64,000 bases of DNA from Nonomuraea soli. GTDB lineage: Bacteria; Actinomycetota; Actinomycetes; Streptosporangiales; Streptosporangiaceae. A program made the position numbers and the translations under genes. Location of the stretch: the NCBI RefSeq assembly GCF_013761175.1, contig NZ_JACDUR010000001.1, positions 1,178,001-1,242,000 of the forward strand, read 5' to 3'. The notes under the pieces were generated by a model. The model saw only the letters and a program-made list of their open reading frames with translations, made no database searches and had not been told where the DNA came from. This document shows, one piece after another, positions 1 through 64,000 of the stretch. Positions within the stretch are counted from its first letter, which is position 1, and each line of letters opens with the position of its first letter.

Positions 1-1257
1 CGCCTGGCCGAGCCCGTGGTGACGCAGCAGCGGCGGATAGATGCCGTGCGCCAGCTCGCGGACGGCGGCGTTGGCCTGGCGCACGTCGTCGCGCAGCTCC
101 TCCAGCAGCGCGGGAAGCGTGGCGGGCTCCTGGCGCAGCAGCTCGGCCGCCAGTCCCAGCTTGACGCTCAGCGCCGCCAGGTGCTGCTGGGCGCCGTCGT
201 GCAGGTCGCGCTCGATGGCGCGGCGCGAGGCGTCGGCGGCGGTCACGATGCGCAGCCGGGAGGCCTGCAGCTCCTCGTTGCGCCGCCGCAGCTCGGCCAG
301 GGAGGCCTGCAGCGCCGTGTCGAGACGCATGTTGTGCAGCGCCAGGGCGACCTGCCTGGCCAGCTCGACGAGGATGCGGTCGTCGTCGTCGGTGAAGTCG
401 CCCTCGCCGGGCGCTCGCCGTACGACCAGCAGGCCCAGCAACTCGCCCAGGTGCGCGGCCGGGGCGGCGCGCACCGGCGCCGGGCCGTCGAGCAGGGCGG
501 GCAGCCACACCGACAGCCACGTGTTGCCGCCGGTCCTGGTCCTGCCGACCACGACGCGCTCCTTGGCGTCGAGGACGAGCTCGGCCGCCTGCCGTTCCGG
601 CACGCTCGCTGCCAGGGAGAGCCGGCCGTCCGCGCCGACCCACACCTCGGCGCCCGCCGGGCCGAGCGTGGCCCTGAGCGACTCGACGAGCTGCAGCAGC
701 AGCTCGTCGAAGGGGACCGCGCGGCTCATCCTGGCGCCGAAGGAGGCCAGCAGCTCGGCCGGGTCGGGACCGTGGCGTTGCAGCAGGGAGTGGCCGAGCG
801 CCACCAGGCGGAAGCGCATCGGCAGCGCCAGCGCGACGGCGGTGATCGATGACAGGATGCCGGCCAGCAGGACGTCGCGCTCAGCGCCGACCGGTGAGCG
901 GCCCAGACCCACCACCACGGTCAGGTACACCGTCACGACCAGCACCGTCAGCCCCGCCACGACCAGCGACTCCACCAGGACGCGCCCGGCCAGCCGGGCG
1001 GTGGCGGGTAACCGGCCCAGGACCAGCCCGGCCGCCGGCAGCACCAGCGTCGCCGGCACCCACGGCAGAGGGGAGGCGGGGAAGCCGAGCAGCAGGTGCA
1101 GCGCCAGGAGTACGGCCTGCGCCGCGCCCGCGACGACCGTCGTGGCCGCCAGCCACTGCAGCCTCCTGCGGCGGGCGGCGGCCAGCCTCGCCACGCGCAG
1201 CACCAGGCCCACCACCAGCGCCATGACCCAGGTGAGCGCGAGCGAGGCGATGATCAC
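1..1257 (-). CDS. Two-component sensor histidine kinase, NarL/DegS type (3' end outside window)
   Basis: The first 419 codons of a membrane sensor kinase are visible; the ATPase domain lies beyond the window edge. The GTG start at 1257 follows the upstream stop by four bases and has a GGCGGAG Shine-Dalgarno sequence that overlaps the end of the permease gene. About four hydrophobic segments fill residues 1-130, followed by a GAF-like region (roughly 150-280) and a coiled linker. The dimerisation helix carries the motif ERDLHDGAQQHL, whose histidine is the expected autophosphorylation site of the HisKA_3 family. It is the third gene of a minus-strand operon with an ABC exporter, so it may sense envelope stress or a substrate of that exporter. 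The cognate regulator is probably just outside the window. The signal is not known. Confidence 0.88.
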   Translation of the reverse strand, partial: MIIASLALTWVMALVVGLVLRVARLAAARRRRLQWLAATTVVAGAAQAVLLALHLLLGFPASPLPWVPATLVLPAAGLVLGRLPATARLAGRVLVESLVVAGLTVLVVTVYLTVVVGLGRSPVGAERDVLLAGILSSITAVALALPMRFRLVALGHSLLQRHGPDPAELLASFGARMSRAVPFDELLLQLVESLRATLGPAGAEVWVGADGRLSLAASVPERQAAELVLDAKERVVVGRTRTGGNTWLSVWLPALLDGPAPVRAAPAAHLGELLGLLVVRRAPGEGDFTDDDDRILVELARQVALALHNMRLDTALQASLAELRRRNEELQASRLRIVTAADASRRAIERDLHDGAQQHLAALSVKLGLAAELLRQEPATLPALLEELRDDVRQANAAVRELAHGIYPPLLRHHGLGQA

Positions 1258-1261
1258 GGGC

Positions 1262-3640
1262 TCACTCCGCCCGGAGCACGTGGCCGATGCGCATGCGCGC
1301 GGCCCGCCGTCCCGGCCAGACCGCCAGCGCGTTGGCGACCAGCACCGCGACCGGCGTCACCAGCAGCAGCGCCCAGAACGCGATCGGCGGCTGGTAGAAC
1401 AGCGGCGTCTGGTCGGCGACCACCCGCCACAACGTGCGTCCCAGTGCCACTCCCAGGGGCACGCCGAAGCTCAGCCCGATCACCGCCAGCAGCGTCGCCT
1501 GCATGATCACCACGGTCCTGGCCTGGCGCCTGGTCATGCCCAGCGCCCGCATCACCGCGACCTCGACCGCGCGCCGCCGTACGGCTGTCGCCAGCGCGTG
1601 GCCGACCGCGCCCACGGCCAGGACCGCCAGGAAGACGGCGAGCAGGATCGGCAGGACCCGCAGGTTGCTGATCTCGGTGGCGGCCTCGGGCGGCTGCACG
1701 AAATCGACCGACATGGTGTTCTCGCCCGGCAGCGACCGCAGGGCTGCGGCCAGCCGTTCGTGCACGGCGGCCGGGTCGGCGCCGGGGCGCAGGGCCAGCA
1801 TCGCGCCGAAGTACTTGAAGCCGTCGCCGAACATGGCGCGGAAGCCGTCGCCGGTGAGCCAGCCACCCTCGTGGTACTCGTTGTGCGCGGCGGGCATGAC
1901 GAAGCCGACGCCGGTCACCCGCAGCTCGTGCCCGGAGAGGGTGACCACGTCGCCCACCTCGGCGCCCAGCGCGCGGGCCGACGACACGCCCAGGGCCACC
2001 TCGCCCGCGCCCGCGGGCATGCGTCCCTCGGTCAGCACCGCGTCGACGGGCGTGCCGTCCGGCTCGAAGGAGAACAGCGCGACGGAGGTGTCGTCGGCGT
2101 TGCCCACATCGCTGTAGGCCAGGGTCACCCCGGCGACGCCGGGATCGGCGGCGGCCAGGCGCGCGGCCTGCTCGGTCGGCCCGAAGACCCTGCCGCCCTC
2201 GCCCATGAAGAGCATGAGCTGGTAGGTCATGCCGAAACGGGCGGGATTGGACACCGCGTCGGTCACGCCGGCGGAGAAGGTGAAGGCCGCGAGCACGCCG
2301 AGCACCCCCGCGACCGCGCTGAACAGCGCCGGGCGGACGGGCACGCTGGTGCGGCCCCGGCCCGGCTCCAGGGCGAACCGGGCGCCGACCACCACCGGCA
2401 CCGGCAGCCCCGCCCGGGCGGCGGCGGTGGCCACGGCCGACCGGCGCGGGGCGCCCGGCGTCGTGAGCGCCAGCCGTCCCGCCAGCAGCGCCCCGGCCAG
2501 CACCAGCACCGGTACGGCCACCAGCCCCGCGATCAGCACAGGCCAGTCGGCGTCGAGGCCGGGATCCGGCTCGACCAGCGAGGCCGCGCCGATCGGGGTC
2601 CACCACGACGCGGCCAGGGCCAGCGCCACCCCCAGCGCCGCGCCCGCCACGGAGACCAGCACCGGCGCGGCTACCGCGGCGGCCAGCGACTGGCGGCCGG
2701 TCAGCCCGCTCGCGCGCAGCGCCTGGAGTTCGCCGACCGAGGCGGTGGTGTAGCGGGCGACCGACTGGCCCACCAGGACCATCGCGGCGATCAGGGCGGC
2801 CAGCGCGAAGGCCAGCAGCGAGTCGCGCTCGAAGCCCTGCATACGCTGCAGGTGGCGGGTCTTGTCGTGCAGGTTCATCAGCTCGATGTTGGTGCGGCCG
2901 GTCGCCTCGGCCAGGCTCTTGCTGAACGCGGGAATGGCCTGCTCGCCGCCGCGCAGCCGGACCAGGGCGTTGACGAAGCCGAAGTCGCGCCGGGCGCCCA
3001 GGAAGTTGTCGGTGTACCTCTGGACGAGGGCGGGGGAGGGGAACAGGTTGCCCGGCGTGGTGATGCTGTCGGAGAAGAACGGGGAGCGCACGACGCCGAC
3101 GATGCGCGCGGGCACCAGCGGTCCGCCGCCCGCGCCGCTCCACGTGCTGAGGTCCTCCGCCTGCTGCGGGGTCATCAGGCGCAGGGTCAGCGTGTCGCCC
3201 AGGCGCTTGCCGTACGTGGTGAGGAAGAGCGGGGTGGCGGCCACCTCGTTCGCCCGTGCCGGGTCGGGCACGCGGCCGTCGAGGACCACCGGGCGCTCGA
3301 TGGTGCGCATCGCCTCGGTGTCGGCGGGCGGCAGGTAGCCGAAGAACTCGGGCAGGCCCTCGACGAAGAACGGGGCGATCGCGATCCCGGACAGCGCCTC
3401 GACCTCGGGCAGCGCGCGGATCGGCGCCCAGTCGAAGCCGGGCTGGTTGGGCAGGGCGATCACGTCGGCGGGCAGGGTGCGGGCCGTCAGCCGCTCGATG
3501 GCGCTGTCGCCGCGCCTGGCGGCGGCGACGCCGGCCAGCACGGTGCCGGAGGCCAGCGCGATCAGCAGGCCGAGCGCCGTCAGGCTGCGCAGGCGCCGGC
3601 GTAACTCCAGCCGCAGCCAGTGGGCGGTCAGCGCGTTCAT
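1262..3640 (-). CDS. FtsX/MacB-type ABC transporter permease
   Basis: This 792-residue protein is the membrane subunit of an FtsX-like ABC system of the kind that moves lipoproteins, peptides or drugs out of the membrane rather than across it. It has an N-terminal membrane anchor (about residues 15-40), a large extracytoplasmic domain, a central set of transmembrane helices, a second periplasmic-type domain with the sequence YEGGWLTGDG region typical of MacB_PCD, and three C-terminal helices ending in the VMRALGMTRRQ coupling motif common to FtsX C-termini. The duplicated two-halves layout is usual for actinobacterial members. Its ATG overlaps the stop of the ATPase gene (ATGA), so the two are translationally coupled. 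The substrate is not evident. Confidence 0.9.
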   Translation of the reverse strand: MNALTAHWLRLELRRRLRSLTALGLLIALASGTVLAGVAAARRGDSAIERLTARTLPADVIALPNQPGFDWAPIRALPEVEALSGIAIAPFFVEGLPEFFGYLPPADTEAMRTIERPVVLDGRVPDPARANEVAATPLFLTTYGKRLGDTLTLRLMTPQQAEDLSTWSGAGGGPLVPARIVGVVRSPFFSDSITTPGNLFPSPALVQRYTDNFLGARRDFGFVNALVRLRGGEQAIPAFSKSLAEATGRTNIELMNLHDKTRHLQRMQGFERDSLLAFALAALIAAMVLVGQSVARYTTASVGELQALRASGLTGRQSLAAAVAAPVLVSVAGAALGVALALAASWWTPIGAASLVEPDPGLDADWPVLIAGLVAVPVLVLAGALLAGRLALTTPGAPRRSAVATAAARAGLPVPVVVGARFALEPGRGRTSVPVRPALFSAVAGVLGVLAAFTFSAGVTDAVSNPARFGMTYQLMLFMGEGGRVFGPTEQAARLAAADPGVAGVTLAYSDVGNADDTSVALFSFEPDGTPVDAVLTEGRMPAGAGEVALGVSSARALGAEVGDVVTLSGHELRVTGVGFVMPAAHNEYHEGGWLTGDGFRAMFGDGFKYFGAMLALRPGADPAAVHERLAAALRSLPGENTMSVDFVQPPEAATEISNLRVLPILLAVFLAVLAVGAVGHALATAVRRRAVEVAVMRALGMTRRQARTVVIMQATLLAVIGLSFGVPLGVALGRTLWRVVADQTPLFYQPPIAFWALLLVTPVAVLVANALAVWPGRRAARMRIGHVLRAE

Positions 3641-4299
3641 GCGACCCGCCCGTCGCGCATCAGGATCGCCCGGCTCGCGCCCGCGGCGACCTCGGGGGAG
3701 TGCGTGACCATGATGATCGTCTGGCCGTCGTCGTGCAGGCGGCGGAACAGCTCCAGCACCTCCAGCCCGCCCTCGCTGTCGAGCGCGCCGGTGGGCTCGT
3801 CGGCCAGCAGCAGCGTCGGCGCGTTGACCAGGGCGCGGGCGATCGCCAGGCGCTGGCGCTGCCCGCCGGAGAGCACCGAGGGCAGCTGCTGCGCCCGCTC
3901 GCCCAGTCCGAGCAGGTCGAGCAGGTCACGGGCCCGCGACTCGGCCGCCCTGCGCCGCATCCCGGCCAGCAGCCCCGGCATGACCAGGTTGTCGAGCGCC
4001 GAGACGCCGTCGAGCAGGTTGAAGAACTGGAAGACGAACCCCACGTGGTGGCGGCGGAAGCGCGCCAGCCAGTCGTCCTCGCGCCCGTCGACGCGCTCAC
4101 CCGCGACCTCGACCGTGCCCTCGTCGACGACGTCGAGCCCGGCGATCACGTTGAGCAGCGTCGACTTGCCGCAGCCGGAGGGCCCCATGACGGCGACGAA
4201 CTCGCCTTGCGCCACCTCCAGGTCCACGCCGCGCAGAGCCCGCACCGGCGCCAGCTCGGCGGCGAACGTGCGCCGCGCGCCCTTGACCCGCACCGCCAT
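3637..4299 (-). CDS. LolD/MacB-type ABC transporter ATP-binding protein
   Basis: A 220-residue ATPase that powers the adjacent FtsX-like permease. Walker A is GPSGCGKST, the signature is LSGGQRQRLAIARAL, Walker B is LLLADEPTGALD and the switch histidine is in MVTHSP; this set is characteristic of the LolD/MacB/FtsE class. I placed the start at the ATG at 4299, giving MAVRVKG, because GGTGAG lies just upstream; a GTG five codons earlier (4314) is possible. The gene is first in a minus-strand operon with the permease and the sensor kinase. It faces gltB across about 250 bp. Confidence 0.92.
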   Translation of the reverse strand: MAVRVKGARRTFAAELAPVRALRGVDLEVAQGEFVAVMGPSGCGKSTLLNVIAGLDVVDEGTVEVAGERVDGREDDWLARFRRHHVGFVFQFFNLLDGVSALDNLVMPGLLAGMRRRAAESRARDLLDLLGLGERAQQLPSVLSGGQRQRLAIARALVNAPTLLLADEPTGALDSEGGLEVLELFRRLHDDGQTIIMVTHSPEVAAGASRAILMRDGRVA

Positions 4300-4547
4300 C
4301 GTCGTCTCACCCACGAGGGCATTCAACCGGGCGTGCGAGCCGGGTGGAAGGGTGCTAGCACCCCCGGAGATCCCGCGTGATGGGATAGCGCATTCCAGAT
4401 GGCAAGACCCGGCTAATGTTCGCGATCCGGACCTGGTGGGCACTATTCCGGCGAGGTGCGGTAACCTTCTACGCACGAACGCAGCAGGGCCAACGTCGTC
4501 CCCGCCTGCAAGCAAGTGACGCAGACGAAGACGACGGGAGGGTTTCT
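4300..4547. promoter_or_regulatory. Divergent intergenic region between ABC exporter and gltB
   Basis: These 248 bases hold the promoters of both divergent operons. I see a slightly AT-richer stretch around 4380-4480 and the gltB ribosome-binding site GGGAGGG at 4536-4542, but no promoter pair good enough to place exactly. Confidence 0.4.
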
Positions 4548-9058
<4,511 letters not shown>

Positions 9059-9062
<4 letters not shown>

Positions 9063-9211
9063 CCAAGTTCGTCAACACTCCTGGCGCCGGGCCCCGCCGT
9101 ACGGTCTCCCGGGCCCTCGTGGCCCGCACGCTCGTCCCGCGCACCCTCGCCCCGAGGTCGCTCACCCCGCGAGTCCTCGCCCAGACGAAGATCCAGACGA
9201 AGGAGGCGTAA
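9059..9211 (+). CDS. Small basic ORF between gltB and gltD (50 aa, pentapeptide repeats)
   Basis: An open frame of 50 codons starts with an ATG that overlaps the gltB stop (ATGA) and ends three bases before gltD. I do not recognise the product. Residues 18-42 consist of five tandem five-residue units, [20 protein letters not shown] and RVLAQ, followed by a polar tail [10 protein letters not shown]; the product would be strongly basic. The GGAGG that serves gltD lies inside its last codons. The coupling start and intact frame argue for translation, but the repeat could also be a 15-bp minisatellite that happens to be open. It could act only as a translational bridge between gltB and gltD. Confidence 0.45.
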
Positions 9212-9214
9212 CCG

Positions 9215-10666
<1,452 letters not shown>

Positions 10667-10677
10667 CGAGAACGTGG

Positions 10678-10709
10678 AAGGTCCCGCCCGGCGGCCCGGG
10701 CGGGACCTT
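10678..10709 (+). terminator. Hairpin terminator after gltD
   Basis: A perfect 13-bp stem (AAGGTCCCGCCCG paired with its complement) closes a six-base loop, 12 bases after the gltD stop. The first 11 bases of the stem are identical to the pyk terminator at 15622. A short T-poor tail is normal for high-GC actinomycetes. Confidence 0.88.
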
Positions 10710-10763
10710 CTGCCTTTGCGGGTGGTAACGCCGGGGTTATGTCCGTCCCGGTGAAATCGGGCC

Positions 10764-12176
10764 GTGCTCTCGCTGCTGTCACGCCATCGCCCCTTCGCCG
10801 TGATCATCGCTCTGGCCCTGCTGGTCAGAGCCGCGGTCGTCCTCGGCTATCCGCCGGCCCGGCTGTACTGGGGCGACTCCTTCTCCTACCTGGACATCGC
10901 CCTCGACCTGCGCCCGGAGCCGACGCTGCGGCCGGTCGGCTATCCGCTGTTCCTGCGGGCCCTGGCGCCGCTGCACAGCGTGGCGGCCGTGGCGGTGGTG
11001 CAGCACCTGATCGGCGTCGCCACCGGTGTCCTCGTCTACGCCGTGGCGCGCCGCCGCTCAGCGCCCGCCTGGGCGGCGAACGCCGCCACCCTGCCGGGCC
11101 TGTTCGGCGAGGGGTTCCTGCGCCTGGAGCACGCGATCCTGGCCGACACGCTGTTCGTCTTCCTGATCGTGGCGGCGCTGGCGGTCGTGCTGTGGCGGAC
11201 GGACCTGGGCCATCGGGCCGCGCTGGCGGCCGGGGTGCTGCTGGCCTACGCCACCCTGGTGCGCACGATCGGCGTGCTGCTGATCGGCGTGGTGATCGTC
11301 GTGCTGACCGTGGCACTGCTCCTCCGGCGCCGGGGCCTGCGCCCGCTGCTGACCTTCGCCGCCGCGGCCACCCTGCCGCTCGCCTGCTACGCCGCCTGGT
11401 ACGGCACGCATCACGGCAGGTTCGCCGTCAGCGGCGCCGACGGCGTCATGTTGTGGGCACGCACGATGACCTTCGCCGACTGCGCGAAGATCAGGCCACC
11501 GGCCGACCTGGCCGCCCTGTGCCCGAACGGCACCGTGACCGACGCGGCCTCCGAATACGTCTGGCACCCGGAGTCGGCCGTCAACCTGCTGCCGGGCGGC
11601 GCCTTCGCCAACAACGACCGCGCCCGCGGCTTCGCGCTGCGCGCCATCGCCGCGCAGCCGCTCGACTACCTGTGGCACGTGGCCAAGGACACCTCCATCG
11701 CCTTCCGCTGGACACCGGAACCGCATCCCGACCGGACCACGCCCGCCTTCGGCTTCGCCCACGGCCGGTGGGACCTGCCCGGCGTGCCGCTGGTCGAGCG
11801 GCTCAGGCGCGACTACGCGCCCGACATCGGGGCGATGCGGTCGGTCTCGCCGTACGCCGACCTGCTGATCGCCTACCAGTACGCCGCCCACCTGCGCGGG
11901 CCGGTGCTGCTGGCCGTCCTGGTGGCGGGCGCGCTGCGGCCGCGGCGCACGCTCCTGCCGTGGGCGGCGGCGATGACCTTGCTGGTGGGACCGGTCGCGG
12001 TGCTCGACTTCGACCATCGCTACGTGCTGCCCGCGATCCCCGTGGCGTGCCTGGCCGCCGCGCTGGCGGCGGTTCGCCGCCCAACCCAGCTAGCATTTAC
12101 CGAAATGTCAGGATTTATTGCTTCGCGCAAACCATCTCAAGACGTCGCACGTCTTAAGGCAGTAAAGGGGGCATAG
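10764..12176 (+). CDS. Polytopic membrane protein, GT-C/glycosyltransferase 39-like
   Basis: A 470-residue integral membrane protein with about ten hydrophobic segments. The first extracellular loop begins with an acidic motif (YWGDSFSYLDIA) of the kind that binds the lipid-phosphate sugar in GT-C fold glycosyltransferases (PMT, ArnT, GT39 families), and the helices are spaced as in those proteins. Acceptor and donor cannot be told. The start is a GTG at 10764 without a clear ribosome-binding site. The last 30 codons, after the final helix, are AT-rich with A/T third positions, unlike the rest of the gene, and contain palindromes; this stretch is probably the control region of the protease gene that starts on the next base (12177). 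Confidence 0.62.
   Translation: MLSLLSRHRPFAVIIALALLVRAAVVLGYPPARLYWGDSFSYLDIALDLRPEPTLRPVGYPLFLRALAPLHSVAAVAVVQHLIGVATGVLVYAVARRRSAPAWAANAATLPGLFGEGFLRLEHAILADTLFVFLIVAALAVVLWRTDLGHRAALAAGVLLAYATLVRTIGVLLIGVVIVVLTVALLLRRRGLRPLLTFAAAATLPLACYAAWYGTHHGRFAVSGADGVMLWARTMTFADCAKIRPPADLAALCPNGTVTDAASEYVWHPESAVNLLPGGAFANNDRARGFALRAIAAQPLDYLWHVAKDTSIAFRWTPEPHPDRTTPAFGFAHGRWDLPGVPLVERLRRDYAPDIGAMRSVSPYADLLIAYQYAAHLRGPVLLAVLVAGALRPRRTLLPWAAAMTLLVGPVAVLDFDHRYVLPAIPVACLAAALAAVRRPTQLAFTEMSGFIASRKPSQDVARLKAVKGA
12094..12107 (+). promoter_or_regulatory. Inverted repeat CATTT-ACCG-AAATG upstream of subtilase gene
   Basis: Perfect five-base arms (12094-12098 and 12103-12107) separated by ACCG. It lies in the AT-rich stretch at the end of the membrane-protein gene, 70 bases before the subtilase start. 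It may be an operator or part of the promoter; no regulator is assigned. Confidence 0.3.
12139..12155 (+). promoter_or_regulatory. Operator-like palindrome AAGACGT-CGC-ACGTCTT
   Basis: Perfect seven-base inverted repeat with a three-base centre, ending 21 bases before the ATG of the subtilase lipoprotein. Its position between the likely promoter and the start codon suits a repressor site or an mRNA hairpin. It sits inside the 3' end of the upstream frame, where codon use is atypical. Confidence 0.5.
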
Positions 12177-13772
12177 ATGGGCAAGATCGGCGCAGCGGCC
12201 ATGGCGGTGGCGATGGCGGCCTCAATGCTCGCCTGCGCCCCCGCCTCGCCCCGATCGGCGCACACCGACAGCTACCTCGTCTTCTACGCCGACCCGGCAG
12301 GCGCCAGGTCCGCCGTCGAGCGGGCCGGTGGACGCTTCGTCAGCGACGAGCCGAAACTCGGCTACCTCATCGCGGAAGGCGACCGCTCGCTGCCCGACGA
12401 GCTCGACGGCGACCCGGCCGTGGCCGGCGTCTCCACCGACGGTGTGATCGGCCGCGCCACCGCCGTCCCCGCCGCGATGCCCGCCGCGATGCCCGATGTG
12501 TCGTCCATGACGCGCAAGGGCGACCCCGCCAAGGCCGAGCCGCTGGCCCGCCGCCAGTGGGACATGAAGATGATCGGCGCCGACCGCGCCAACGCCGTCC
12601 TGCCCGGCTCGAAGAAGGTCCTGGTCGGCGTCATCGACACCGGCGTCGACGGCAGGCACCCCGACATCGCCCCCAACTTCAACCGCGAGCTGTCGCGCAA
12701 CTTCGTCACCGACATCCCCAAGGACGCCGACGGCGAGGAACTCGACGGCCCGTGCGAGGTCAAGAGCTGCAAGGACCCCGTGGACGTGGACGACGACGGC
12801 CACGGCACCCACGTGGCCGGCACGATCGCCTCCCCGGTCAACGGCATCGGCATCGCCGGCGTCGCCCCGAACGTGCAGATCGTCAACCTGCGCGCCGGCC
12901 AGGACTCCGGCTTCTTCTTCCTCAAGGCCAGCCTCGACGCCCTCACCTACGCCGCCGACATCGGCGTCGACGTGGTCAACATGAGCTACTACGTCGACCC
13001 GTGGCTGTTCAACTGCGCTGACAACAAGGCCGACACCAAGAAGCAGCGCCAGCAGCAGCGAGCCATCGTCACCGGCATGCAGCGCGCCCTCGACTACGCC
13101 CGCGGCAAGGGCGTCACGCTGATCAGCGCCCTCGGCAACGGCTCCACCGACCTCGGCGACCCGCGCTCCGACGAGGGCAGCCCCAACTACCCGCCCGGCC
13201 GCGAGAAGACCCGCCGCGTCGACAACTCCTGCATCAACGTGCCCGCCGAGTCCAAGGGCGTCATCTCCGTGGCCGCCGTCGCCCCCAGCGGCACGAAGGC
13301 CGGCTACTCCGACTACGGCCTGGAGCAGACCGACCTGTCCGCGCCCGGCGGCGACATCAGCGACGGCAGCGGCATCGCGGTCACCCGCTCCATCCTGGCC
13401 CCCGCCCCCGAGCACGTGCTGCGCGCCACCGGCAAGCTCGACGCCGACGGCAGCCCGAACACCAGCGAGGTCGTGCGCGACTGCACCGCCGGCCCCTGCT
13501 CGTACTACCAGTACCTCGACGGCACCTCGATGGCCGCGCCGCACGCCACCGGCGTCGCCGCCCTGCTGATCAGCCGCTTCGGCAAGCCCGGCAAGGGAGG
13601 CCTGCACCTGGACCCGGCCACCGTCGAGAAGTACCTGTACGGCACCGCCACGAAGAAGGCCTGCCCGGCCTCCTACCCGCTGGGCCACAAGTGCGAGGGC
13701 GACAAGGCCAGGAACGGCTTCTACGGCCGCGGCGTCGTGGACGCGTTCAAGGCCGCGACGTTCCGGCCCTGA
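12177..13772 (+). CDS. Subtilisin-like serine protease (S8), lipoprotein
   Basis: A 531-residue secreted protease anchored to the membrane. The N-terminus is a lipoprotein signal peptide with the lipobox SMLAC (Cys20). Residues about 30-95 form an I9-type inhibitory propeptide. The catalytic triad is visible as Asp154 (GVIDTGVDG), His209 (DGHGTHVAG) and Ser451 (DGTSMAAPH). Four cysteines in the catalytic part (for example CEVKSC) may form disulphides. The ATG directly follows the stop of the preceding gene, with GGGGG just upstream. A perfect palindrome precedes the start and suggests dedicated regulation. Substrate unknown; function is extracytoplasmic proteolysis. Confidence 0.93.
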   Translation: MGKIGAAAMAVAMAASMLACAPASPRSAHTDSYLVFYADPAGARSAVERAGGRFVSDEPKLGYLIAEGDRSLPDELDGDPAVAGVSTDGVIGRATAVPAAMPAAMPDVSSMTRKGDPAKAEPLARRQWDMKMIGADRANAVLPGSKKVLVGVIDTGVDGRHPDIAPNFNRELSRNFVTDIPKDADGEELDGPCEVKSCKDPVDVDDDGHGTHVAGTIASPVNGIGIAGVAPNVQIVNLRAGQDSGFFFLKASLDALTYAADIGVDVVNMSYYVDPWLFNCADNKADTKKQRQQQRAIVTGMQRALDYARGKGVTLISALGNGSTDLGDPRSDEGSPNYPPGREKTRRVDNSCINVPAESKGVISVAAVAPSGTKAGYSDYGLEQTDLSAPGGDISDGSGIAVTRSILAPAPEHVLRATGKLDADGSPNTSEVVRDCTAGPCSYYQYLDGTSMAAPHATGVAALLISRFGKPGKGGLHLDPATVEKYLYGTATKKACPASYPLGHKCEGDKARNGFYGRGVVDAFKAATFRP

Positions 13773-13784
13773 CCTTCCGCGACG

Positions 13785-13798
13785 TAGGGTCGGCGCCA
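13785..13798 (+). promoter_or_regulatory. -10 box of leaderless promoter, TAGGGT-N7-ATG
   Basis: TAGGGT at 13785-13790 ends seven bases before the ATG of the DUF2784 gene, so transcription would begin at the start codon. No ribosome-binding site is present and no good -35 was found. Confidence 0.5.
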
Positions 13799-14148
13799 TG
13801 ATGTATCGCCTGATCGGGGAAGCCGCGATGGTGGTGCACTTCCTCTTTCTCGCCTTCATGGCCGTCGGCGGCTTCCTGGCCTGGCGCTGGAAATGGCTGA
13901 TCTGGCCGCATCTGGCGGTCGCGGCCTGGGGGATCGTCTCGGTCGTCACCGGCATCGAGTGCCCGCTCACCGTCGTGGAGAACTGGGGCCGCCACCACGC
14001 CGGCCTGGCGGGCCTGCGGCCGGGCGGCTTCATCGACACCTACATCGAAGGCGTAATCTATCCGGAGGAACACACAAATCTGGTACGGCTAGGCGTCGTG
14101 ATCCTGGTGTTGACCTCCTGGACCGGTTTTGTTCTCCGAAGACGGTGA
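13798..14148 (+). CDS. DUF2784 family membrane protein
   Basis: A 116-residue protein with three to four transmembrane helices. The pattern, helix - WRWKWLIWPHLA - helix - GIECPLT - ENWGRHHAG - final helix, matches the DUF2784 family, whose function is unknown. The conserved ECPLT with the nearby WG and HH residues suggests a metal or haem site, but that is speculation. It is read from its own apparent leaderless promoter and ends 35 bases before pyk. Confidence 0.85.
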   Translation: MMYRLIGEAAMVVHFLFLAFMAVGGFLAWRWKWLIWPHLAVAAWGIVSVVTGIECPLTVVENWGRHHAGLAGLRPGGFIDTYIEGVIYPEEHTNLVRLGVVILVLTSWTGFVLRRR

Positions 14149-14183
14149 CTGCCAAGTGGTCTGTACCAATTAAGGTAGGACCT

Positions 14184-15611
14184 GTGACTCGTCGCGCGAA
14201 AATCGTCTGCACCCTCGGCCCCGCAACCTCCTCCCCGGAACGGCTCCGCGAGCTCATCTCCGCCGGGATGGACGTCGCACGCTTCAACCTCAGCCACGGC
14301 ACCCACGAACTCCACAAGGAGATCTACGACCGGGTGAGAGAGGTGGCGGCCGACCTCGGCCGCGGCGTAGGCGTCCTGGCCGACCTGCAGGGGCCGAAGA
14401 TCCGCGTGGGCAAGTTCGAGGAGGGCCCGGTCCGCCTCGGCTTCGGCGACGTGTTCACCATCACCACCGAAGACGTCGGCGGCGATCGCGAGCAGGTCTC
14501 CACGACCTACAAGGGCCTGCCCAACGACGTGCGCGCCGGCGACACCATCCTCGTCGACGACGGCCGCCTCGTCCTGGAGGTCACCCGCGTCGACGGCCAG
14601 CGCGTCACCACCCGCGTGGTGATCGGCGGCATGATCTCCGACAACAAGGGCCTCAACCTGCCCGGCGTGAACGTCTCCGCGCCCGCCCTCACCGACAAGG
14701 ACGAGGCCGACCTGCGCTGGGCGCTGCGCACCGGCTGCGACATGATCGCGCTGTCGTTCGTGCGCAGGCCGTCCGACGCCGACGTCGTGCGCAACATCAT
14801 GGAGCAGGAGGCCGTCAGGCTTCCCCTGCTGGCCAAGATCGAGAAGCCGCAGGCGGTCGACCGCCTCCCCGAGATCGTCGAGGCCTTCGACGGCATCATG
14901 GTCGCCCGCGGCGACCTCGGCGTCGAGCTCCCGCTCGAAGAGGTGCCGATCGTCCAGCGCCGCATCATCGAGCTGTGCCGCGAGAAGGCCCGCCCGGTCA
15001 TCGTCGCCACCCAGATGCTCGACTCGATGATGCACAGCCCGCGCCCGACCCGCGCCGAGGCCTCCGACGTCGCCTACGCCGTCATGGACGGCGCCGACGC
15101 GGTCATGCTCTCCGGCGAGACCTCCGTCGGTAGCTACCCGGTCGAGTCCGTGGCCACCATGGACCGCATCGCCTGCGCCGCCGAGAAGGCCTCGCTCACC
15201 GCGACCCACAACCTCGACCGGCTCCCCGAGACCACCGGCGGCGCCATCGCCCGCGCCGCAGCCGAGGTGGGCGCCATCGTCGGCGCCAAGGCGCTGTGCG
15301 CGTTCACCATGTCGGGCGAGACGGCGCGCCGCCTGGCCCGCTACCGCTCGCCGATCCCGCTGCTCGCCTTCACCAGCGCCCCGCACGTGCGCGGCCAGCT
15401 CTCGCTCACGTGGGGCGTCGAGACCTTCCACGTGCCGTTCGTCCACCACACCGACGACATGGTGCGCCAGGTCGAGGCGTCGCTGCTGGCCCTCGGCAAG
15501 GTCGAGAAGGGCGACAAGGTCGTCATCGTGGCCGGCTCGCCTCCCGGCACCCCCGGCTCGACCAACGCGCTGCGCGTCCACACCATCGGCTCCGCGGTCT
15601 CCCACCCGTAG
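14184..15611 (+). CDS. pyk: Pyruvate kinase
   Basis: Catalyses phosphoenolpyruvate plus ADP to pyruvate plus ATP, the last step of glycolysis. The 475-residue length is typical for the actinobacterial enzyme. Starts at a GTG (14184) with AGGTAGGA immediately upstream, giving TRRAKIVCTLGPA; an in-frame extension further upstream runs through the DUF2784 gene and is not real. Diagnostic sequences are the nucleotide-site NLSHG, the lysine/glutamate active-site stretch LAKIEKPQAV, the catalytic MVARGDLGVELP and VATQMLDSM, and the C-terminal allosteric domain. It is monocistronic, ending in a terminator. Confidence 0.98.
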   Translation: MTRRAKIVCTLGPATSSPERLRELISAGMDVARFNLSHGTHELHKEIYDRVREVAADLGRGVGVLADLQGPKIRVGKFEEGPVRLGFGDVFTITTEDVGGDREQVSTTYKGLPNDVRAGDTILVDDGRLVLEVTRVDGQRVTTRVVIGGMISDNKGLNLPGVNVSAPALTDKDEADLRWALRTGCDMIALSFVRRPSDADVVRNIMEQEAVRLPLLAKIEKPQAVDRLPEIVEAFDGIMVARGDLGVELPLEEVPIVQRRIIELCREKARPVIVATQMLDSMMHSPRPTRAEASDVAYAVMDGADAVMLSGETSVGSYPVESVATMDRIACAAEKASLTATHNLDRLPETTGGAIARAAAEVGAIVGAKALCAFTMSGETARRLARYRSPIPLLAFTSAPHVRGQLSLTWGVETFHVPFVHHTDDMVRQVEASLLALGKVEKGDKVVIVAGSPPGTPGSTNALRVHTIGSAVSHP

Positions 15612-15621
15612 TCTCACGACG

Positions 15622-15649
15622 AAGGTCCCGCCTTTCGAGGCGGGACCTT
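15622..15649 (+). terminator. Terminator after pyk with TTCG tetraloop
   Basis: A perfect 12-bp stem, AAGGTCCCGCCT with its complement, closes a TTCG loop, an exceptionally stable hairpin, and is followed by TTCTCGTT. It begins 11 bases after the pyk stop. It shares its first 11 stem bases with the gltD terminator. Confidence 0.93.
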
Positions 15650-15722
15650 TCTCGTTGCCGGTGAGTTTCGCCGCCCGCGCGAGTCGGTATCTGTGACACA
15701 CCGTCACCGCGAGGAGGGCACC

Positions 15723-16301
15723 ATGACCGCCACCTACACCTTCGACGTCTTCTCCAGCCTCGACGGCTTCGGCGCCGCCACCGGCGACTGGACCGGCTAC
15801 TGGGGAAAGCAGGGCCCCGAGCTCCTGGCCCACCGCCTGGCCGTCTACAGCGAGGACCAGCACATGGTCTTCGGCGCCACCACGTACCGGTCCTTCGCCC
15901 GGATGCTCGCCGAGAGCACCGAGGACTCCGACGTGCGCGACCCGTGGGTCACCCGGATGATCACCCTGCCCGCCACGGTGGTGTCGACCACGCTCCAGGG
16001 CCCTCTCGGCGAGCTTGACGCGGACATCGTGAGCGGCGACGCCGTCGAGGTGGTCGCCAGGCTCAAGGAGGAGTCCGCCGTACCGCTGCGCTCGCACGGC
16101 AGCCTGGCGATGAACCGCGCGCTGATGGCCGCCGGGCTCGTCGACCGCGTCCAGGTGACGCTCTTCCCCGTGATCACCGGGCGGACCGGGCTGGACCCCG
16201 TCTTCGGCGGCGCGGCCGACTTCGACCTCGAGCTGATCGAGCACCGCACGCTCGACGGCGACATCCAGGAGCTGGTCTACCGCCCCACCCTGCACGGCTG
16301 A
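15723..16301 (+). CDS. RibD C-terminal/dihydrofolate reductase-fold protein
   Basis: A 192-residue member of the RibD_C (DHFR-like) family, small NADPH-dependent reductase-like proteins common in actinobacteria. It starts TFDVFSSLDGFGA, the typical first strand of this family, contains FGATTYRSF and ends with DRVQVTLFPVITGRTG, the conserved strand before the C-terminus. The ATG at 15723 has GAGGAGGG upstream. It stands alone after the pyk terminator. It is not the folate-pathway DHFR and its substrate is unknown. Confidence 0.85.
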   Translation: MTATYTFDVFSSLDGFGAATGDWTGYWGKQGPELLAHRLAVYSEDQHMVFGATTYRSFARMLAESTEDSDVRDPWVTRMITLPATVVSTTLQGPLGELDADIVSGDAVEVVARLKEESAVPLRSHGSLAMNRALMAAGLVDRVQVTLFPVITGRTGLDPVFGGAADFDLELIEHRTLDGDIQELVYRPTLHG

Positions 16302-16333
16302 ACCTGAGCCGCGATCGCGGCGTCTGACCTTTC

Positions 16334-16918
16334 ATGATCCTCCTGCTGGCGCTGACCCTGGCGGCCATCCCGCACGGCTTCCTCACCCTCGACGCCACCG
16401 CCGCCCTGCCCGACCACGACGAAACCTGGAGCGAGGTCAGCAACGATCCCGGCAAGCAGCTCGTCCTCAACCCGTGCGCGCGCAAGGCGCCCGTGACAGG
16501 ACGCTATGCCGCCCGCACCATCATGATCAGCACCTCGGCGCCCTCCGCCTACGGCGAGCAGCTGGCGCTCTACCACGACACCGCCGACGCCAAGGCGCAC
16601 TTCTCCCGCCTCAAGACCGACCTGAAGCGCTGTGCCAGGAAGACCAAGGGCCACCGCTACCTGGCCACCCGCACCCGCGTCGGCGACGAGGCCGTCTTCG
16701 TCCGTGGCCGCACGTACTACAGCGAGATCAGGGCGTGGGAGTCCTCCCAGTGGTGGATCGTCGCCCGCCGCGGCGGCGCGCTGATGGTGTACACCTCCAC
16801 CTACGGCCACTCGACGGGCGACGCCGACGCCCGCAGGGAGCTCACGGCGGACGCCAGGCGCATGGCGGCCAAGGTCTGCGGGCTCAGCAGCGCCGAGCGG
16901 CCTAGCGGCCCGTGCTGA
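16334..16918 (+). CDS. Small secreted protein, sensor-domain-like
   Basis: A 194-residue protein with an N-terminal signal peptide (residues 1-24, ending around TAA). The mature part has four cysteines and the sequence FSRLKTDLKRC followed by GDEAVFV, a layout like the PknH-type extracellular sensor domains of actinobacteria, but I cannot assign it firmly. No lipobox. Its last 17 bases overlap the end of the convergent hydrolase gene. No strong ribosome-binding site precedes the ATG at 16334. Confidence 0.6.
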   Translation: MILLLALTLAAIPHGFLTLDATAALPDHDETWSEVSNDPGKQLVLNPCARKAPVTGRYAARTIMISTSAPSAYGEQLALYHDTADAKAHFSRLKTDLKRCARKTKGHRYLATRTRVGDEAVFVRGRTYYSEIRAWESSQWWIVARRGGALMVYTSTYGHSTGDADARRELTADARRMAAKVCGLSSAERPSGPC

Positions 16919-18041
16919 CGGCGAACCTCACCTCGGGATGGCGCGACGGCCCTTCCAGGACTCCCTGCTGGCGCCCCTTCAGGTGCAGATCGAGAAAGGC
17001 GCCCACGTACGTCCTGGTGAGCTCCGACCCGCGCTCCGCCGCCGGCATCCCCGGCAGCGGCTCCAGGCCGATCGTGCGCGCCAGCAGGGGGACGTCGGTG
17101 AACGACTGGTGCTCGCCGTTGGTCAGCACGATCCAGCGTTTCCACCCGGTCAGCAGCTTCCAGTCGCGATCCCACGTGTGGTCCCGCCCGCCGGGGACGT
17201 GCTCGCGCGAGCCCAGGAACATGAACGGCCGGGACAGCCCGCCCTGAGGGATCCGCGCGTACGTGGTCCCGTCCATGTCGATCCCCGCCCGGACGCGGGG
17301 ATCGACGACCATGGCCGCGACCGCGCCGGCCCCGCCTATCGACTGGCCGACCATCGCGATCCTCTCCCGGTCGATCACCTCCGCGTGCGCCCACCGGGAC
17401 GCGAGCTCGTCCAGGACGAAGGAGACGTCGGCCGCCCGCACCCTGACGAGCGCGGCGCGGAAGCCGGGGTCGGTGTCGCTGTCGCAGGCCAGGCATTCGG
17501 CCACCCGGCCGTCGGCCAGGGTCGTGGCGTAGCTCTCGTAGGTGTGGTCGACGCCCGCCACGACGTACCCGCGGCTGGCCAGGTCCTCGGCCAGGGAGGT
17601 GAGGGTGCTGACCGGCTTGGTGAAGCCGGGTGAGAGCACCACCAGCGGCAGCGCCCGCCCGGCGGGGGCGGCGTCCTTGACGGCGTGGGTGCGCGTCATG
17701 CTCAGCGCGGAGGCGGGCGAGGTCGAGCTGCCCGAGCCTCGCAGCAGGAGTTCGGCCTCCTTGACCGACATGTACGGCGCGCGCGGGCCGTCACGCCGCG
17801 CCGCCGGGTACCACAGGGTGACCTTGAGCTCCCTGGTGTCGGCGTCGAGGTTCCAGGGATCGGGGCGCGAGCCGTCGGTCAGGTGCAGGACCGTGGTGCC
17901 GACCGGCCGGGGACCGGTGGGGGCGGGCAGGGTGACGGGACCTGACGGTTGCGCCTGCCGTACGGCGGAGCGTGGAGGCGCGGGCGCGGAGCAGGCGGTC
18001 AGGACGGCCAGCCCCGCGGCGACGATCAGAAGTCTTCTCAT
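16902..18041 (-). CDS. Alpha/beta hydrolase lipoprotein, PAF-acetylhydrolase-like
   Basis: A 379-residue esterase/lipase-like lipoprotein: lipobox LTAC near residue 17, then a proline-rich linker. The core contains VVLSPGF (oxyanion strand), the nucleophile elbow GQSIGGAG, an aspartate strand GIDMDGTT and a late histidine in GEHQSF, as in the platelet-activating-factor acetylhydrolase/dienelactone hydrolase group. The pair of cysteines in ECLACD may form a disulphide. Runs in the same direction as the S41 protease 18 bases upstream, so it is probably cotranscribed with it and the ABC exporter. Exact substrate unknown. Confidence 0.85.
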   Translation of the reverse strand: MRRLLIVAAGLAVLTACSAPAPPRSAVRQAQPSGPVTLPAPTGPRPVGTTVLHLTDGSRPDPWNLDADTRELKVTLWYPAARRDGPRAPYMSVKEAELLLRGSGSSTSPASALSMTRTHAVKDAAPAGRALPLVVLSPGFTKPVSTLTSLAEDLASRGYVVAGVDHTYESYATTLADGRVAECLACDSDTDPGFRAALVRVRAADVSFVLDELASRWAHAEVIDRERIAMVGQSIGGAGAVAAMVVDPRVRAGIDMDGTTYARIPQGGLSRPFMFLGSREHVPGGRDHTWDRDWKLLTGWKRWIVLTNGEHQSFTDVPLLARTIGLEPLPGMPAAERGSELTRTYVGAFLDLHLKGRQQGVLEGPSRHPEVRFAVSTGR

Positions 18042-18059
18042 GGCGGGTGACGGATCCCT

Positions 18060-19499
18060 TCACGCGGGCAGCAAGGACAGCGCCTTGGCCAGGGCGGCGT
18101 CGTGCCCGGCCGCGGCGTCGTGCCCGGCCGCGGCGTCGGCCGGGGTCGCGGGCACGTGGTGGTCGGGCGGCACGCCGATCCGGTCGATCACCTCGCCGCC
18201 CGGCGCGCGGTGGTGCCTGGAGGGCAGGCTCAGGAAGGTGTTGTTGGCGAGCAGGTACGGCCGGGCCGGACCGGAGATCAGCCCGGCGGTCCTGGTGCCG
18301 ACGAGCGGTCCGAGGCGCAGGTCCTTGACGGCGGCGGCGAAGTGCTCGCAGGCCGAGGCGCAGCCCCGGTCGGTGAGCACCACGAGCGGCAGGCGCAGCA
18401 GCTCGACGGTGTCGTCGGTCGGCGTGGTCTGGCAGGCGCCCTCGGCGGTGCACTGGTAGGCGGTGTTCTCGCCGTGGACGAACGCGCTCAGCAGCCGCGT
18501 CGCCTCCACCGGGCTGCCGCCGCCGTTGCCGCGCAGGTCGAGCACGACGCCGGCCAGCGTGCGCCCGGCGCGCATCCGGATGATCGCGCGCAGGACCCGG
18601 TTGGCGGAGTCGGGGGCGAATCCGGTCATCTTCACGTAGGCGACGTTCCGCAGGAGTTTCGACCGCACCACCTGCAGGCTTTCCAGGTCACGCGGGAAGA
18701 GGCCGGGCTTGAGCGTGACGTTCCAGCGGGTGCTGTTCCGCAGCAGGCGCAGCCGTACCGGCCGTGCCTCGGGGTAGGCCGGATGGAGGGCGGCAAGGAC
18801 GGGGGAGGCGCGCCCGTCGACGAAGGGCGCGGAGCCGTTGATCGATTCGATGACGTCGCCGGGCCGCAGCCCGGCGGCCAGGGCCGAGCCTCCCTGGACG
18901 GCGGTGACGAACAGCGGCGGCGCGGCGGCGGCCAGGTCGCCGGAGGCCTGCCTGCCGCTGACGCCGGCCTCCAGGCCCAGGCCGTAGCCGTCGCCGTCGT
19001 AGAACCCGGGCGGGCGCGGGACCTGACGGGTCCAGGTGGCGTGATTGTCGCCGAGGGCGGCCACGAGCGCTTCGAGCGTGACGACCGCCAGCCGGTCGCG
19101 CAAACCGGGAACCCGCTCGGTGACACTGTCGATGATCTTGCGGTAGGCCGCCTCGAATGCCGCCCAGTCGGCCGTGCGGTCGCCGCTCAGCGCGGGCATG
19201 ACGGCCTCGGGCACGTCGTGACCTGACCGGTCGAGTTCTCTGGTCAGCGCGGCGAAGGCGGCGACCAGCAGGGAGCGGGCGTCGAGGGTGGCGCCGCCGT
19301 AGTGGTTGCCGAGGATGCAGCGGTAGGCCTGCCCGATGACGTCGATCGTGGTGGCCGTCTCCGCGCCCGGTGCGGCCCCGGGCGGAGCGCAGGCCGTACC
19401 GGACTGCGCGCCCGCCTCGGCGCGCGGCGGCGCGGGCGCCGTGCAGGCCGCCGCCAGGACGAGCACGAGCGCCGCCGCCATGATCCTGGCGATCGTCAT
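18060..19499 (-). CDS. S41-family carboxy-terminal-processing-like protease, lipoprotein
   Basis: A 479-residue surface protease. The ATG at 19499 overlaps the permease stop (ATGA) and gives a lipoprotein signal with lipobox LAAAC. A helical N-terminal domain is followed by a PDZ-like segment (GSALAAGLRPGDVIESING) and the S41 core with VVLDLRGNGGGS and the nucleophile region TDRGCASACEH. The usual general-base lysine four residues after the serine is replaced by histidine or lies elsewhere, so the active site may follow the Tricorn-like type. The C-terminus contains two copies of AAAGHD from an 18-bp tandem repeat (18094-18129). It belongs to a four-gene minus-strand operon. Confidence 0.87.
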   Translation of the reverse strand: MTIARIMAAALVLVLAAACTAPAPPRAEAGAQSGTACAPPGAAPGAETATTIDVIGQAYRCILGNHYGGATLDARSLLVAAFAALTRELDRSGHDVPEAVMPALSGDRTADWAAFEAAYRKIIDSVTERVPGLRDRLAVVTLEALVAALGDNHATWTRQVPRPPGFYDGDGYGLGLEAGVSGRQASGDLAAAAPPLFVTAVQGGSALAAGLRPGDVIESINGSAPFVDGRASPVLAALHPAYPEARPVRLRLLRNSTRWNVTLKPGLFPRDLESLQVVRSKLLRNVAYVKMTGFAPDSANRVLRAIIRMRAGRTLAGVVLDLRGNGGGSPVEATRLLSAFVHGENTAYQCTAEGACQTTPTDDTVELLRLPLVVLTDRGCASACEHFAAAVKDLRLGPLVGTRTAGLISGPARPYLLANNTFLSLPSRHHRAPGGEVIDRIGVPPDHHVPATPADAAAGHDAAAGHDAALAKALSLLPA

Positions 19500-20563
19500 G
19501 ACAGGCGCCTCCTGATCCACCAGAAGGAGAACACCGTGAGGCCGAGGGTGAGCAGGCCGTAGATCCCGCTCTCGATCCACTGGAACGGCCAGAACCGCTC
19601 GAGCGGATGGTAGGTCGCCTGCTGCCGGTAGCCGAGCCGGTTGATCTCGGCCGTGCACCCGCCTCCGGTCAGCGCCTGCGGCGAGCAGGGGCCCGACGTC
19701 GTGGAGACCGGTACGGCGCGCACGATGGTCGACGACGGTCCGGAGCTGCCGTCACCGGCGGAGACCGCACGGCCGGACCGATCGATGAGCCTGCTCGACA
19801 GCACCCAGGCACCGGGGTGCCCGGGAACGGCCGAGGTCCTCAGGAACACCTGCAGCGATCCGCCCTGTGGCGCGCCGATGCCGTCGAGGTTCTCCCGGCC
19901 GAGCTCGAAGGTCCCGCTGACCGGCGGCATCAGGTGGGGGCGGACGAGCAGCGGGACGGCGAGCTGGATCGCGGCGAAGGCGACCAGCGTCAGGGCCATG
20001 GCGGGCAGCATGCGGCGCACGAGCATGCCCACGGTCACGCCCAGGACGAAGGCGAAGGCCGCGTACCCCATCGGGGCGATGCCGCGGGCTCCGAACACTA
20101 TGGGCGCCATCTGCGCCATCTCCGGAACGGCCGACCTGTCCAGCGGCGCCGACCACCAGGTCACCGCCAGGCCGCACACCCCGGCGGCGGTCATGGCCGC
20201 CAGGCCCGCGAGCCCGAGCTTGACCGCCAGCCACCGGCCGCGGGTGACGCTCTGGTTCCACACGAGCAGGTGGGTGCCCGCCTCCAGCTCCCGGCTGACC
20301 AGCGGCGCTCCCCAGAAGAGCCCGACCAGCGCCGGCACGACCAGCACGACCAGGGTGAGGGCCAGGAAGGCCATGTCGTGCTCGGCGAAGAACCGGTCGA
20401 AGAAGTCGATGCAGGTGCCGTCGGGGACGCATGCCTCGATCCCTACGGCGTAGGTGGAGGCCAGCTCCGGCCCGGTGAGGGCCAGGGCGGTGGCCAGGAC
20501 GACGAGGACCGCGGCCGTCATCGTGGCGGAGCCGCGCAACTGGCGCCAGGTGAGCCAGATCAT
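19496..20563 (-). CDS. ABC transporter permease (ABC-2-like)
   Basis: A 355-residue protein that begins MIWLTWRQLRG, a typical start of actinobacterial exporter permeases, and has six predicted helices with a large extracytoplasmic loop between the last two. The motif VSRELEAGTHLLVWNQSVTRGRWL is a family hallmark seen in GntR-linked exporters of Streptomyces. Start and stop overlap its neighbours on both sides by ATGA, so ATPase, permease and S41 protease are translationally coupled. Substrate unknown. Confidence 0.88.
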   Translation of the reverse strand: MIWLTWRQLRGSATMTAAVLVVLATALALTGPELASTYAVGIEACVPDGTCIDFFDRFFAEHDMAFLALTLVVLVVPALVGLFWGAPLVSRELEAGTHLLVWNQSVTRGRWLAVKLGLAGLAAMTAAGVCGLAVTWWSAPLDRSAVPEMAQMAPIVFGARGIAPMGYAAFAFVLGVTVGMLVRRMLPAMALTLVAFAAIQLAVPLLVRPHLMPPVSGTFELGRENLDGIGAPQGGSLQVFLRTSAVPGHPGAWVLSSRLIDRSGRAVSAGDGSSGPSSTIVRAVPVSTTSGPCSPQALTGGGCTAEINRLGYRQQATYHPLERFWPFQWIESGIYGLLTLGLTVFSFWWIRRRLS

Positions 20564-21294
20564 CGCCGCACCTCCGCGACCGCGCTGCCGTCCATGTAGG
20601 CCAGCACGAGGTCCTCCAGGCCTAGTGGGGGATGGCCGGCCAGCAGCCGGCCGACCTCCCCGGCCACCTGTACGCGTGATCCGGCCAGGACGATCACGTA
20701 GTCGCAGATCTGCTCCAGGTCGGAGACCAGGTGGGAGGAGAGCAGCACGCTCAGCGCGTGCTCGGCGGCCGCCTGCGTCAGCTCCTGCAGGAACGCGCGG
20801 CGGGCCAGCGGGTCGAGCGAGGCGACGGGCTCGTCGAGGATCAGCAGCTCGGGTCGCTTGGCCAGGCCCAGGGTCAGGGCGAGCTGGGCTCGCTGCCCTC
20901 CGGACAGCCTGCCCGCCTGCTGCCCGCGCGCCAGGCCGAGGCGCTCGACGCGCTCCAGGGCCAGGGGCGCGTCCCAGCGGGGGTTGAGCCTCGCGCCGAT
21001 CCGCAGGTGGTCGGCGACGGTCAGAGTGTTGTAGACGGGGGTGCCCTGGGCGACGAAACCGACCTTGGCCAGCTGCGCGGGCTCGTGCCCCGGCCTGCCG
21101 CCGAGCACGGTGACGGCGCCCGAGGTCGGTTCGAGCTGCCCGGCGGCGAGCTTCAGCAGCGTCGTCTTGCCCGCGCCGTTGGGGCCGACCAGGCCGACGA
21201 CGCGGCCGGCCGGGATGTCGATGGTGCAGTCGCGCAGGGCCCAGCGCCTGCCGTACTTCTTGCCCAGGGCCTGGGCTTGTAGGACCGAGGTCAC
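20560..21294 (-). CDS. ABC transporter ATP-binding protein
   Basis: A 244-residue ATPase for the adjacent permease. Walker A GPNGAGKTT, signature LSGGQRAQLAL, Walker B LLILDEPVASLDP and switch LSSHLVSDLEQ are all intact. The start is a GTG at 21294 with GGAGGA six bases upstream. First gene of the operon ATPase-permease-S41 protease-hydrolase. A GntR-type regulator usually sits beside such exporters; none is present here, but a two-component system is divergent across 200 bp. Confidence 0.92.
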   Translation of the reverse strand: MTSVLQAQALGKKYGRRWALRDCTIDIPAGRVVGLVGPNGAGKTTLLKLAAGQLEPTSGAVTVLGGRPGHEPAQLAKVGFVAQGTPVYNTLTVADHLRIGARLNPRWDAPLALERVERLGLARGQQAGRLSGGQRAQLALTLGLAKRPELLILDEPVASLDPLARRAFLQELTQAAAEHALSVLLSSHLVSDLEQICDYVIVLAGSRVQVAGEVGRLLAGHPPLGLEDLVLAYMDGSAVAEVRR

Positions 21295-21495
21295 GCGATG
21301 TCCTCCTGAACCGCTTCGTCGGGGTCTCGACCGTAGGCGCGGCCCGCTCGGCGACGCCTCGGCCGCCGAAGCGATATCGCCTCCGTCGCCAGGACGACGG
21401 GCCGCCGGGTCATCCCCGCGACCTACTCCCTGAGGTCACGAGGCTCGTCACGGCGGCCGATGCGGCGACGGCGGCGCGGGCATGACAATGGGCCC

Positions 21496-22884
21496 GTGGA
21501 GAACGGCGAACGGCCGCCCTGGTGGCGGCATCGGCTCGGCCTCGGCAGCGGGCGTGGGGCGCCGCCGGGCGGGGAAGGACCGCCCAGGCCCTCACGCCGG
21601 GCGCTGGCCGCCGACGCGGCGGTCGCGGTGGTGCTGACCGTCGTCGCGCTCGCCGTCGCGTCGAGGCACCCGGCGATCGGCCCCGTCGCGGACCATCCCG
21701 ACGTGCTCGACTACTTGCAGCTGCGGCCCGCCTCGCCCGCCACACCCGACTCCGCGCCGCTGCCCGATCCTCCGATCGGCCACCCGCCGGCCGCCGACGT
21801 GCCGTTCCCGCCCCCCGACCCCGTGCCGTCCGGCCCGCGGCCGTACGACCCGCCCGAGGTGCTCGTGGCGCTGACGGCGCTGCCGCTGGCGGCGCGGCGG
21901 CGCTTCCCGCTCGTCACCTTCTGGGCCGTGATGGCCGCGGCGCTGGCCACGCACCAGGGGGCGACCTGGATCACCGTGCTGACCTGCGCCGTCGCGGCGT
22001 ACGGCGCCGCGGCCCACGGCCGTAACCGGTTCCTGGCCGTGGGCGGTCTCGTGCTCGCGGCCGGTCTGGCCGGAGGCGCCTTCCGCGACGTCGCGCCCGC
22101 CCTGCCGGACTGGATGGGACCCTTCGTCGTCCTGCTGGGCGTCGGCGCCGCCGGGAGCTTCGCGCACGTCTGGCGGCGCCAGCTCGGAGCCAGCAGGAGC
22201 CGCTTCGCCGAGCTGGAGCAGGCGCAGGCCGACGCCATGCGAAGGGCCGTCGCTGAGGAGCGTTCGCGGATCGCCGCCGAACTCCACGACGTGGTCACCC
22301 ACAACGTCAGCGTCATGGTCATCCAGGCGGGCGCCGCTCGCAAGATCATGGACGAGGAGCCGGAGCAGTCGAAACAGGCCCTGCTCGCCATCGAGTCCGG
22401 TGGCCGGGCCGCCATGTCCGAGCTGCGCAACGTCATGGGCCTGCTCGCCGGTCCCGGCGGCGACCGGCTCGACGGACCGGCCGACGGCCTGGCGCCGCAG
22501 CCGGGGCTCGACCAGCTGGGCGAGCTGGTCGAGCGGGTGCGCGCCGCAGGGGTGCCGGTGCGCGTCACGGGGTCGCCGCCCGTGCCCCTGCCGCCCGGGG
22601 TCGATCTCGCCGCCTACCGCGTCGTCCAGGAGGCCCTCACCAACACGATCAAGCACGCCGCCGGGTCCGCCGCGTCCGTGACGATCGGCCACGAGGGCGA
22701 CTGGCTGGAGATCGAGGTGAGCGACACCGGCGGCGGGCGGACCGCCGGCCCGCGGGCCGGCGGCGGCAGGGGGCTGATCGGCCTGCGCGAACGGCTCGCC
22801 GTCTACGGTGGCACCCTGCACGCCGGGCGTACGGCGGGCGGCGGATTCCTGATCAAGGCCCGTGTCCCGTGGAGGACCCCATGA
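21496..22884 (+). CDS. Sensor histidine kinase, NarL type
   Basis: A 462-residue membrane kinase. After a hydrophilic start there are roughly five transmembrane segments interrupted by a proline-rich external loop (around residues 70-110), then the HisKA_3 helix with the phospho-accepting histidine in AAELHDVVTHNVS and the ATPase domain with EALTNTIKHA, DTGGGR and GRGLIGLRER. The start is uncertain: GTG at 21496 or ATG at 21460, neither with a good ribosome-binding site. Its stop overlaps the start of the response regulator. Divergent from an ABC exporter operon that it may control. Confidence 0.88.
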   Translation: MENGERPPWWRHRLGLGSGRGAPPGGEGPPRPSRRALAADAAVAVVLTVVALAVASRHPAIGPVADHPDVLDYLQLRPASPATPDSAPLPDPPIGHPPAADVPFPPPDPVPSGPRPYDPPEVLVALTALPLAARRRFPLVTFWAVMAAALATHQGATWITVLTCAVAAYGAAAHGRNRFLAVGGLVLAAGLAGGAFRDVAPALPDWMGPFVVLLGVGAAGSFAHVWRRQLGASRSRFAELEQAQADAMRRAVAEERSRIAAELHDVVTHNVSVMVIQAGAARKIMDEEPEQSKQALLAIESGGRAAMSELRNVMGLLAGPGGDRLDGPADGLAPQPGLDQLGELVERVRAAGVPVRVTGSPPVPLPPGVDLAAYRVVQEALTNTIKHAAGSAASVTIGHEGDWLEIEVSDTGGGRTAGPRAGGGRGLIGLRERLAVYGGTLHAGRTAGGGFLIKARVPWRTP

Positions 22885-23555
22885 CCGGACGGCTTTGCGT
22901 CGTCATCGCCGACGACCAGGCCCTGGTGCGCACCGGCTTCCGCATGATCCTCGCCGCCGACGGCATCGAGGTCGCCGCCGAGGCCGCCAACGGCGAGGAG
23001 GCCGTCGCCGCCGTCCGCCGCAGCAGACCCGACGTCGTGCTCATGGACATCAGGATGCCGCAGATGGACGGGCTCGAGGCCACCAGGCGGATCCTCGCGG
23101 GCGGCGCCGAGGGCACCCGCGTGCTGATCCTGACCACCTACGACCTCGACCACTACGTCTACGCCGCGCTCGCCGCGGGCGCGAGCGGATTCCTGCTCAA
23201 GGACGTCACGCCGGAACACCTGGTGGCGGCGGTGCGCCTCGTGCGCTCGGGCGACGCGCTGCTCGCGCCCACCATCACCCGCCGCCTGGTCGAGCGCTTC
23301 GCCCGGCGCGACAACGCCCGGCCCGACCTGCACCGCGACCTGTCGGAGCTGACGGCGCGCGAGCTGGACGTGCTGCGCCTGCTCGCCACCGGGCTGAGCA
23401 ACGCCGAGCTCGCCGACCGGCTGACGCTCAGCGTGGCGACGGTGAAGACGCACGTCGCGAGCATCCTGTCGAAGCTCGGCCTGCGCGACCGCGTCCAGGC
23501 CGTGGTGGTCGCCTACGAGACCGGCCTGATCGCTCCCGGCGGACCGGCCTCGTAA
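22881..23555 (+). CDS. NarL/LuxR-family response regulator
   Basis: A 224-residue partner of the preceding kinase. Receiver domain with the acidic pair DD (11-12), phosphorylation site Asp56 (VLMDIRMP) and the conserved lysine in FLLKDVTPE; C-terminal LuxR helix-turn-helix with LTARELDVLRLLATGLSNAE and VATVKTHVASIL. The ATG at 22881 overlaps the kinase stop and has GGAGG upstream. Targets are not known; the divergent ABC exporter is the obvious candidate. Confidence 0.95.
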   Translation: MTGRLCVVIADDQALVRTGFRMILAADGIEVAAEAANGEEAVAAVRRSRPDVVLMDIRMPQMDGLEATRRILAGGAEGTRVLILTTYDLDHYVYAALAAGASGFLLKDVTPEHLVAAVRLVRSGDALLAPTITRRLVERFARRDNARPDLHRDLSELTARELDVLRLLATGLSNAELADRLTLSVATVKTHVASILSKLGLRDRVQAVVVAYETGLIAPGGPAS

Positions 23556-23646
23556 GCCCCGGCTCGGCCCTCTGGTTCTCCGGTGTGGGCCTGCTGAGCC
23601 CCAGGTCGGCCCTGTGGGGCCTTTAGAGCCCAGGTCGGCCCAGTGG
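23554..23646 (+). repeat. Three imperfect direct repeats after the response regulator
   Basis: A unit of about 22 bases, consensus GAGCCCCAGGTCGGCCCTGTGG, occurs at 23554, 23596 and 23626; the first copy begins inside the stop codon region of the response regulator. The rest of the gap to dapD shows nothing else. Confidence 0.6.
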
Positions 23647-23669
23647 GAGCCCGCGGGCTTCAGGAGGCC

Positions 23670-24647
23670 TCAGTTGGCGTGCAGGGCCGCGTTGAGCTCG
23701 ATCCCGGTGCCCTGGCGCTGCACGGCCTCCACGGCGCCGTTGCGCGAGTTGCGGCGCAGCAGGAGCCCGTTGCCGCCGGACAGCTCCTTGGCCTTGACCA
23801 CGCGCCCGTCGGGCAGCGCCACCTTGGTGCCCGCCGTCACGTACAGCCCGGCCTCGACCACGCAGTCGTCGCCGAGCGAGATCCCGATGCCCGAGTTGGC
23901 GCCCAGCAGGCAGCGCTCGCCGACCGAGATGACCTCCTTGCCGCCCCCCGACAGCGTGCCCATGATCGAGGCGCCGCCGCCCACGTCGGAGCCGTCACCC
24001 ACGACCACGCCCGCCGAGATGCGCCCCTCGACCATCGAGGCGCCCAGCGTGCCGGCGTTGAAGTTGACGAAGCCCTCGTGCATGACCGTCGTGCCCGAGG
24101 CCAGGTGCGCGCCGAGCCGTACGCGGTCGGCGTCGGCGATGCGCACCCCGTACGGCATGACGTAGTCGACCATGCGAGGGAACTTGTCGACCCCGTAGAC
24201 CGCCACCGCGCCGCGCGCGCGAAGGCGCAGCCTGGTCCGCTCGAAGCCCTCGACCGGGCACGGCCCGTGGCTGGTCCACACGACGTTGGCGAGCAGGCCG
24301 AAGATCCCGTCGAGGTTCAGCCCGTGGGGACGCACCAGGCGCGACGACAGCAGGTGCAGGCGCAGGTAGGCGTCGTGCGTGTCGGCGGGCGGCTCGGACA
24401 GCTTGGCGATGGCGGTGCGCACCACCACGACCTCGACGCCGCGCGCCGGGTCGGGACCGGCCAGCTCGGCGAACTCGGCGAACTCGGCGGCGCGCTCGTC
24501 GCCCGCGGTCAGCCGCTCGGTGCCGACGAAGGACGGCTCGCCCAGCTCGGGCGCGGGGAACCAGGTGTCGAGGACGGTGCCGTCGGCGGCGACGGTGGCG
24601 AGGCCCGTGCCGTAGGCGCCGGTCACGGTGGGATCGAAAGCAGTCAC
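23670..24647 (-). CDS. dapD: 2,3,4,5-tetrahydropyridine-2,6-dicarboxylate N-succinyltransferase
   Basis: Catalyses the succinyl-CoA-dependent acylation of tetrahydrodipicolinate in lysine and diaminopimelate synthesis, needed for peptidoglycan. The 325-residue protein has the actinobacterial-type N-terminal domain and a C-terminal left-handed beta-helix built of hexapeptide repeats ([39 protein letters not shown]), with the catalytic region [12 protein letters not shown]. Start is a GTG at 24647 with only a weak GGG upstream. A tRNA gene on the same strand ends 17 bases before the start, so the two are probably cotranscribed. Confidence 0.95.
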
Positions 24648-24664
24648 GTGCCCAAACTACTGGG

Positions 24665-24737
24665 TGCCCTGGGTGGGATTCGAACCCACACTTGACGCTG
24701 TTTGAGAGCGCTCTCTCTGCCGTTGGAGTACCAGGGC
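24665..24737 (-). tRNA. tRNA with anticodon CAA (leucine anticodon, class I shape)
   Basis: A 73-base cloverleaf can be folded completely: acceptor stem GCCCTGG/CCAGGGC with discriminator A73, anticodon stem GCGCT/AGCGT with loop CTCAAAC (anticodon CAA), variable loop of five bases (CAAGT), T stem GTGGG/CCCAC with loop TTCGAAT. U8, A14, A15-U48, U33 and A37 are in place; the D stem has three pairs with a C13-A22 mismatch. CCA is not encoded. Leucine tRNAs normally have a long variable arm; this one does not. By anticodon it reads UUG, but the amino acid is uncertain. Confidence 0.85.
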
Positions 24738-24739
24738 AA

Positions 24740-24751
24740 GGGAAATTTCCC
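24740..24751. promoter_or_regulatory. Perfect palindrome GGGAAATTTCCC at the tRNA 5' side
   Basis: A 12-bp perfect palindrome, unusually AT-centred for this genome, ends three bases from the mature 5' end of the tRNA. It could be a processing hairpin in the tRNA leader or a binding site shared with the divergent pdtaR gene. Confidence 0.4.
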
Positions 24752-24825
24752 CGTTGGTTGCCGTCAGCTTACCGTCGATCAGATCCACGGGGGCTCCGGC
24801 CTCGCTCTAATCTAGCGGACCTCGG

Positions 24826-24841
24826 TACTCTTGCGCTCGTG
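24826..24841 (+). promoter_or_regulatory. -10 box TACTCT, leaderless start of pdtaR
   Basis: TACTCT at 24826-24831 is followed by seven bases and the GTG start codon, the pattern of a leaderless transcript. No Shine-Dalgarno sequence is present. Confidence 0.5.
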
Positions 24842-25423
24842 AGTACGCAGCGGCGAGTAGTGATCGCGGAAGACGAGGCCCTGATCCGCCTTGACCTCAA
24901 GGAGATGCTCCAGGAGGAGGATTACGTCGTCGTGGGCGAGGCCGGCGACGGCGAGAGCGCGATCAAACTGGCCACCGAGCTCCGCCCCGACCTGGTCATC
25001 CTTGACGTGAAGATGCCCATTCTCGACGGAATCTCGGCGGCCGAGCGCATCGTGGCCGAGCGGATCGCCCCGTGCCTGATCCTGACCGCCTTCTCCCAGC
25101 GTGACCTGGTCGAGAGGGCCAGGGACGCCGGCGCGATGGCCTACCTGGTCAAGCCCTTCACCAAGGCCGACCTGGTCCCGGCGATCGAGATGGCGGTGAG
25201 CCGTCACGAGGAGATGGTGGCGCTCGCCCAGGAGGTCTCCAGCCTCAGCGGCCAGCTCGAGACGCGCAAACTGGTCGAGCGGGCCAAGGGTCTGCTCATG
25301 GCCAAGCACGGCTGGAGCGAGCCGCAGTCCTTCCGCTGGATCCAGAAGGCCTCCATGGACCGCAGGCTGAGCATGAAGGAAGTCGCCCAGCTCGTCATCG
25401 ACGACGCGGCCCAGAACGGCTGA
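24839..25423 (+). CDS. pdtaR: ANTAR-domain response regulator (RNA-binding antiterminator), PdtaR-like
   Basis: A 194-residue regulator that acts on RNA: the ANTAR domain binds paired hexaloop hairpins and prevents termination. Receiver domain with E11/D12, phosphorylation site Asp56 (VILDVKMP) and the lysine in YLVKPFTKAD; linker coiled coil; ANTAR domain from about residue 125 with RAKGLLMAKHGWSEPQSFRWIQKASM. It resembles M. tuberculosis PdtaR, partner of the kinase PdtaS, and its position a few genes from pyk is conserved in actinobacteria. The GTG at 24839 is chosen over longer in-frame starts, which would run into the tRNA. Confidence 0.94.
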   Translation: MSTQRRVVIAEDEALIRLDLKEMLQEEDYVVVGEAGDGESAIKLATELRPDLVILDVKMPILDGISAAERIVAERIAPCLILTAFSQRDLVERARDAGAMAYLVKPFTKADLVPAIEMAVSRHEEMVALAQEVSSLSGQLETRKLVERAKGLLMAKHGWSEPQSFRWIQKASMDRRLSMKEVAQLVIDDAAQNG

Positions 25424-25430
25424 GGCGCGG

Positions 25431-26273
25431 CTACGGCAGCCCGCAGACCTCCTTGGCGTAGTCGAGCATGAGCCGCTGGCTCTGCTCGTCGGGCACGACG
25501 ATCACGACCTTGGCCTCGTCCTGGCCGAGCGCGGCGCGGACGGGGAACAGGTAGGCCTTCTTGGCCTCGGCGAAGGCGTGCGGGTCGCAGCGGCCCGGCA
25601 GCACCACCACGGGCACCTCCAGCCGCTGCTCGGTGCCCTTGAGCACCGACTTCGGCGCGCTGATCTGGTAGTGGGTGGTGCCGTCGACGGACACCACGGT
25701 CACGGGATCGGTGCCGGTGCGCCTGCTCACCTGGAGCGTGCCGTGCAGTTCCTCGCCCTTGCGCGTCCACGCGGACCCGAAGGTGAGGTCGACGACCTGC
25801 TTGATCAGGTAGGCCTGGCACTCGTCGCGCAGGAGCCGCTGGAGCAGCGGGTCGGGGTGCGGCACCGGGAAGATCACCTTGCGCAGCGGCTGGTCGCCGA
25901 CGCGGATGTGCGCGACCACCGAGGCGGGCTGGAGCGGGGGAACGCCGTCAGGACGGCATCTGGCCGCGCCGTACGGCATCTTGAGGTCGGTTCGTTTCGT
26001 ACGGCGGAGCGTCGCGTCGGTGCGCGCGGGCGGCAGGATCTCGAAGGAATCGCTGACGAGCTGGACATCAGCGAAATAGATGGGAATGTCGGTCGAATTT
26101 TTAACCGCCGCCTGTAAGCGGTGGACGGGTTCGTCCATCCGCCACTGCCCCAGGCCGACCGTGACGCCGACCGGCGGGTCCGTGGAGGGCGGCGGTTTCG
26201 CGGTCGTGGCGGGCTGGGCGGAACAGGCGGCGACGGTCAGGATCGCCAGCAGTACGCGCTTCACCTCTCGCAC
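25431..26273 (-). CDS. Putative lipoprotein of unknown function
   Basis: About 280 residues with a lipoprotein signal peptide (VLLAILTVAAC). I do not recognise the family. The mature part is beta-rich by pattern, with three or four well-spaced cysteines (ARC, DEC, GRC, EVC) that may form disulphides. Start uncertain: GTG at 26273 or 26264. One TTA leucine codon (26117-26115) lies in a short AT-rich stretch, so translation might depend on the rare leucine tRNA. Convergent with pdtaR, 7 bases apart, and divergent from the binding-protein gene. Confidence 0.65.
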   Translation of the reverse strand: MREVKRVLLAILTVAACSAQPATTAKPPPSTDPPVGVTVGLGQWRMDEPVHRLQAAVKNSTDIPIYFADVQLVSDSFEILPPARTDATLRRTKRTDLKMPYGAARCRPDGVPPLQPASVVAHIRVGDQPLRKVIFPVPHPDPLLQRLLRDECQAYLIKQVVDLTFGSAWTRKGEELHGTLQVSRRTGTDPVTVVSVDGTTHYQISAPKSVLKGTEQRLEVPVVVLPGRCDPHAFAEAKKAYLFPVRAALGQDEAKVVIVVPDEQSQRLMLDYAKEVCGLP

Positions 26274-26450
26274 ATTAGGGCTGACCTTCACTCTCGTAAG
26301 TTGAGGAGTGATTACGACTCCGCATCCAAGTGCCGACAGTTCTTCCATGACTCTGGCCCAGATCAGCAGGAGTTTTGTACGTTTCCGTCATTCGATCGGG
26401 AACCGTCGGCGGTGCTGACCTCTCCCGGGCCTGGATGGAGGAGACATTTC
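26274..26450. promoter_or_regulatory. Divergent control region of lipoprotein and livK-like gene
   Basis: An AT-richer gap of 177 bases. It contains the inverted repeat GGAGT-gattacg-ACTCC (26305-26321), a possible operator, and the ribosome-binding site GGAGGAG before the ATG at 26451. No confident -35/-10 pair was placed. Confidence 0.4.
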
Positions 26451-27755
26451 ATGATCCGCATTGCCCCTCTCGGGCGCGCGCTGGCCGTCGCGGCTGCGGC
26501 GAGCCTCGCCCTGGCGGCGTGTGGCGGCGGGGGAACCACCGCCAACCCACCCGCGGCCACCGACACCGGCAGCGCGGCGCCCGCCACCTCGGCCGCTGCG
26601 CCTGCCAAGGGTGACGGCACGCTGATTCTCGGCACGCTGCTGCCCCAGACCGGCTCGCTCGCCTTCCTCGGCCCGCCCGAGTTCGCCGGCGTCGACGTCG
26701 CTGTTCAGGAGATCAACGAGGCCGGTGGTGTTCTCGGCAAGCAGGTCGAGAAGATCCACACCGACTCCGGTGACACGACCACGAACATCGCTTCGCAGTC
26801 GGTCGACAAGCTGCTCGCGCAGAAGGCCGACGCCATCATCGGCGCCGCCTCGTCCTCGGTGTCCGAGTCCGTGATCGACAAGATCACCGGCGCCGGCGTG
26901 ATCCACTTCTCGCCCGCCAACACCTCGGACAGCTTCACCACGATCGAGGACAAGGGCCTGTACTTCCGCGCGGCTCCGCCGGACAAGCTGCAGGGCCGCG
27001 TGCTCGGTGACCTGATCCTGGCCGACGGCAGCGACACCGTGGGCATCATGGCCATGCAGGACTCGTACGGCACCGGTCTGGCCGACAACACCACCAAGGC
27101 CGTCGAGGCCGGCGGTGGCCAGGTCGTCGCCCGTGTCGACTACGACCCGAAGGCCGCGGACTTCTCGGCGGACATCGCCAAGATCAAGGCCGCGAACCCG
27201 AAGGCGATCGCCCTCATCGGCTTCGAGGAGACCGCCAAGGTCATCCAGGAGCTCGTCAAGCAGGGTCTGACCGCTGACAAGCACAAGTGGTACATGGTCG
27301 ACGGCAACCTGTCGAACACGAACTACGTCAAGATGCCCAAGGGCACGCTGACCGGCGTCAAGGGCACCCAGCCCGGCGCCGCGGCTCCGGAGGACTTCCA
27401 GAAGAAGGCCCTGGCCATCAACCCGGACCTGAAGGACTGGAACTACGCGGCCGAGTCCTACGACGCCGCCAACCTCATCGCCCTGGCAGCCGAGGCCGCC
27501 AAGTCCGACGCGGGCGTCGACGTCGCCAAGGAGCTCATCAACGTCTCCAAGGGCGGCGAGAAGTGCAAGGACTTCAAGACCTGCGTCGAGCTGCTGAAGG
27601 CCGGCAAGGACATCGACTACGACGGTCTGTCCGGCCCGATCGAGTTCGACGAGGTCGGTGACCCCGCCGTCGCCACCATCGGCATCTACACCTACGGCGA
27701 GGACAACACCCTCACCGACAAGGTCGACTACCGCACGGGCAACATCGCCGGCTAA
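26451..27755 (+). CDS. Branched-chain amino acid ABC transporter substrate-binding lipoprotein
   Basis: A 434-residue extracytoplasmic binding protein of the LivJ/LivK family. Lipobox LALAACG (Cys at about 24), then a long Ala/Thr/Pro linker and the two-lobed receptor-ligand fold: ILGTLLPQTGSLAFLGP, VDVAVQEINEAGGVLG and AIIGAASS near the ligand site, VGIMAMQDSYGTGL in the second lobe. ATG at 26451 has GGAGGAG upstream; an in-frame extension is not real. It is on the opposite strand to livHMGF and is closed by its own terminator, allowing higher expression than the permease genes. The ligand may be leucine/isoleucine/valine or another small compound. Confidence 0.93.
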   Translation: MIRIAPLGRALAVAAAASLALAACGGGGTTANPPAATDTGSAAPATSAAAPAKGDGTLILGTLLPQTGSLAFLGPPEFAGVDVAVQEINEAGGVLGKQVEKIHTDSGDTTTNIASQSVDKLLAQKADAIIGAASSSVSESVIDKITGAGVIHFSPANTSDSFTTIEDKGLYFRAAPPDKLQGRVLGDLILADGSDTVGIMAMQDSYGTGLADNTTKAVEAGGGQVVARVDYDPKAADFSADIAKIKAANPKAIALIGFEETAKVIQELVKQGLTADKHKWYMVDGNLSNTNYVKMPKGTLTGVKGTQPGAAAPEDFQKKALAINPDLKDWNYAAESYDAANLIALAAEAAKSDAGVDVAKELINVSKGGEKCKDFKTCVELLKAGKDIDYDGLSGPIEFDEVGDPAVATIGIYTYGEDNTLTDKVDYRTGNIAG

Positions 27756-27777
27756 GTCCGCCTGAGCACGACGAAAC

Positions 27778-27804
27778 AGCCCCCGGCCGTCACGGCCGGG
27801 GGCT
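27778..27804 (+). terminator. Terminator after the binding-protein gene
   Basis: A perfect 12-bp stem (AGCCCCCGGCCG and complement) with a TCA loop followed by TTT. It separates this gene from the convergent lipoprotein gene. Confidence 0.92.
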
Positions 27805-27806
27805 TT

Positions 27807-28208
27807 TCACTTGCCCGCGCAGTGTTTCCTGATCTCGTCGGTGGCCGCCCGGTACTGCCTGAGCAGCTCCACCTGCCTGTCGTGGGGTGTGTCGGCGATC
27901 GAGAGCCCTGCGGCCGTGCGCTCCACCTCGGCGGCCGCCGTACGGGCCTCGGCGGGCAGCCGCCCGCCGAACTCGGCGTTGATGCCCCGCGTCTCGGCGA
28001 TGCGCCCCAGGACGGCGGGCTCGAAGTTCTGACCCTCCTCCTGGCCCTTCGGCGACAACATCAGCTCGGCGTACCCGATGGCCGACACGACGCGGGCGCA
28101 GGGGGAGTCGGTGTTGGAGTTGCTGCTGTACTTGGGGGGCGGCTCGCTCTGGCAACCGGTCAGGAGCACCAGGACGGCCAAGACCAGAAGAGATCTCACC
28201 CGTCCCAC
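27807..28208 (-). CDS. Small lipoprotein of unknown function
   Basis: A 133-residue protein with a clear lipoprotein signal (LLVLAVLVLLTGC). The mature part is mostly helical with two cysteines (SPC near the start, KHC near the end) that could pair. No family recognised. Start taken at the GTG at 28208; a GTG three codons later is equally possible. It lies 51 bases downstream of livF on the same strand and may be cotranscribed with livHMGF. Confidence 0.65.
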   Translation of the reverse strand: MGRVRSLLVLAVLVLLTGCQSEPPPKYSSNSNTDSPCARVVSAIGYAELMLSPKGQEEGQNFEPAVLGRIAETRGINAEFGGRLPAEARTAAAEVERTAAGLSIADTPHDRQVELLRQYRAATDEIRKHCAGK

Positions 28209-28259
28209 ACTAAAGGGGTACGGCCGGCCGGCCGTACCCCTTGTGAAGCGGACGAGACG

Positions 28260-29041
<782 letters not shown>

Positions 29042-29045
<4 letters not shown>

Positions 29046-29980
29046 TTGGCGGCCTCCTCCTCTGCGGCCTCGGCCTCGAGCGCGGCCTCGGCTTCGTGCA
29101 ACTGCTGCTGCAGCTCCTCCTCCGACAGCGGCGCGTCGTGGTGGGCGCCCAGGTAGGCGTCGATCACCCGATGGTCGGACATGATCGAGTCGGGCGGGCC
29201 CTCCGCGATGATCGCGCCCTGGGCCATGACGATGACCCAGTCGCTGATGTCGCGGACCATGTCCATGTCGTGCTCGACGAACAGCACCGTCATGCCCTGC
29301 TCGCGCAGGTCCTTGACGTGGCCGAGCAGCGACTGGGTGAGCGCCGGGTTGACGCCCGCCATGGGCTCGTCGAGCATGACCAGCTCGGGGTTGACCATCA
29401 GCGCCCGCGCCATCTCCAGGAGCTTGCGCTGGCCGCCGGACAGGCTTCCCGCGAAGTCCTCGCTCTTGGCGTCGAGCTTGAAGCGCACCAGGAGTTCCTC
29501 GGCGCGCTTGGTGATCTCGTCCTCCTGGCCGCGCCACGAGCCGGGGATCAGGGCGCGGAAGAAGTTCTCGCCCTTCTGGCCCTGCGCGCCCAGCCGCATG
29601 TTCTCCATGACGGTGAGCTTCGACAGCGCCTTGGTCAGCTGGAAGGTGCGGACCATGCCGGAGCGGGCGACCTTGTGCGCGGGCACGCCGTTCATGGCCT
29701 TGCCGTTGAAGCTCCACGAACCCGCGTCGGCGGTGTCGAAGCCGGTGAGCTGGTTGAAGAACGTGGTCTTGCCGGCGCCGTTGGGGCCGATCAGCGCGGT
29801 GATGGAGCCGCGCTGGATCTCGACGTGGCCGACGTCGACGGCGGTCAGGCCGCCGAAGCGCCTCACCACGTTGTCTGCGGTCAGGATCGCGTCGGGCTTG
29901 GCCACGCCGGGCTCGTGCTCCAGCCCCTGGAAGGCGGCCAGCGCGGCGGCCTTGCGGGTGGTCGTCTGGTTATCGGGCAT
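29042..29980 (-). CDS. livG: Branched-chain amino acid ABC transporter ATP-binding protein LivG
   Basis: A 312-residue ATPase. Walker A GPNGAGKTTFFNQLTG, the LivG-typical VRTFQLTKALSKLTVMENM, signature LSGGQRKLLEMARAL, Walker B LVMLDEPMAGVNP and switch FVEHDMDMV. The C-terminus carries about 30 extra, strongly acidic, coiled-coil-like residues rich in Glu and Ala (after AHHDAP), which ordinary LivG lacks. The ATG at 29980 overlaps the end of livM by 11 bases; a GTG at 30004 is an alternative. Confidence 0.93.
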
Positions 29981-30956
29981 CGAGTGCGATCTCCCTCTTG
30001 TCACCGAAGATGCCCTGCGGCCGGAAGACGAGCAGCAGGATGAAGCCGAGACCGACCAGGGCGTAGCGGATGGGCCCGACCTGAGTCTCGGTGATGACGG
30101 TGATGTACCCCGCCCGGACCGCCTCGCTCAGGAAGTTGCCGATGAAGACGAACAGCACCCAGAAGACCATCGCGCCGACGACGGGCCCGAGGACGCGGGC
30201 CGCGCCGCCCAGGATGACGATGGTGTAGGCGAAGAAGGTCATCTCGGTGCCGAACACGTCGGGCTGGACCGAGCCGTTGTACAGGCCGTAGAAGAAGCCG
30301 CCCAGGGCGCCGATGACGCCGCCGAGGATCAGCGACTGCATCTTGTAGGAGAAGACGTTCTTGCCGAGGCTGCGCACGGCCTCCTCGTCCTCCCGGATGG
30401 CCTTCAGCACGCGGCCCCACGGGCTCTTCATGAGCAGGTAGACCACCGCGCAGCACACCGCCAGCGTGACCCAGCCGACGACGAGCAGCCAGAAGGTGCG
30501 CTCGTTGAAGCCGAACGGGCCGATGCCGTAGTGGCCGGGCGGGAACGGGTTGATCTCGTAGAAGTCGTTGTTGAAGCCGCGCCGGCCGTCGGATCCGCCG
30601 AAGGTCTCCTTGAAGGCCACCGAGCGGAAGATGAGCCGGATGATCTCGGCCGCGGCGATCGTGACGATCGCCAGGTAGTCGGCGCGAAGCCGCAGCGTGG
30701 GCACACCCAGCAGGAGGGCCAGGAGCACGGCTCCCGCCAGGCCCACGAGGATGCCGACCCAGAACGGCAGGCCGATGACGACGATCGTCACCGCCAGGCC
30801 GTAACCGGCGACCGCCATGAAGGCCGCCTGACCGAAGTTGAGCAGGCCCGTGTAGCCGAAGTGGATGTTGACGCCGATCGCGGCGAGGCCGTAGACCACC
30901 ACCTCCCAGCCGATCGCGGCGTGGACGGTGGTCGTGAGAATCGTTAGCCAGTCCAT
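29970..30956 (-). CDS. livM: Branched-chain amino acid ABC transporter permease LivM
   Basis: A 328-residue integral membrane protein with about eight to nine helices. Diagnostic sequences are GYTGLLNFGQAAFMAVAGYG near the start, the coupling-loop segment SPWGRVLKAIREDEEAVRSLGKN that contacts the ATPases, and a C-terminal FRPQGIFGDK. It starts with ATG 13 bases after the livH stop. A loop around residues 120-150 (GGSDGRRGFNNDFYE) is external and may take part in substrate handover. Confidence 0.94.
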   Translation of the reverse strand: MDWLTILTTTVHAAIGWEVVVYGLAAIGVNIHFGYTGLLNFGQAAFMAVAGYGLAVTIVVIGLPFWVGILVGLAGAVLLALLLGVPTLRLRADYLAIVTIAAAEIIRLIFRSVAFKETFGGSDGRRGFNNDFYEINPFPPGHYGIGPFGFNERTFWLLVVGWVTLAVCCAVVYLLMKSPWGRVLKAIREDEEAVRSLGKNVFSYKMQSLILGGVIGALGGFFYGLYNGSVQPDVFGTEMTFFAYTIVILGGAARVLGPVVGAMVFWVLFVFIGNFLSEAVRAGYITVITETQVGPIRYALVGLGFILLLVFRPQGIFGDKREIALDAR

Positions 30957-30969
30957 GAGTTACCCCCCG

Positions 30970-32268
30970 TCAGCCGATCCGCTCGCGGCGGCCCAGGATG
31001 CCCTGCGGCCGGACGAGGAGCACGATGATCAGAATGGCCAGCGCGCCGACCGACTTCAGCTCCGGCGGCACCCAGAGCGTCGAGACCTGGATGAACACGC
31101 CCACGACGATGGAGCCGACGAGCGCGCCGAACGCGGTGCCGAGGCCGCCGAGGGTGACGCCGGCGAAGATCAGGAGCAGGATGTCCTGGCCCATGGTGAA
31201 CTTCAGCGACTGCGACAGGCCCAGCATGATGCCGGCCAGCGCGGCGATGGCGGCGCCGAGAGTCCAGATGATCCGGATCACCCGGTCGACGTCGATGCCC
31301 GAGGAGGCGGCCAGCGCCGGGTTGTCGGAGACCGCGCGGGCGGCCTTGCCCAGGCGGGTCTTGAGCAGCGCCACGCCCACGACGATCAGGACGAACAGCT
31401 CGATGCCCATGGCCCACAGGTTCTTGGGGGCCACGGTGATCGGGCCGAGCTCCATGCCGGCCTGGGCGGTGTAGTCGGAGAACGACTCGTTCTGGGCGCC
31501 GAAGAAGAACTGGATCATGTTGCGCAGCAGGATCGCCACACCGATCGAGATGATCATCATCGCGATCACGCCGGTGCCGCGCTTGCGCAGCCGGCCCCAG
31601 AAGAAGCGGTCCTGGAAGTATCCGAAGGCGCCGCAGACGATCAGCGACAGCAGGGCCGCCAGTTCCAGAGGCATGCCCGACCAGCCGAAGATGCCGGTGT
31701 TGAACATGAACGCCACGACGGCGCCCAGGGTCACCAGCTCGCCGTGGGCGAAGTTGGTCAGCCCGGTCGTTCCGTAGATCAGCGACAGGCCGAGTGCGGC
31801 CAGGGCGATGATCAGGCCCAGGTTCAGGCCCTCGAAGGCGAGCTGTGCCGCCTGACGGAAGAGGGCACCCTCGCTGGGGTCCGCCGCCGGGGCCTCACCT
31901 GGCGCCGCTTTGGCTTCCAAGGGGAAGAGCACCGTACTGACGTTGCCCTCGAAGACCTGCGGCGTACGGACGTTCTGTCCTCCACGCGGCTGGAGGTTGG
32001 GGGGCAACGTGCTGGCGTCCAGAGTGACCTTGTACTTCCCGGCCTTCGGGACGGCCACTTCCCACGTGCCCTGGGCGTTGGTGGTGAGCTCCTGGACGGG
32101 TTGACCGTCCTCGGTGGTCACGACGATTTTCGCGCCATTCACTGGTTGGCCTTGGTGTGTGAGAGTGCCCTTAAGCCCCTCGCCTTCGGCCGCGGCGCTT
32201 GCCGGGCCGGCGAACAGGAAAATGAGCCCACCCAGGAAGGCCGTGAACGCGATCACGGCTCTGCGCAA
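30970..32268 (-). CDS. livH: Branched-chain amino acid ABC transporter permease LivH with extra N-terminal secreted domain
   Basis: A 432-residue protein, about 140 residues longer than ordinary LivH. Residues 1-26 form a signal peptide (ending GPASAAAEG), residues 30-110 a beta-sandwich of the carboxypeptidase-regulatory-like/Cna-B type (KGTLTHQGQPVNGAKIVV, AQGTWEVAVPKAGKYKVTL), then a short linker, and from about residue 135 a complete LivH (GLSLIYGTTGLTNFAHGEL, the coupling segment TRLGKAARAVSDNP, and LVRPQGILGRRE at the end). The start is TTG at 32268 with GGGAG five bases upstream. First gene of livHMGF. The extra domain would lie outside the cell, possibly docking the binding lipoprotein. 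Confidence 0.9.
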   Translation of the reverse strand: MRRAVIAFTAFLGGLIFLFAGPASAAAEGEGLKGTLTHQGQPVNGAKIVVTTEDGQPVQELTTNAQGTWEVAVPKAGKYKVTLDASTLPPNLQPRGGQNVRTPQVFEGNVSTVLFPLEAKAAPGEAPAADPSEGALFRQAAQLAFEGLNLGLIIALAALGLSLIYGTTGLTNFAHGELVTLGAVVAFMFNTGIFGWSGMPLELAALLSLIVCGAFGYFQDRFFWGRLRKRGTGVIAMMIISIGVAILLRNMIQFFFGAQNESFSDYTAQAGMELGPITVAPKNLWAMGIELFVLIVVGVALLKTRLGKAARAVSDNPALAASSGIDVDRVIRIIWTLGAAIAALAGIMLGLSQSLKFTMGQDILLLIFAGVTLGGLGTAFGALVGSIVVGVFIQVSTLWVPPELKSVGALAILIIVLLVRPQGILGRRERIG

Positions 32269-32289
32269 TCTTGCTCCCTTGAAGTCCGA

Positions 32290-32310
32290 GGGGGTCCGGT
32301 CAGGACCCCC
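32290..32310 (-). promoter_or_regulatory. Hairpin in the livH leader
   Basis: Perfect 8-bp stem GGGGGTCC/GGACCCCC with a five-base loop, ending about 20 bases before the TTG start and just upstream of its ribosome-binding site. It may modulate translation or be an attenuator; no T-run follows it. Confidence 0.5.
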
Positions 32311-32358
32311 CTTCTCGACACGCAGGCATCGCAGGCACGACTGGGATGCTGTTGCGGG

Positions 32359-32386
32359 AGCCTATTCCGGGTACGCCCGGTTCCAA
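32359..32386 (-). promoter_or_regulatory. Probable livH promoter, TTGGAA-N16-TAGGCT
   Basis: On the minus strand, -35 TTGGAA (32386-32381), a 16-base spacer and -10 TAGGCT (32364-32359). Predicted start near 32352 gives a leader of about 85 bases. The spacer is largely a perfect inverted repeat, CCGGG-TACG-CCCGG (32367-32380), suited to a repressor. Confidence 0.5.
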
Positions 32387-32394
32387 ACCGTTCG

Positions 32395-32408
32395 TCACCA
32401 ATTAGTGA
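32395..32408. promoter_or_regulatory. Palindrome TCACCAATTAGTGA upstream of livH promoter
   Basis: A 14-bp palindrome with one mismatched pair, centred on AATT, eight bases upstream of the livH -35 box. Likely a regulator site. Confidence 0.42.
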
Positions 32409-32433
32409 TGGGACTGATGTAAGGAATCCACCG

Positions 32434-32446
32434 AGGTCAGTGACCT
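32434..32446. promoter_or_regulatory. Palindrome AGGTCA-G-TGACCT upstream of livH
   Basis: Perfect six-base arms around one base, about 50 bases upstream of the livH -35 box. Possible second regulator site. Confidence 0.4.
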
Positions 32447-32728
32447 GGTAGGGGCAAAATTGGGACTATCGGGGAAATGTCCTACGAATTCCTTTGGGAG
32501 TGGTCCCCGCGGGGATTGAGGGCGTCCGGAAGTCGTCACGGACGGTGGTGGGGAAGATCGAACCCGGGGGAGGACCTTTGGGACCATGAAGGGCTTCCCC
32601 GGCCCCACACGTTATCTACTCGGCCTCCCCGCGGGCTCTGCTGGGACAACGGTAGCGACCCCGGGAGCCGTGCGCAAAGGGAGACCGAAACTCACAGAAG
32701 GTTCACTGGTCGCAAGGTGTGTCGCCCG
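32447..32728. other. Non-coding stretch between livH control region and thioesterase
   Basis: No convincing gene. It is less GC-rich than its surroundings around 32455-32500 and contains several short G- and C-runs (for example CCCGCGGGG near 32506 and CCCCGCGGG near 32625) that could pair over 110 bases and end the thioesterase transcript. No riboswitch class recognised. Confidence 0.35.
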
Positions 32729-33136
32729 TTACGGGCGGTCGCGCAGCATGCACGTGATGCGGGAGGTGCACACGCGCCGGCCCTGGTCGTCGACGATCTC
32801 CACCTCGTAGGTCGCCAGGGTGCGCCCGGCGTGCAGGGCGGTCGCCGTACCCGTCACGAAGCCCTCGGTGGCCGAGCGGTGGTGGGTGGCGTTGATCTCG
32901 ATCCCGACCGCGATGCGCTCGGGACCGGCGTGGATGGCGGCGGCGATGGAGCCGACCGACTCGGCCAGCACGACCGAGGCCCCACCGTGCAGCAGGCCGT
33001 ACGGCTGGGTGTTGCCCTCCACCGGCATCCGGGCCACCACGCGCTCGGCGCTCGCCTCGAGGAACTCGATGCCCATGCGCTCGCCGAGGGTGCCCTGGTT
33101 CAGGGAGTTGATGAAGTCGGTGTCTGTCAAGGTCAA
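32729..33136 (-). CDS. Hotdog-fold thioesterase, PaaI/MenI-like
   Basis: A 135-residue single-hotdog acyl-CoA thioesterase. The active-site helix is LLHGGASVVLAESVGS, with the HGG motif and the catalytic Glu, followed by GIEINATHHRSATEGFV as in PaaI/MenI/EntH relatives; 1,4-dihydroxynaphthoyl-CoA or phenylacetyl-CoA type substrates are possible. Start is TTG at 33136 with GGAGA eight bases upstream. Divergent from polA, a neighbourhood that is common in actinomycetes. Confidence 0.9.
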   Translation of the reverse strand: MTLTDTDFINSLNQGTLGERMGIEFLEASAERVVARMPVEGNTQPYGLLHGGASVVLAESVGSIAAAIHAGPERIAVGIEINATHHRSATEGFVTGTATALHAGRTLATYEVEIVDDQGRRVCTSRITCMLRDRP

Positions 33137-33174
33137 GGTGTCGTCTCCTCAGGTTTTCTGTCGCACTTGGAGAC

Positions 33175-33189
33175 TAGGCTGCGTGTGTG
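33175..33189 (+). promoter_or_regulatory. -10 box TAGGCT, leaderless start of polA
   Basis: TAGGCT at 33175-33180 lies six bases before the GTG start of polA and there is no ribosome-binding site, the pattern of a leaderless mRNA. Confidence 0.5.
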
Positions 33190-35874
33190 CCGAAGAGTGA
33201 AGCGACCCCCGTGAGGCCCCGTCTCCTGCTGCTGGACGGGCATTCCCTGGCGTACAGGGCGTTCTACGCCCTCAAGGACGCGAACCTGATGACCACCGAC
33301 GGCCAGCCCACGGCGGCCGTCTACGGGTTCACGTCGATGCTGACCAACATGATCAGGGATGAGCAGCCCACGCACATCGCGGTCTGCTTCGACCGGTCGG
33401 AGCCGACGTTCAGGCACGAGACCTACGGCGAATACAAGGCCAACAGGTCGGCCACCCCCGACGAGTTCCGCGACCAGATGCGGCTCATCTTCGAGCTGCT
33501 CGACATCCTGCACGTGCCCTACCTGTCGAAGCCCGGCTTCGAGGCCGACGACCTCATCGCCACGCTGGCCACCCAGGCCGCGGCGGCCGACATGGACGTG
33601 CTGATCGTCACCGGCGACCGCGACGCCCTGCAGCTGGTCAACGAGCGCATCACCGTGCTCATGACGCGGCGCGGCATCAGCGACATGACCCGCTTCACCC
33701 CCGACGCCGTCTTCGAGAAGTACGAGCTGACGCCGCAGCAGTATCCCGACTTCGCGGCACTGCGCGGCGACCCCAGCGACAACCTGCTGTCCATCCCCGG
33801 CGTGGGCGAGAAGACCGCGGCCAAGTGGGTGCGCGACTTCGGCTCGCTCACCGCACTCGTCGACCGGGTCGACGAGGTCAAGGGCAAGGTCGGCGAGAAG
33901 CTGCGCGACCACCTCGACCAGGTGCTGATGAACCGCCGCCTCACCGAGCTGCTGCGCGACGTGCCGATGGACGTCGCCATCGACGAGCTCAAGCAGGGCC
34001 AGTGGCAGCGCGAGGAGATCAACAAGCTCTTCGACTCCCTCCAGATCCGCGGCGAGCTGCGCGAGCGCGTGTTCAAGGTGCTCGGCACCGGCGAGGCCGA
34101 CCCCGAGCAGGGCTTCGAGGTCGAGACCGTGATCCTCGGCCCCGGCCGCGTCGCCGGCTGGCTGTCGGCGCTGCCCGAGGGCCGCGCCGGGCTGGCCTTC
34201 AAGGGCGCGTACGGCAGCGGCACGGGCCGCATCGACGCCATCGCCGTGGCCTCGCCCGACGGCACCGCCGCCCACATCGACCCCGTCAAGCTCACCGAGG
34301 ACGACTTCACCGCCCTGGCCACCTGGCTGGCCTCCGACGCCCCCAAGGCCGTCCACGACGCCAAGGGGCCGATGCTGGCGCTGTGGACCATGGGCATGGA
34401 GCTGGGCGGCCTGTCGTGCGACACCGCGCTCGCCGCCTACCTCGCCATGCCCGGCCAGCGCACCTTCGACCTCGAAGACCTGGCCCGCCGCTACGTCAAC
34501 CGCGACCTGCGCGCCGAGACCGAGTCCAGCGGCCAGGCCGCGCTGTTCGGCGACGACGAGGACGCCCCCGCCAAGGACCTGGCCCTGCGCGCCGCCGCCG
34601 TGCGCGAGCTCGCCGACGCCCTCGAAGACTTCCTGGGCGAGCGCGGCGGCACCAACCTGCTCGGCGTCGTCGAGCTGCCGCTGCTGCGCGTGCTGGCCGA
34701 GATGGAGCGGGCGGGCATCGCCGTCGACCGCGCATACCTCTCGGGCATGGAGGCCCAGTTCGCCGCCGGGGTCAAGCAGGCCGTCGAGGAGGCCCACCGC
34801 GTCGTCGGCGAGCAGTTCAACCTCGGCTCGCCCAAGCAGCTGCAGGAGATCTTCTTCACCAAGCTGGGGCTGCCCAAGACGAAGAAGACCAAGACCGGCT
34901 ACTCCACCGACGCCGAGCAGCTCGCCTGGCTGGCCACCCAGACCGACCACGAACTGCCCGTCATCATGCTGCGCCACCGCGACCAGCAGAAGCTCATGAC
35001 CACCGTCACCGGGCTGCTGGCCGAGATCTCCGACGACGGGCGCATCCACACCACCTTCAACCAGATCGTCGCGGCCACCGGACGGCTGTCGTCGGAGAAG
35101 CCCAACCTCCAGAACATCCCGATCCGCACCGCCGAAGGCCGCCGCATCCGGCAGGGCTTCACCGTCGGATCCGGCTTCGACACGCTGCTCACGGCCGACT
35201 ACAGCCAGATCGAGCTGCGCATCATGGCCCACCTGTCGGAAGACCGGTCGCTGATCGAGGCCTTCGCCTCCGGCCACGACTTCCACCAGGCGACCGCCTC
35301 GCGGGTGTTCGACATCCCGCCGGAGCAGGTCGACGGCGAACTCCGGGCCAAGATCAAGGCGATGAACTACGGCCTCGCCTACGGCCTGTCCGACTTCGGG
35401 CTGGCCGGGCAGCTCAACATCCCCGTCGCCGAGGCGCGGGCCCTGAAGGACGAATACTTCGAGGAGTTCGGCGGCGTGCGCGACTTCCTCCAGGCGATCG
35501 TCCAGCAGGCGCGCACCGACGGCTACACCGAGACCATCATGGGACGGCGCCGCTACCTGCCCGACCTCACCAGCGACAACCGCCAGCGGCGCGAGATGGC
35601 CGAACGCATGGCGCTCAACGCGCCCATCCAGGGGTCGGCGGCCGACATCATCAAGGTCGCCATGCTCAACGTGCGCCAGGCGCTGGGGGAGGCGGGGCTG
35701 GCGTCGCGGATGATCCTCCAGGTGCACGACGAGCTCGTGTTCGAGGTGGCGGCGGGGGAGCTGGAGGCGCTGACGGCGCTGGTGCGCGAGCAGATGGCGC
35801 AGGCGTATCCGCTGCGGGTGCCGCTGGAGGTCTCCGTCGGCGTCGGCCGCACCTGGGAGGACGCGGGCCACTGA
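33187..35874 (+). CDS. polA: DNA polymerase I
   Basis: Repair and Okazaki-fragment polymerase, 895 residues. Residues 1-300: 5'-3' exonuclease (LLLDGHSLAYRAFYAL, GFEADDLIATLA, GDPSDNLLSIPGVGEKTA). Residues about 310-480: 3'-5' exonuclease fold whose catalytic carboxylates are not recognisable (the first motif reads GLAFKGAYG), so proofreading is probably absent, as in other actinobacteria. Polymerase domain: motif A DYSQIELR with Asp671, motif B KAMNYGLAYG, motif C HDE at 847-849. Motif B has Tyr728 where E. coli has Phe762, a substitution known to relax discrimination against dideoxynucleotides. The gene is followed by a long repeat-rich gap. Confidence 0.97.
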   Translation: MPKSEATPVRPRLLLLDGHSLAYRAFYALKDANLMTTDGQPTAAVYGFTSMLTNMIRDEQPTHIAVCFDRSEPTFRHETYGEYKANRSATPDEFRDQMRLIFELLDILHVPYLSKPGFEADDLIATLATQAAAADMDVLIVTGDRDALQLVNERITVLMTRRGISDMTRFTPDAVFEKYELTPQQYPDFAALRGDPSDNLLSIPGVGEKTAAKWVRDFGSLTALVDRVDEVKGKVGEKLRDHLDQVLMNRRLTELLRDVPMDVAIDELKQGQWQREEINKLFDSLQIRGELRERVFKVLGTGEADPEQGFEVETVILGPGRVAGWLSALPEGRAGLAFKGAYGSGTGRIDAIAVASPDGTAAHIDPVKLTEDDFTALATWLASDAPKAVHDAKGPMLALWTMGMELGGLSCDTALAAYLAMPGQRTFDLEDLARRYVNRDLRAETESSGQAALFGDDEDAPAKDLALRAAAVRELADALEDFLGERGGTNLLGVVELPLLRVLAEMERAGIAVDRAYLSGMEAQFAAGVKQAVEEAHRVVGEQFNLGSPKQLQEIFFTKLGLPKTKKTKTGYSTDAEQLAWLATQTDHELPVIMLRHRDQQKLMTTVTGLLAEISDDGRIHTTFNQIVAATGRLSSEKPNLQNIPIRTAEGRRIRQGFTVGSGFDTLLTADYSQIELRIMAHLSEDRSLIEAFASGHDFHQATASRVFDIPPEQVDGELRAKIKAMNYGLAYGLSDFGLAGQLNIPVAEARALKDEYFEEFGGVRDFLQAIVQQARTDGYTETIMGRRRYLPDLTSDNRQRREMAERMALNAPIQGSAADIIKVAMLNVRQALGEAGLASRMILQVHDELVFEVAAGELEALTALVREQMAQAYPLRVPLEVSVGVGRTWEDAGH

Positions 35875-35884
35875 CCCCGCCTCC

Positions 35885-36090
35885 GGCCGGGCCTCGCGGT
35901 TTCGTCCGGCCCCGACGCCTCGGCCGGGCCTCGCGGTTTCGTCCGGTCCCGACGCCTCGGCCGGGTCTGCGGTCCCGGCCGTCGCCCCGGAGCCGTCGCC
36001 CCGGAGCCGTCGACCCGCCGCCTTCGGCGCTCTCTTCGGCCCGCCCCCTTCGGCCCGCCCCCTTCGGCCCGCCCCCTTCGGCCCGCGGCC
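35885..36090 (+). repeat. Stacked GC-rich tandem repeats downstream of polA
   Basis: Three adjoining arrays. A 37-bp unit starting GGCCGGGCCTCGCGG occurs at 35885 and 35922 with a decayed third copy at 35959. The 14-mer GTCGCCCCGGAGCC follows at 35981 and 35995, with a decayed copy at 36009. The 14-mer CTTCGGCCCGCCCC occurs four times at 36034, 36048, 36062 and 36076. No frame across them shows codon structure. Confidence 0.85.
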
Positions 36091-36694
36091 TAGGTCGCGG
36101 ATCCGCGGCCTCCGCCGTGGCCTACGGTCTCGGCCGTCGACCAGTCACCTTCGGCCCGGCCCTGGAGTCTTGGGGCCGCCGCCTTGGTCATGGCGTCGCC
36201 GCCTCGGTCGTCCGAGGCTCCGCCTTGATCACGGCGCTGCCGTCTCGCCCGTGGGGCCGCCGTCTTTGTCGTGGGCTCGCCGTCTGAGGCGCGGGCCCAG
36301 GCCGGGCGCTCGTTGCCCGCAGCCAAGACGCTCGTCGCGTGGCGCGAGGGGCGACGGCTCCCGCCCCCGGCCACGTCCCGTGCTGCTCCAGGGCCGGACG
36401 CCCCGTGCTGCTCCCAAGCCCGGCGTGGCGCCCCGTGCTGCCCCGCGAGTCCACTCCTCCCCGTGCTGCCCCGCGAGCCCACTCCTGCCTGGGCGGCTCC
36501 GAGCCCGCCGCTCTCCCCGTGCCACCCCCGTGGAGCCACTCCACGGGGAGTTCGTGACCAGCCCGCCCTCACCCCCATGCGCGCCAGGTGAGCCCCAGCG
36601 GTCATGACCGTGGTCCCCCTCCGTCATGTCCGTATTTGCGCCCGGTTCCACTACGCTGAAGATTTGCTGGCAGCCCCTTCGGCCATGGAGTTCC
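36091..36694. other. Low-complexity intergenic stretch, partly repetitive
   Basis: Six hundred bases without a believable gene; the open frames are biased low-complexity shadows. It contains loose repeats, including GTGCTGCCCCGCGAG with CCACTCCT (twice, about 36436-36487) and several CCGTGCTGC copies. The last part (from 36600) becomes ordinary and holds a TACGCT -10-like box at 36652-36657 that could start the deacetylase transcript. Confidence 0.5.
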
Positions 36695-37777
36695 GTGCGG
36701 AGTACAGCGTCACTCGCCCGAATCATCGCGACAGCCAACGTCGTCGTCGTGGTCCTCGCTCTGGCGGCCCTGTGGTTACTGCCCTCCGGCGAGCCCGACA
36801 CGGCGGTGCGGCCCGCGGCTGACCGGCCGAAGCCGCAGCCGAGCGCCGTCTACCAGCCGCCGCCCGGCGTGGTGGCGACGCCGGCCTTCGCCAAGCAGGT
36901 CAAGGCGAACGAGTCGGGGCTGATCCCGGTGCTCATGTACCACCGGATCATCAAGAAGCGCCTGGCCTCCATCGATCGCACGCCGTCGCAGTTCCGCAAG
37001 GAGCTGGAGAAGCTGGCCAGGCAGGGCTACGTGCCGATCACGGCCAGGCAGTTCGCGACGGGCGACATCCGGGTACCGGCGGGCAAGTACCCGGTGGTGC
37101 TGACCTTCGACGACGGTCATGAGTCGCACTTCCGCCTGGGCGCGGACGGCCGCCCCGAGCGGCACACCGCGGTGGGGATCCTCATGGACGTGGCCAGGAA
37201 GTACCCCCACTTCCAGCCGGTGGCGACCTTCTGGATCAACAAGCGGCCCTTCGGCCTCGACGACCCGGCCGAGCAGGCCAGGGCGGCGCAGTGGCTGGTG
37301 CGCAACGGGTTCGAGGTGGCCAACCACACCTGGAGCCACTACAACCTGCGCACGCTGAAGACCAAGAAGGTGCGCGAGCAGATCGTGCGGCTGGAGCGGC
37401 TGCTGAAGAAGCTGGGCGTGGAACCGTCCCAGACGATGGCTCTGCCGTTCGGGAGCATGCCGCGCAGCAAGAAGGCGGCGGCCAAGGGTTCGTGGGACGG
37501 CACGCCGTACGGCATCGCGGGTGTGTTCCTCGCCGGGGCCGAGCCGTCGGTTTCGCCCTACGCGAAGTCTTTCGACCCGGGAGCGATCCAGCGGATCCAG
37601 AGCAACGGCAAGAAGGGCGAATGCCGCAAATGGTGCTCGCAGTACTGGCTGGAATGGCTGAACAAGCACCCAGGTGAGAGGTATGTCTCCGACGGAGACC
37701 CTGATCACGTCTCCGTTCCCAAGGCCCTCCGAGGTAATATCCACCCCAAGCGGAAGGGCCAGATCATCGCCTACTAG
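36695..37777 (+). CDS. Polysaccharide deacetylase (NodB/CE4 family), membrane-anchored
   Basis: A 360-residue enzyme predicted to remove acetyl groups from cell-wall glycans (peptidoglycan or chitin-like). GTG at 36695 with GGAG upstream gives an uncleaved N-terminal anchor (residues 10-30) and an external catalytic domain. CE4 motif 1 is LTFDDGHE (catalytic and metal Asp), motif 2 is NHTWSH (metal histidines), and LPFGSMPRS stands where motif 3 is expected. A TTA leucine codon lies at codon 28 inside the anchor. It stands alone between the polA repeat tract and rpsA. Confidence 0.87.
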   Translation: MRSTASLARIIATANVVVVVLALAALWLLPSGEPDTAVRPAADRPKPQPSAVYQPPPGVVATPAFAKQVKANESGLIPVLMYHRIIKKRLASIDRTPSQFRKELEKLARQGYVPITARQFATGDIRVPAGKYPVVLTFDDGHESHFRLGADGRPERHTAVGILMDVARKYPHFQPVATFWINKRPFGLDDPAEQARAAQWLVRNGFEVANHTWSHYNLRTLKTKKVREQIVRLERLLKKLGVEPSQTMALPFGSMPRSKKAAAKGSWDGTPYGIAGVFLAGAEPSVSPYAKSFDPGAIQRIQSNGKKGECRKWCSQYWLEWLNKHPGERYVSDGDPDHVSVPKALRGNIHPKRKGQIIAY

Positions 37778-37800
37778 GCGGCTGCCGAACCGGCCTCGGA

Positions 37801-37829
37801 TTGACCCCTGGCTCCAGGTCTCATATGCT
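37801..37829 (+). promoter_or_regulatory. rpsA promoter, TTGACC-N17-TATGCT
   Basis: A near-consensus housekeeping promoter: -35 TTGACC (37801-37806), 17-base spacer, -10 TATGCT (37824-37829). The predicted leader is about 130 bases. The spacer starts with the inverted repeat CCTGG-CT-CCAGG (37807-37818). Confidence 0.8.
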
Positions 37830-37966
37830 GATCGCTGCGCTGTGGGCTCGCGCGCGCCTCAGACGGAGCGGGCTCGCGCTCGATCTGGTCGAACCGGCTT
37901 GAACGAACAAAGGCCTGCAACGCGCCCGCCAATCGACTTCTGTCCGCGTTCGGAGCAATTCCACAC

Positions 37967-39436
37967 ATGACGTCCAGCACTGAGGCCACCTCGACCACCC
38001 CGCAGGTTGCGGTCAACGACATCGGGTCCGAGGAAGCCTTCCTCGCCGCGATCGACGAGACCATCAAGTACTTCAACGACGGCGACATCGTCGAGGGCAC
38101 CGTCGTCAAGGTCGATCGAGACGAGGTTCTTCTCGACATCGGCTACAAGACCGAGGGTGTCATCCCCTCGCGTGAGCTTTCCATCAAGCACGATGTCGAC
38201 CCGGCTGACGTCGTGGAAGTCGGCGAGCACGTAGAGGCTCTCGTCCTCCAGAAGGAGGACAAGGAGGGCCGCCTCATCCTGTCCAAGAAGCGCGCTCAGT
38301 ACGAGCGGGCCTGGGGCACGATCGAGAAGATCAAGGACGAGGACGGCATCGTCACCGGCACGGTCATCGAGGTCGTCAAGGGCGGTCTCATCCTCGACAT
38401 CGGCCTGCGCGGCTTCCTCCCGGCCTCCCTCGTGGAGATGCGCCGGGTCCGCGACCTGCAGCCGTATGTCGGCCGTGAGCTCGAGGCGAAGATCATAGAG
38501 CTCGACAAGAACCGCAACAACGTGGTTCTGTCGCGCCGCGCCTGGCTCGAGCAGACGCAGTCCGAGGTCCGCCAGACCTTCCTCAACACCCTCCAGAAGG
38601 GCCAGGTCCGCAAGGGCGTCGTGTCCTCGATCGTCAACTTCGGTGCCTTCGTGGACCTGGGTGGCGTCGACGGTCTGGTCCACGTGTCCGAGCTGTCCTG
38701 GAAGCACATCGACCACCCCTCCGAGGTCGTCGAGGTCGGCCAGGAGGTCACGGTCGAGGTCCTCGACGTCGACATGGAGCGCGAGCGCGTCTCCCTGTCG
38801 CTCAAGGCGACCCAGGAAGACCCGTGGCAGCAGTTCGCCCGCACCCACCAGATCGGCCAGGTCGTGCCGGGCCGCGTCACCAAGCTGGTGCCGTTCGGTG
38901 CGTTCGTCCGCGTCGAGGAGGGCATCGAGGGCCTGGTCCACATCTCCGAGCTGGCCGAGCGCCACGTGGAGATCCCGGAGCAGGTCGTCCAGGTCGGCGA
39001 CGAGATCTTCGTGAAGATCATCGACATCGACCTCGACCGTCGCCGCATCAGCCTCTCGCTGAAGCAGGCCAACGAGAACGCCGGTGTCGACGTCGAGTTC
39101 GACCCGACGCTCTACGGCATGGCCGCGACCTACGACGACCAGGGCAACTACATCTACCCCGAGGGCTTCGACTCGGAGACCGGTGAGTGGCTCGAGGGCT
39201 TCGACAAGCAGCGCGAGGAGTGGGAGCGGCAGTACGCCGAGGCCCAGACCCGCTTCGAGGCTCACAAGAAGCAGATCGAGGAGGCCCGCAAGGCTGAGGC
39301 CGAGGCCGGCGAGGTTCCGTCCACCTACACCGGTGAGACCGCCCCGTCCGCCCAGGCTCCTGCCACGCAGGGCGCCCTCGCCTCCGACGAGGCTCTCGCC
39401 GCTCTGCGCGAGAAGCTCGCCGGCGGCCAGAGCTGA
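37967..39436 (+). CDS. rpsA: 30S ribosomal protein S1
   Basis: S1 binds mRNA leaders and helps recruit them to the 30S subunit. The 489-residue protein has four S1 repeats, beginning near residues 35, 120, 205 and 290, each with the IVEGTVVK/GFVP-type OB-fold pattern (GTVTEVVKGGLILDIG, GVVSSIVNFGAFVDLGG, GRVTKLVPFGAFVRVEEG), then a charged helical tail; this four-repeat form is typical of actinobacteria. The ATG has only a distant GGAG, and the long leader could allow autoregulation as known for other S1 genes. Codon use is less GC3-extreme than the neighbours, as expected for a highly expressed gene. Confidence 0.97.
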   Translation: MTSSTEATSTTPQVAVNDIGSEEAFLAAIDETIKYFNDGDIVEGTVVKVDRDEVLLDIGYKTEGVIPSRELSIKHDVDPADVVEVGEHVEALVLQKEDKEGRLILSKKRAQYERAWGTIEKIKDEDGIVTGTVIEVVKGGLILDIGLRGFLPASLVEMRRVRDLQPYVGRELEAKIIELDKNRNNVVLSRRAWLEQTQSEVRQTFLNTLQKGQVRKGVVSSIVNFGAFVDLGGVDGLVHVSELSWKHIDHPSEVVEVGQEVTVEVLDVDMERERVSLSLKATQEDPWQQFARTHQIGQVVPGRVTKLVPFGAFVRVEEGIEGLVHISELAERHVEIPEQVVQVGDEIFVKIIDIDLDRRRISLSLKQANENAGVDVEFDPTLYGMAATYDDQGNYIYPEGFDSETGEWLEGFDKQREEWERQYAEAQTRFEAHKKQIEEARKAEAEAGEVPSTYTGETAPSAQAPATQGALASDEALAALREKLAGGQS

Positions 39437-39461
39437 GCTCGGCTCTGAGGTAGCTTCATAG

Positions 39462-39491
39462 AACGGCCCCGCACTCCGGTGCGGGGCCGTT
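39462..39491 (+). terminator. Terminator after rpsA
   Basis: A perfect 13-bp stem (AACGGCCCCGCAC and complement) with a four-base TCCG loop and a short T-run, 25 bases after the rpsA stop. Confidence 0.92.
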
Positions 39492-39523
39492 TCTGCGTTC
39501 CCGGCGATCGCTCGGGAAGCCCG

Positions 39524-39562
39524 CGATCCGATCCCCCGATCCGATCCCCCGATCCGATCCCG
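39524..39562 (+). repeat. 13-bp tandem repeat, three copies, after rpsA
   Basis: The unit CGATCCGATCCCC occurs at 39524, 39537 and 39550 without interruption (the last copy differs at the end). It lies 33 bases beyond the rpsA terminator. Confidence 0.85.
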
Positions 39563-39847
39563 TGGTCCCGGCGTGTGCCCCCGGCCTCTGGTCGCGGGCC
39601 GCGCGGTCGCTCGTCATGTACGGCACGCATGGGTCACCCCCACCCGCCGCACGGGGCTGGGCCCCCTCCAGGGACACGGGCGACGAGCGGGCGTGGCGGG
39701 CCGCCGTGACGATCCGGGGCGGTTCGGGTCTCTCACCCGCGATCCACGAGGCCCTGCGGTGTCTCCAAGCCCACCCCAAAGGACGGACAGTCCGTGCCCG
39801 GCGGAACCTGGGCCGGGCACGCGGTCGTTCCCAGGGCAGTGACTCCC
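39563..39847. other. Non-coding stretch upstream of first SLC13-like permease
   Basis: About 285 bases with no recognisable gene. Possible in-frame upstream starts for the permease (39794, 39839) lie here but the sequence is not membrane-like or conserved-looking. An inverted CCGGGC-type element near 39800-39830 is the only structure I see. Confidence 0.35.
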
Positions 39848-41062
39848 GTGGAGCGACATCACGCCCCCCGGCGCCCCAGCCGATCGGCCAGGGCGCGCCC
39901 CCTGCTGTGGGCCCAGGTGGCCGTGCTGGCCGCGGGCCTGGGGTGTGTGGCCACCGGCCTGCTGCCGATGGCCGAGGCGCAGGCGAGCATGGTGCGCATC
40001 GCCCCCATCCTGCTGTTCCTGACCGGGGTGCTGGTGCTGGCCGAGCTGACCAAGCAGGCCGGGGTGTTCCAGCTGATCGCCGCGAGGCTCGCCTGGCTGG
40101 CGGGGGGCAGCTACCTGGCGCTCTTCCTGCTGTGCTCGATCTTCGTCGCCCTGGTCACCATGTTCCTCAACCGTGACACCGCGGCGGCACTGCTCACCCC
40201 GGTCCTGCTGGCGCTGGCGCCCAAGGCGCGCATCAAGGTGCTGCCGGTGGCGATCATGTCGGTGTGGCTGGCCGACACCGCGAGCCTGCTGCTGCCGGTC
40301 TCCAACCTCACGAACCTGCTCGCGATGAACCGCCTCGGGCTGAGCACGCACGAGTTCGCCGCTCGGATGTGGGTGCCGCAGGTGGTGTCGCTGACGGTGT
40401 CGATGTCGTTCCTGTGGCTGCTGTACTGGCGGCGGGGCAGACGTCAGGCCGACCGCTACACGCCCCCGGAGCCCGAGCGGCCCGCGGACCGGGTGCTGTT
40501 CGGCGCGGCGGCCCTGGCCTGCGCTCTGTTCGTGGTGCTGGTGCTCGCCAACGTGAGCGTGCACGTGGCCGCGCTGGTGGCGGTGACGATCGTCGTGGCG
40601 GCCTTCGCGGCCAGGGCTCGGGAGAAGCTGACCTGGGGGCTGATCCCCTGGCAGTTGCTGATCTTCGTGACGGGCCTCTTCCTCGTCGTGCCGACCCTGG
40701 GCCTGCACGGGCTCGACACGATGATGCGCTGGCTGATCGGGGCGGAGGGCGGGGCGGAGGGCGCCTTCAGGGCGGCGGCCGCGGGGGCGGCGTTGTCGAA
40801 CCTGGTGATCAACCTTCCGGCGTACGTGGCCGGGGAGCACGCGTTGGCGGGGGCCGGCACGGATCAGCTGCTGGCGTTGCTGGTCGGGACGAACGTGGGG
40901 CCGATCATCACGCCGTGGGCGTCGTTGTCGACTCTCATCTGGTTCGAGTACATCAGGCGTCATCGGGTGACGATCTCGGTTCGTTCGTTCATGCTGGCGG
41001 GAGCGCTCCTCGCCGCGGGAGCCGTGCCCGCCACCGTCGTCGCGCTGCTCCTGACCACCTGA
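39848..41062 (+). CDS. SLC13/ArsB-NhaD superfamily permease, paralogue 1
   Basis: A 404-residue transporter with about ten helices. The halves share the re-entrant motifs of the ion-transporter superfamily: FLNRDTAAALLTPVLLAL and LLLPVSNLTNLLAMN in the first half, and the counterpart ALSNLVINLPAYVAG and GTNVGPIITPWAS in the second. Such proteins move arsenite, sodium/proton or dicarboxylates; the substrate here cannot be read. It is paralogous to the protein at 44474 in all these motifs. Start uncertain (GTG at 39848 or 39839). Confidence 0.82.
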   Translation: MERHHAPRRPSRSARARPLLWAQVAVLAAGLGCVATGLLPMAEAQASMVRIAPILLFLTGVLVLAELTKQAGVFQLIAARLAWLAGGSYLALFLLCSIFVALVTMFLNRDTAAALLTPVLLALAPKARIKVLPVAIMSVWLADTASLLLPVSNLTNLLAMNRLGLSTHEFAARMWVPQVVSLTVSMSFLWLLYWRRGRRQADRYTPPEPERPADRVLFGAAALACALFVVLVLANVSVHVAALVAVTIVVAAFAARAREKLTWGLIPWQLLIFVTGLFLVVPTLGLHGLDTMMRWLIGAEGGAEGAFRAAAAGAALSNLVINLPAYVAGEHALAGAGTDQLLALLVGTNVGPIITPWASLSTLIWFEYIRRHRVTISVRSFMLAGALLAAGAVPATVVALLLTT

Positions 41063-41124
41063 CGCCCGCTCCCGACCGCCTGAGCCTCACCCCGACAGCC
41101 CCGCCCATCCAAGGAGGTTCGCTG

Positions 41125-42033
41125 GTGAAGTCGCCCGGCTGGTTCCGCCGCATGACCCGCGCCCAGCTCGGCTGGGCGTTGTTCGGCCTGATCGTGCTGG
41201 GAGGAGTGATCGCCCTCGGCTCGGGCGACATCTACAAGATCTACAAAGCTGACGAGTCCTTCGTCGCCGGCTCGATGCTGGCCTTCACCGGCTTCTGCTT
41301 CGGCCGCGCCTTCTCCCGCCGGGGGATCGATGACGCGCGGGCGATGGTTCACCAGGGCGAACGGTCCGAGCTCGCTGAGGAGCTGGCCGAGGAGTTCGCC
41401 AGACGGCTGAACGCCCGCCAGGCGTTCCCCGAGCTCCGGGAGGCGCGGCTGCACATCGCCGCCGAGGTGAGGAAGGCGACCGAGAACTACGACGCGCTCG
41501 CCAAGGACCCGCGCTCCTACGAGCAGGTCACCGAGATCCGCAACCGCCTGATCAACCTCGACCGCTCGCTGGCCGCGCTCGTCAGGCTGGAGCTGGCGAT
41601 GACCTCGGGGGCGGGCAGCTCCTACGTCTTCGACCCCGGCGACGTCTCTCACCTGGAAGCCGCCCAGCGCGACACCCGGGAGGCCGTACAACGCGGCCTG
41701 GACGCGTTCGTCCCCCTGTCGGAGCTGGTGCCGTACACGACCGCTGACGCGTTGTGGGGCGCCTTCAGCGTGCTGTGGTCCGACACCCTGAAGGCGCTGC
41801 GTGACGTCGAGTCCCTGATGGTGGGATGCTTCGCCCATCCGCCGCTGGGAGCCCTGGTGACCGTGCGCGGGTACCTGAGCGCCGCGCTGGCGCGATCGGA
41901 GGAGCTGCAAATGATCATCAAGGAGCGGCAGCTGCAGATCCCGCCGGCGTTGCAGACGATGAACACGGACCTGGCCAACGCGCTGCACCGGCTCCAGGAC
42001 GTGGGACTCGGGCGGCTTCCCGCCGGTGGGTGA
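41125..42033 (+). CDS. Membrane-anchored coiled-coil protein of unknown function
   Basis: A 302-residue protein I do not recognise. Two hydrophobic segments (about residues 14-33 and 46-62) are followed by a long helical, charged cytoplasmic part (AELAEEFARRL, RSYEQVTEIRNRL, LARSEELQMIIKERQ). The GTG at 41125 has AAGGAGG upstream, which decides the start. It follows the permease by 62 bases and may be cotranscribed with it. Confidence 0.65.
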   Translation: MKSPGWFRRMTRAQLGWALFGLIVLGGVIALGSGDIYKIYKADESFVAGSMLAFTGFCFGRAFSRRGIDDARAMVHQGERSELAEELAEEFARRLNARQAFPELREARLHIAAEVRKATENYDALAKDPRSYEQVTEIRNRLINLDRSLAALVRLELAMTSGAGSSYVFDPGDVSHLEAAQRDTREAVQRGLDAFVPLSELVPYTTADALWGAFSVLWSDTLKALRDVESLMVGCFAHPPLGALVTVRGYLSAALARSEELQMIIKERQLQIPPALQTMNTDLANALHRLQDVGLGRLPAGG

Positions 42034-42050
42034 GCGGGCCGGATGATGAG

Positions 42051-42065
42051 TAGGGTGGCCGCGTG
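42051..42065 (+). promoter_or_regulatory. -10 box TAGGGT, leaderless start of GNAT gene
   Basis: TAGGGT at 42051-42056, six bases before the GTG at 42063, with no ribosome-binding site. Confidence 0.45.
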
Positions 42066-42548
42066 GCGCACATGACGCGGATCGAACAGGCCCTGCCGGG
42101 CGACGCCGGCGAGATCCTCACCCTCACCAGGGCCGCCTACGTCAGCGAGGCCCAGCTGTACGGCGACCCGTTCATCCCGCCCCTGGTCGAGTCGCTCGAG
42201 CAGGTCCGCAAGTCCATCGAGACCGGCATCGTGTTCACCGCGCGCGACGGCACGCGCGTCGTGGGTGCGGTCCGCGCCCGGATGGCGGGCACGACCTGCC
42301 TGGTCGGACGCCTGGTGGTGGCGCCCGACGCGCAGCGGCGCGGCATCGCGACGGCGCTGCTGGGCCACCTGCACGAGCGGTGCCCGGACGCCGAGGCGTT
42401 CGACCTGTTCACCGGCCACCTGTCCGAGGGCAACCTGAGGCTCTACCGGAAGCTCGGTTACCGCGAGACGCACCGCGAGCGTATGGACGACCACCTCACG
42501 CTGGTCCACCTGAGGCGAGTGCGACCCGGCGATGGTGGAGGCCGATGA
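42063..42548 (+). CDS. GNAT-family N-acetyltransferase
   Basis: A 161-residue acetyltransferase. The acetyl-CoA loop is VAPDAQRRGIATALLGH (Q/RxxGxG/A pattern), followed by the C-terminal LYRKLGYRETHRE strand-helix of the fold. Substrate unknown. GTG at 42063, or ATG at 42072. The 3' end overlaps the end of the convergent aminotransferase gene by 53 bases, which is long; both frames look real there. Confidence 0.85.
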   Translation: MAHMTRIEQALPGDAGEILTLTRAAYVSEAQLYGDPFIPPLVESLEQVRKSIETGIVFTARDGTRVVGAVRARMAGTTCLVGRLVVAPDAQRRGIATALLGHLHERCPDAEAFDLFTGHLSEGNLRLYRKLGYRETHRERMDDHLTLVHLRRVRPGDGGGR

Positions 42549-43656
42549 CCGGCGTCTCCAGCGGGGTCCCGGCGTACAGGTAGTGGGTCATGCCGAGCAG
42601 CAGCCGCCGCACGTCGGGGCTGGGCCGTACGACCAGGCGCAGGAACTGGCTGGTGGTCCCGAGCTTGTTGCCGCACTCGCGCACGTGCACGTTGTGCCGT
42701 TCGAGCAGGTGGTCGCGCAGCTGCACCCCGTCGTGGCCGTCGGGCAGCTTGACCAGCAGGAAGTTGCCCTGGGAGGCGAAGACCGTCAGCCCCGGCATGG
42801 CTCCGAGCTGCTGGAGCATGATGTGCCGGTCCTGCGCCAGGCGGCGCAGGCTGTCGCGGTAGTCCGCCAGGTGCTCCTTGAGCATGAAGACGACGACCTC
42901 GGCGAAGGAGTTGAGGTTCCACTTGGGCAGCGCGCCGCGGATGCGCCCGGCCAGGGCGGGGTTGGCGATCAGGTAGCCGAAGCGGATGCCGTGCAGGCCG
43001 AAGTTCTTGCCGAGGCTGCGCAGGACGATCACGTTGGGCCGCACCGCGGCCTCTCCGGCCAGCCCCGGGTACGGCTCGGCGTCGACGAAGTCGCCGAACG
43101 ACTCGTCGACGATGACCAGGTCGAGGTCGATGAGCCGGTCGAGCAGCCGCACCACCTCGTGCCTGGGCAGATAGCCGCCGTCGGGGTTGTTGGGGTTGCA
43201 GATCACGGCCACCCGCGAGCCGCGTGAGCGGATGAACCGCACGTAGTCGTCGACGTCGAGGGTGAAGTTGCGGCTCTCCAGCAGGGGGTACATGTCGACC
43301 CGCTTGCCGGTCTCCAGGGGCTGGTCGGTCCAGCGGCCGAAGGTCGGGATGGGGATGGCCAGCGATTCGCGCACGAGCAGGTGGTCGATCCAGGTGATGA
43401 GCTCGGTGGAGCCGTTGCCCATGACCACGGTGCGGGGGTTGAGCCCGAGGGTGGCGCTGAGCTCGGCGGCGATGGTCTCGGAGTCGCTCGGGTAGTACTT
43501 GAGGATCGCCTCCAGGTTGCCGCCCAGCGTGTCGAAGATCTCGGGTGTGGGGAAGTACGGGTTGCACGGGATGCAGAAATCCACCGGCGCCTGCTGCCCC
43601 GGTGCCTCGCGCACCAGCGAGAAGTGGGAACGGCTGTGTGCCTGTGCCAGGTCCAA
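42496..43656 (-). CDS. Class I/II PLP-dependent aminotransferase, histidinol-phosphate aminotransferase-like
   Basis: A 386-residue fold-type I aminotransferase related to HisC/CobD. The PLP lysine is in LRSLGKNFGLHGIRFGYL; CNPNNPDG and IVDESFGDFVD are the pyridine-ring contacts; the N-terminus has IPCNPYFPTPEIFD. Start is TTG at 43656 with GGAGG five bases upstream. It is not next to his or cob genes, so it may be a secondary aromatic or histidinol-phosphate transaminase. Its last 25 or so residues (after MTHYLYAG) look extended. Confidence 0.85.
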   Translation of the reverse strand: MDLAQAHSRSHFSLVREAPGQQAPVDFCIPCNPYFPTPEIFDTLGGNLEAILKYYPSDSETIAAELSATLGLNPRTVVMGNGSTELITWIDHLLVRESLAIPIPTFGRWTDQPLETGKRVDMYPLLESRNFTLDVDDYVRFIRSRGSRVAVICNPNNPDGGYLPRHEVVRLLDRLIDLDLVIVDESFGDFVDAEPYPGLAGEAAVRPNVIVLRSLGKNFGLHGIRFGYLIANPALAGRIRGALPKWNLNSFAEVVVFMLKEHLADYRDSLRRLAQDRHIMLQQLGAMPGLTVFASQGNFLLVKLPDGHDGVQLRDHLLERHNVHVRECGNKLGTTSQFLRLVVRPSPDVRRLLLGMTHYLYAGTPLETPVIGLHHRRVALASGGPA

Positions 43657-43788
43657 CGCGACCTCCGAGATGAGCCCGTCCGTTATGCGGGGATACGCGG
43701 GAGCCGTTGAGAAGGTTCAACCTGGTTGGCAAGCGCTTTCCCGAGGGGTGGCGGCGGCACCTTCACCGGCGCGGTGAGGGTTCGCCTA

Positions 43789-43804
43789 TAGGCTTGCCTC
43801 TGTG
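43789..43804 (+). promoter_or_regulatory. -10 box TAGGCT, leaderless start of coaE
   Basis: TAGGCT at 43789-43794 then seven bases and the GTG start codon; no ribosome-binding site. Confidence 0.5.
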
Positions 43805-44401
43805 CTGAAAGTAGGTCTCACCGGAGGAATCGGGTCGGGTAAGAGCGAGGTCGCCAGGCGGCTGGCCGAGCGGGGCGCGGTCGTCATCGACGCCGACAAG
43901 ATCGCCCGCGAGGTGGTCGAGCCCGGCACCCCGGGCCTGGCCCGCGTGGTGGCGTCCTTCGGCACCGAGGTGCTGCACCCCGACGGCTCGCTCAACCGCG
44001 AGAAGCTCGGCTCGATCGTCTTCGCCGACCCCGAGCGCCTGGCCACGCTCAACGGCATCGTCCACCCGCTCGTCGGCGAGCGGGTGGGCCTGCTGCAGAG
44101 CCAGGCGGCCGATGACGCGATCGTCGTCTACGACGTGCCGCTGCTGACGGAGAACAAGCTGGCGCCGCTGTACGAGGTGGTCGTCGTGGTCGACGCCTCG
44201 GAGGCCACCCGCATCGCCCGCCTGGCCGAGCATCGCGGCATGGCGGGGGAGGAGGCGCGGGCGCGCATCGCCGCCCAGGCGACGCGCGAGGAGCGGCTCG
44301 CGGTGGCCGACGTGGTGATCTCCAACGAGGGCTCCCTCGAGGAGCTCGAACGACAGGTCTCCGAGCTCTGGGAGCGGCTGACCGCACGGGCACGGGCGTG
44401 A
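43802..44401 (+). CDS. coaE: Dephospho-CoA kinase
   Basis: Phosphorylates dephospho-CoA to coenzyme A, the last step of CoA synthesis. The 199-residue protein begins [20 protein letters not shown] with the P-loop at residues 8-15, then [20 protein letters not shown] and the lid region [10 protein letters not shown]. It lacks the C-terminal UPF0157 extension seen in some mycobacterial enzymes. The final 28 bases, including the stop, are repeated 60 bp downstream. Confidence 0.96.
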
Positions 44402-44462
44402 GGTAACTCGCGGCGGCGGCCTCAGCAGCGAAGACGGCTGACCGCACGCGCGCGGGCGTGAG
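44376..44462 (+). repeat. Duplicated coaE 3' end
   Basis: The 27-base sequence starting CGGCTGACCGCACG and ending GGGCGTGAG occurs at 44376 (coaE codons plus stop) and again at 44436, exactly 60 bp later, with two mismatches. The second copy is untranslated. Confidence 0.85.
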
Positions 44463-44473
44463 AGCATGCCGCT

Positions 44474-45631
44474 GTGCGGTGGCGGCTGAGCTTTCTCGAC
44501 GGGGTGGCCGTGGGGCTGCCGGTGCTGGGCGTACTGCTCGTCCTCGTGGGCCTGTTACCCGTCGAGGACGTGGTCGAGAGCCTGGACGAGGTCGTCCCGC
44601 TGCTGGGTTTCCTGACCGGCCTGATGGTGCTGGCCGCGCTCAGCGCCAGGGCGCAGGTCTTCGACGCGGTCGCGGCCCGCCTGGCGGTCCTGGGCCGGGG
44701 CAACTACGCGCTGCTGTTCGCGGCGAGCGCGGGGTTCGCCACGGTGGTCACGATCTTCCTCAACCTCGACACGACGGCGGTCCTGCTCACCCCCGTCCTG
44801 CTGGCCCTGGCGGCCAGGTCGGGCATCTCGCCGCTGCCCCTGGCCATGACGACCCTCTGGCTGTCGGCTGCGGCCAGCCTGCTGCTGCCGGTCTCCAACC
44901 TGACGAACCTGCTCGCCACCGACAAGATCCACCTGTCGGCCGCCGAGTTCGCGCGGCTCATGCTCGTGCCGCAGGCGGCCGTCCTGGCCGTCACGCTGGT
45001 CCTGCTGTGGGTGATGTTCTGGCGGCTGGCCAGGCGCGGCGAGCGCCGCTACGAGCCCCGGCCGCCCGAGCGGGTCGCCGACCGGGTCACCCTGACCGCC
45101 TCCGCCGTGGCCTGTCTGCTGTTCGCCGCCGCGATCGTCGCCGGGGCCGAGGCCTGGCTGGCCGCCCTGTCCGCCGCCGCGATCGTCGTCGTGGTCTTCG
45201 TCGTGCGCGACCGCTCGGCGCTGTCGTGGTCGCTGATCCCGTGGCGGCTGCTCGGCCTGGTCGCCGGCCTGACCCTGATCGTCCCGGCCCTGGCGGCGTA
45301 CGGCCTGGCCGACCTCATGGCGGCGCTCGTCGGCGACGACCGGGCGCGCACCGCCGCCACCGGGCTGGTGCTGGCCAACGCCGTCAACGGCCTGCCCGCC
45401 TACCTGGCCGTGCAGCTCGCCGTCCCGGTCGGGCGGCCCGAGCAGCTGGCCGTCCTGCTGGCCGCGGTCAACGCAGGGGCGGTGATCACCCCCTGGGCCT
45501 CGACGACGACGCTGCTGTGGCTGGAGAGCTGCCGGCGGTACGGCGTGAGCGTGCCGCTGGGGCGGTTCATGGCCTCGGGGCTCGTCCTGGCCGTCGCGGT
45601 CACGGTCACCGCGGTCCTGGTCACCGGATAA
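44474..45631 (+). CDS. SLC13/ArsB-NhaD superfamily permease, paralogue 2
   Basis: A 385-residue transporter with about ten helices and the same paired motifs as the protein at 39848: FLNLDTTAVLLTPVLLALA, LLLPVSNLTNLLATDK, and in the second half LVLANAVNGLPAYLA and NAGAVITPWAS. Start GTG at 44474, weakly supported. Codon 28 is TTA (44555-44557), rare in such genomes. The substrate is not known. It directly precedes the protealysin-type protease. Confidence 0.82.
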   Translation: MRWRLSFLDGVAVGLPVLGVLLVLVGLLPVEDVVESLDEVVPLLGFLTGLMVLAALSARAQVFDAVAARLAVLGRGNYALLFAASAGFATVVTIFLNLDTTAVLLTPVLLALAARSGISPLPLAMTTLWLSAAASLLLPVSNLTNLLATDKIHLSAAEFARLMLVPQAAVLAVTLVLLWVMFWRLARRGERRYEPRPPERVADRVTLTASAVACLLFAAAIVAGAEAWLAALSAAAIVVVVFVVRDRSALSWSLIPWRLLGLVAGLTLIVPALAAYGLADLMAALVGDDRARTAATGLVLANAVNGLPAYLAVQLAVPVGRPEQLAVLLAAVNAGAVITPWASTTTLLWLESCRRYGVSVPLGRFMASGLVLAVAVTVTAVLVTG

Positions 45632-45724
45632 TCACCTTTCCGGCTTCGGACAAGCACCGGCGCGCCGCATCAAAAGCGGAGATCGTGGATCCACCAGCTG
45701 TCAGCCGACCCAGGGAGGGAACCC

Positions 45725-46756
45725 ATGCTCTGCTCGATCGTCCCGCCGGACCTGCTGCTCGACCTCGGCGTCGACGCCCGCCAGCTGGAGCAGGCGAGCG
45801 TCATCCGCACCCAGCGCACGCTGCTGGCGGCCGCCCAGCGCAGCCTCAACCTCCGCCTCACCCTCGACGAGGAGGCGCCCGGCCTGCTGCGCACCATCTA
45901 CGACGCCGGGCACGGCTCGTTCGGCAGCCTGCCGGGGGTCAAGGTGCGCGGCGAGCACGACCCGGCCACCACCGACGAGGCGGTCAACGACGCCTTCGAC
46001 AACGCCGGCCGTACCTACGCCTTCTACAAGGAGATCTTCGACCGCGACAGCATGGACGACCGGGGCATGGAGCTCGTCTCGTCCGTGCACTTCGAGACCG
46101 ACCACAACAACGCCTACTGGAACGGCTTCCAGATGATCTACGGCGACGGCGACGGCGAGGTCTTCCTGCGCGGTTGTTTCCCGAAGCTGCTCGACGTGGT
46201 GGCGCACGAGCTCACCCACGGGGTCACCGACTTCACCGCCGGGCTCGTCTACAGCAAGCAGCCAGGCGCGCTCAACGAGTCGTTCTCCGACGTCATGGGG
46301 GCGCTGGCCACGCAGTACGCCCTGGGCCAGACGGCCGACCAGGCCGACTGGCTGATCGGCAAGGGCTGCTTCGGCCCGGCGATCGCCGGTGAGGCCCTGC
46401 GCTCGATGAAGCAGCCGGGCAGCGCCCACCCGCACGACCGCCAGCCCGCGCACATGCGCGACTACCTCGACCTGCCCGACGACGGCGACCCGCGCAACGA
46501 CCACGGCGGCGTGCACCTCAACTCGGGCATCCCCAACCACGCCTTCTACCTGGCCGCGACCGCCCTGGGCGGATACGCCTGGGAGCGGGCGGGAAGGATC
46601 TGGTATGTCACACTGACGGAACGGCTGGGACCGGTGTCGCAGTTCGACGACGTGGTGGAGGCGACCGTGGCGGTGGCGGGGGAGTTGTACCAGGCGGACT
46701 CCGACGAGCAGAAGGCCGTGCGGAGCGCCTGGCAGCAGGTGGGCCTGCTGCCGTGA
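45725..46756 (+). CDS. Protealysin-like M4 metalloprotease (no signal peptide)
   Basis: A 343-residue thermolysin-family protease. Zinc site HELTH at 161-165 with the third ligand Glu185 in NESFSD, and the catalytic His264 in GGVHLNSG. Instead of a signal peptide and long propeptide it has a short N-terminal segment (residues 1-50) beginning CSIVPPDLLLDLG, the PP-x-L pattern of protealysin propeptides, so it should be made and matured inside the cell. ATG at 45725 has GGGAGGG upstream. The stop overlaps the start of an emfourin-like inhibitor gene, the same arrangement as the Serratia protealysin operon. Confidence 0.9.
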   Translation: MLCSIVPPDLLLDLGVDARQLEQASVIRTQRTLLAAAQRSLNLRLTLDEEAPGLLRTIYDAGHGSFGSLPGVKVRGEHDPATTDEAVNDAFDNAGRTYAFYKEIFDRDSMDDRGMELVSSVHFETDHNNAYWNGFQMIYGDGDGEVFLRGCFPKLLDVVAHELTHGVTDFTAGLVYSKQPGALNESFSDVMGALATQYALGQTADQADWLIGKGCFGPAIAGEALRSMKQPGSAHPHDRQPAHMRDYLDLPDDGDPRNDHGGVHLNSGIPNHAFYLAATALGGYAWERAGRIWYVTLTERLGPVSQFDDVVEATVAVAGELYQADSDEQKAVRSAWQQVGLLP

Positions 46757-47040
46757 AGGTGACGGTAGTGCAGGGAGGCGGATTCGGCGGCCTGGTGCTC
46801 ACCACCACCGCCGACACCGCCGCCATGCCCCTCGACGACGCCATCAGGGTGCGCGAGGCGGCACGCGGCTTCTTCGACCTCCCGGCCGTCGTGGGCGGGC
46901 CGGGACACGCCGACCAGCTGCTCACCGAGATCACCGTGGAGGACGACGAGGGCAAGAGCCACACGGTGCGCTTCGCCCAGGACGAGCGGCTGGGAAACCT
47001 GGCCGCGCTGGTCCGCGCCGCGGGCAGGCCCGGCGGATGA
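46753..47040 (+). CDS. Emfourin-like protealysin inhibitor
   Basis: A 95-residue protein starting KVTVVQGGGFGGLV, with a helix (LDDAIRVREAARGFF) and a C-terminal strand pattern like emfourin, the small proteinaceous inhibitor encoded next to protealysin in Serratia. The GTG overlaps the protease stop (GTGA), so the two are coupled and inhibitor is made whenever protease is. It would keep the intracellular protease silent. The family call rests on this context plus the N-terminal pattern. Confidence 0.78.
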   Translation: MKVTVVQGGGFGGLVLTTTADTAAMPLDDAIRVREAARGFFDLPAVVGGPGHADQLLTEITVEDDEGKSHTVRFAQDERLGNLAALVRAAGRPGG

Positions 47041-47156
47041 CACCCGACGATCCCGAGCGGCGTGAGCTCCTGCTCGACGCCGCCCGGCATGTCGTGAGCG
47101 ACCCCTGCCCCTCCCCGCGCGGCCTGAGCGGCCGCCTGCCGTACCCCTGGGGCTAG
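47037..47156 (+). CDS. 39-residue ORF coupled to the emfourin gene
   Basis: An ATG overlapping the emfourin stop (ATGA) opens a 39-codon frame: acidic helix-like start (TPDDPERRELLLDAARHVV) and a Pro/Gly tail with one cysteine, ending LPYPWG. I know no family. Coupling by ATGA, the amphipathic N-terminus and its end only four bases into the convergent Spo0M-like gene suggest it is translated as the third member of the protease operon. It could also be chance. Confidence 0.45.
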   Translation: MTPDDPERRELLLDAARHVVSDPCPSPRGLSGRLPYPWG

Positions 47157-47926
47157 AACCAGCCGCGGTGCCGCGCCATCGCCTCCAGGCCCCGCTGGAG
47201 GGCCTGGTCGGCGGTGGCGGGCGGGTCGGTGTAGCGGACGGTGAAGCGGTTGTACGCGTCGTGGCCCGAGCTCAGGAAACCGCCGCGCTTGTCGGCCTCC
47301 AGGATGACGTCCATCTGCGCGGGACCGGCGATGAAGGTCAGCTCCAGCTCGTTGAAGTAGCGCCGCCAGTCGCCGCCCGCGTAGTACTCGATCTCCTGGA
47401 AGAACGGCATCGTCGAGCCGTACAGCGTGCCGCGCTCAAGGTCGGCCTTCTTGAAGTGGAAGCCCATCCGGTCGAGCGCCGCGATGACGTACTCCTGCAC
47501 GGGCAGCGGGTTGACGAACAGCGGGTCGAGGTCGCCCTTGTCGAGCGCGCCCGCCAGGGCCAGCTCGGTCTGCACGCCCAGGCGCATGCCGTGCAGCGGG
47601 TGGCCGCCGATCGCGCTGATCGGGGTCTCCCACGGCATCGGGATCTCGAACGGCTGGCTGTGCGCCGCCCCCGCGGCCAGCTGGAACGATCCGGCCACCT
47701 GCTGGCGCAGGAAGCTGTAGGTCGACTTGTACTCGTTGTCGCCGCTTTCCACCTCGACGACGGCGGTCAGGTCGATGAAGATGCCCTCGACCTTGTAGTC
47801 GGAGCTGCCGCCGCGGAAGTTGACCACTCCGCGCAGCAGCTCACCCGGGCGGACGCTGGTGCCGCTCAGGACCGTGTCGACTTCGACGCCCGCCCCGAAG
47901 GCGGCCATCAGCTTGCGAAACACCAT
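47153..47926 (-). CDS. Spo0M-like sporulation-control protein (arrestin fold)
   Basis: A 257-residue member of the Spo0M family, two beta-sandwich domains of arrestin type. It begins FRKLMAAFGAGVEVDTVL and contains GGSSDYKVEGIFIDL, FEIPMPWETPIS and GLEAMARHRGWF at the end, all typical. In Bacillus, Spo0M influences sporulation and cell division and interacts with cytoskeletal partners. ATG at 47926 has AGGAGA seven bases upstream. It is the last gene of an operon with two SPFH proteins, 11 bases after the second. Confidence 0.9.
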   Translation of the reverse strand: MVFRKLMAAFGAGVEVDTVLSGTSVRPGELLRGVVNFRGGSSDYKVEGIFIDLTAVVEVESGDNEYKSTYSFLRQQVAGSFQLAAGAAHSQPFEIPMPWETPISAIGGHPLHGMRLGVQTELALAGALDKGDLDPLFVNPLPVQEYVIAALDRMGFHFKKADLERGTLYGSTMPFFQEIEYYAGGDWRRYFNELELTFIAGPAQMDVILEADKRGGFLSSGHDAYNRFTVRYTDPPATADQALQRGLEAMARHRGWF

Positions 47927-47937
47927 GGGGTTCTCTC

Positions 47938-49143
47938 CTAGTGGGGTTCTTTCCCGTTTGCGGCGATTCTCGGGAGGAGCTGGGCGAGCAGGAGCGTGGA
48001 CAGGGCGGAGTCGTCTCCGTTGCCACGCGTGCGGACGACCAGCGGCTGAGGGGCGCTCTCCGCGAGCTTCGCGCCGACGTCGAGTCGCCGGCGAGCCAGT
48101 TCGTACTGCAGGACCGCGCGGTTGTCGCGGTAGGACTCGGCCAGCCGGCGCAGCGCCTTGGCCTCGTTCTCCGCAGCGGTCAGTTCGGCACGGCCGCGGG
48201 CCTCGATCTCCCAGCGCACGCGCTGAGCCTCGGTCTCGTGCTCCTCCAGCATGCGCGCGACGTCCTTCTTCGCCTTGTTCAAGGAGGCCTTGACCTCGAC
48301 GATGCGGGCGTCGCGGGTCTTCTTGGCCCGCTCGATCTCCATCGACAGGGTGTCGATGCGGCGCTTGCGGGTCAGCTCCCACTCACGCTCGTAGGCCGAC
48401 AGCTCCTTGGCGACCTTCTCGCGCGTGGCCAGGTGCTGCTGGTACTGGTCGGGCAGCTGCACGTCGGGGATGTTGGCCCCCGTGACGCGCACGCCGTAGC
48501 GGCCCAGCTGGCGGTTGAGCGCGTCCTGCATGTCGCCCACGTCGCTGCCGCGCAGGTCGTAGGCGCGTTCGGTGTTGACCCTGCGGCCGCGCTGGCGGAT
48601 CGCGTCCTGGACGGCGCTGGAGAGCACCAGGTCGAAGTTGCCCGCGCCGATGGTGCGGACGAACGCGACCGGGTCGACGATCCTGAACTTCAGGAAGAAC
48701 TCGATCGACTTCAGCGGGACGTTCTCCGCGGTCGGGCAGGCCACGATCGGCGCGGAGTAGGGGATCTCGGTCGACGTGTCGACGACCGCGTCCACCCGGT
48801 CCCACGGCAGCCACAGGTAGTGCCGCCCGGGCGGCAGCACGCCGGTGATCGCGCCCCACCGGCTGCGCACGCCGGTGGTGCCCTCCTCGATCTCGATGAT
48901 GGCCCTGCGCCACATCCAGACCAGGGCGACGAGCATCAGGAGCAGCCCGATCGCGATGCCGAACGGGTTGAGCGTGCCGATCGCGTACAGCGCCAGGAAG
49001 ATCAGCGAGATCCACGCGAAGCCGCGCCGGTCCTTGGGGATGACGACAGGGACCAGCTGGCCCTGCTCGCCGCCGCGCAGCAACTGGCGGATCTCCGACC
49101 AGGAGGCCAGAGATTCCTTGATCTTGGAGAATTCACGGCTCAT
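47938..49143 (-). CDS. SPFH/band 7 membrane protein, shorter paralogue
   Basis: A 401-residue flotillin/stomatin-superfamily protein. Two adjacent hydrophobic segments (about residues 42-78), an SPFH domain (VRSRWGAITGVLPPGRHYLWLPWD, LKSIEFFLKFRIVDPVAFV) and a long coiled coil rich in Arg/Glu/Lys (about 230-350). Such proteins oligomerise into membrane cages or microdomains. ATG overlaps the stop of the larger paralogue (ATGA). Cotranscribed with the Spo0M-like gene. Confidence 0.88.
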   Translation of the reverse strand: MSREFSKIKESLASWSEIRQLLRGGEQGQLVPVVIPKDRRGFAWISLIFLALYAIGTLNPFGIAIGLLLMLVALVWMWRRAIIEIEEGTTGVRSRWGAITGVLPPGRHYLWLPWDRVDAVVDTSTEIPYSAPIVACPTAENVPLKSIEFFLKFRIVDPVAFVRTIGAGNFDLVLSSAVQDAIRQRGRRVNTERAYDLRGSDVGDMQDALNRQLGRYGVRVTGANIPDVQLPDQYQQHLATREKVAKELSAYEREWELTRKRRIDTLSMEIERAKKTRDARIVEVKASLNKAKKDVARMLEEHETEAQRVRWEIEARGRAELTAAENEAKALRRLAESYRDNRAVLQYELARRRLDVGAKLAESAPQPLVVRTRGNGDDSALSTLLLAQLLPRIAANGKEPH

Positions 49144-50747
49144 CGGACCTCACCACCCGGAAGGGCGCGCTCCACGGTCGTCTCGCTGTCGATCTCAGGC
49201 TCCCTGACCTCGGGTGTCTCCGTCTTGAGCAACGAAGAGATCTCCTGCTGGCGTTCCGAGATGCGCTGGGCAATTTCGGAGAGGCGGCCACGGATGGCGG
49301 CCATGTCCTCGTCGGAGAACAGGGCGGTGTCCTTGCTGCCCACGAGCTGCTTGGCCAGCGCAAGGAAGTCGATGTCGGTGTCGTCGCCGACCTGGACCAC
49401 CTGCGGCAGGCGCGCGGCCACGCCCTCCAGCTTGTTCATCAGGTCCTGCTGGAAGCGGTAGTCGAGGATCTGCGGCGCCTCGGCGGCGCTGAGCGCGCGG
49501 ATGTCGAGCGCCTGGGCCTCCAGGAGCGCCGCGTTGGCCTTGGCCGTGGTCTCGGCCTCCACCAGCCGCTGCTGGGCCTGGGCCTTGGCCTGGTGCGTCG
49601 CGCGCTCCAGGGCCGTGTCCATGCGGGCCTGGTAGGCGGCGATCTCGGCCTGGATGGCGCTGAGCGTCTCCTGCAGCCCGGCCAGCTCCTTGATCAGGTC
49701 GCCCTCGTTCTGCTCCTTGCGCAGCACCAGCTCGTACTCGTAGGTGTAGGCCTCCTTGGCCACCCTGACCATCTCGGGGGCGGCCAGGTCCATGCGGTAC
49801 TCCTGGCTGGACGGCTCGGCGTGCGTGATGTTCACGTCCGTGAGCCGTACGGCGGGCAGGAACTGCTGGTTGAGCGACTCGAGCATGCCCTGGGTGCTCT
49901 CGCCCACCAGGTCGTAGATGTCCTCGGCACGCTGCGCGTAGATGAGGCTGCGGGTGACCTCGCTGATGGCGTTCTGCAGCTTGGAGGAGAACCCGCTCAC
50001 GCTGCCGAGCACGAAGATGAACTCGGCCGGGTTCTCGATGCGGAACTGCAGGAACAGGTCGACGCTCGCCTTGACGCCCTGCTGGGTCGGAGCCTCGCGG
50101 ATGGGGGCGTTGAACGGATACTCGCGCGTGGTGTTGACGATGTAGCTGACCCGCTTCCACGGGTTGAACAGCGTCACCCGGCCCGGCGGCGCGACCTGCA
50201 CGAGCTTGCCGAACTTGGTGATCAGCGCGTGCGAGCCGTCGGGCACCATGACCACGCTGCGCCTCCACCACAGGAAGGCCAGCGCGAGCACCAGCACGAT
50301 CCAGTAGTGGATGCCGAACAGCACCGCCGCGATCTCGATGAAGCCGCCGAGCAGCCCGATCAGTCCCAGGCCCACCAGGACGATCATCGGGATGATCAGC
50401 TTGGCCGTTCCCGCCTTCGGGATCACCACGGGCGAGATCACGTGGTTGCCGGCCTGGTCGGTGAAGCTGCGGGCGAGCACCTCGCCGGCCTCGTTGATGG
50501 AGACGCTGCGCGCCTCGATGACGGTGCCGATCGAGACGCTGCCGTCCCTGGCCGCGGCGAAGTCGCGCGGGTTGAGGGCGAACGCCCCCTGCTGGCCCTG
50601 CTGGCCCGGCTGCCCGCCGGGGCCCATGACCTGGCCGACCGCCTGGTCCATGGCCTGACCGACCGCCTGCCGTACGTTCCCGCCCTGGACCACGGCTTGC
50701 GCTATACCCTGCCCTGCCTGCAGCAGGGCCTCCCTGGGTCGTGACAT
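49140..50747 (-). CDS. SPFH/band 7 membrane protein, larger paralogue
   Basis: A 535-residue paralogue of the next gene. The N-terminus is Gln/Gly-rich and disordered (residues 1-60), followed by a beta-rich stretch, two or three transmembrane segments (about 110-165), the SPFH domain (ALITKFGKLVQVAPPGRVTLFNPWK, VKASVDLFLQFRIENPAEF) and a long coiled coil (about 330-450) with a C-terminal acidic tail. ATG at 50747 with AGAGGTG upstream. First gene of the SPFH-SPFH-Spo0M operon. Confidence 0.88.
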   Translation of the reverse strand: MSRPREALLQAGQGIAQAVVQGGNVRQAVGQAMDQAVGQVMGPGGQPGQQGQQGAFALNPRDFAAARDGSVSIGTVIEARSVSINEAGEVLARSFTDQAGNHVISPVVIPKAGTAKLIIPMIVLVGLGLIGLLGGFIEIAAVLFGIHYWIVLVLALAFLWWRRSVVMVPDGSHALITKFGKLVQVAPPGRVTLFNPWKRVSYIVNTTREYPFNAPIREAPTQQGVKASVDLFLQFRIENPAEFIFVLGSVSGFSSKLQNAISEVTRSLIYAQRAEDIYDLVGESTQGMLESLNQQFLPAVRLTDVNITHAEPSSQEYRMDLAAPEMVRVAKEAYTYEYELVLRKEQNEGDLIKELAGLQETLSAIQAEIAAYQARMDTALERATHQAKAQAQQRLVEAETTAKANAALLEAQALDIRALSAAEAPQILDYRFQQDLMNKLEGVAARLPQVVQVGDDTDIDFLALAKQLVGSKDTALFSDEDMAAIRGRLSEIAQRISERQQEISSLLKTETPEVREPEIDSETTVERALPGGEVR

Positions 50748-50804
50748 TGCACCTCTCTTCGCAAATCCCCGTGATTCCGACCGTATCTATCCCGACTTGC
50801 TAAC

Positions 50805-50816
50805 CGCTTGCAAGCG
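50805..50816. promoter_or_regulatory. Palindrome CGCTTGCAAGCG between SPFH and ABC operons
   Basis: Perfect 12-bp palindrome in the 117-bp divergent gap, 20 bases upstream of the ABC -35 box and about 60 bases from the SPFH start. Could control either operon. Confidence 0.45.
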
Positions 50817-50830
50817 ATGTCGCACACCTC

Positions 50831-50858
50831 TTGCCATTTGTAGTAGGTGTGCTACAAA
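50831..50858 (+). promoter_or_regulatory. Promoter with operator TTTGTAG-N8-CTACAAA
   Basis: -35 TTGCCA (50831-50836), 16-base spacer, -10-like TACAAA (50853-50858), six bases before the ATG at 50865. A perfect seven-base inverted repeat (50837-50843 and 50852-50858) occupies the spacer and -10 box, so a bound regulator would block polymerase. The XRE protein at 52613 is the candidate. Confidence 0.6.
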
Positions 50859-50864
50859 CGGAGC

Positions 50865-51767
50865 ATGAGTGCTATGCCTTCGTTAGAAGACGCAGTGCAC
50901 GATTTGGCAACGGACGTCATCCGCGTCCACGACCTGCGGATGAGCTACGGCCCTGTCGAAGTGCTCAAAGGCGTCGATTTCACGGTACGGCGGGGCGAGG
51001 TGATCGTGCTGCTGGGACCGAACGGGGCGGGCAAGACGACCACCATCGAGATCCTCGAAGGTTTCCGCATGCGCTCCGGCGGCCAGGTCACGGTGCTCGG
51101 CGTCGACCCGGCGCGCGGCGACGAGGCCTGGCGTGCCCGCCTGGGAGTGGTGCTGCAGTCGTGGCGCGACCACGGCCGATGGAAGGTCGGCGAGCTGCTG
51201 GCCCACCTGCGCGCGTTCTACACGCCCTACCGCACCCCCTTCGACCTCGACGAGCTGCTCGCCGCCGTCGGGCTCGCCGAGCACGCGGGCCGGCGCCTGT
51301 CGAAGCTCTCCGGCGGGGAACGCCGGCGCCTCGACGTCGCCATCGGCATCGTCGGCCGCCCCGAGCTGCTCTTCCTCGACGAGCCCACCGCCGGCTTCGA
51401 CCCGCACGCGCGGCGCGACTTCCACGACCTGCTCCACCGGCTGTCCGACCTGGAGGAGACCACCATCCTGATGACCACGCACGACCTCGACGAGGCGGAG
51501 AAGCTGGCCGACCGCATCCTGATCCTCGACGAGGGCGGCATCGTCGCCGACGGCAGCCCCGACGCGCTCGCCCGCAAGGTGGCCAGGGACGCGCAGGTGC
51601 GGTGGAGCGTCGACGGCGAGCACTTCGTGCACGCGACCGACGACGTGACGGCGTTCGTGCGGGGACTGTTCGCCCAGCACGGCGACGCCGTCCAGGACCT
51701 GGAGATCCGGCGGGCCACGCTCGAGGACACCTACATGGCGATGGTGCTGAAGGAGGTGCGGCGATGA
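50865..51767 (+). CDS. ABC-2 type exporter ATP-binding protein
   Basis: A 300-residue ATPase of the drug/daunorubicin-resistance class. Walker A GPNGAGKTTT, signature KLSGGERRRLDVAIGI, Walker B LLFLDEPTAGFDP, switch MTTHDLDEAE, and the C-terminal regulatory extension with YMAMVLKE. Start: ATG at 50865 fits a leaderless mRNA; ATG at 50874 has GGAG ten bases upstream. A TTA codon lies within the first seven codons (50883-50885), so translation could depend on the rare leucine tRNA. Coupled to the permease by ATGA. Confidence 0.9.
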   Translation: MSAMPSLEDAVHDLATDVIRVHDLRMSYGPVEVLKGVDFTVRRGEVIVLLGPNGAGKTTTIEILEGFRMRSGGQVTVLGVDPARGDEAWRARLGVVLQSWRDHGRWKVGELLAHLRAFYTPYRTPFDLDELLAAVGLAEHAGRRLSKLSGGERRRLDVAIGIVGRPELLFLDEPTAGFDPHARRDFHDLLHRLSDLEETTILMTTHDLDEAEKLADRILILDEGGIVADGSPDALARKVARDAQVRWSVDGEHFVHATDDVTAFVRGLFAQHGDAVQDLEIRRATLEDTYMAMVLKEVRR

Positions 51768-52606
51768 TCTGGCACGCCGTACGGCTGGGCCTGCGCCGCG
51801 GGCTGACGGAGACGAAACACGCCTTCCGCGAGCCTCAGGAGATCTTCTTCACGCTCTTCTGGGCCGGATCCTTCCTGGTGGTCATCTACTTCCAGCGCGA
51901 CGCCACCATCGCCGGGGTCTCCCTGGCCGCGCTCACACTGCCCAGCCTGGTCACCCTGGGCATCGCCTTCAACGGGCTGATGGGCATGGTCGGCGGGCTG
52001 GCCGTCGAGCGAGAGGACGGCACCCTGCTGCGCGCCAAGTCGGTGCCGCACGGGATGGTCGGCTACGTGATCGCCAAGGTGGTGCTGATCTCGCTGAGCT
52101 CGCTGACCGGGTCGATGCTGGTCCTGCTGCCGTCGTTGTTCATGGTGTCCGCGCTCGACGCGGTGGGCGTGCCCGGATGGCTGGGCCTGTTCGGGATCCT
52201 GATGCTCGGGCTGCTGGCCACCCTGCCCTGGGGGGCCGTCATCGGCTCGTTCGCGAGCAACCCGCAGACCGGGGCCGGGTTCTCGATGCTGGGCCTGGCG
52301 GGACTGGCCGCCATCTCCGGGATCTTCTACCCGATCACCTCGATGCCCGGCTGGCTGCAGGTCGTGGCCCAGGTCTTCCCGCCGTACTGGCTGGGACACG
52401 GCGCCAGGGCCGCCGTGCTGCCGCCGGGATTCGCGGCGGCCGAGCTGACCGGTGCGTGGCGGGTCGAATGGTGCGTGCTGGTACTGGCGCTCTGGGCCGC
52501 GGCGGGTTTCCTGATCGCGCCCGGCGTTCTGCGTAGGATGGCGCGCCGGGAGTCGGGTTCGGTGATGCAGGCCCGGCGTGAGCGTGCGATGCAACGAGTT
52601 GGCTGA
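51764..52606 (+). CDS. ABC-2 type exporter permease
   Basis: A 280-residue permease with six helices. The ABC-2 motif region GMVGGLAVEREDGTLLRAKSVP between helices 2 and 3 and GLAAISGIFYPITSMPGWLQ before the last helices are typical of drug and lipid exporters. Start ATG overlaps the ATPase stop. Partner of the preceding ATPase; substrate unknown. Confidence 0.9.
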   Translation: MIWHAVRLGLRRGLTETKHAFREPQEIFFTLFWAGSFLVVIYFQRDATIAGVSLAALTLPSLVTLGIAFNGLMGMVGGLAVEREDGTLLRAKSVPHGMVGYVIAKVVLISLSSLTGSMLVLLPSLFMVSALDAVGVPGWLGLFGILMLGLLATLPWGAVIGSFASNPQTGAGFSMLGLAGLAAISGIFYPITSMPGWLQVVAQVFPPYWLGHGARAAVLPPGFAAAELTGAWRVEWCVLVLALWAAAGFLIAPGVLRRMARRESGSVMQARRERAMQRVG

Positions 52607-52612
52607 TATTTC

Positions 52613-52846
52613 GTGACCGAGACCGTGTACAACCGCATTGCCCTGCTCCGCGCGGAGCGGGGCATCAGCCGTCGCCAGCTGGCCGACGCCCTGGGCGTGC
52701 ACTACCAGACCGTCGGCTACCTCGAACGCGGCGAATACAGCCCGTCGCTCTTCCTGGCCCTGCGGATCGCGAGCTTCTTCGAGGTGCCCGTGGAAGTGAT
52801 CTTCTCGGTCACCCCGTTCCCTCGCATCGGCGAACGGTCAGCCTAG
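52613..52846 (+). CDS. XRE-family transcriptional regulator, single-domain
   Basis: A 77-residue protein that is almost only a helix-turn-helix: IALLRAERGISRRQLADALGVHYQTVGYLERGEYSPSLFLA, then a short tail with PVEVIFS. It resembles the small Xre/YozG-type repressors that sit at the end of ABC exporter operons. GTG at 52613, six bases after the permease stop, without a clear ribosome-binding site. Likely regulator of its own operon through the inverted repeat at 50837. Its last nine bases overlap the convergent oxidase gene. Confidence 0.88.
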   Translation: MTETVYNRIALLRAERGISRRQLADALGVHYQTVGYLERGEYSPSLFLALRIASFFEVPVEVIFSVTPFPRIGERSA

Positions 52847-54004
52847 GAGCTCGTCGAGCAGATCGTTCCGGAATTTCCCCTCCGGGTCGAACCGCCCGGC
52901 GAGCTCCAGGAACCGGGGATCGATCCCGGGCCGGGCGACGAAGATCTTCCCCCAGTGCGGGCGGGGCTCGAACGGGCTCAGCACGCTCTCGACCAGCTTC
53001 ACCGCCTCCATCACCCTGGCGGGCTCCTTCAGCCAGGTGAAGTGCACCGCCACCGTCGCCCTGCCGTACGCCGGGCTCAGCCACAACCCGTCGGCCGCGA
53101 CACTGCGGATCTCCGAGACGTGCAGCACCGGCCGCAGCCGCTCGCCCACCTTCGCCAGCTCCGCCAGCGCCTCGTCGGCGTGCTCGCGCGCCACCATGAA
53201 CTCCGACTGCAGCTCCTCGCCGGCACTCGGCAGGAACTCGGCGCGGAAGTGCGGCAGCCGCTCGTGCCACGGGCCGGGCACGCCGAGCTGCTGGGTGCAG
53301 TTGCCGGTGGGCATGCCCGCGATCGGATGCCGCGGCCCGTCGGCCGCGGTCCTGGACACGCGCGGCGGCGCGGTGTCCTTCACCCAGAGCTGGGCGCCGT
53401 CCCAGTCGGTGAAGACGCTCACGCTGTAGCCGGGCGTGGCGTAGTCGGTCGTCAGGGCGTCGTCGAAAACGTACTGCCCCAGCTCGAACGCGGGCACCAG
53501 ATCCAGCGTCAGCGCCGTCACCACGCCCAGCGCGCCCAGGGAGACCACCGCCCCGTCGAATCCCTCGTCGCCCCTGCTCAGTGTGACCACGTCGCCGTGA
53601 GCGGTCACCAGCTCGACGGAGGCCACCGACGTCGACAGGCAGCCGTTGTGCTCGCCCGACCCGTGCGTTCCCGTGGCCACCGCCCCGGCGACGGAGATGT
53701 GGGGGAGCGAGGCCAGGTTCGCCAGCGCCCAGCCCTCGGCGTCGAGCCGGGGGCAGATGTCGGCATAGGTCAGCTCGCCGCCGATGCGCACCTGATGGCG
53801 GTCGGTGTCGAGGTCGAACGTCCGCGGCATGCGCGCCAGGCTCACCAGGTCGCCCGTGGTGTCGGTGAGCTCGTTGAAGGTGTGTCCGGTGCCGACGACC
53901 CTGAGCCGCGGCGATCGGGCGACCAGAGCCTGGAGGGAGGGCCCGGTGGAAGGAGAGTGGAGTTCCCTGGCGCGGAAGGTGACGTTGCCAGCCCAGTTAC
54001 GCAT
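52838..54004 (-). CDS. Alditol (xylitol/sorbitol) oxidase, FAD-linked
   Basis: A 388-residue flavoprotein oxidase of the vanillyl-alcohol-oxidase fold, closely patterned on Streptomyces AldO: NWAGNVTF at the start, [11 protein letters not shown] with the FAD-linking His41, [53 protein letters not shown] and PHWGKIF near the end. It oxidises terminal hydroxyls of alditols with oxygen, giving aldose and hydrogen peroxide. Start ATG at 54004 (or GTG at 54007). AldO is around 418 residues, so this one is slightly short. Divergent from uvrB. Confidence 0.88.
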
Positions 54005-54094
54005 CACGTCACAGATCGTAGGCTCCACCGTCTCCTTAGGCGCCGGACGCACCCCACTTCTCGGAGCGATGCAAGAAATGTCGGAGCGGTTTCC

Positions 54095-54110
54095 TACAGT
54101 GGACACCATG
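54095..54110 (+). promoter_or_regulatory. -10 box TACAGT, leaderless start of uvrB
   Basis: TACAGT at 54095-54100, seven bases before the ATG of uvrB; no ribosome-binding site. No LexA-type box (GAAC-N4-GTTC or similar) was seen nearby. Confidence 0.5.
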
Positions 54111-56216
54111 CGACCGGTGACAGACTTGCAGCGTAAGGTGGCCCCCTTCGAGGTCGTCACCGAGATGACCCCGTCCGGCGACCAGCCCACGGCCATCGCC
54201 GAGCTGGAGCGCCGCGTCCTGGCGGGCGCCAAGGACAACGTGCTGCTCGGCGCCACCGGCACCGGCAAGACCGCCACGGTGGCCTGGCTGATCGAGCGCC
54301 TCCAGCGCCCGGCCCTGGTGATGCAGCCGAACAAGACCCTCGCCGCCCAGTTCGCCAACGAGCTGCGCGAGATGCTGCCCAACAACGCGGTGGAGTATTT
54401 CGTCTCCTACTACGACTACTACCAGCCCGAGGCGTACGTCCCGCAGAGCGACACCTACATCGAGAAGGACTCCTCGATCAACGACGAGGTCGAGCGCCTG
54501 CGCCACTCGGCGACCAACTCGCTGCTCACGCGCCGCGACACGATCGTCGTCGCCTCCGTGTCGTGCATCTACGGCCTGGGCACCCCGCAGGAATACGTCG
54601 ACCGCATGACCCGGCTGAAGGTCGGCATGGAGGTCGAGCGCGACCAGCTGCTGCGCCGCCTGGTCGACATGCAGTACACCCGCAACGACCTGTCCTTCAC
54701 GCGCGGCACGTTCCGGGTGCGCGGCGACACGATCGAGATCATCCCCAAGTACGAAGAGCTCGCCGTCCGCATCGAGATGTTCGGCGACGAGATCGAGAAG
54801 CTCTCCACGATGCACCCGCTGACCGGCGAGGTCATCACCGAGGACGAAGAGCTCTACATCTTCCCCGCCTCCCACTACGTCGCCGGCGAGGAGCGCATGG
54901 CCAGGGCGGTGGGGCAGATCGAGGTCGAGCTGGAGGAGCGCCTGGCCGAGCTCGAACGGCAGGGCAAGCTGCTGGAGGCGCAGCGGCTGCGCATGCGCAC
55001 CACCTACGACATCGAGATGATGCGCCAGATCGGCACCTGCTCCGGCATCGAGAACTACTCGCGCCACATGGACGGCCGCGAGGCGGGCAGCGCGCCCAAC
55101 ACCCTGCTCGACTACTTCCCCGAAGACTTCCTGCTGGTCCTCGACGAGTCCCACCAGACGGTGCCGCAGATCGGGGCCATGTACGAAGGCGACGCCTCCC
55201 GCAAGCGCACCCTCGTCGACCACGGCTTCCGCCTGCCCTCCGCGCTCGACAACCGCCCGCTGAAGTGGGAGGAGTTCCTGGAGCGCATCGGCCAGACCGT
55301 CTACCTGTCGGCCACCCCCGGCGCCTACGAGCTCGGCCGCTCCAAGGGCGAGGTCGTCGAGCAGGTCATCCGGCCGACCGGCCTGGTCGACCCCGAGGTC
55401 GTCATCAAGCCCACCAAGGGCCAGATCGACGACCTGGTCCACGAGATCCGCACCCGCGCCGACCGCGACGAGCGGGTCCTGGTCACGACACTGACGAAGA
55501 AGATGTCGGAAGACCTCACCGACTACCTCCTCGAGCTCGGCATCCGGGTGCGCTACCTCCACAGCGAGGTCGACACCCTGCGCCGCATCGAGCTCCTGCG
55601 CGAGCTGCGCCTGGGCGAGTTCGACGTCCTGGTGGGCATCAACCTCCTGCGCGAGGGCCTCGACCTGCCGGAGGTGTCGCTGGTGTCGATCCTCGACGCC
55701 GACAAGGAGGGCTTCCTGCGCTCGGAGACCTCGCTCATCCAGACCATCGGCCGTGCCGCGCGAAACGTCTCCGGCCAGGTCCACATGTACGCCGACAAGA
55801 TCACCCCCTCGATGGAGCGGGCGATCGACGAGACCAACCGCCGCCGGGCCAAGCAGATGGCCTACAACGAGGCCAACGGCATCGACCCGCAGCCGCTGCG
55901 CAAGAAGATCGCCGACATCCTCGACTCGCTGCAGCGCGAAGACGCCGACACCGAGCAGCTCATGGGATCCGGACGCCAGCAGTCCCGCGGCAAGGCGCCG
56001 GTGCCGGGCTTCGTCGCGAAGCAGGCCGGGCAGCACGCCAAGGCCATCGCCGGGGAGCTGCCCAGGGCGCAGATGGAGTCGCTGATCGAGTCGCTGACGG
56101 AGCAGATGCACCAGTCCGCGGCCGACCTGCAGTTCGAGGTCGCGGCCCGGCTGAGGGACGAGATCAAGGAGCTGAAGCGGGAGCTGCGCGACATGAAGGA
56201 GGCGGGGGTCAAGTAG
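54108..56216 (+). CDS. uvrB: Excinuclease ABC subunit B
   Basis: The DNA-damage verifying helicase of nucleotide excision repair, 702 residues. Helicase motifs: [58 protein letters not shown] and QTIGRAARN. The beta-hairpin that probes damage is in [16 protein letters not shown]. The C-terminal UVR domain ([30 protein letters not shown]) binds UvrC. Start ATG at 54108 rather than in-frame starts further upstream that overlap the oxidase gene antisense. Confidence 0.97.
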
Positions 56217-56358
56217 GGGCTCCCACCGCTCCCACCCTTCCCGCCCGCCCCACCCCGCCCCCGGTCCTGCTCGGGCTGGGGCTTCTGGCAGTGACCCGCC
56301 GCCGTGGTGGTGGCTGGTGGCGGGCCGCGGCGTGTTTGGCTGGGCGCCGTTCGCCGCC

Positions 56359-56450
56359 GTTCGCGGGGCGACGCTCGCGGCGTGGGCTGAGGTTCGTGGG
56401 GCGACGCTCGCGGGGCGGGGCTGAGGTTCGTGGGGCTGAGGTTCGTGGGG
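56359..56450 (+). repeat. Interleaved direct repeats after uvrB
   Basis: GCTGAGGTTCGTGGGG occurs at 56386, 56420 and 56435, and GGGGCGACGCTCGCGG at 56365 and 56398. The array sits between uvrB and the convergent VOC gene; the remaining part of the 266-bp gap shows nothing. Confidence 0.8.
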
Positions 56451-56482
56451 GTCGACATCCGCACGCCCCCGCAGCCGTCCGT

Positions 56483-56887
56483 TCAGGCGGCGGTGCCGTA
56501 CGACTGCAGCTCCAGCAGGTTGCCGTCGGGGTCGCGCAGGTGGGCCGTGCGCAGGCCGCGGCCCCAGTCCGGCCGGTCCGCCGGCGCCGCCACCAGGGTG
56601 CCGCCGTGGCTCAGGCACACCTCGTGGGCGGCGTCGACGTCGTCCACCCGGCACACCAGCATGGCCCGGTCCCGCCCGGTCCCGCCGCCGGTCTCGGCCA
56701 GGCCCGCCATCCCCGCCTGGTCGAACAGCGACAGCACGCCCTCGCCTTCCACATCCCAATGGGCGTAGGGGCCCTCGGCCGATCCGTGAGCCCGTACGGC
56801 TCCGGCGATGCGCGGGAGCACCGCGTCGTAGAAGGCGAACGCTGCCGGGAAGTCGTTCACCAGCAGCCGGGGGTGCAGGGCATCCAT
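56483..56887 (-). CDS. VOC-superfamily (glyoxalase/bleomycin-resistance-like) protein
   Basis: A 134-residue protein with the paired beta-alpha-beta-beta-beta modules of the VOC fold: LLVNDFPAAFAFYDAVL in the first and LRDPDGNLLELQSY in the second, the latter with the metal-ligand Glu. Function could be a small-molecule isomerase, dioxygenase or drug-binding protein. It is divergent from a marR gene across 54 bp with a palindromic operator, so it is probably repressed by that regulator. Confidence 0.88.
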   Translation of the reverse strand: MDALHPRLLVNDFPAAFAFYDAVLPRIAGAVRAHGSAEGPYAHWDVEGEGVLSLFDQAGMAGLAETGGGTGRDRAMLVCRVDDVDAAHEVCLSHGGTLVAAPADRPDWGRGLRTAHLRDPDGNLLELQSYGTAA

Positions 56888-56907
56888 GTCTCTCCAATCG
56901 TGGGCTA

Positions 56908-56924
56908 ACACCAATCGTTGGTGT
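56908..56924. promoter_or_regulatory. MarR-type operator ACACCAA-TCG-TTGGTGT
   Basis: A perfect seven-base inverted repeat with a three-base centre, between the divergent VOC and marR genes and just upstream of the marR -10 box. Size and position fit a MarR dimer site controlling both genes. Confidence 0.72.
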
Positions 56925-56929
56925 GACCC

Positions 56930-56944
56930 TACAATAAGGGCATG
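56930..56944 (+). promoter_or_regulatory. -10 box TACAAT, leaderless start of marR
   Basis: TACAAT at 56930-56935 is six bases before the ATG; no ribosome-binding site apart from AAGGG overlapping the spacer. Confidence 0.55.
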
Positions 56945-57373
56945 ATCGATGCTCCGCCGACGCTGCTGGCGCTCAGCGCCTACCTGCTGTCCAGGGCGGG
57001 CAAGTCCGCCCGCGCCCGCGTGGCCGTCCACCTGGCGGCCGAGGGGTTGCGGTTGTGGCACATGGCCGTGCTGGCCGCCCTGGCCGACTTCGGTCCGCAC
57101 GTGCAGGGTGACCTGGCCGCGCGGCTGGGCATCGACCGCAGCGACATGGTCAAGGTCGTGGACGAGCTGTCGGAGGCCGGCTTCGTCGAGCGCACCCGGG
57201 ACCCGGCCGACCGGCGACGGGTCCACGTGAGTCTGACCCCGGCCGGTGAGGCGGCGTTGCGGCGGCTCGTGTCGGATGCCGGGGCCGTGGACGACTCCCT
57301 GCTGCGACCGCTCGATCCTGAGGAGCGCGCGACGCTCCGGACCCTGCTTCTGAAGATCCTCGCGGCGAACTGA
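56942..57373 (+). CDS. MarR-family transcriptional regulator
   Basis: A 143-residue winged-helix regulator: LRLWHMAVLAALADFG, recognition region LAARLGIDRSDMVKVVDELSEAGFVER, wing TRDPADRRRVHVSLTPAG, and C-terminal dimerisation helices. Divergent from the VOC gene with the palindrome at 56908 between them, so autorepression and control of the VOC gene are likely. The ligand is unknown. Confidence 0.92.
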   Translation: MIDAPPTLLALSAYLLSRAGKSARARVAVHLAAEGLRLWHMAVLAALADFGPHVQGDLAARLGIDRSDMVKVVDELSEAGFVERTRDPADRRRVHVSLTPAGEAALRRLVSDAGAVDDSLLRPLDPEERATLRTLLLKILAAN

Positions 57374-57575
57374 CGCCCGCTCGGGCGGGGTCGCGAATGA
57401 TCAGGTTATCGGCCAGGACCACCGGGCGGACGGGCCCTCCGGAACGATGACGCGCTCGTTGACGGCGAGCGTGGGCGCGGTGGCGCGTACCTCGTTGACA
57501 GCAACGGGGCGGATCTCTTGCAGGAAGGAATCCGTGTGGTTTGCCGACGAACCGCCCGTCCGATAGGAAGGTCGG
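57374..57575. other. Intergenic stretch between marR and GNAT genes
   Basis: About 200 bases. TTGAC appears twice (57457 and 57495) but without matching -10 boxes. On the minus strand 57401-57520 an open stretch encodes an ordinary-looking peptide (VNEVRATAPTLAVNERVIV); it may be a gene remnant, with no family recognised. TAGGAA-N6-ATG precedes the next gene. Confidence 0.3.
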
Positions 57576-58130
57576 ATGTTGCGAGGCGACAAGGTCGGGC
57601 TGCGCGCCCGGTACGAGGCCGACATCCCCATCCTGCTGACCGAGCTCTACGACGACCCGGTCAACTCCTCACGCTCCGAGAGTCGCCCGTGGCGGCCGAT
57701 CACGCCGGGGTCCAAGGATCCCCGGCTCGTGGTCGACGACACCCAGCAGGGGCTCGTCCAGTTCTCGATCGTCGAACTGGAGGGCGGCACGCTGGTCGGC
57801 ACCGCGACGTTCTGGGGCATCGACACCCACAACCGCAACGCGCACCTCGGGCTCGGCCTGCTGCCGTCGGCTCGCGGCAAGGGGTACGGCGCCGACGCGG
57901 TCGCGGTGTTGTGCCATTACGGCTTCGTCGTGCGCGGATTGCAGCGGTTGCAGATCGAGACGCTGGCCGACAACGCCGCGATGTTGCGTTCGGCGGAGCG
58001 CAACGGGTTCGTGCGTGAGGGTGTGCTGCGCTCGTCGGCGTGGGTGATGGGGGAGTTCCTCGACGAGGTCGTGCTCGGATTGCTCGCCCAGGACTGGAAG
58101 ACTCTTCCCGGCGCCGGTAACTCATCGTAG
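57576..58130 (+). CDS. GNAT-family acetyltransferase, RimJ/RimL-like
   Basis: A 184-residue acetyltransferase of the ribosomal-protein N-acetyltransferase subgroup: LGLGLLPSARGKGYGADAVAVLCHYGF holds the acetyl-CoA loop (R-G-K-G-Y-G), followed by LQRLQIETLADNAAMLRSAERNGFVREGVLR. Natural substrate could be a protein N-terminus or a small molecule. ATG at 57576 is preceded by GGAAGG and by the -10-like TAGGAA. Confidence 0.9.
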   Translation: MLRGDKVGLRARYEADIPILLTELYDDPVNSSRSESRPWRPITPGSKDPRLVVDDTQQGLVQFSIVELEGGTLVGTATFWGIDTHNRNAHLGLGLLPSARGKGYGADAVAVLCHYGFVVRGLQRLQIETLADNAAMLRSAERNGFVREGVLRSSAWVMGEFLDEVVLGLLAQDWKTLPGAGNSS

Positions 58131-58141
58131 AGTGAATTTCT

Positions 58142-58648
58142 GTGCGAAGAGCCCACGCGGTCACCGGCTCCACCGTCTTCTTCTTGCTGGCCCCCGGTAC
58201 GGTGGCCGCCCTCGTGCCCTGGTGGATCACCGGCTGGCGGATGCTCAGCCCGCTTCCGTCGTGGGCGATGCTCCCGTTGCGGGTCGTCGGCGTGCTCCTG
58301 ATCCTCGCCGGGCTGCCGGTGCTGGCGGGGGCGTTCGTCAGGTTCGTCGTGGAGGGGCTGGGGACGCCTGCTCCGGTGGCCGCGCCGGAGAAGCTGGTCG
58401 TCGGTGGTTTCTATCGGTATGTACGCAACCCGATGTATGTCGCCGTCTTCGCGATCATTCTCGGGCAGGCCGCTCTGCTCGGTCAGGGGTCATTGGTGGT
58501 CTACGCCGCCGTGGTCGCGGTTCCCGTCTACCTGTTCGTGCGGTTCTACGAGGAGCCGACCTTGCGGGCCAGGTTCGGCGGCGACTACGACGCGTACCGG
58601 GCCCAGGTGCCGAGCTGGTGGCCGAGGTGGCGTCCGGCCCGGCGGTGA
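58142..58648 (+). CDS. Isoprenylcysteine carboxyl methyltransferase-like membrane protein
   Basis: A 168-residue membrane methyltransferase of the ICMT/PEMT group. Four to five helices, then the SAM-binding signature GGFYRYVRNPMYVAVF and the C-terminal YEEPTLRARFGGDYDAYRAQVPSW, both hallmarks. In bacteria these proteins methylate lipids or small hydrophobic molecules; substrate unknown. GTG at 58142 has TAGAGT eight bases upstream. The stop codon lies in the first unit of a tandem repeat. Confidence 0.88.
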   Translation: MRRAHAVTGSTVFFLLAPGTVAALVPWWITGWRMLSPLPSWAMLPLRVVGVLLILAGLPVLAGAFVRFVVEGLGTPAPVAAPEKLVVGGFYRYVRNPMYVAVFAIILGQAALLGQGSLVVYAAVVAVPVYLFVRFYEEPTLRARFGGDYDAYRAQVPSWWPRWRPARR

Positions 58649-58713
58649 AGGGCCGGCGGTGAAGGGCCGGTGGTGAACGGGCCGGTGGTGAACGGGCCGG
58701 TGGTGAACGGGCC
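58641..58713 (+). repeat. 14/15-bp tandem repeat spanning the ICMT-like stop codon
   Basis: Two units GGCGGTGAAGGGCC (58641, 58655) followed by three units GGTGGTGAACGGGCC (58669, 58684, 58699). The gene's TGA at 58646-58648 is within the first unit, so every copy repeats the stop. Confidence 0.92.
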
Positions 58714-58738
58714 GGACGCATGAGGAAGGAGCGCGGCG

Positions 58739-59116
58739 CTACATCTGCGCCCGGTGTTCCTCGCTGAGCTGGATGAGCTGCACGTAGTTGCCGTCGGGGT
58801 CGATGGCGGTGGCGAAGAGGCTGCCGTCGCGGTCCTCCAGCTCGGCCAGCCAGGTGACGCCCAGCGTGTTCAGGCGCTCGACCGTGGCGCGGGCGTCGTC
58901 GACCTCGAAGTTGAGGATGACGCGCCCCGGCTCGGGGTTCTTGTCGCCGATGTCGTTCCGGCTGTCGATGAACAGGTGGAAGCCCGCGAAACCCAGCACG
59001 CCGTAGTGGTCGACGTCGGTGTCGCGCGCGGGCTGGAACGCCTCGGTGTACCAGGCGCGAAGCCGCGCCGGATCGGTGCTGGACAGCAGGACGCTGCCGA
59101 GTTTGGTGTCACTCAT
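58739..59116 (-). CDS. VOC-superfamily protein
   Basis: A 125-residue glyoxalase-fold protein: SVLLSSTDPARLRAWYTEAF, FHLFIDSR, VILNFEVDDA and IDPDGNYVQLIQ, the last with the predicted metal-ligand position occupied by Gln rather than Glu, so metal binding may be lost. ATG at 59116; no strong ribosome-binding site. It is downstream of, and same strand as, the RIO kinase, separated by a 20-bp tandem repeat. Confidence 0.85.
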   Translation of the reverse strand: MSDTKLGSVLLSSTDPARLRAWYTEAFQPARDTDVDHYGVLGFAGFHLFIDSRNDIGDKNPEPGRVILNFEVDDARATVERLNTLGVTWLAELEDRDGSLFATAIDPDGNYVQLIQLSEEHRAQM

Positions 59117-59180
59117 GACGATGCAGACTCGCCGCCCGCCGGAAACTCATCGCGGGAGCGGGCGGCGATTCGCCTGCGGG

Positions 59181-59250
59181 CCGAGCCCGTTGCTCACAAG
59201 CCGAGCCCGTTGCTCACAAGCTGAGCCGGTTGCTCACAAGCTGAGCCTGG
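59181..59250 (-). repeat. 20-bp tandem repeat spanning the RIO kinase stop codon
   Basis: Three contiguous 20-bp units, CCGAGCCCGTTGCTCACAAG, at 59181, 59201 and 59221 (the last with three changes) and a partial fourth at 59241. On the minus strand the RIO kinase stop (59236-59234) is inside the third unit and the last codons in the fourth, so the tail and stop of the gene were multiplied downstream. Confidence 0.92.
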
Positions 59251-60109
59251 CCTCGCGCAGCAGCAGCGCCGCCAGCGCGTCGGGATCGGCCGCGGTGACG
59301 CCCTTGGAGGCGAACCAGGTGGCCACGTTGCGCGCGTCGCGCTCGAGGAACTCGGGCCCGCTCGGGTGGGAGATGACGTCCACGATCTGCGGCAGGTCGA
59401 TGACGACCAGCCGCCCGTCCTGGACGAGCAGGTTGTAGGCCGACAGGTCGCCGTGGGCCAGGCCCTCGTGCGCGAGCCGTACCATCGCCTCGACCAGCTG
59501 CTCCCACAGTGACTCCAGGCCGTCGGAGACGGTGGCGAGCCGGGGGGCGGCGAAGCCGTCGGCGGTGCCGATGAACTCCTGCAGGATCTCGGTGCCGACG
59601 ATCTGCACCGGGTACGGCACCGGCAGCCCGAGTGAGTGCAGCCGGCACAGCGCGTCGAACTCGGCCTGCGCCCACTGCCCCGCGATGAGCTTCATGCCGA
59701 ACGAGGTGCGCTTGGCCATGGCGCGGTTCATGCGGCTCTCCTTGACCGTGCGGCCTTCCAGGTAGCCCGCGTCGCGGTGGAAGAGCCGGTGCTCGGAGTC
59801 GCGGTAGCGCTTGGCGGCCAGCAGGCACACCCGGTCGGTGCCGGGCACGCCGCGTGAGATCAGGTGGACGTCGGCTTCCTTGCCGGTCTTGAGGATGCCG
59901 AGCTCGGTGTCGACCGCGGCCAGCTCGGTGACGAGCCAGGCAGGGTACGGCTTGGGCCCGCGCTCGGTGGGCGTGGACTGGTCCCAGGTGGACCAGCGGT
60001 CACCCGTGGGCGGAAGGTCGTAGTCGACGGGGTTGGCCTCCAGCCACTCGACGTCGTCGGCGTCGAGAGCCTTCTTGCCACGGGAACGGTACTGCGTGTG
60101 CTTCGGCAC
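59234..60109 (-). CDS. RIO1-type atypical serine kinase
   Basis: A 291-residue bacterial RIO kinase. The nucleotide loop is KTGKEADVHLI (residues 74-84), AAKRYR provides the catalytic lysine, the catalytic loop is LAHGDLSAYNLLV (Asp and Asn), and the metal loop is VIDLPQIVD. An N-terminal winged-helix-like part with DADDVEWLEANP precedes it. RIO kinases act in ribosome maturation in archaea and eukaryotes; the bacterial role is not settled. GTG at 60109 with GGAG upstream. Confidence 0.92.
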   Translation of the reverse strand: MPKHTQYRSRGKKALDADDVEWLEANPVDYDLPPTGDRWSTWDQSTPTERGPKPYPAWLVTELAAVDTELGILKTGKEADVHLISRGVPGTDRVCLLAAKRYRDSEHRLFHRDAGYLEGRTVKESRMNRAMAKRTSFGMKLIAGQWAQAEFDALCRLHSLGLPVPYPVQIVGTEILQEFIGTADGFAAPRLATVSDGLESLWEQLVEAMVRLAHEGLAHGDLSAYNLLVQDGRLVVIDLPQIVDVISHPSGPEFLERDARNVATWFASKGVTAADPDALAALLLREARLSL

Positions 60110-60296
60110 GGTGGGTTTCTCCTGAACGAGAGTGGTGCCCCACCGGCGCGCAGGTCAGAGCGGCGTCCGCCCGGTGGGAGGAATGAGGAGCGTGGAAGGC
60201 ACGCGGACAGGCGTCATCACGGTCTCATCCTCCTTTCGCGTCGCAGCGATCAACGGGCATGAGTATGGCCTGCGAAAATGCGGTTGCGCAAGTCGT

Positions 60297-60312
60297 TATT
60301 GTCGAAGGCATG
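60297..60312 (+). promoter_or_regulatory. -10 box TATTGT, leaderless start of zinc-ribbon gene
   Basis: TATTGT at 60297-60302, seven bases before the ATG at 60310. GAAGG directly before the ATG is too close to act as a ribosome-binding site. Confidence 0.5.
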
Positions 60313-60852
60313 GACAGGTGCGCCGACTGCGGGCATTTCGCGCCCGCCGGCGCGCCCGAATGCGGGGTCTGCGCGGCCCAGGTCGACGAAGTGGTCGAGC
60401 AGGGCTGGCGGGCCTTCGTCGCCGACTGGGACGACGCCGACGAGGTGGAGCTGGCCCGCATGGTCGCCGACGAGCCCGACCGGCACGAATGGCGGGTCGT
60501 GGACGCCGCCTACGACCGGCTGCGCTGCCCCGACTGCGGCGAGCGGCTGACCAGGGGACCGGTGGGCTGCGGGCCGTGCAACCTCAACCACGGCTTCCGG
60601 TTCTCGGCGATCGAGATCGACCGGCCGGGCGTGCCGCCGGGCAACGAGCACGGGCTGAGGGTCAACGTCGCGGTGGTGCGCAGGCCGCACTGGACCTCCG
60701 CCAACGAGCTGCTGGCCCGGCGCCTGGCGCTGCCGATCCTGCTGGCCGGGCAGCTGCCCGACACAGCCAGGGCCCAGGCCGCGGCGGCGATCCTGCGCAC
60801 GCGGGGGCGCGAGGCCTACGAGGACTACATCTACCGGGAGTGGGTCAGCTGA
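60310..60852 (+). CDS. Zinc-ribbon protein of unknown function
   Basis: A 180-residue soluble protein with two cysteine pairs at the start (CADCGH, CGVC) and two in the middle (CPDCGER, CGPC), consistent with two zinc-ribbon knuckles. The rest is helical, with ANELLARRLALPILLAGQLP and a C-terminal RTRGREAYEDYIYREW. No family recognised. ATG at 60310 chosen because of the -10 box; an in-frame ATG at 60259 exists. Its last eight bases overlap the convergent coiled-coil membrane gene. Confidence 0.7.
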   Translation: MDRCADCGHFAPAGAPECGVCAAQVDEVVEQGWRAFVADWDDADEVELARMVADEPDRHEWRVVDAAYDRLRCPDCGERLTRGPVGCGPCNLNHGFRFSAIEIDRPGVPPGNEHGLRVNVAVVRRPHWTSANELLARRLALPILLAGQLPDTARAQAAAAILRTRGREAYEDYIYREWVS

Positions 60853-61456
60853 CCGGCGGGTCGTGCTTGTCCTGCATGGCGCGGCGGTAGAGCTCGTCGA
60901 TCTCGTCGAGCGGGTCGACCGTGCGGCGACGCGCCTCCAGCTCCAGGTCGGTGCGGGTGCCCAGCTCGTCGATGCCGCTGGTGGCGTGGTGCATCTGGGC
61001 GCTCATGAGGTCGGCGCGGATGCGGGCGCAGATGGCCGTCAGCTTCGCCTGGTGCTCGCGCAGCCGCTCCAGCGTGACGTGGTCGACGTAGGGGGAGGTA
61101 CGGCGCTGCGCGGCGTACATGCCCAGCTGGGTGTCCTGGATGTCGGCCTGTCGGGTCAGCTCGGCGAACACCTCGGGCAGCTCGCCCAGCCCCCAGCCCT
61201 GGCGCTGGGCCTGCTCGATGCCCTGACGGGTCAGCCCCACCTCGCGGCGCAGGTCGAGACGCAGGCGCTCGACCTCGGCGGCCTCGCCGGTGCCCATGGC
61301 GTTGACATGGGCCGAGAGCCGGGTGGCGGTGTCACGCGCCTTGACGGCGGCCTTCCTGCCCAGCTTGACCATGAAGAAGACGGCAAGGCCGCCCAACACG
61401 AGGAACAGCAGCAGGAAGATAGCCAGAAGCGTAAGCCCGAGCTCGATCGGAGACAC
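60845..61456 (-). CDS. Membrane-anchored coiled-coil protein of unknown function
   Basis: A 203-residue protein: one N-terminal transmembrane helix (IELGLTLLAIFLLLFLVLGG region, residues 4-27), then a long charged helical cytoplasmic domain (AHVNAMGTGEAAEVERL, REHQAKLTAICARIRADLM) ending in a short disordered tail. No family recognised. GTG at 61456 is chosen as the first plausible start before the helix; TATGCT at 61486-61481 on the minus strand is a likely -10 box. No clear ribosome-binding site. Confidence 0.65.
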   Translation of the reverse strand: MSPIELGLTLLAIFLLLFLVLGGLAVFFMVKLGRKAAVKARDTATRLSAHVNAMGTGEAAEVERLRLDLRREVGLTRQGIEQAQRQGWGLGELPEVFAELTRQADIQDTQLGMYAAQRRTSPYVDHVTLERLREHQAKLTAICARIRADLMSAQMHHATSGIDELGTRTDLELEARRRTVDPLDEIDELYRRAMQDKHDPPVS

Positions 61457-61555
61457 CTCCCAGAAGGGGAACCTGCTTCGAGCATAGTCGCCGTCTCGGA
61501 CCCGGGGTCCGGGCAAAGTCTTGTTGAACGTTGATCTATGTGCCAGATTCGACGC

Positions 61556-62467
61556 ATGACGGTGGAACCCACCACACGCGCCGTCATCGACGCCATGACG
61601 GAGCTCTTTCCCAGGGTCGGCGTCAACGTGCACGACGCGGTCGAAGCCCGGCAGGTGATCGCCCAGATCCCGCCGCTCGAGGCCGCGCCGCAGCCGGTCC
61701 ACGCGGTCGAGGACCGCAAGGCCGGCGAGATCCCGGTTCGTGTCTACTGGCCGGGCCCGCAGCTAGGGCTGCCCATCCTGATGTACTTCCACGGTGGCGG
61801 CTTCTCGCTGTGCACCCTCGACACCCACGACAACGTCTGCCGCGCGCTGTGCGCGGACGCGGGCGTGATCGTCGTCTCGGTCGACTACCGGCTCGCGCCG
61901 GAGGACCCGTATCCCGCGGCGGTCGACGACGCCTACGCGGCCACCCGCTGGGCCCACGAGCACGCCGACGAGCTGGGCGGCGATCCCGGCAGGCTGATCG
62001 TGGCGGGCGACAGCGCGGGCGGGAACCTGGCCGCGGTCACCTGTCTTCGCGCCCGCGACGAGGGCGGCCCGCCGATCGCCTTCCAGGTGCTCGTCTACCC
62101 GGCGACCGACGCGGCCATGGACTCCTCCTCGCACAGGGAGAACGCCGACGGCTACTTCCTGACCGGCGACGCCATGCGCTGGTATTGGAACAACTACATG
62201 CCGGATCCGGCCAGGCGGGAGGAGCCGTACTGCTCGCCCATCAACGCCGACCTGCACGACCTGCCGCCGGCGCTGGTGCTCACCGCTCAGTACGACCCGC
62301 TGCGCGACGAGGGCGAGGCCTACGGCGCCCGGCTGCGTGAGGCCGGGGTCAGGGCGCGCACCGTGCGCTTCGACGGCATGTTCCACGGTTTCTTCGGCCT
62401 CGGTGCGATGCTGCCCGCCGCCAAGGAGGCGATGGCCGTGGTGTGCGAGGCCGTCAGGAGAGTGTGA
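61556..62467 (+). CDS. HSL-family alpha/beta hydrolase (carboxylesterase)
   Basis: A 303-residue soluble esterase of the hormone-sensitive-lipase family. Oxyanion motif YFHGGGFSLC, SVDYRLAPEDPYPAAVDD, nucleophile elbow AGDSAGGNLA, Asp in LTAQYDPLRDEGEAY and His in GMFHGFFGL. Such enzymes hydrolyse short-chain esters. ATG at 61556; a GTG at 61538 is an alternative. Its stop is the first base set of the downstream terminator hairpin. Confidence 0.92.
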   Translation: MTVEPTTRAVIDAMTELFPRVGVNVHDAVEARQVIAQIPPLEAAPQPVHAVEDRKAGEIPVRVYWPGPQLGLPILMYFHGGGFSLCTLDTHDNVCRALCADAGVIVVSVDYRLAPEDPYPAAVDDAYAATRWAHEHADELGGDPGRLIVAGDSAGGNLAAVTCLRARDEGGPPIAFQVLVYPATDAAMDSSSHRENADGYFLTGDAMRWYWNNYMPDPARREEPYCSPINADLHDLPPALVLTAQYDPLRDEGEAYGARLREAGVRARTVRFDGMFHGFFGLGAMLPAAKEAMAVVCEAVRRV

Positions 62468-62503
62468 GAGCCCGGCGGCGACGCACCGACGCCGCCGGGC
62501 TCT
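62467..62503. terminator. Terminator between hydrolase and DUF4126 genes
   Basis: A perfect 14-bp stem (AGAGCCCGGCGGCG and complement) around a nine-base loop, starting on the last base of the hydrolase stop. It has no T-run but lies between convergent genes and could serve both. Confidence 0.75.
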
Positions 62504-62588
62504 GAACCCGTGAGCACGTGGGGCGGGGGCCACCGAGGCGCTCACGAGGAACACCGTAGAAGGCCGGACCCCGGCGGCGGATCCGCCG

Positions 62589-63182
62589 CTAGGGTGATCG
62601 CCGATCAGCCCTCCGGCGGACCCGCCTGACCTTGCGGATCGCCCACCAGGCCAGCAGAGCCAGCACGATCAGCGCCAGGATCACCAGCACCGGGGTGAAG
62701 ATCGCGATCAGGCTCATGCCCAGCGAGCCCGCGTCCTCGACGGTCGAGACCACCGGAGCGCCGACCCCGGCGGTGCCGGCGTTGACGACCGGCCGCGCCG
62801 TCGTCTTCAGGGCGTGGACGGCCAGCGCCACGACGATGCCGAGCAGCCAGCCCATCCACGGGTTCTCCGCCATCCAGGTGGAGTTGTCGAGCTCGGCTGC
62901 GGCCGTGGTGGCGCTGAAGACCACCCCGCCCGACGCCGGCCGTACGGCGGTCTGGATGAGGTCGTTGACGCTGTCGACGGCCGGGATCTTGTCGAGCACG
63001 AACTCGGCCGCGAGCAGGACGGCGATGACCGCCAGCACGCCCCAGTTCGACAGCCACGTGTAGCCGTCGGGCAGCTTCACGGCGTCGGTGAAGTTGGCCA
63101 GGATGCCGACGACCAGCAGCGGGATATAGGCGTTCAGACCGGCCGCGGTCGACAGACCCAGGCCGGTGAGAGCAGCGAACAT
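62589..63182 (-). CDS. DUF4126 family membrane protein
   Basis: A 197-residue protein with four to five helices. The start FAALTGLGLSTAAGLNAYIPLLVVG and the DKIPAVDSVNDLIQTAVRPASG stretch are typical of DUF4126, whose function is unknown. ATG at 63182 with GGAAGG upstream. Downstream of the nitronate monooxygenase gene on the same strand, 28 bases away, so probably cotranscribed. Confidence 0.88.
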   Translation of the reverse strand: MFAALTGLGLSTAAGLNAYIPLLVVGILANFTDAVKLPDGYTWLSNWGVLAVIAVLLAAEFVLDKIPAVDSVNDLIQTAVRPASGGVVFSATTAAAELDNSTWMAENPWMGWLLGIVVALAVHALKTTARPVVNAGTAGVGAPVVSTVEDAGSLGMSLIAIFTPVLVILALIVLALLAWWAIRKVRRVRRRADRRSP

Positions 63183-63210
63183 GACACCTTCCTACCCGAC
63201 GGGGCCGGGT

Positions 63211-64000
63211 CTAGGGCGCCAGGCGCTCGACCGCCTCGGCATACTCGCTGATCATCTCGTAGACGACCTGCTTGGCGGGCTTGACCTGATCGAGCTGGCC
63301 GACGACCTGGCCGACGAAGTAGTTGGCCAGCTCCACCGCGCCCGGCTCGCCCCGCTCGGCGGCCGGGCCGATCGTGGCCATCGCCCCTTCGGCCAGGAGC
63401 ATCTGCAGCGGCATGCCGAGCGGTCCCGGGCTGTTCTCGCCGTCCCACTCCCTGGTCCAGGCGGAGCTGAGCTGGCGGGCGGGCTTGCCGGTGCGCGAGC
63501 GGGAACGCACGGTGTCGAGCGAGGAGGCGGCCAGGAACTTGCGCTTGACCGCCTGCGGGGTCTCGGCCTCCTCGGTGGTCAGCCAGACCGACCCGCACCA
63601 CACGCCCTGGGCGCCCAGGGCGATCGCCGCGGCCATCTGGCGGCCCGACGCGATGCCGCCGGCGGCCAGCACCGGGATCGGGGCGACGGCGTCGACCACC
63701 TGAGGGACGAGCACCATGGTGGAGATCTCGCCGGTGTGCCCGCCCGCCTCGGTGCCCTGGGCGACGATGATGTCGGCCCCCGCCTCACGCTGGCGCAGCG
63801 CGTGCTCGACGGTGCCGACCAGGGCGGCGACGGGCACGTCCGCCTCTCGGGCCAGCGCCACCATCTCGGGCGGGGGCGGGCCGAGCGCGCTGGCGATCAG
63901 GCCGATGCGGTGCTTCAGCGCGACCTCGATGAGGCCGGTGGCGCCCGACGCGGTGACCCTGCGTGCGACGTCGTCGGCGGCCGAGCCCGCCTGGGAGCCG
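63211..64000 (-). CDS. Nitronate monooxygenase/2-nitropropane dioxygenase family (5' end outside window)
   Basis: The C-terminal 262 codons or so of an FMN-dependent TIM-barrel enzyme. Visible parts are VAQGTEAGGHTGE (FMN phosphate and catalytic His region), PVLAAGGIASGRQMAAAIALGAQGVWCGS (second phosphate-binding loop) and a C-terminal helical lid (ANYFVGQVVGQLDQVKPAKQVV). It oxidises alkyl nitronates or related propionate-3-nitronate toxins. The N-terminus lies beyond position 64000. Confidence 0.9.
   Translation of the reverse strand, partial: GSQAGSAADDVARRVTASGATGLIEVALKHRIGLIASALGPPPPEMVALAREADVPVAALVGTVEHALRQREAGADIIVAQGTEAGGHTGEISTMVLVPQVVDAVAPIPVLAAGGIASGRQMAAAIALGAQGVWCGSVWLTTEEAETPQAVKRKFLAASSLDTVRSRSRTGKPARQLSSAWTREWDGENSPGPLGMPLQMLLAEGAMATIGPAAERGEPGAVELANYFVGQVVGQLDQVKPAKQVVYEMISEYAEAVERLAP

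Follow-up and report, generated by a model that had tools for sequence, protein, structure and literature searches.

The window, the whole stretch of 64,000 nucleotides analysed here, contains a single tRNA gene according to ARAGORN, a tRNA-Leu(CAA) called on the minus strand at 24661-24738. The class I tRNA gene itself occupies 24665..24737 on the minus strand and comprises 73 nt to A73, as indicated by ARAGORN, the Rfam tRNA family RF00005, the fold, and the covariation of relatives. RF00005 matched exactly 24665-24737 (54.1 bits; cut-off, 29; E 7.3e-9). Directly 3′ of A73 lies CCCA (24661..24664, minus strand, read from the sequence). The CCA is thus not encoded in the usual register, and its addition is presumed, since A73 is followed by CCCA and not by CCA. 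A scan around the gene for a sigma-70-like promoter and a terminator found neither.

The gene for dapD (23670..24647, minus strand) starts 17 bp downstream of the tRNA gene on the same strand; its product was recognized by the model DapD_actino (TIGR03535, 527.9 bits; cut-off, 441.5). Divergent from the tRNA gene, the gene at 24839..25423 (plus strand) encodes a pdtaR-like response regulator with a receiver domain (PF00072, 94.1 bits) and an ANTAR domain (PF03861, 76.4 bits). We take this regulator to be pdtaR, a name carried over from the preliminary description of the window, and it served as the locus marker in other genomes. In M. tuberculosis, leuX is a 77-nt gene near the equivalent locus. 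Several relatives carry a nuclease gene or some other insert between the tRNA gene and dapD. At the window's locus itself, no nuclease gene and no insert is present.

The tRNA sequence forms all seven acceptor pairs, a D-stem of 3 bp, all five pairs of the anticodon stem (one of them G-U), and all five pairs of the T-stem. The variable loop consists of 5 nt, whereas the arm of a class II tRNA has at least 10 nucleotides. ARAGORN assigned the leucine anticodon CAA. The sequence possesses A14, A15-U48, G18G19, and A73, and also the A20a region of the LeuRS identity set. The minimum-energy fold of the unmodified transcript is a cloverleaf (-27.6 kcal/mol, z -2.6). In contrast, the centroid fold of the bare transcript has a broken anticodon arm with another hairpin instead, and the cloverleaf accounts for 0.10 of the ensemble. 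The preliminary description had proposed a 73-base class I cloverleaf at 24665..24737 with anticodon CAA, A73, A14, and A15-U48. The span agrees exactly with the RF00005 match, all these elements were found, and the folding suggested as a check gave the short loop and, at minimum energy, no long variable arm.

To place the tRNA in its genome (10.09 Mb in 21 contigs), ARAGORN was run on all 61 matches to RF00005. The leucine tRNAs comprise class I tRNA-Leu(CAA), class I tRNA-Leu(UAA) of 74 nt, tRNA-Leu(CAG) in both a class I and a class II form, and class II tRNA-Leu(GAG) and tRNA-Leu(UAG). A second, class II tRNA-Leu(CAA), for which the preliminary description had advised a genome search, was not found among the 61 matches, and the window gene is the sole CAA tRNA. 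With the CAA and UAA tRNAs both in class I and no class II tRNA for UUR codons among the matches, the decoding of both UUR codons appears to rest on short-loop tRNAs. The closest other tRNA of the genome is tRNA-Leu(UAA) with 71% identity, followed by tRNA-Asn with 70%. Two further loci were observed in this genome. The class I tRNA-Leu(CAG) lies beside an unusual extra tRNA-Pro(UGG) (L072, G000:C6:769702-769949), in addition to the class II tRNA-Leu(CAG), and may have been acquired. Three divergent tRNAs, Ala(UGC), Glu(CUC), and Met(CAU), are clustered at a second locus (L080, G000:C4:478032-478360), and the same anticodons occur in copies elsewhere in the genome.

LeuRS genes were counted at E 1e-60; a further gene whose score is split into pieces, each above this E value, could escape at such a threshold. 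A single LeuRS gene was detected in 16 of the 17 class I genomes and in 13 of the 13 class II genomes tested. The exception is the window genome, which has a gene for an 817-aa LeuRS and a second, bacterial-type gene in a frame of 1001 aa (G000:C2:738949-741564). At this threshold, none of the 29 other genomes tested had two. The idea that a second LeuRS serves the class I tRNAs was rejected, since the 16 other class I genomes show one LeuRS. The single gene in these genomes makes it likely that one LeuRS charges class I UUR tRNAs and class II CUN tRNAs in the same cell.

The meaning of UUG was analyzed by aligning the reading frames of the window with the syntenic regions of G018, a genome of the same genus with a class II tRNA-Leu(CAA), and of G010, which has the class I form. 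UUG accounts for 18 of the 9185 aligned codons of the window, in line with the earlier statement that it is a rare codon. Fourteen of these 18 codons are opposite leucine in G018 (six UUG, six CUG, and two CUC), and four face other residues. For comparison, CUU is opposite leucine in G018 at 28 of 33 sites and CUG at 473 of 553. In G010, ten of 14 window UUG codons are opposite leucine; the other four face non-leucine positions, one of which is a stop.

Covariation was investigated in an alignment of 48 class I sequences, a selection from 108 distinct ones. The paired cells amounted to 97.6%, and changes on both sides were present in 16 of the 20 pairs; each value was reached in 0 of 500 shuffles. 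A weaker measure, based on further pair types, was reached in 18 of 500 shuffles. When the partner strand was slid, the pairing signal was destroyed. Thus, the window tRNA gene is real and its family is constrained.

The leucine identity elements are retained in the family. Among the 119 distinct actinobacterial class I tRNA-Leu sequences readable by the parser, A14 and A73 are present in all 119 and A15-U48 in 116. The other three copies have G15-C48, a change on both sides of the tertiary pair. Class I tRNA-Leu(CAA) copies with C48, which fail the A15-U48 parser, were observed in genomes of family f18 (L401, L406, and L413), and these are a test case for LeuRS identity. In the 46 non-leucine tRNAs of the window genome, A15-U48 occurs in eight, A73 in 26, and A14 in all 46. 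According to a review (PMC9976931), the elements required by E. coli LeuRS are A73, A15-U48, G18G19, and A20a. The long variable arm is described there as not crucial for this enzyme, armless variants remaining active, and human mitochondrial tRNA-Leu(UUR) as a leucine acceptor in which a long arm is absent. Because E. coli LeuRS can do without the long arm, the window tRNA is predicted to be an ordinary leucine tRNA for UUG. Leucine charging is predicted; the product of the gene is very probably a standard leucine tRNA for UUG whose body is unusual.

The actinobacterial class I tRNA-Leu sequences have a mean best identity of 0.825 to class I copies from phages and tRNA arrays, a value biased by the choice of viral contigs with the actinobacterial pattern; these copies are the nearest ones for 114 of the 119. 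The corresponding values are 0.744 for non-leucine tRNAs and 0.726 for class II tRNA-Leu, where the non-leucine set is far larger than the class II set. That the non-leucine tRNAs are no farther away than class II tRNA-Leu tells against simple descent of class I from class II. A tree of 158 tRNAs did not resolve how class I originated, as its 63 columns are too few for this.

The intergenic DNA of the locus was searched in 41 genomes, and ARAGORN was run on the 30 loci returned. The preliminary description had recommended a look at orthologous loci beside dapD and pdtaR, and the tRNA gene is present there. At the equivalent locus, relatives have a tRNA-Leu(CAA) of either class I or class II. 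In the 25 genomes of the window's genus, 17 have class I (the window genome included), seven have class II, and in one (L029) no tRNA-Leu(CAA) was detected on the contig, which is short. A comparison of the two forms inside the genus shows differences in several stems; the acceptor stem, for instance, reads GCCCCGG in one and GCCGGAA in the other. In a pdtaR tree of 25 loci, one of them from outside the genus, the class label requires six changes, compared with a mean of 6.2 for shuffled labels, and is thus unclustered. Four of the 22 inner branches of this tree are starred; the starred branches force at least two class changes, and one sister pair (97/94) differs in class. The window tRNA is 91.8% and 89% identical to copies from other families, and its best match within the genus is 83.6%. 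This pattern fits an acquisition from outside the genus, with the reservation that 73 nt carry little signal.

The distribution was then surveyed with the exact class I CAA pattern in 296 Actinomycetia genomes of at least 90% completeness. The class I pattern matched 177 genomes and the class II pattern 69; no genome had both and 50 had neither. The mutual exclusion has a Fisher p of 3e-35, with relatedness ignored. In the 50 genomes with neither pattern, ARAGORN on the nuclease loci described below identified 15 class I variants and one class II tRNA, leaving 34. A looser class I tRNA-Leu pattern (up to three mismatches, mostly CAA and UAA) matched 246 of the same 296 genomes, and the reversed control matched none. 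Thus, the short form is the more frequent tRNA-Leu(CAA) form in the surveyed Actinomycetia. Among 119 genomes of the phylum, the class I CAA pattern was detected in six of 109 outside the class and in four of ten inside. Class I tRNA-Leu(CAA) is also present in the small genomes (1.2-1.5 Mb) of family f23.

A scan of named genomes gave at least 118 class I loci, and 108 of the matches listed are actinobacterial by title, from Streptomyces, Mycobacterium, Corynebacterium, Bifidobacterium, Nocardioides, Micromonospora, and other genera. In these 108 listed loci, the tRNA gene stands alone in 105, and a pdtaR relative lies within 500 bp in 83. The ten remaining loci listed, which come from other phyla, have a median of 23 tRNAs in up to 8 kb, and nine of the ten contain four or more tRNAs. 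A pdtaR gene within 500 bp was also found in 33 of the 37 class II loci examined. Since pdtaR adjoins most class I and most class II loci, class I and class II are two alternatives for the same site. The survey and the common neighbor show that the two forms exclude each other and share this locus, and the body type is a class-wide alternative form and no oddity of one genome.

In many relatives, a protein of about 253 aa with an N-terminal helix-turn-helix and two LAGLIDADG-like motifs is encoded beside the tRNA gene. D77 and D178, the acidic residues of the two motifs, are invariant in 42 sequences. The structural model (pLDDT 90.3) adopts a LAGLIDADG fold and most closely resembles LAGLIDADG homing endonucleases and WhiA, a related regulator. 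The protein scored 12.2 bits against PF14528 (cut-off, 22.5) and had no NCBIfam match. Database names for this gene (L369:2510-3271, minus strand) and its relatives (L395-L424) are mostly helix-turn-helix protein, and two UniRef names are DOD-type homing endonuclease. The model and the motifs suggest a LAGLIDADG-type nuclease, a putative homing endonuclease.

Among the best 30 nuclease loci, 29 have a tRNA-Leu(CAA), 23 of class I and six of class II; the thirtieth is a contig without a tRNA. The nuclease gene lies on the 3′ side of the tRNA at 38-136 bp in 28 of these 30 loci and behind a tandem copy in one. By coordinates, it is on the other side of the tRNA in four f19 genomes and far from the tRNA in five f6 genomes. 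Several copies appear broken or truncated (for example L005, L011, L019, L027, and L135), and they look as expected for a homing cycle of gain and decay. The nuclease gene was detected in 64 of the 296 genomes, namely 22 of the 177 class I genomes, 12 of the 69 class II genomes, and 30 of the 50 unassigned by pattern; it is absent from the window's genome. A restriction of the nuclease to class I was rejected because class II loci carry it too.

Class I tRNA-Leu is widespread in phages. The window tRNA matched 62 phage records, and the class I tRNA of a relative matched 217. The class I CAA pattern occurs in at least 120 viral contigs, and four or more tRNAs are nearby in 91 of the 120 listed. 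Five tRNA-Leu genes checked individually (L435, L436, L437, L438, and L439), in phages that infect Lactobacillus, E. coli (a Felixounavirus; anticodon CAA), Prochlorococcus, Erwinia, and Pseudomonas, are class I with 73-78 nt. The hosts of these five phages presumably have class II tRNA-Leu. Phages of actinobacteria carry class I tRNA-Leu genes as well.

Phages are known to attach at the tRNA-Leu(CAA) locus. Those of mycobacteriophage cluster J have a 44-bp core in common with the tRNA-Leu gene Msmeg_3245 (PMC3706429). The core of phage Courthouse, which we read from the sequence, extends from the anticodon loop through the 3′ end and includes a class I variable loop. Phage Gaia, as described in a further report (PMC10865867), integrates at the same tRNA-Leu-CAA gene of M. 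smegmatis through an 8-bp core, does not restore the gene, and carries its own copy. In the main text of this report, the term "class II" is absent and "variable" occurs once, about colonies. The class of the Gaia tRNA was read in the present analysis: the tRNA-Leu(CAA) of Gaia (NC_026590, L440:9121-9204) is 84 nt long and class II, although the host gene that it disrupts has a class I variable region, to judge from the cluster J core. Provided that this host gene is indeed class I, which the core implies, the integration of Gaia naturally substitutes a class II tRNA for a class I one. In the inserts of relatives (L367-L374), att repeats matching the 3′ end of the tRNA were sought, and the matches found had at most 11 bases. 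The insert in G011 (G011:C55:14523-52103; L367 and L368) places about 37 kb between the tRNA and dapD, and here too the 3′ end of the tRNA recurs over no more than 11 bases. No obvious integrase was seen, by eye, in the ORFs within 3 kb of the tRNA in this insert.

Based on these results, we are confident of the following reading. The window gene encodes a class I tRNA-Leu(CAA) for which charging by LeuRS and decoding of UUG are predicted; class I and class II appear to have supplanted each other repeatedly at the locus, probably by horizontal transfer, with phages and the nuclease as likely vehicles. The window tRNA keeps the parts that LeuRS reads (A73, A14, A15-U48, G18G19, and the end of the D-loop) and has no long variable arm. 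The two forms behave as alternative alleles of one tRNA gene that seem to have been swapped repeatedly among actinobacteria. The swap is probably a horizontal exchange of the whole tRNA gene and not a loss of the arm in place, because the acceptor and T-stems differ too. Phages that integrate into the tRNA gene and bring their own tRNA-Leu(CAA) would be likely vehicles, and so would the LAGLIDADG-type nuclease gene beside the tRNA. Allele swapping by such selfish elements is plausible; the role of phages and of the nuclease in the swaps is one that we infer. A stronger version is that this essential tRNA gene is a battleground of integrating phages and a homing endonuclease, and that a phage-borne short-arm family took over UUR decoding in much of Actinomycetia. 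We put this forward only tentatively, as somewhat less probable than its opposite.

The preliminary description had left two kinds of reading side by side, an atypical tRNA-Leu that reads UUG, and a tRNA that carries another amino acid or acts off the ribosome. The atypical tRNA-Leu held, as the gene is the sole CAA tRNA of its genome and orthologous loci carry it; the others found little support. Charging by a synthetase other than LeuRS would make the gene an anticodon-shifted tRNA of another isotype, with UUG recoded or mistranslated. This is very improbable: A73 (26/46) and A14 (46/46) do occur in the non-leucine tRNAs of the genome, and the class I family is slightly closer to its nearest non-leucine tRNA (0.744) than to class II tRNA-Leu (0.726), but A15-U48 is found in only eight of those 46, the best match in the genome is tRNA-Leu(UAA) (71%) with tRNA-Asn (70%) next, UUG faces leucine at 14 of 18 sites in the class II relative G018, and the tRNA alternates with class II tRNA-Leu(CAA), both being present in none of the 296 genomes. 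We also give little credence to non-ribosomal work, such as peptide or lipid aminoacylation, with tRNA-Leu(UAA) reading UUG by wobble. UUG is indeed rare (18/9185 aligned codons), UAA tRNAs can in principle read it, and aminoacyl-tRNA-dependent enzymes are known in actinobacteria (PMC12945691). However, the gene is kept in the small f23 genomes (1.2-1.5 Mb), it is a strict alternative to class II CAA in the 296-genome survey, pdtaR and dapD suggest no special pathway, and the tRNA-Leu(UAA) of the same genome is class I as well.

Even if the tRNA is an ordinary leucine tRNA, class I could derive from class II at the locus itself, the variable arm having been lost several times with no horizontal exchange. 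The activity of armless E. coli tRNA-Leu (PMC9976931) and the similar D-loops of the two classes agree with this origin. It is nevertheless unlikely, since several stems differ within the genus (acceptor GCCCCGG versus GCCGGAA) and class I is nearer to the phage and array class I copies (0.825) than to class II tRNA-Leu (0.726), a biased comparison. That the gene is a pseudogene or a chance fold is hardly credible. The short loop, the centroid that is not a cloverleaf, and the lack of a promoter match would fit, but 16 of 20 stem pairs have changed on both sides across 48 sequences, and this sole CAA tRNA of the genome is kept across Actinomycetia.

For UUG, the short form is the more frequent one in a large bacterial class, and in the window genome both UUR tRNAs are short. 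As one LeuRS likely accepts both shapes in one cell, the purpose of the long arm is directly testable in natural allele pairs. There are consequences, too, for the flagging of isotype conflicts by annotation tools, for rare-codon regulation through UUR tRNAs in actinobacteria, and for how an essential tRNA gene can give way to one of different build. Reviews place tRNA-Leu among the class II tRNAs (PMC7609411). In the portions of the open-licence PMC literature consulted, we recognized no paper that treats class I tRNA-Leu as standard for UUR codons in actinobacteria.

Compared with the class II tRNA-Leu(CAA) of actinobacteria and other bacteria, the window tRNA has the same anticodon, A14, A73, A15-U48, a D-loop with GGCAG/GGTAG, and the locus beside pdtaR, whereas it has no long variable arm and its acceptor, anticodon, and T-stems are different. 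Animal mitochondrial tRNA-Leu(UUR) is likewise a UUR reader without a long arm that is identified by A73 and A14 (PMC9976931). However, it is organellar and charged by a mitochondrial LeuRS; the likeness is one of design only. The extra tRNA-Leu(UAG) of Mycobacterium, borne in a tRNA cluster and contrasted with the normal long-loop isoacceptor in PMC6582537, has a short variable loop as in the window tRNA. In tRNA-dependent lysogeny (Gaia, PMC10865867), the phage disrupts the host tRNA-Leu-CAA and supplies its own. The class I tRNA-Leu genes of phages and tRNA arrays resemble the window tRNA in the short loop and the leucine identity set; the phage genes lie mostly in arrays with several anticodons (four or more tRNAs in 91 of the 120 listed), whereas the actinobacterial gene is a lone one (105 of the 108 listed).
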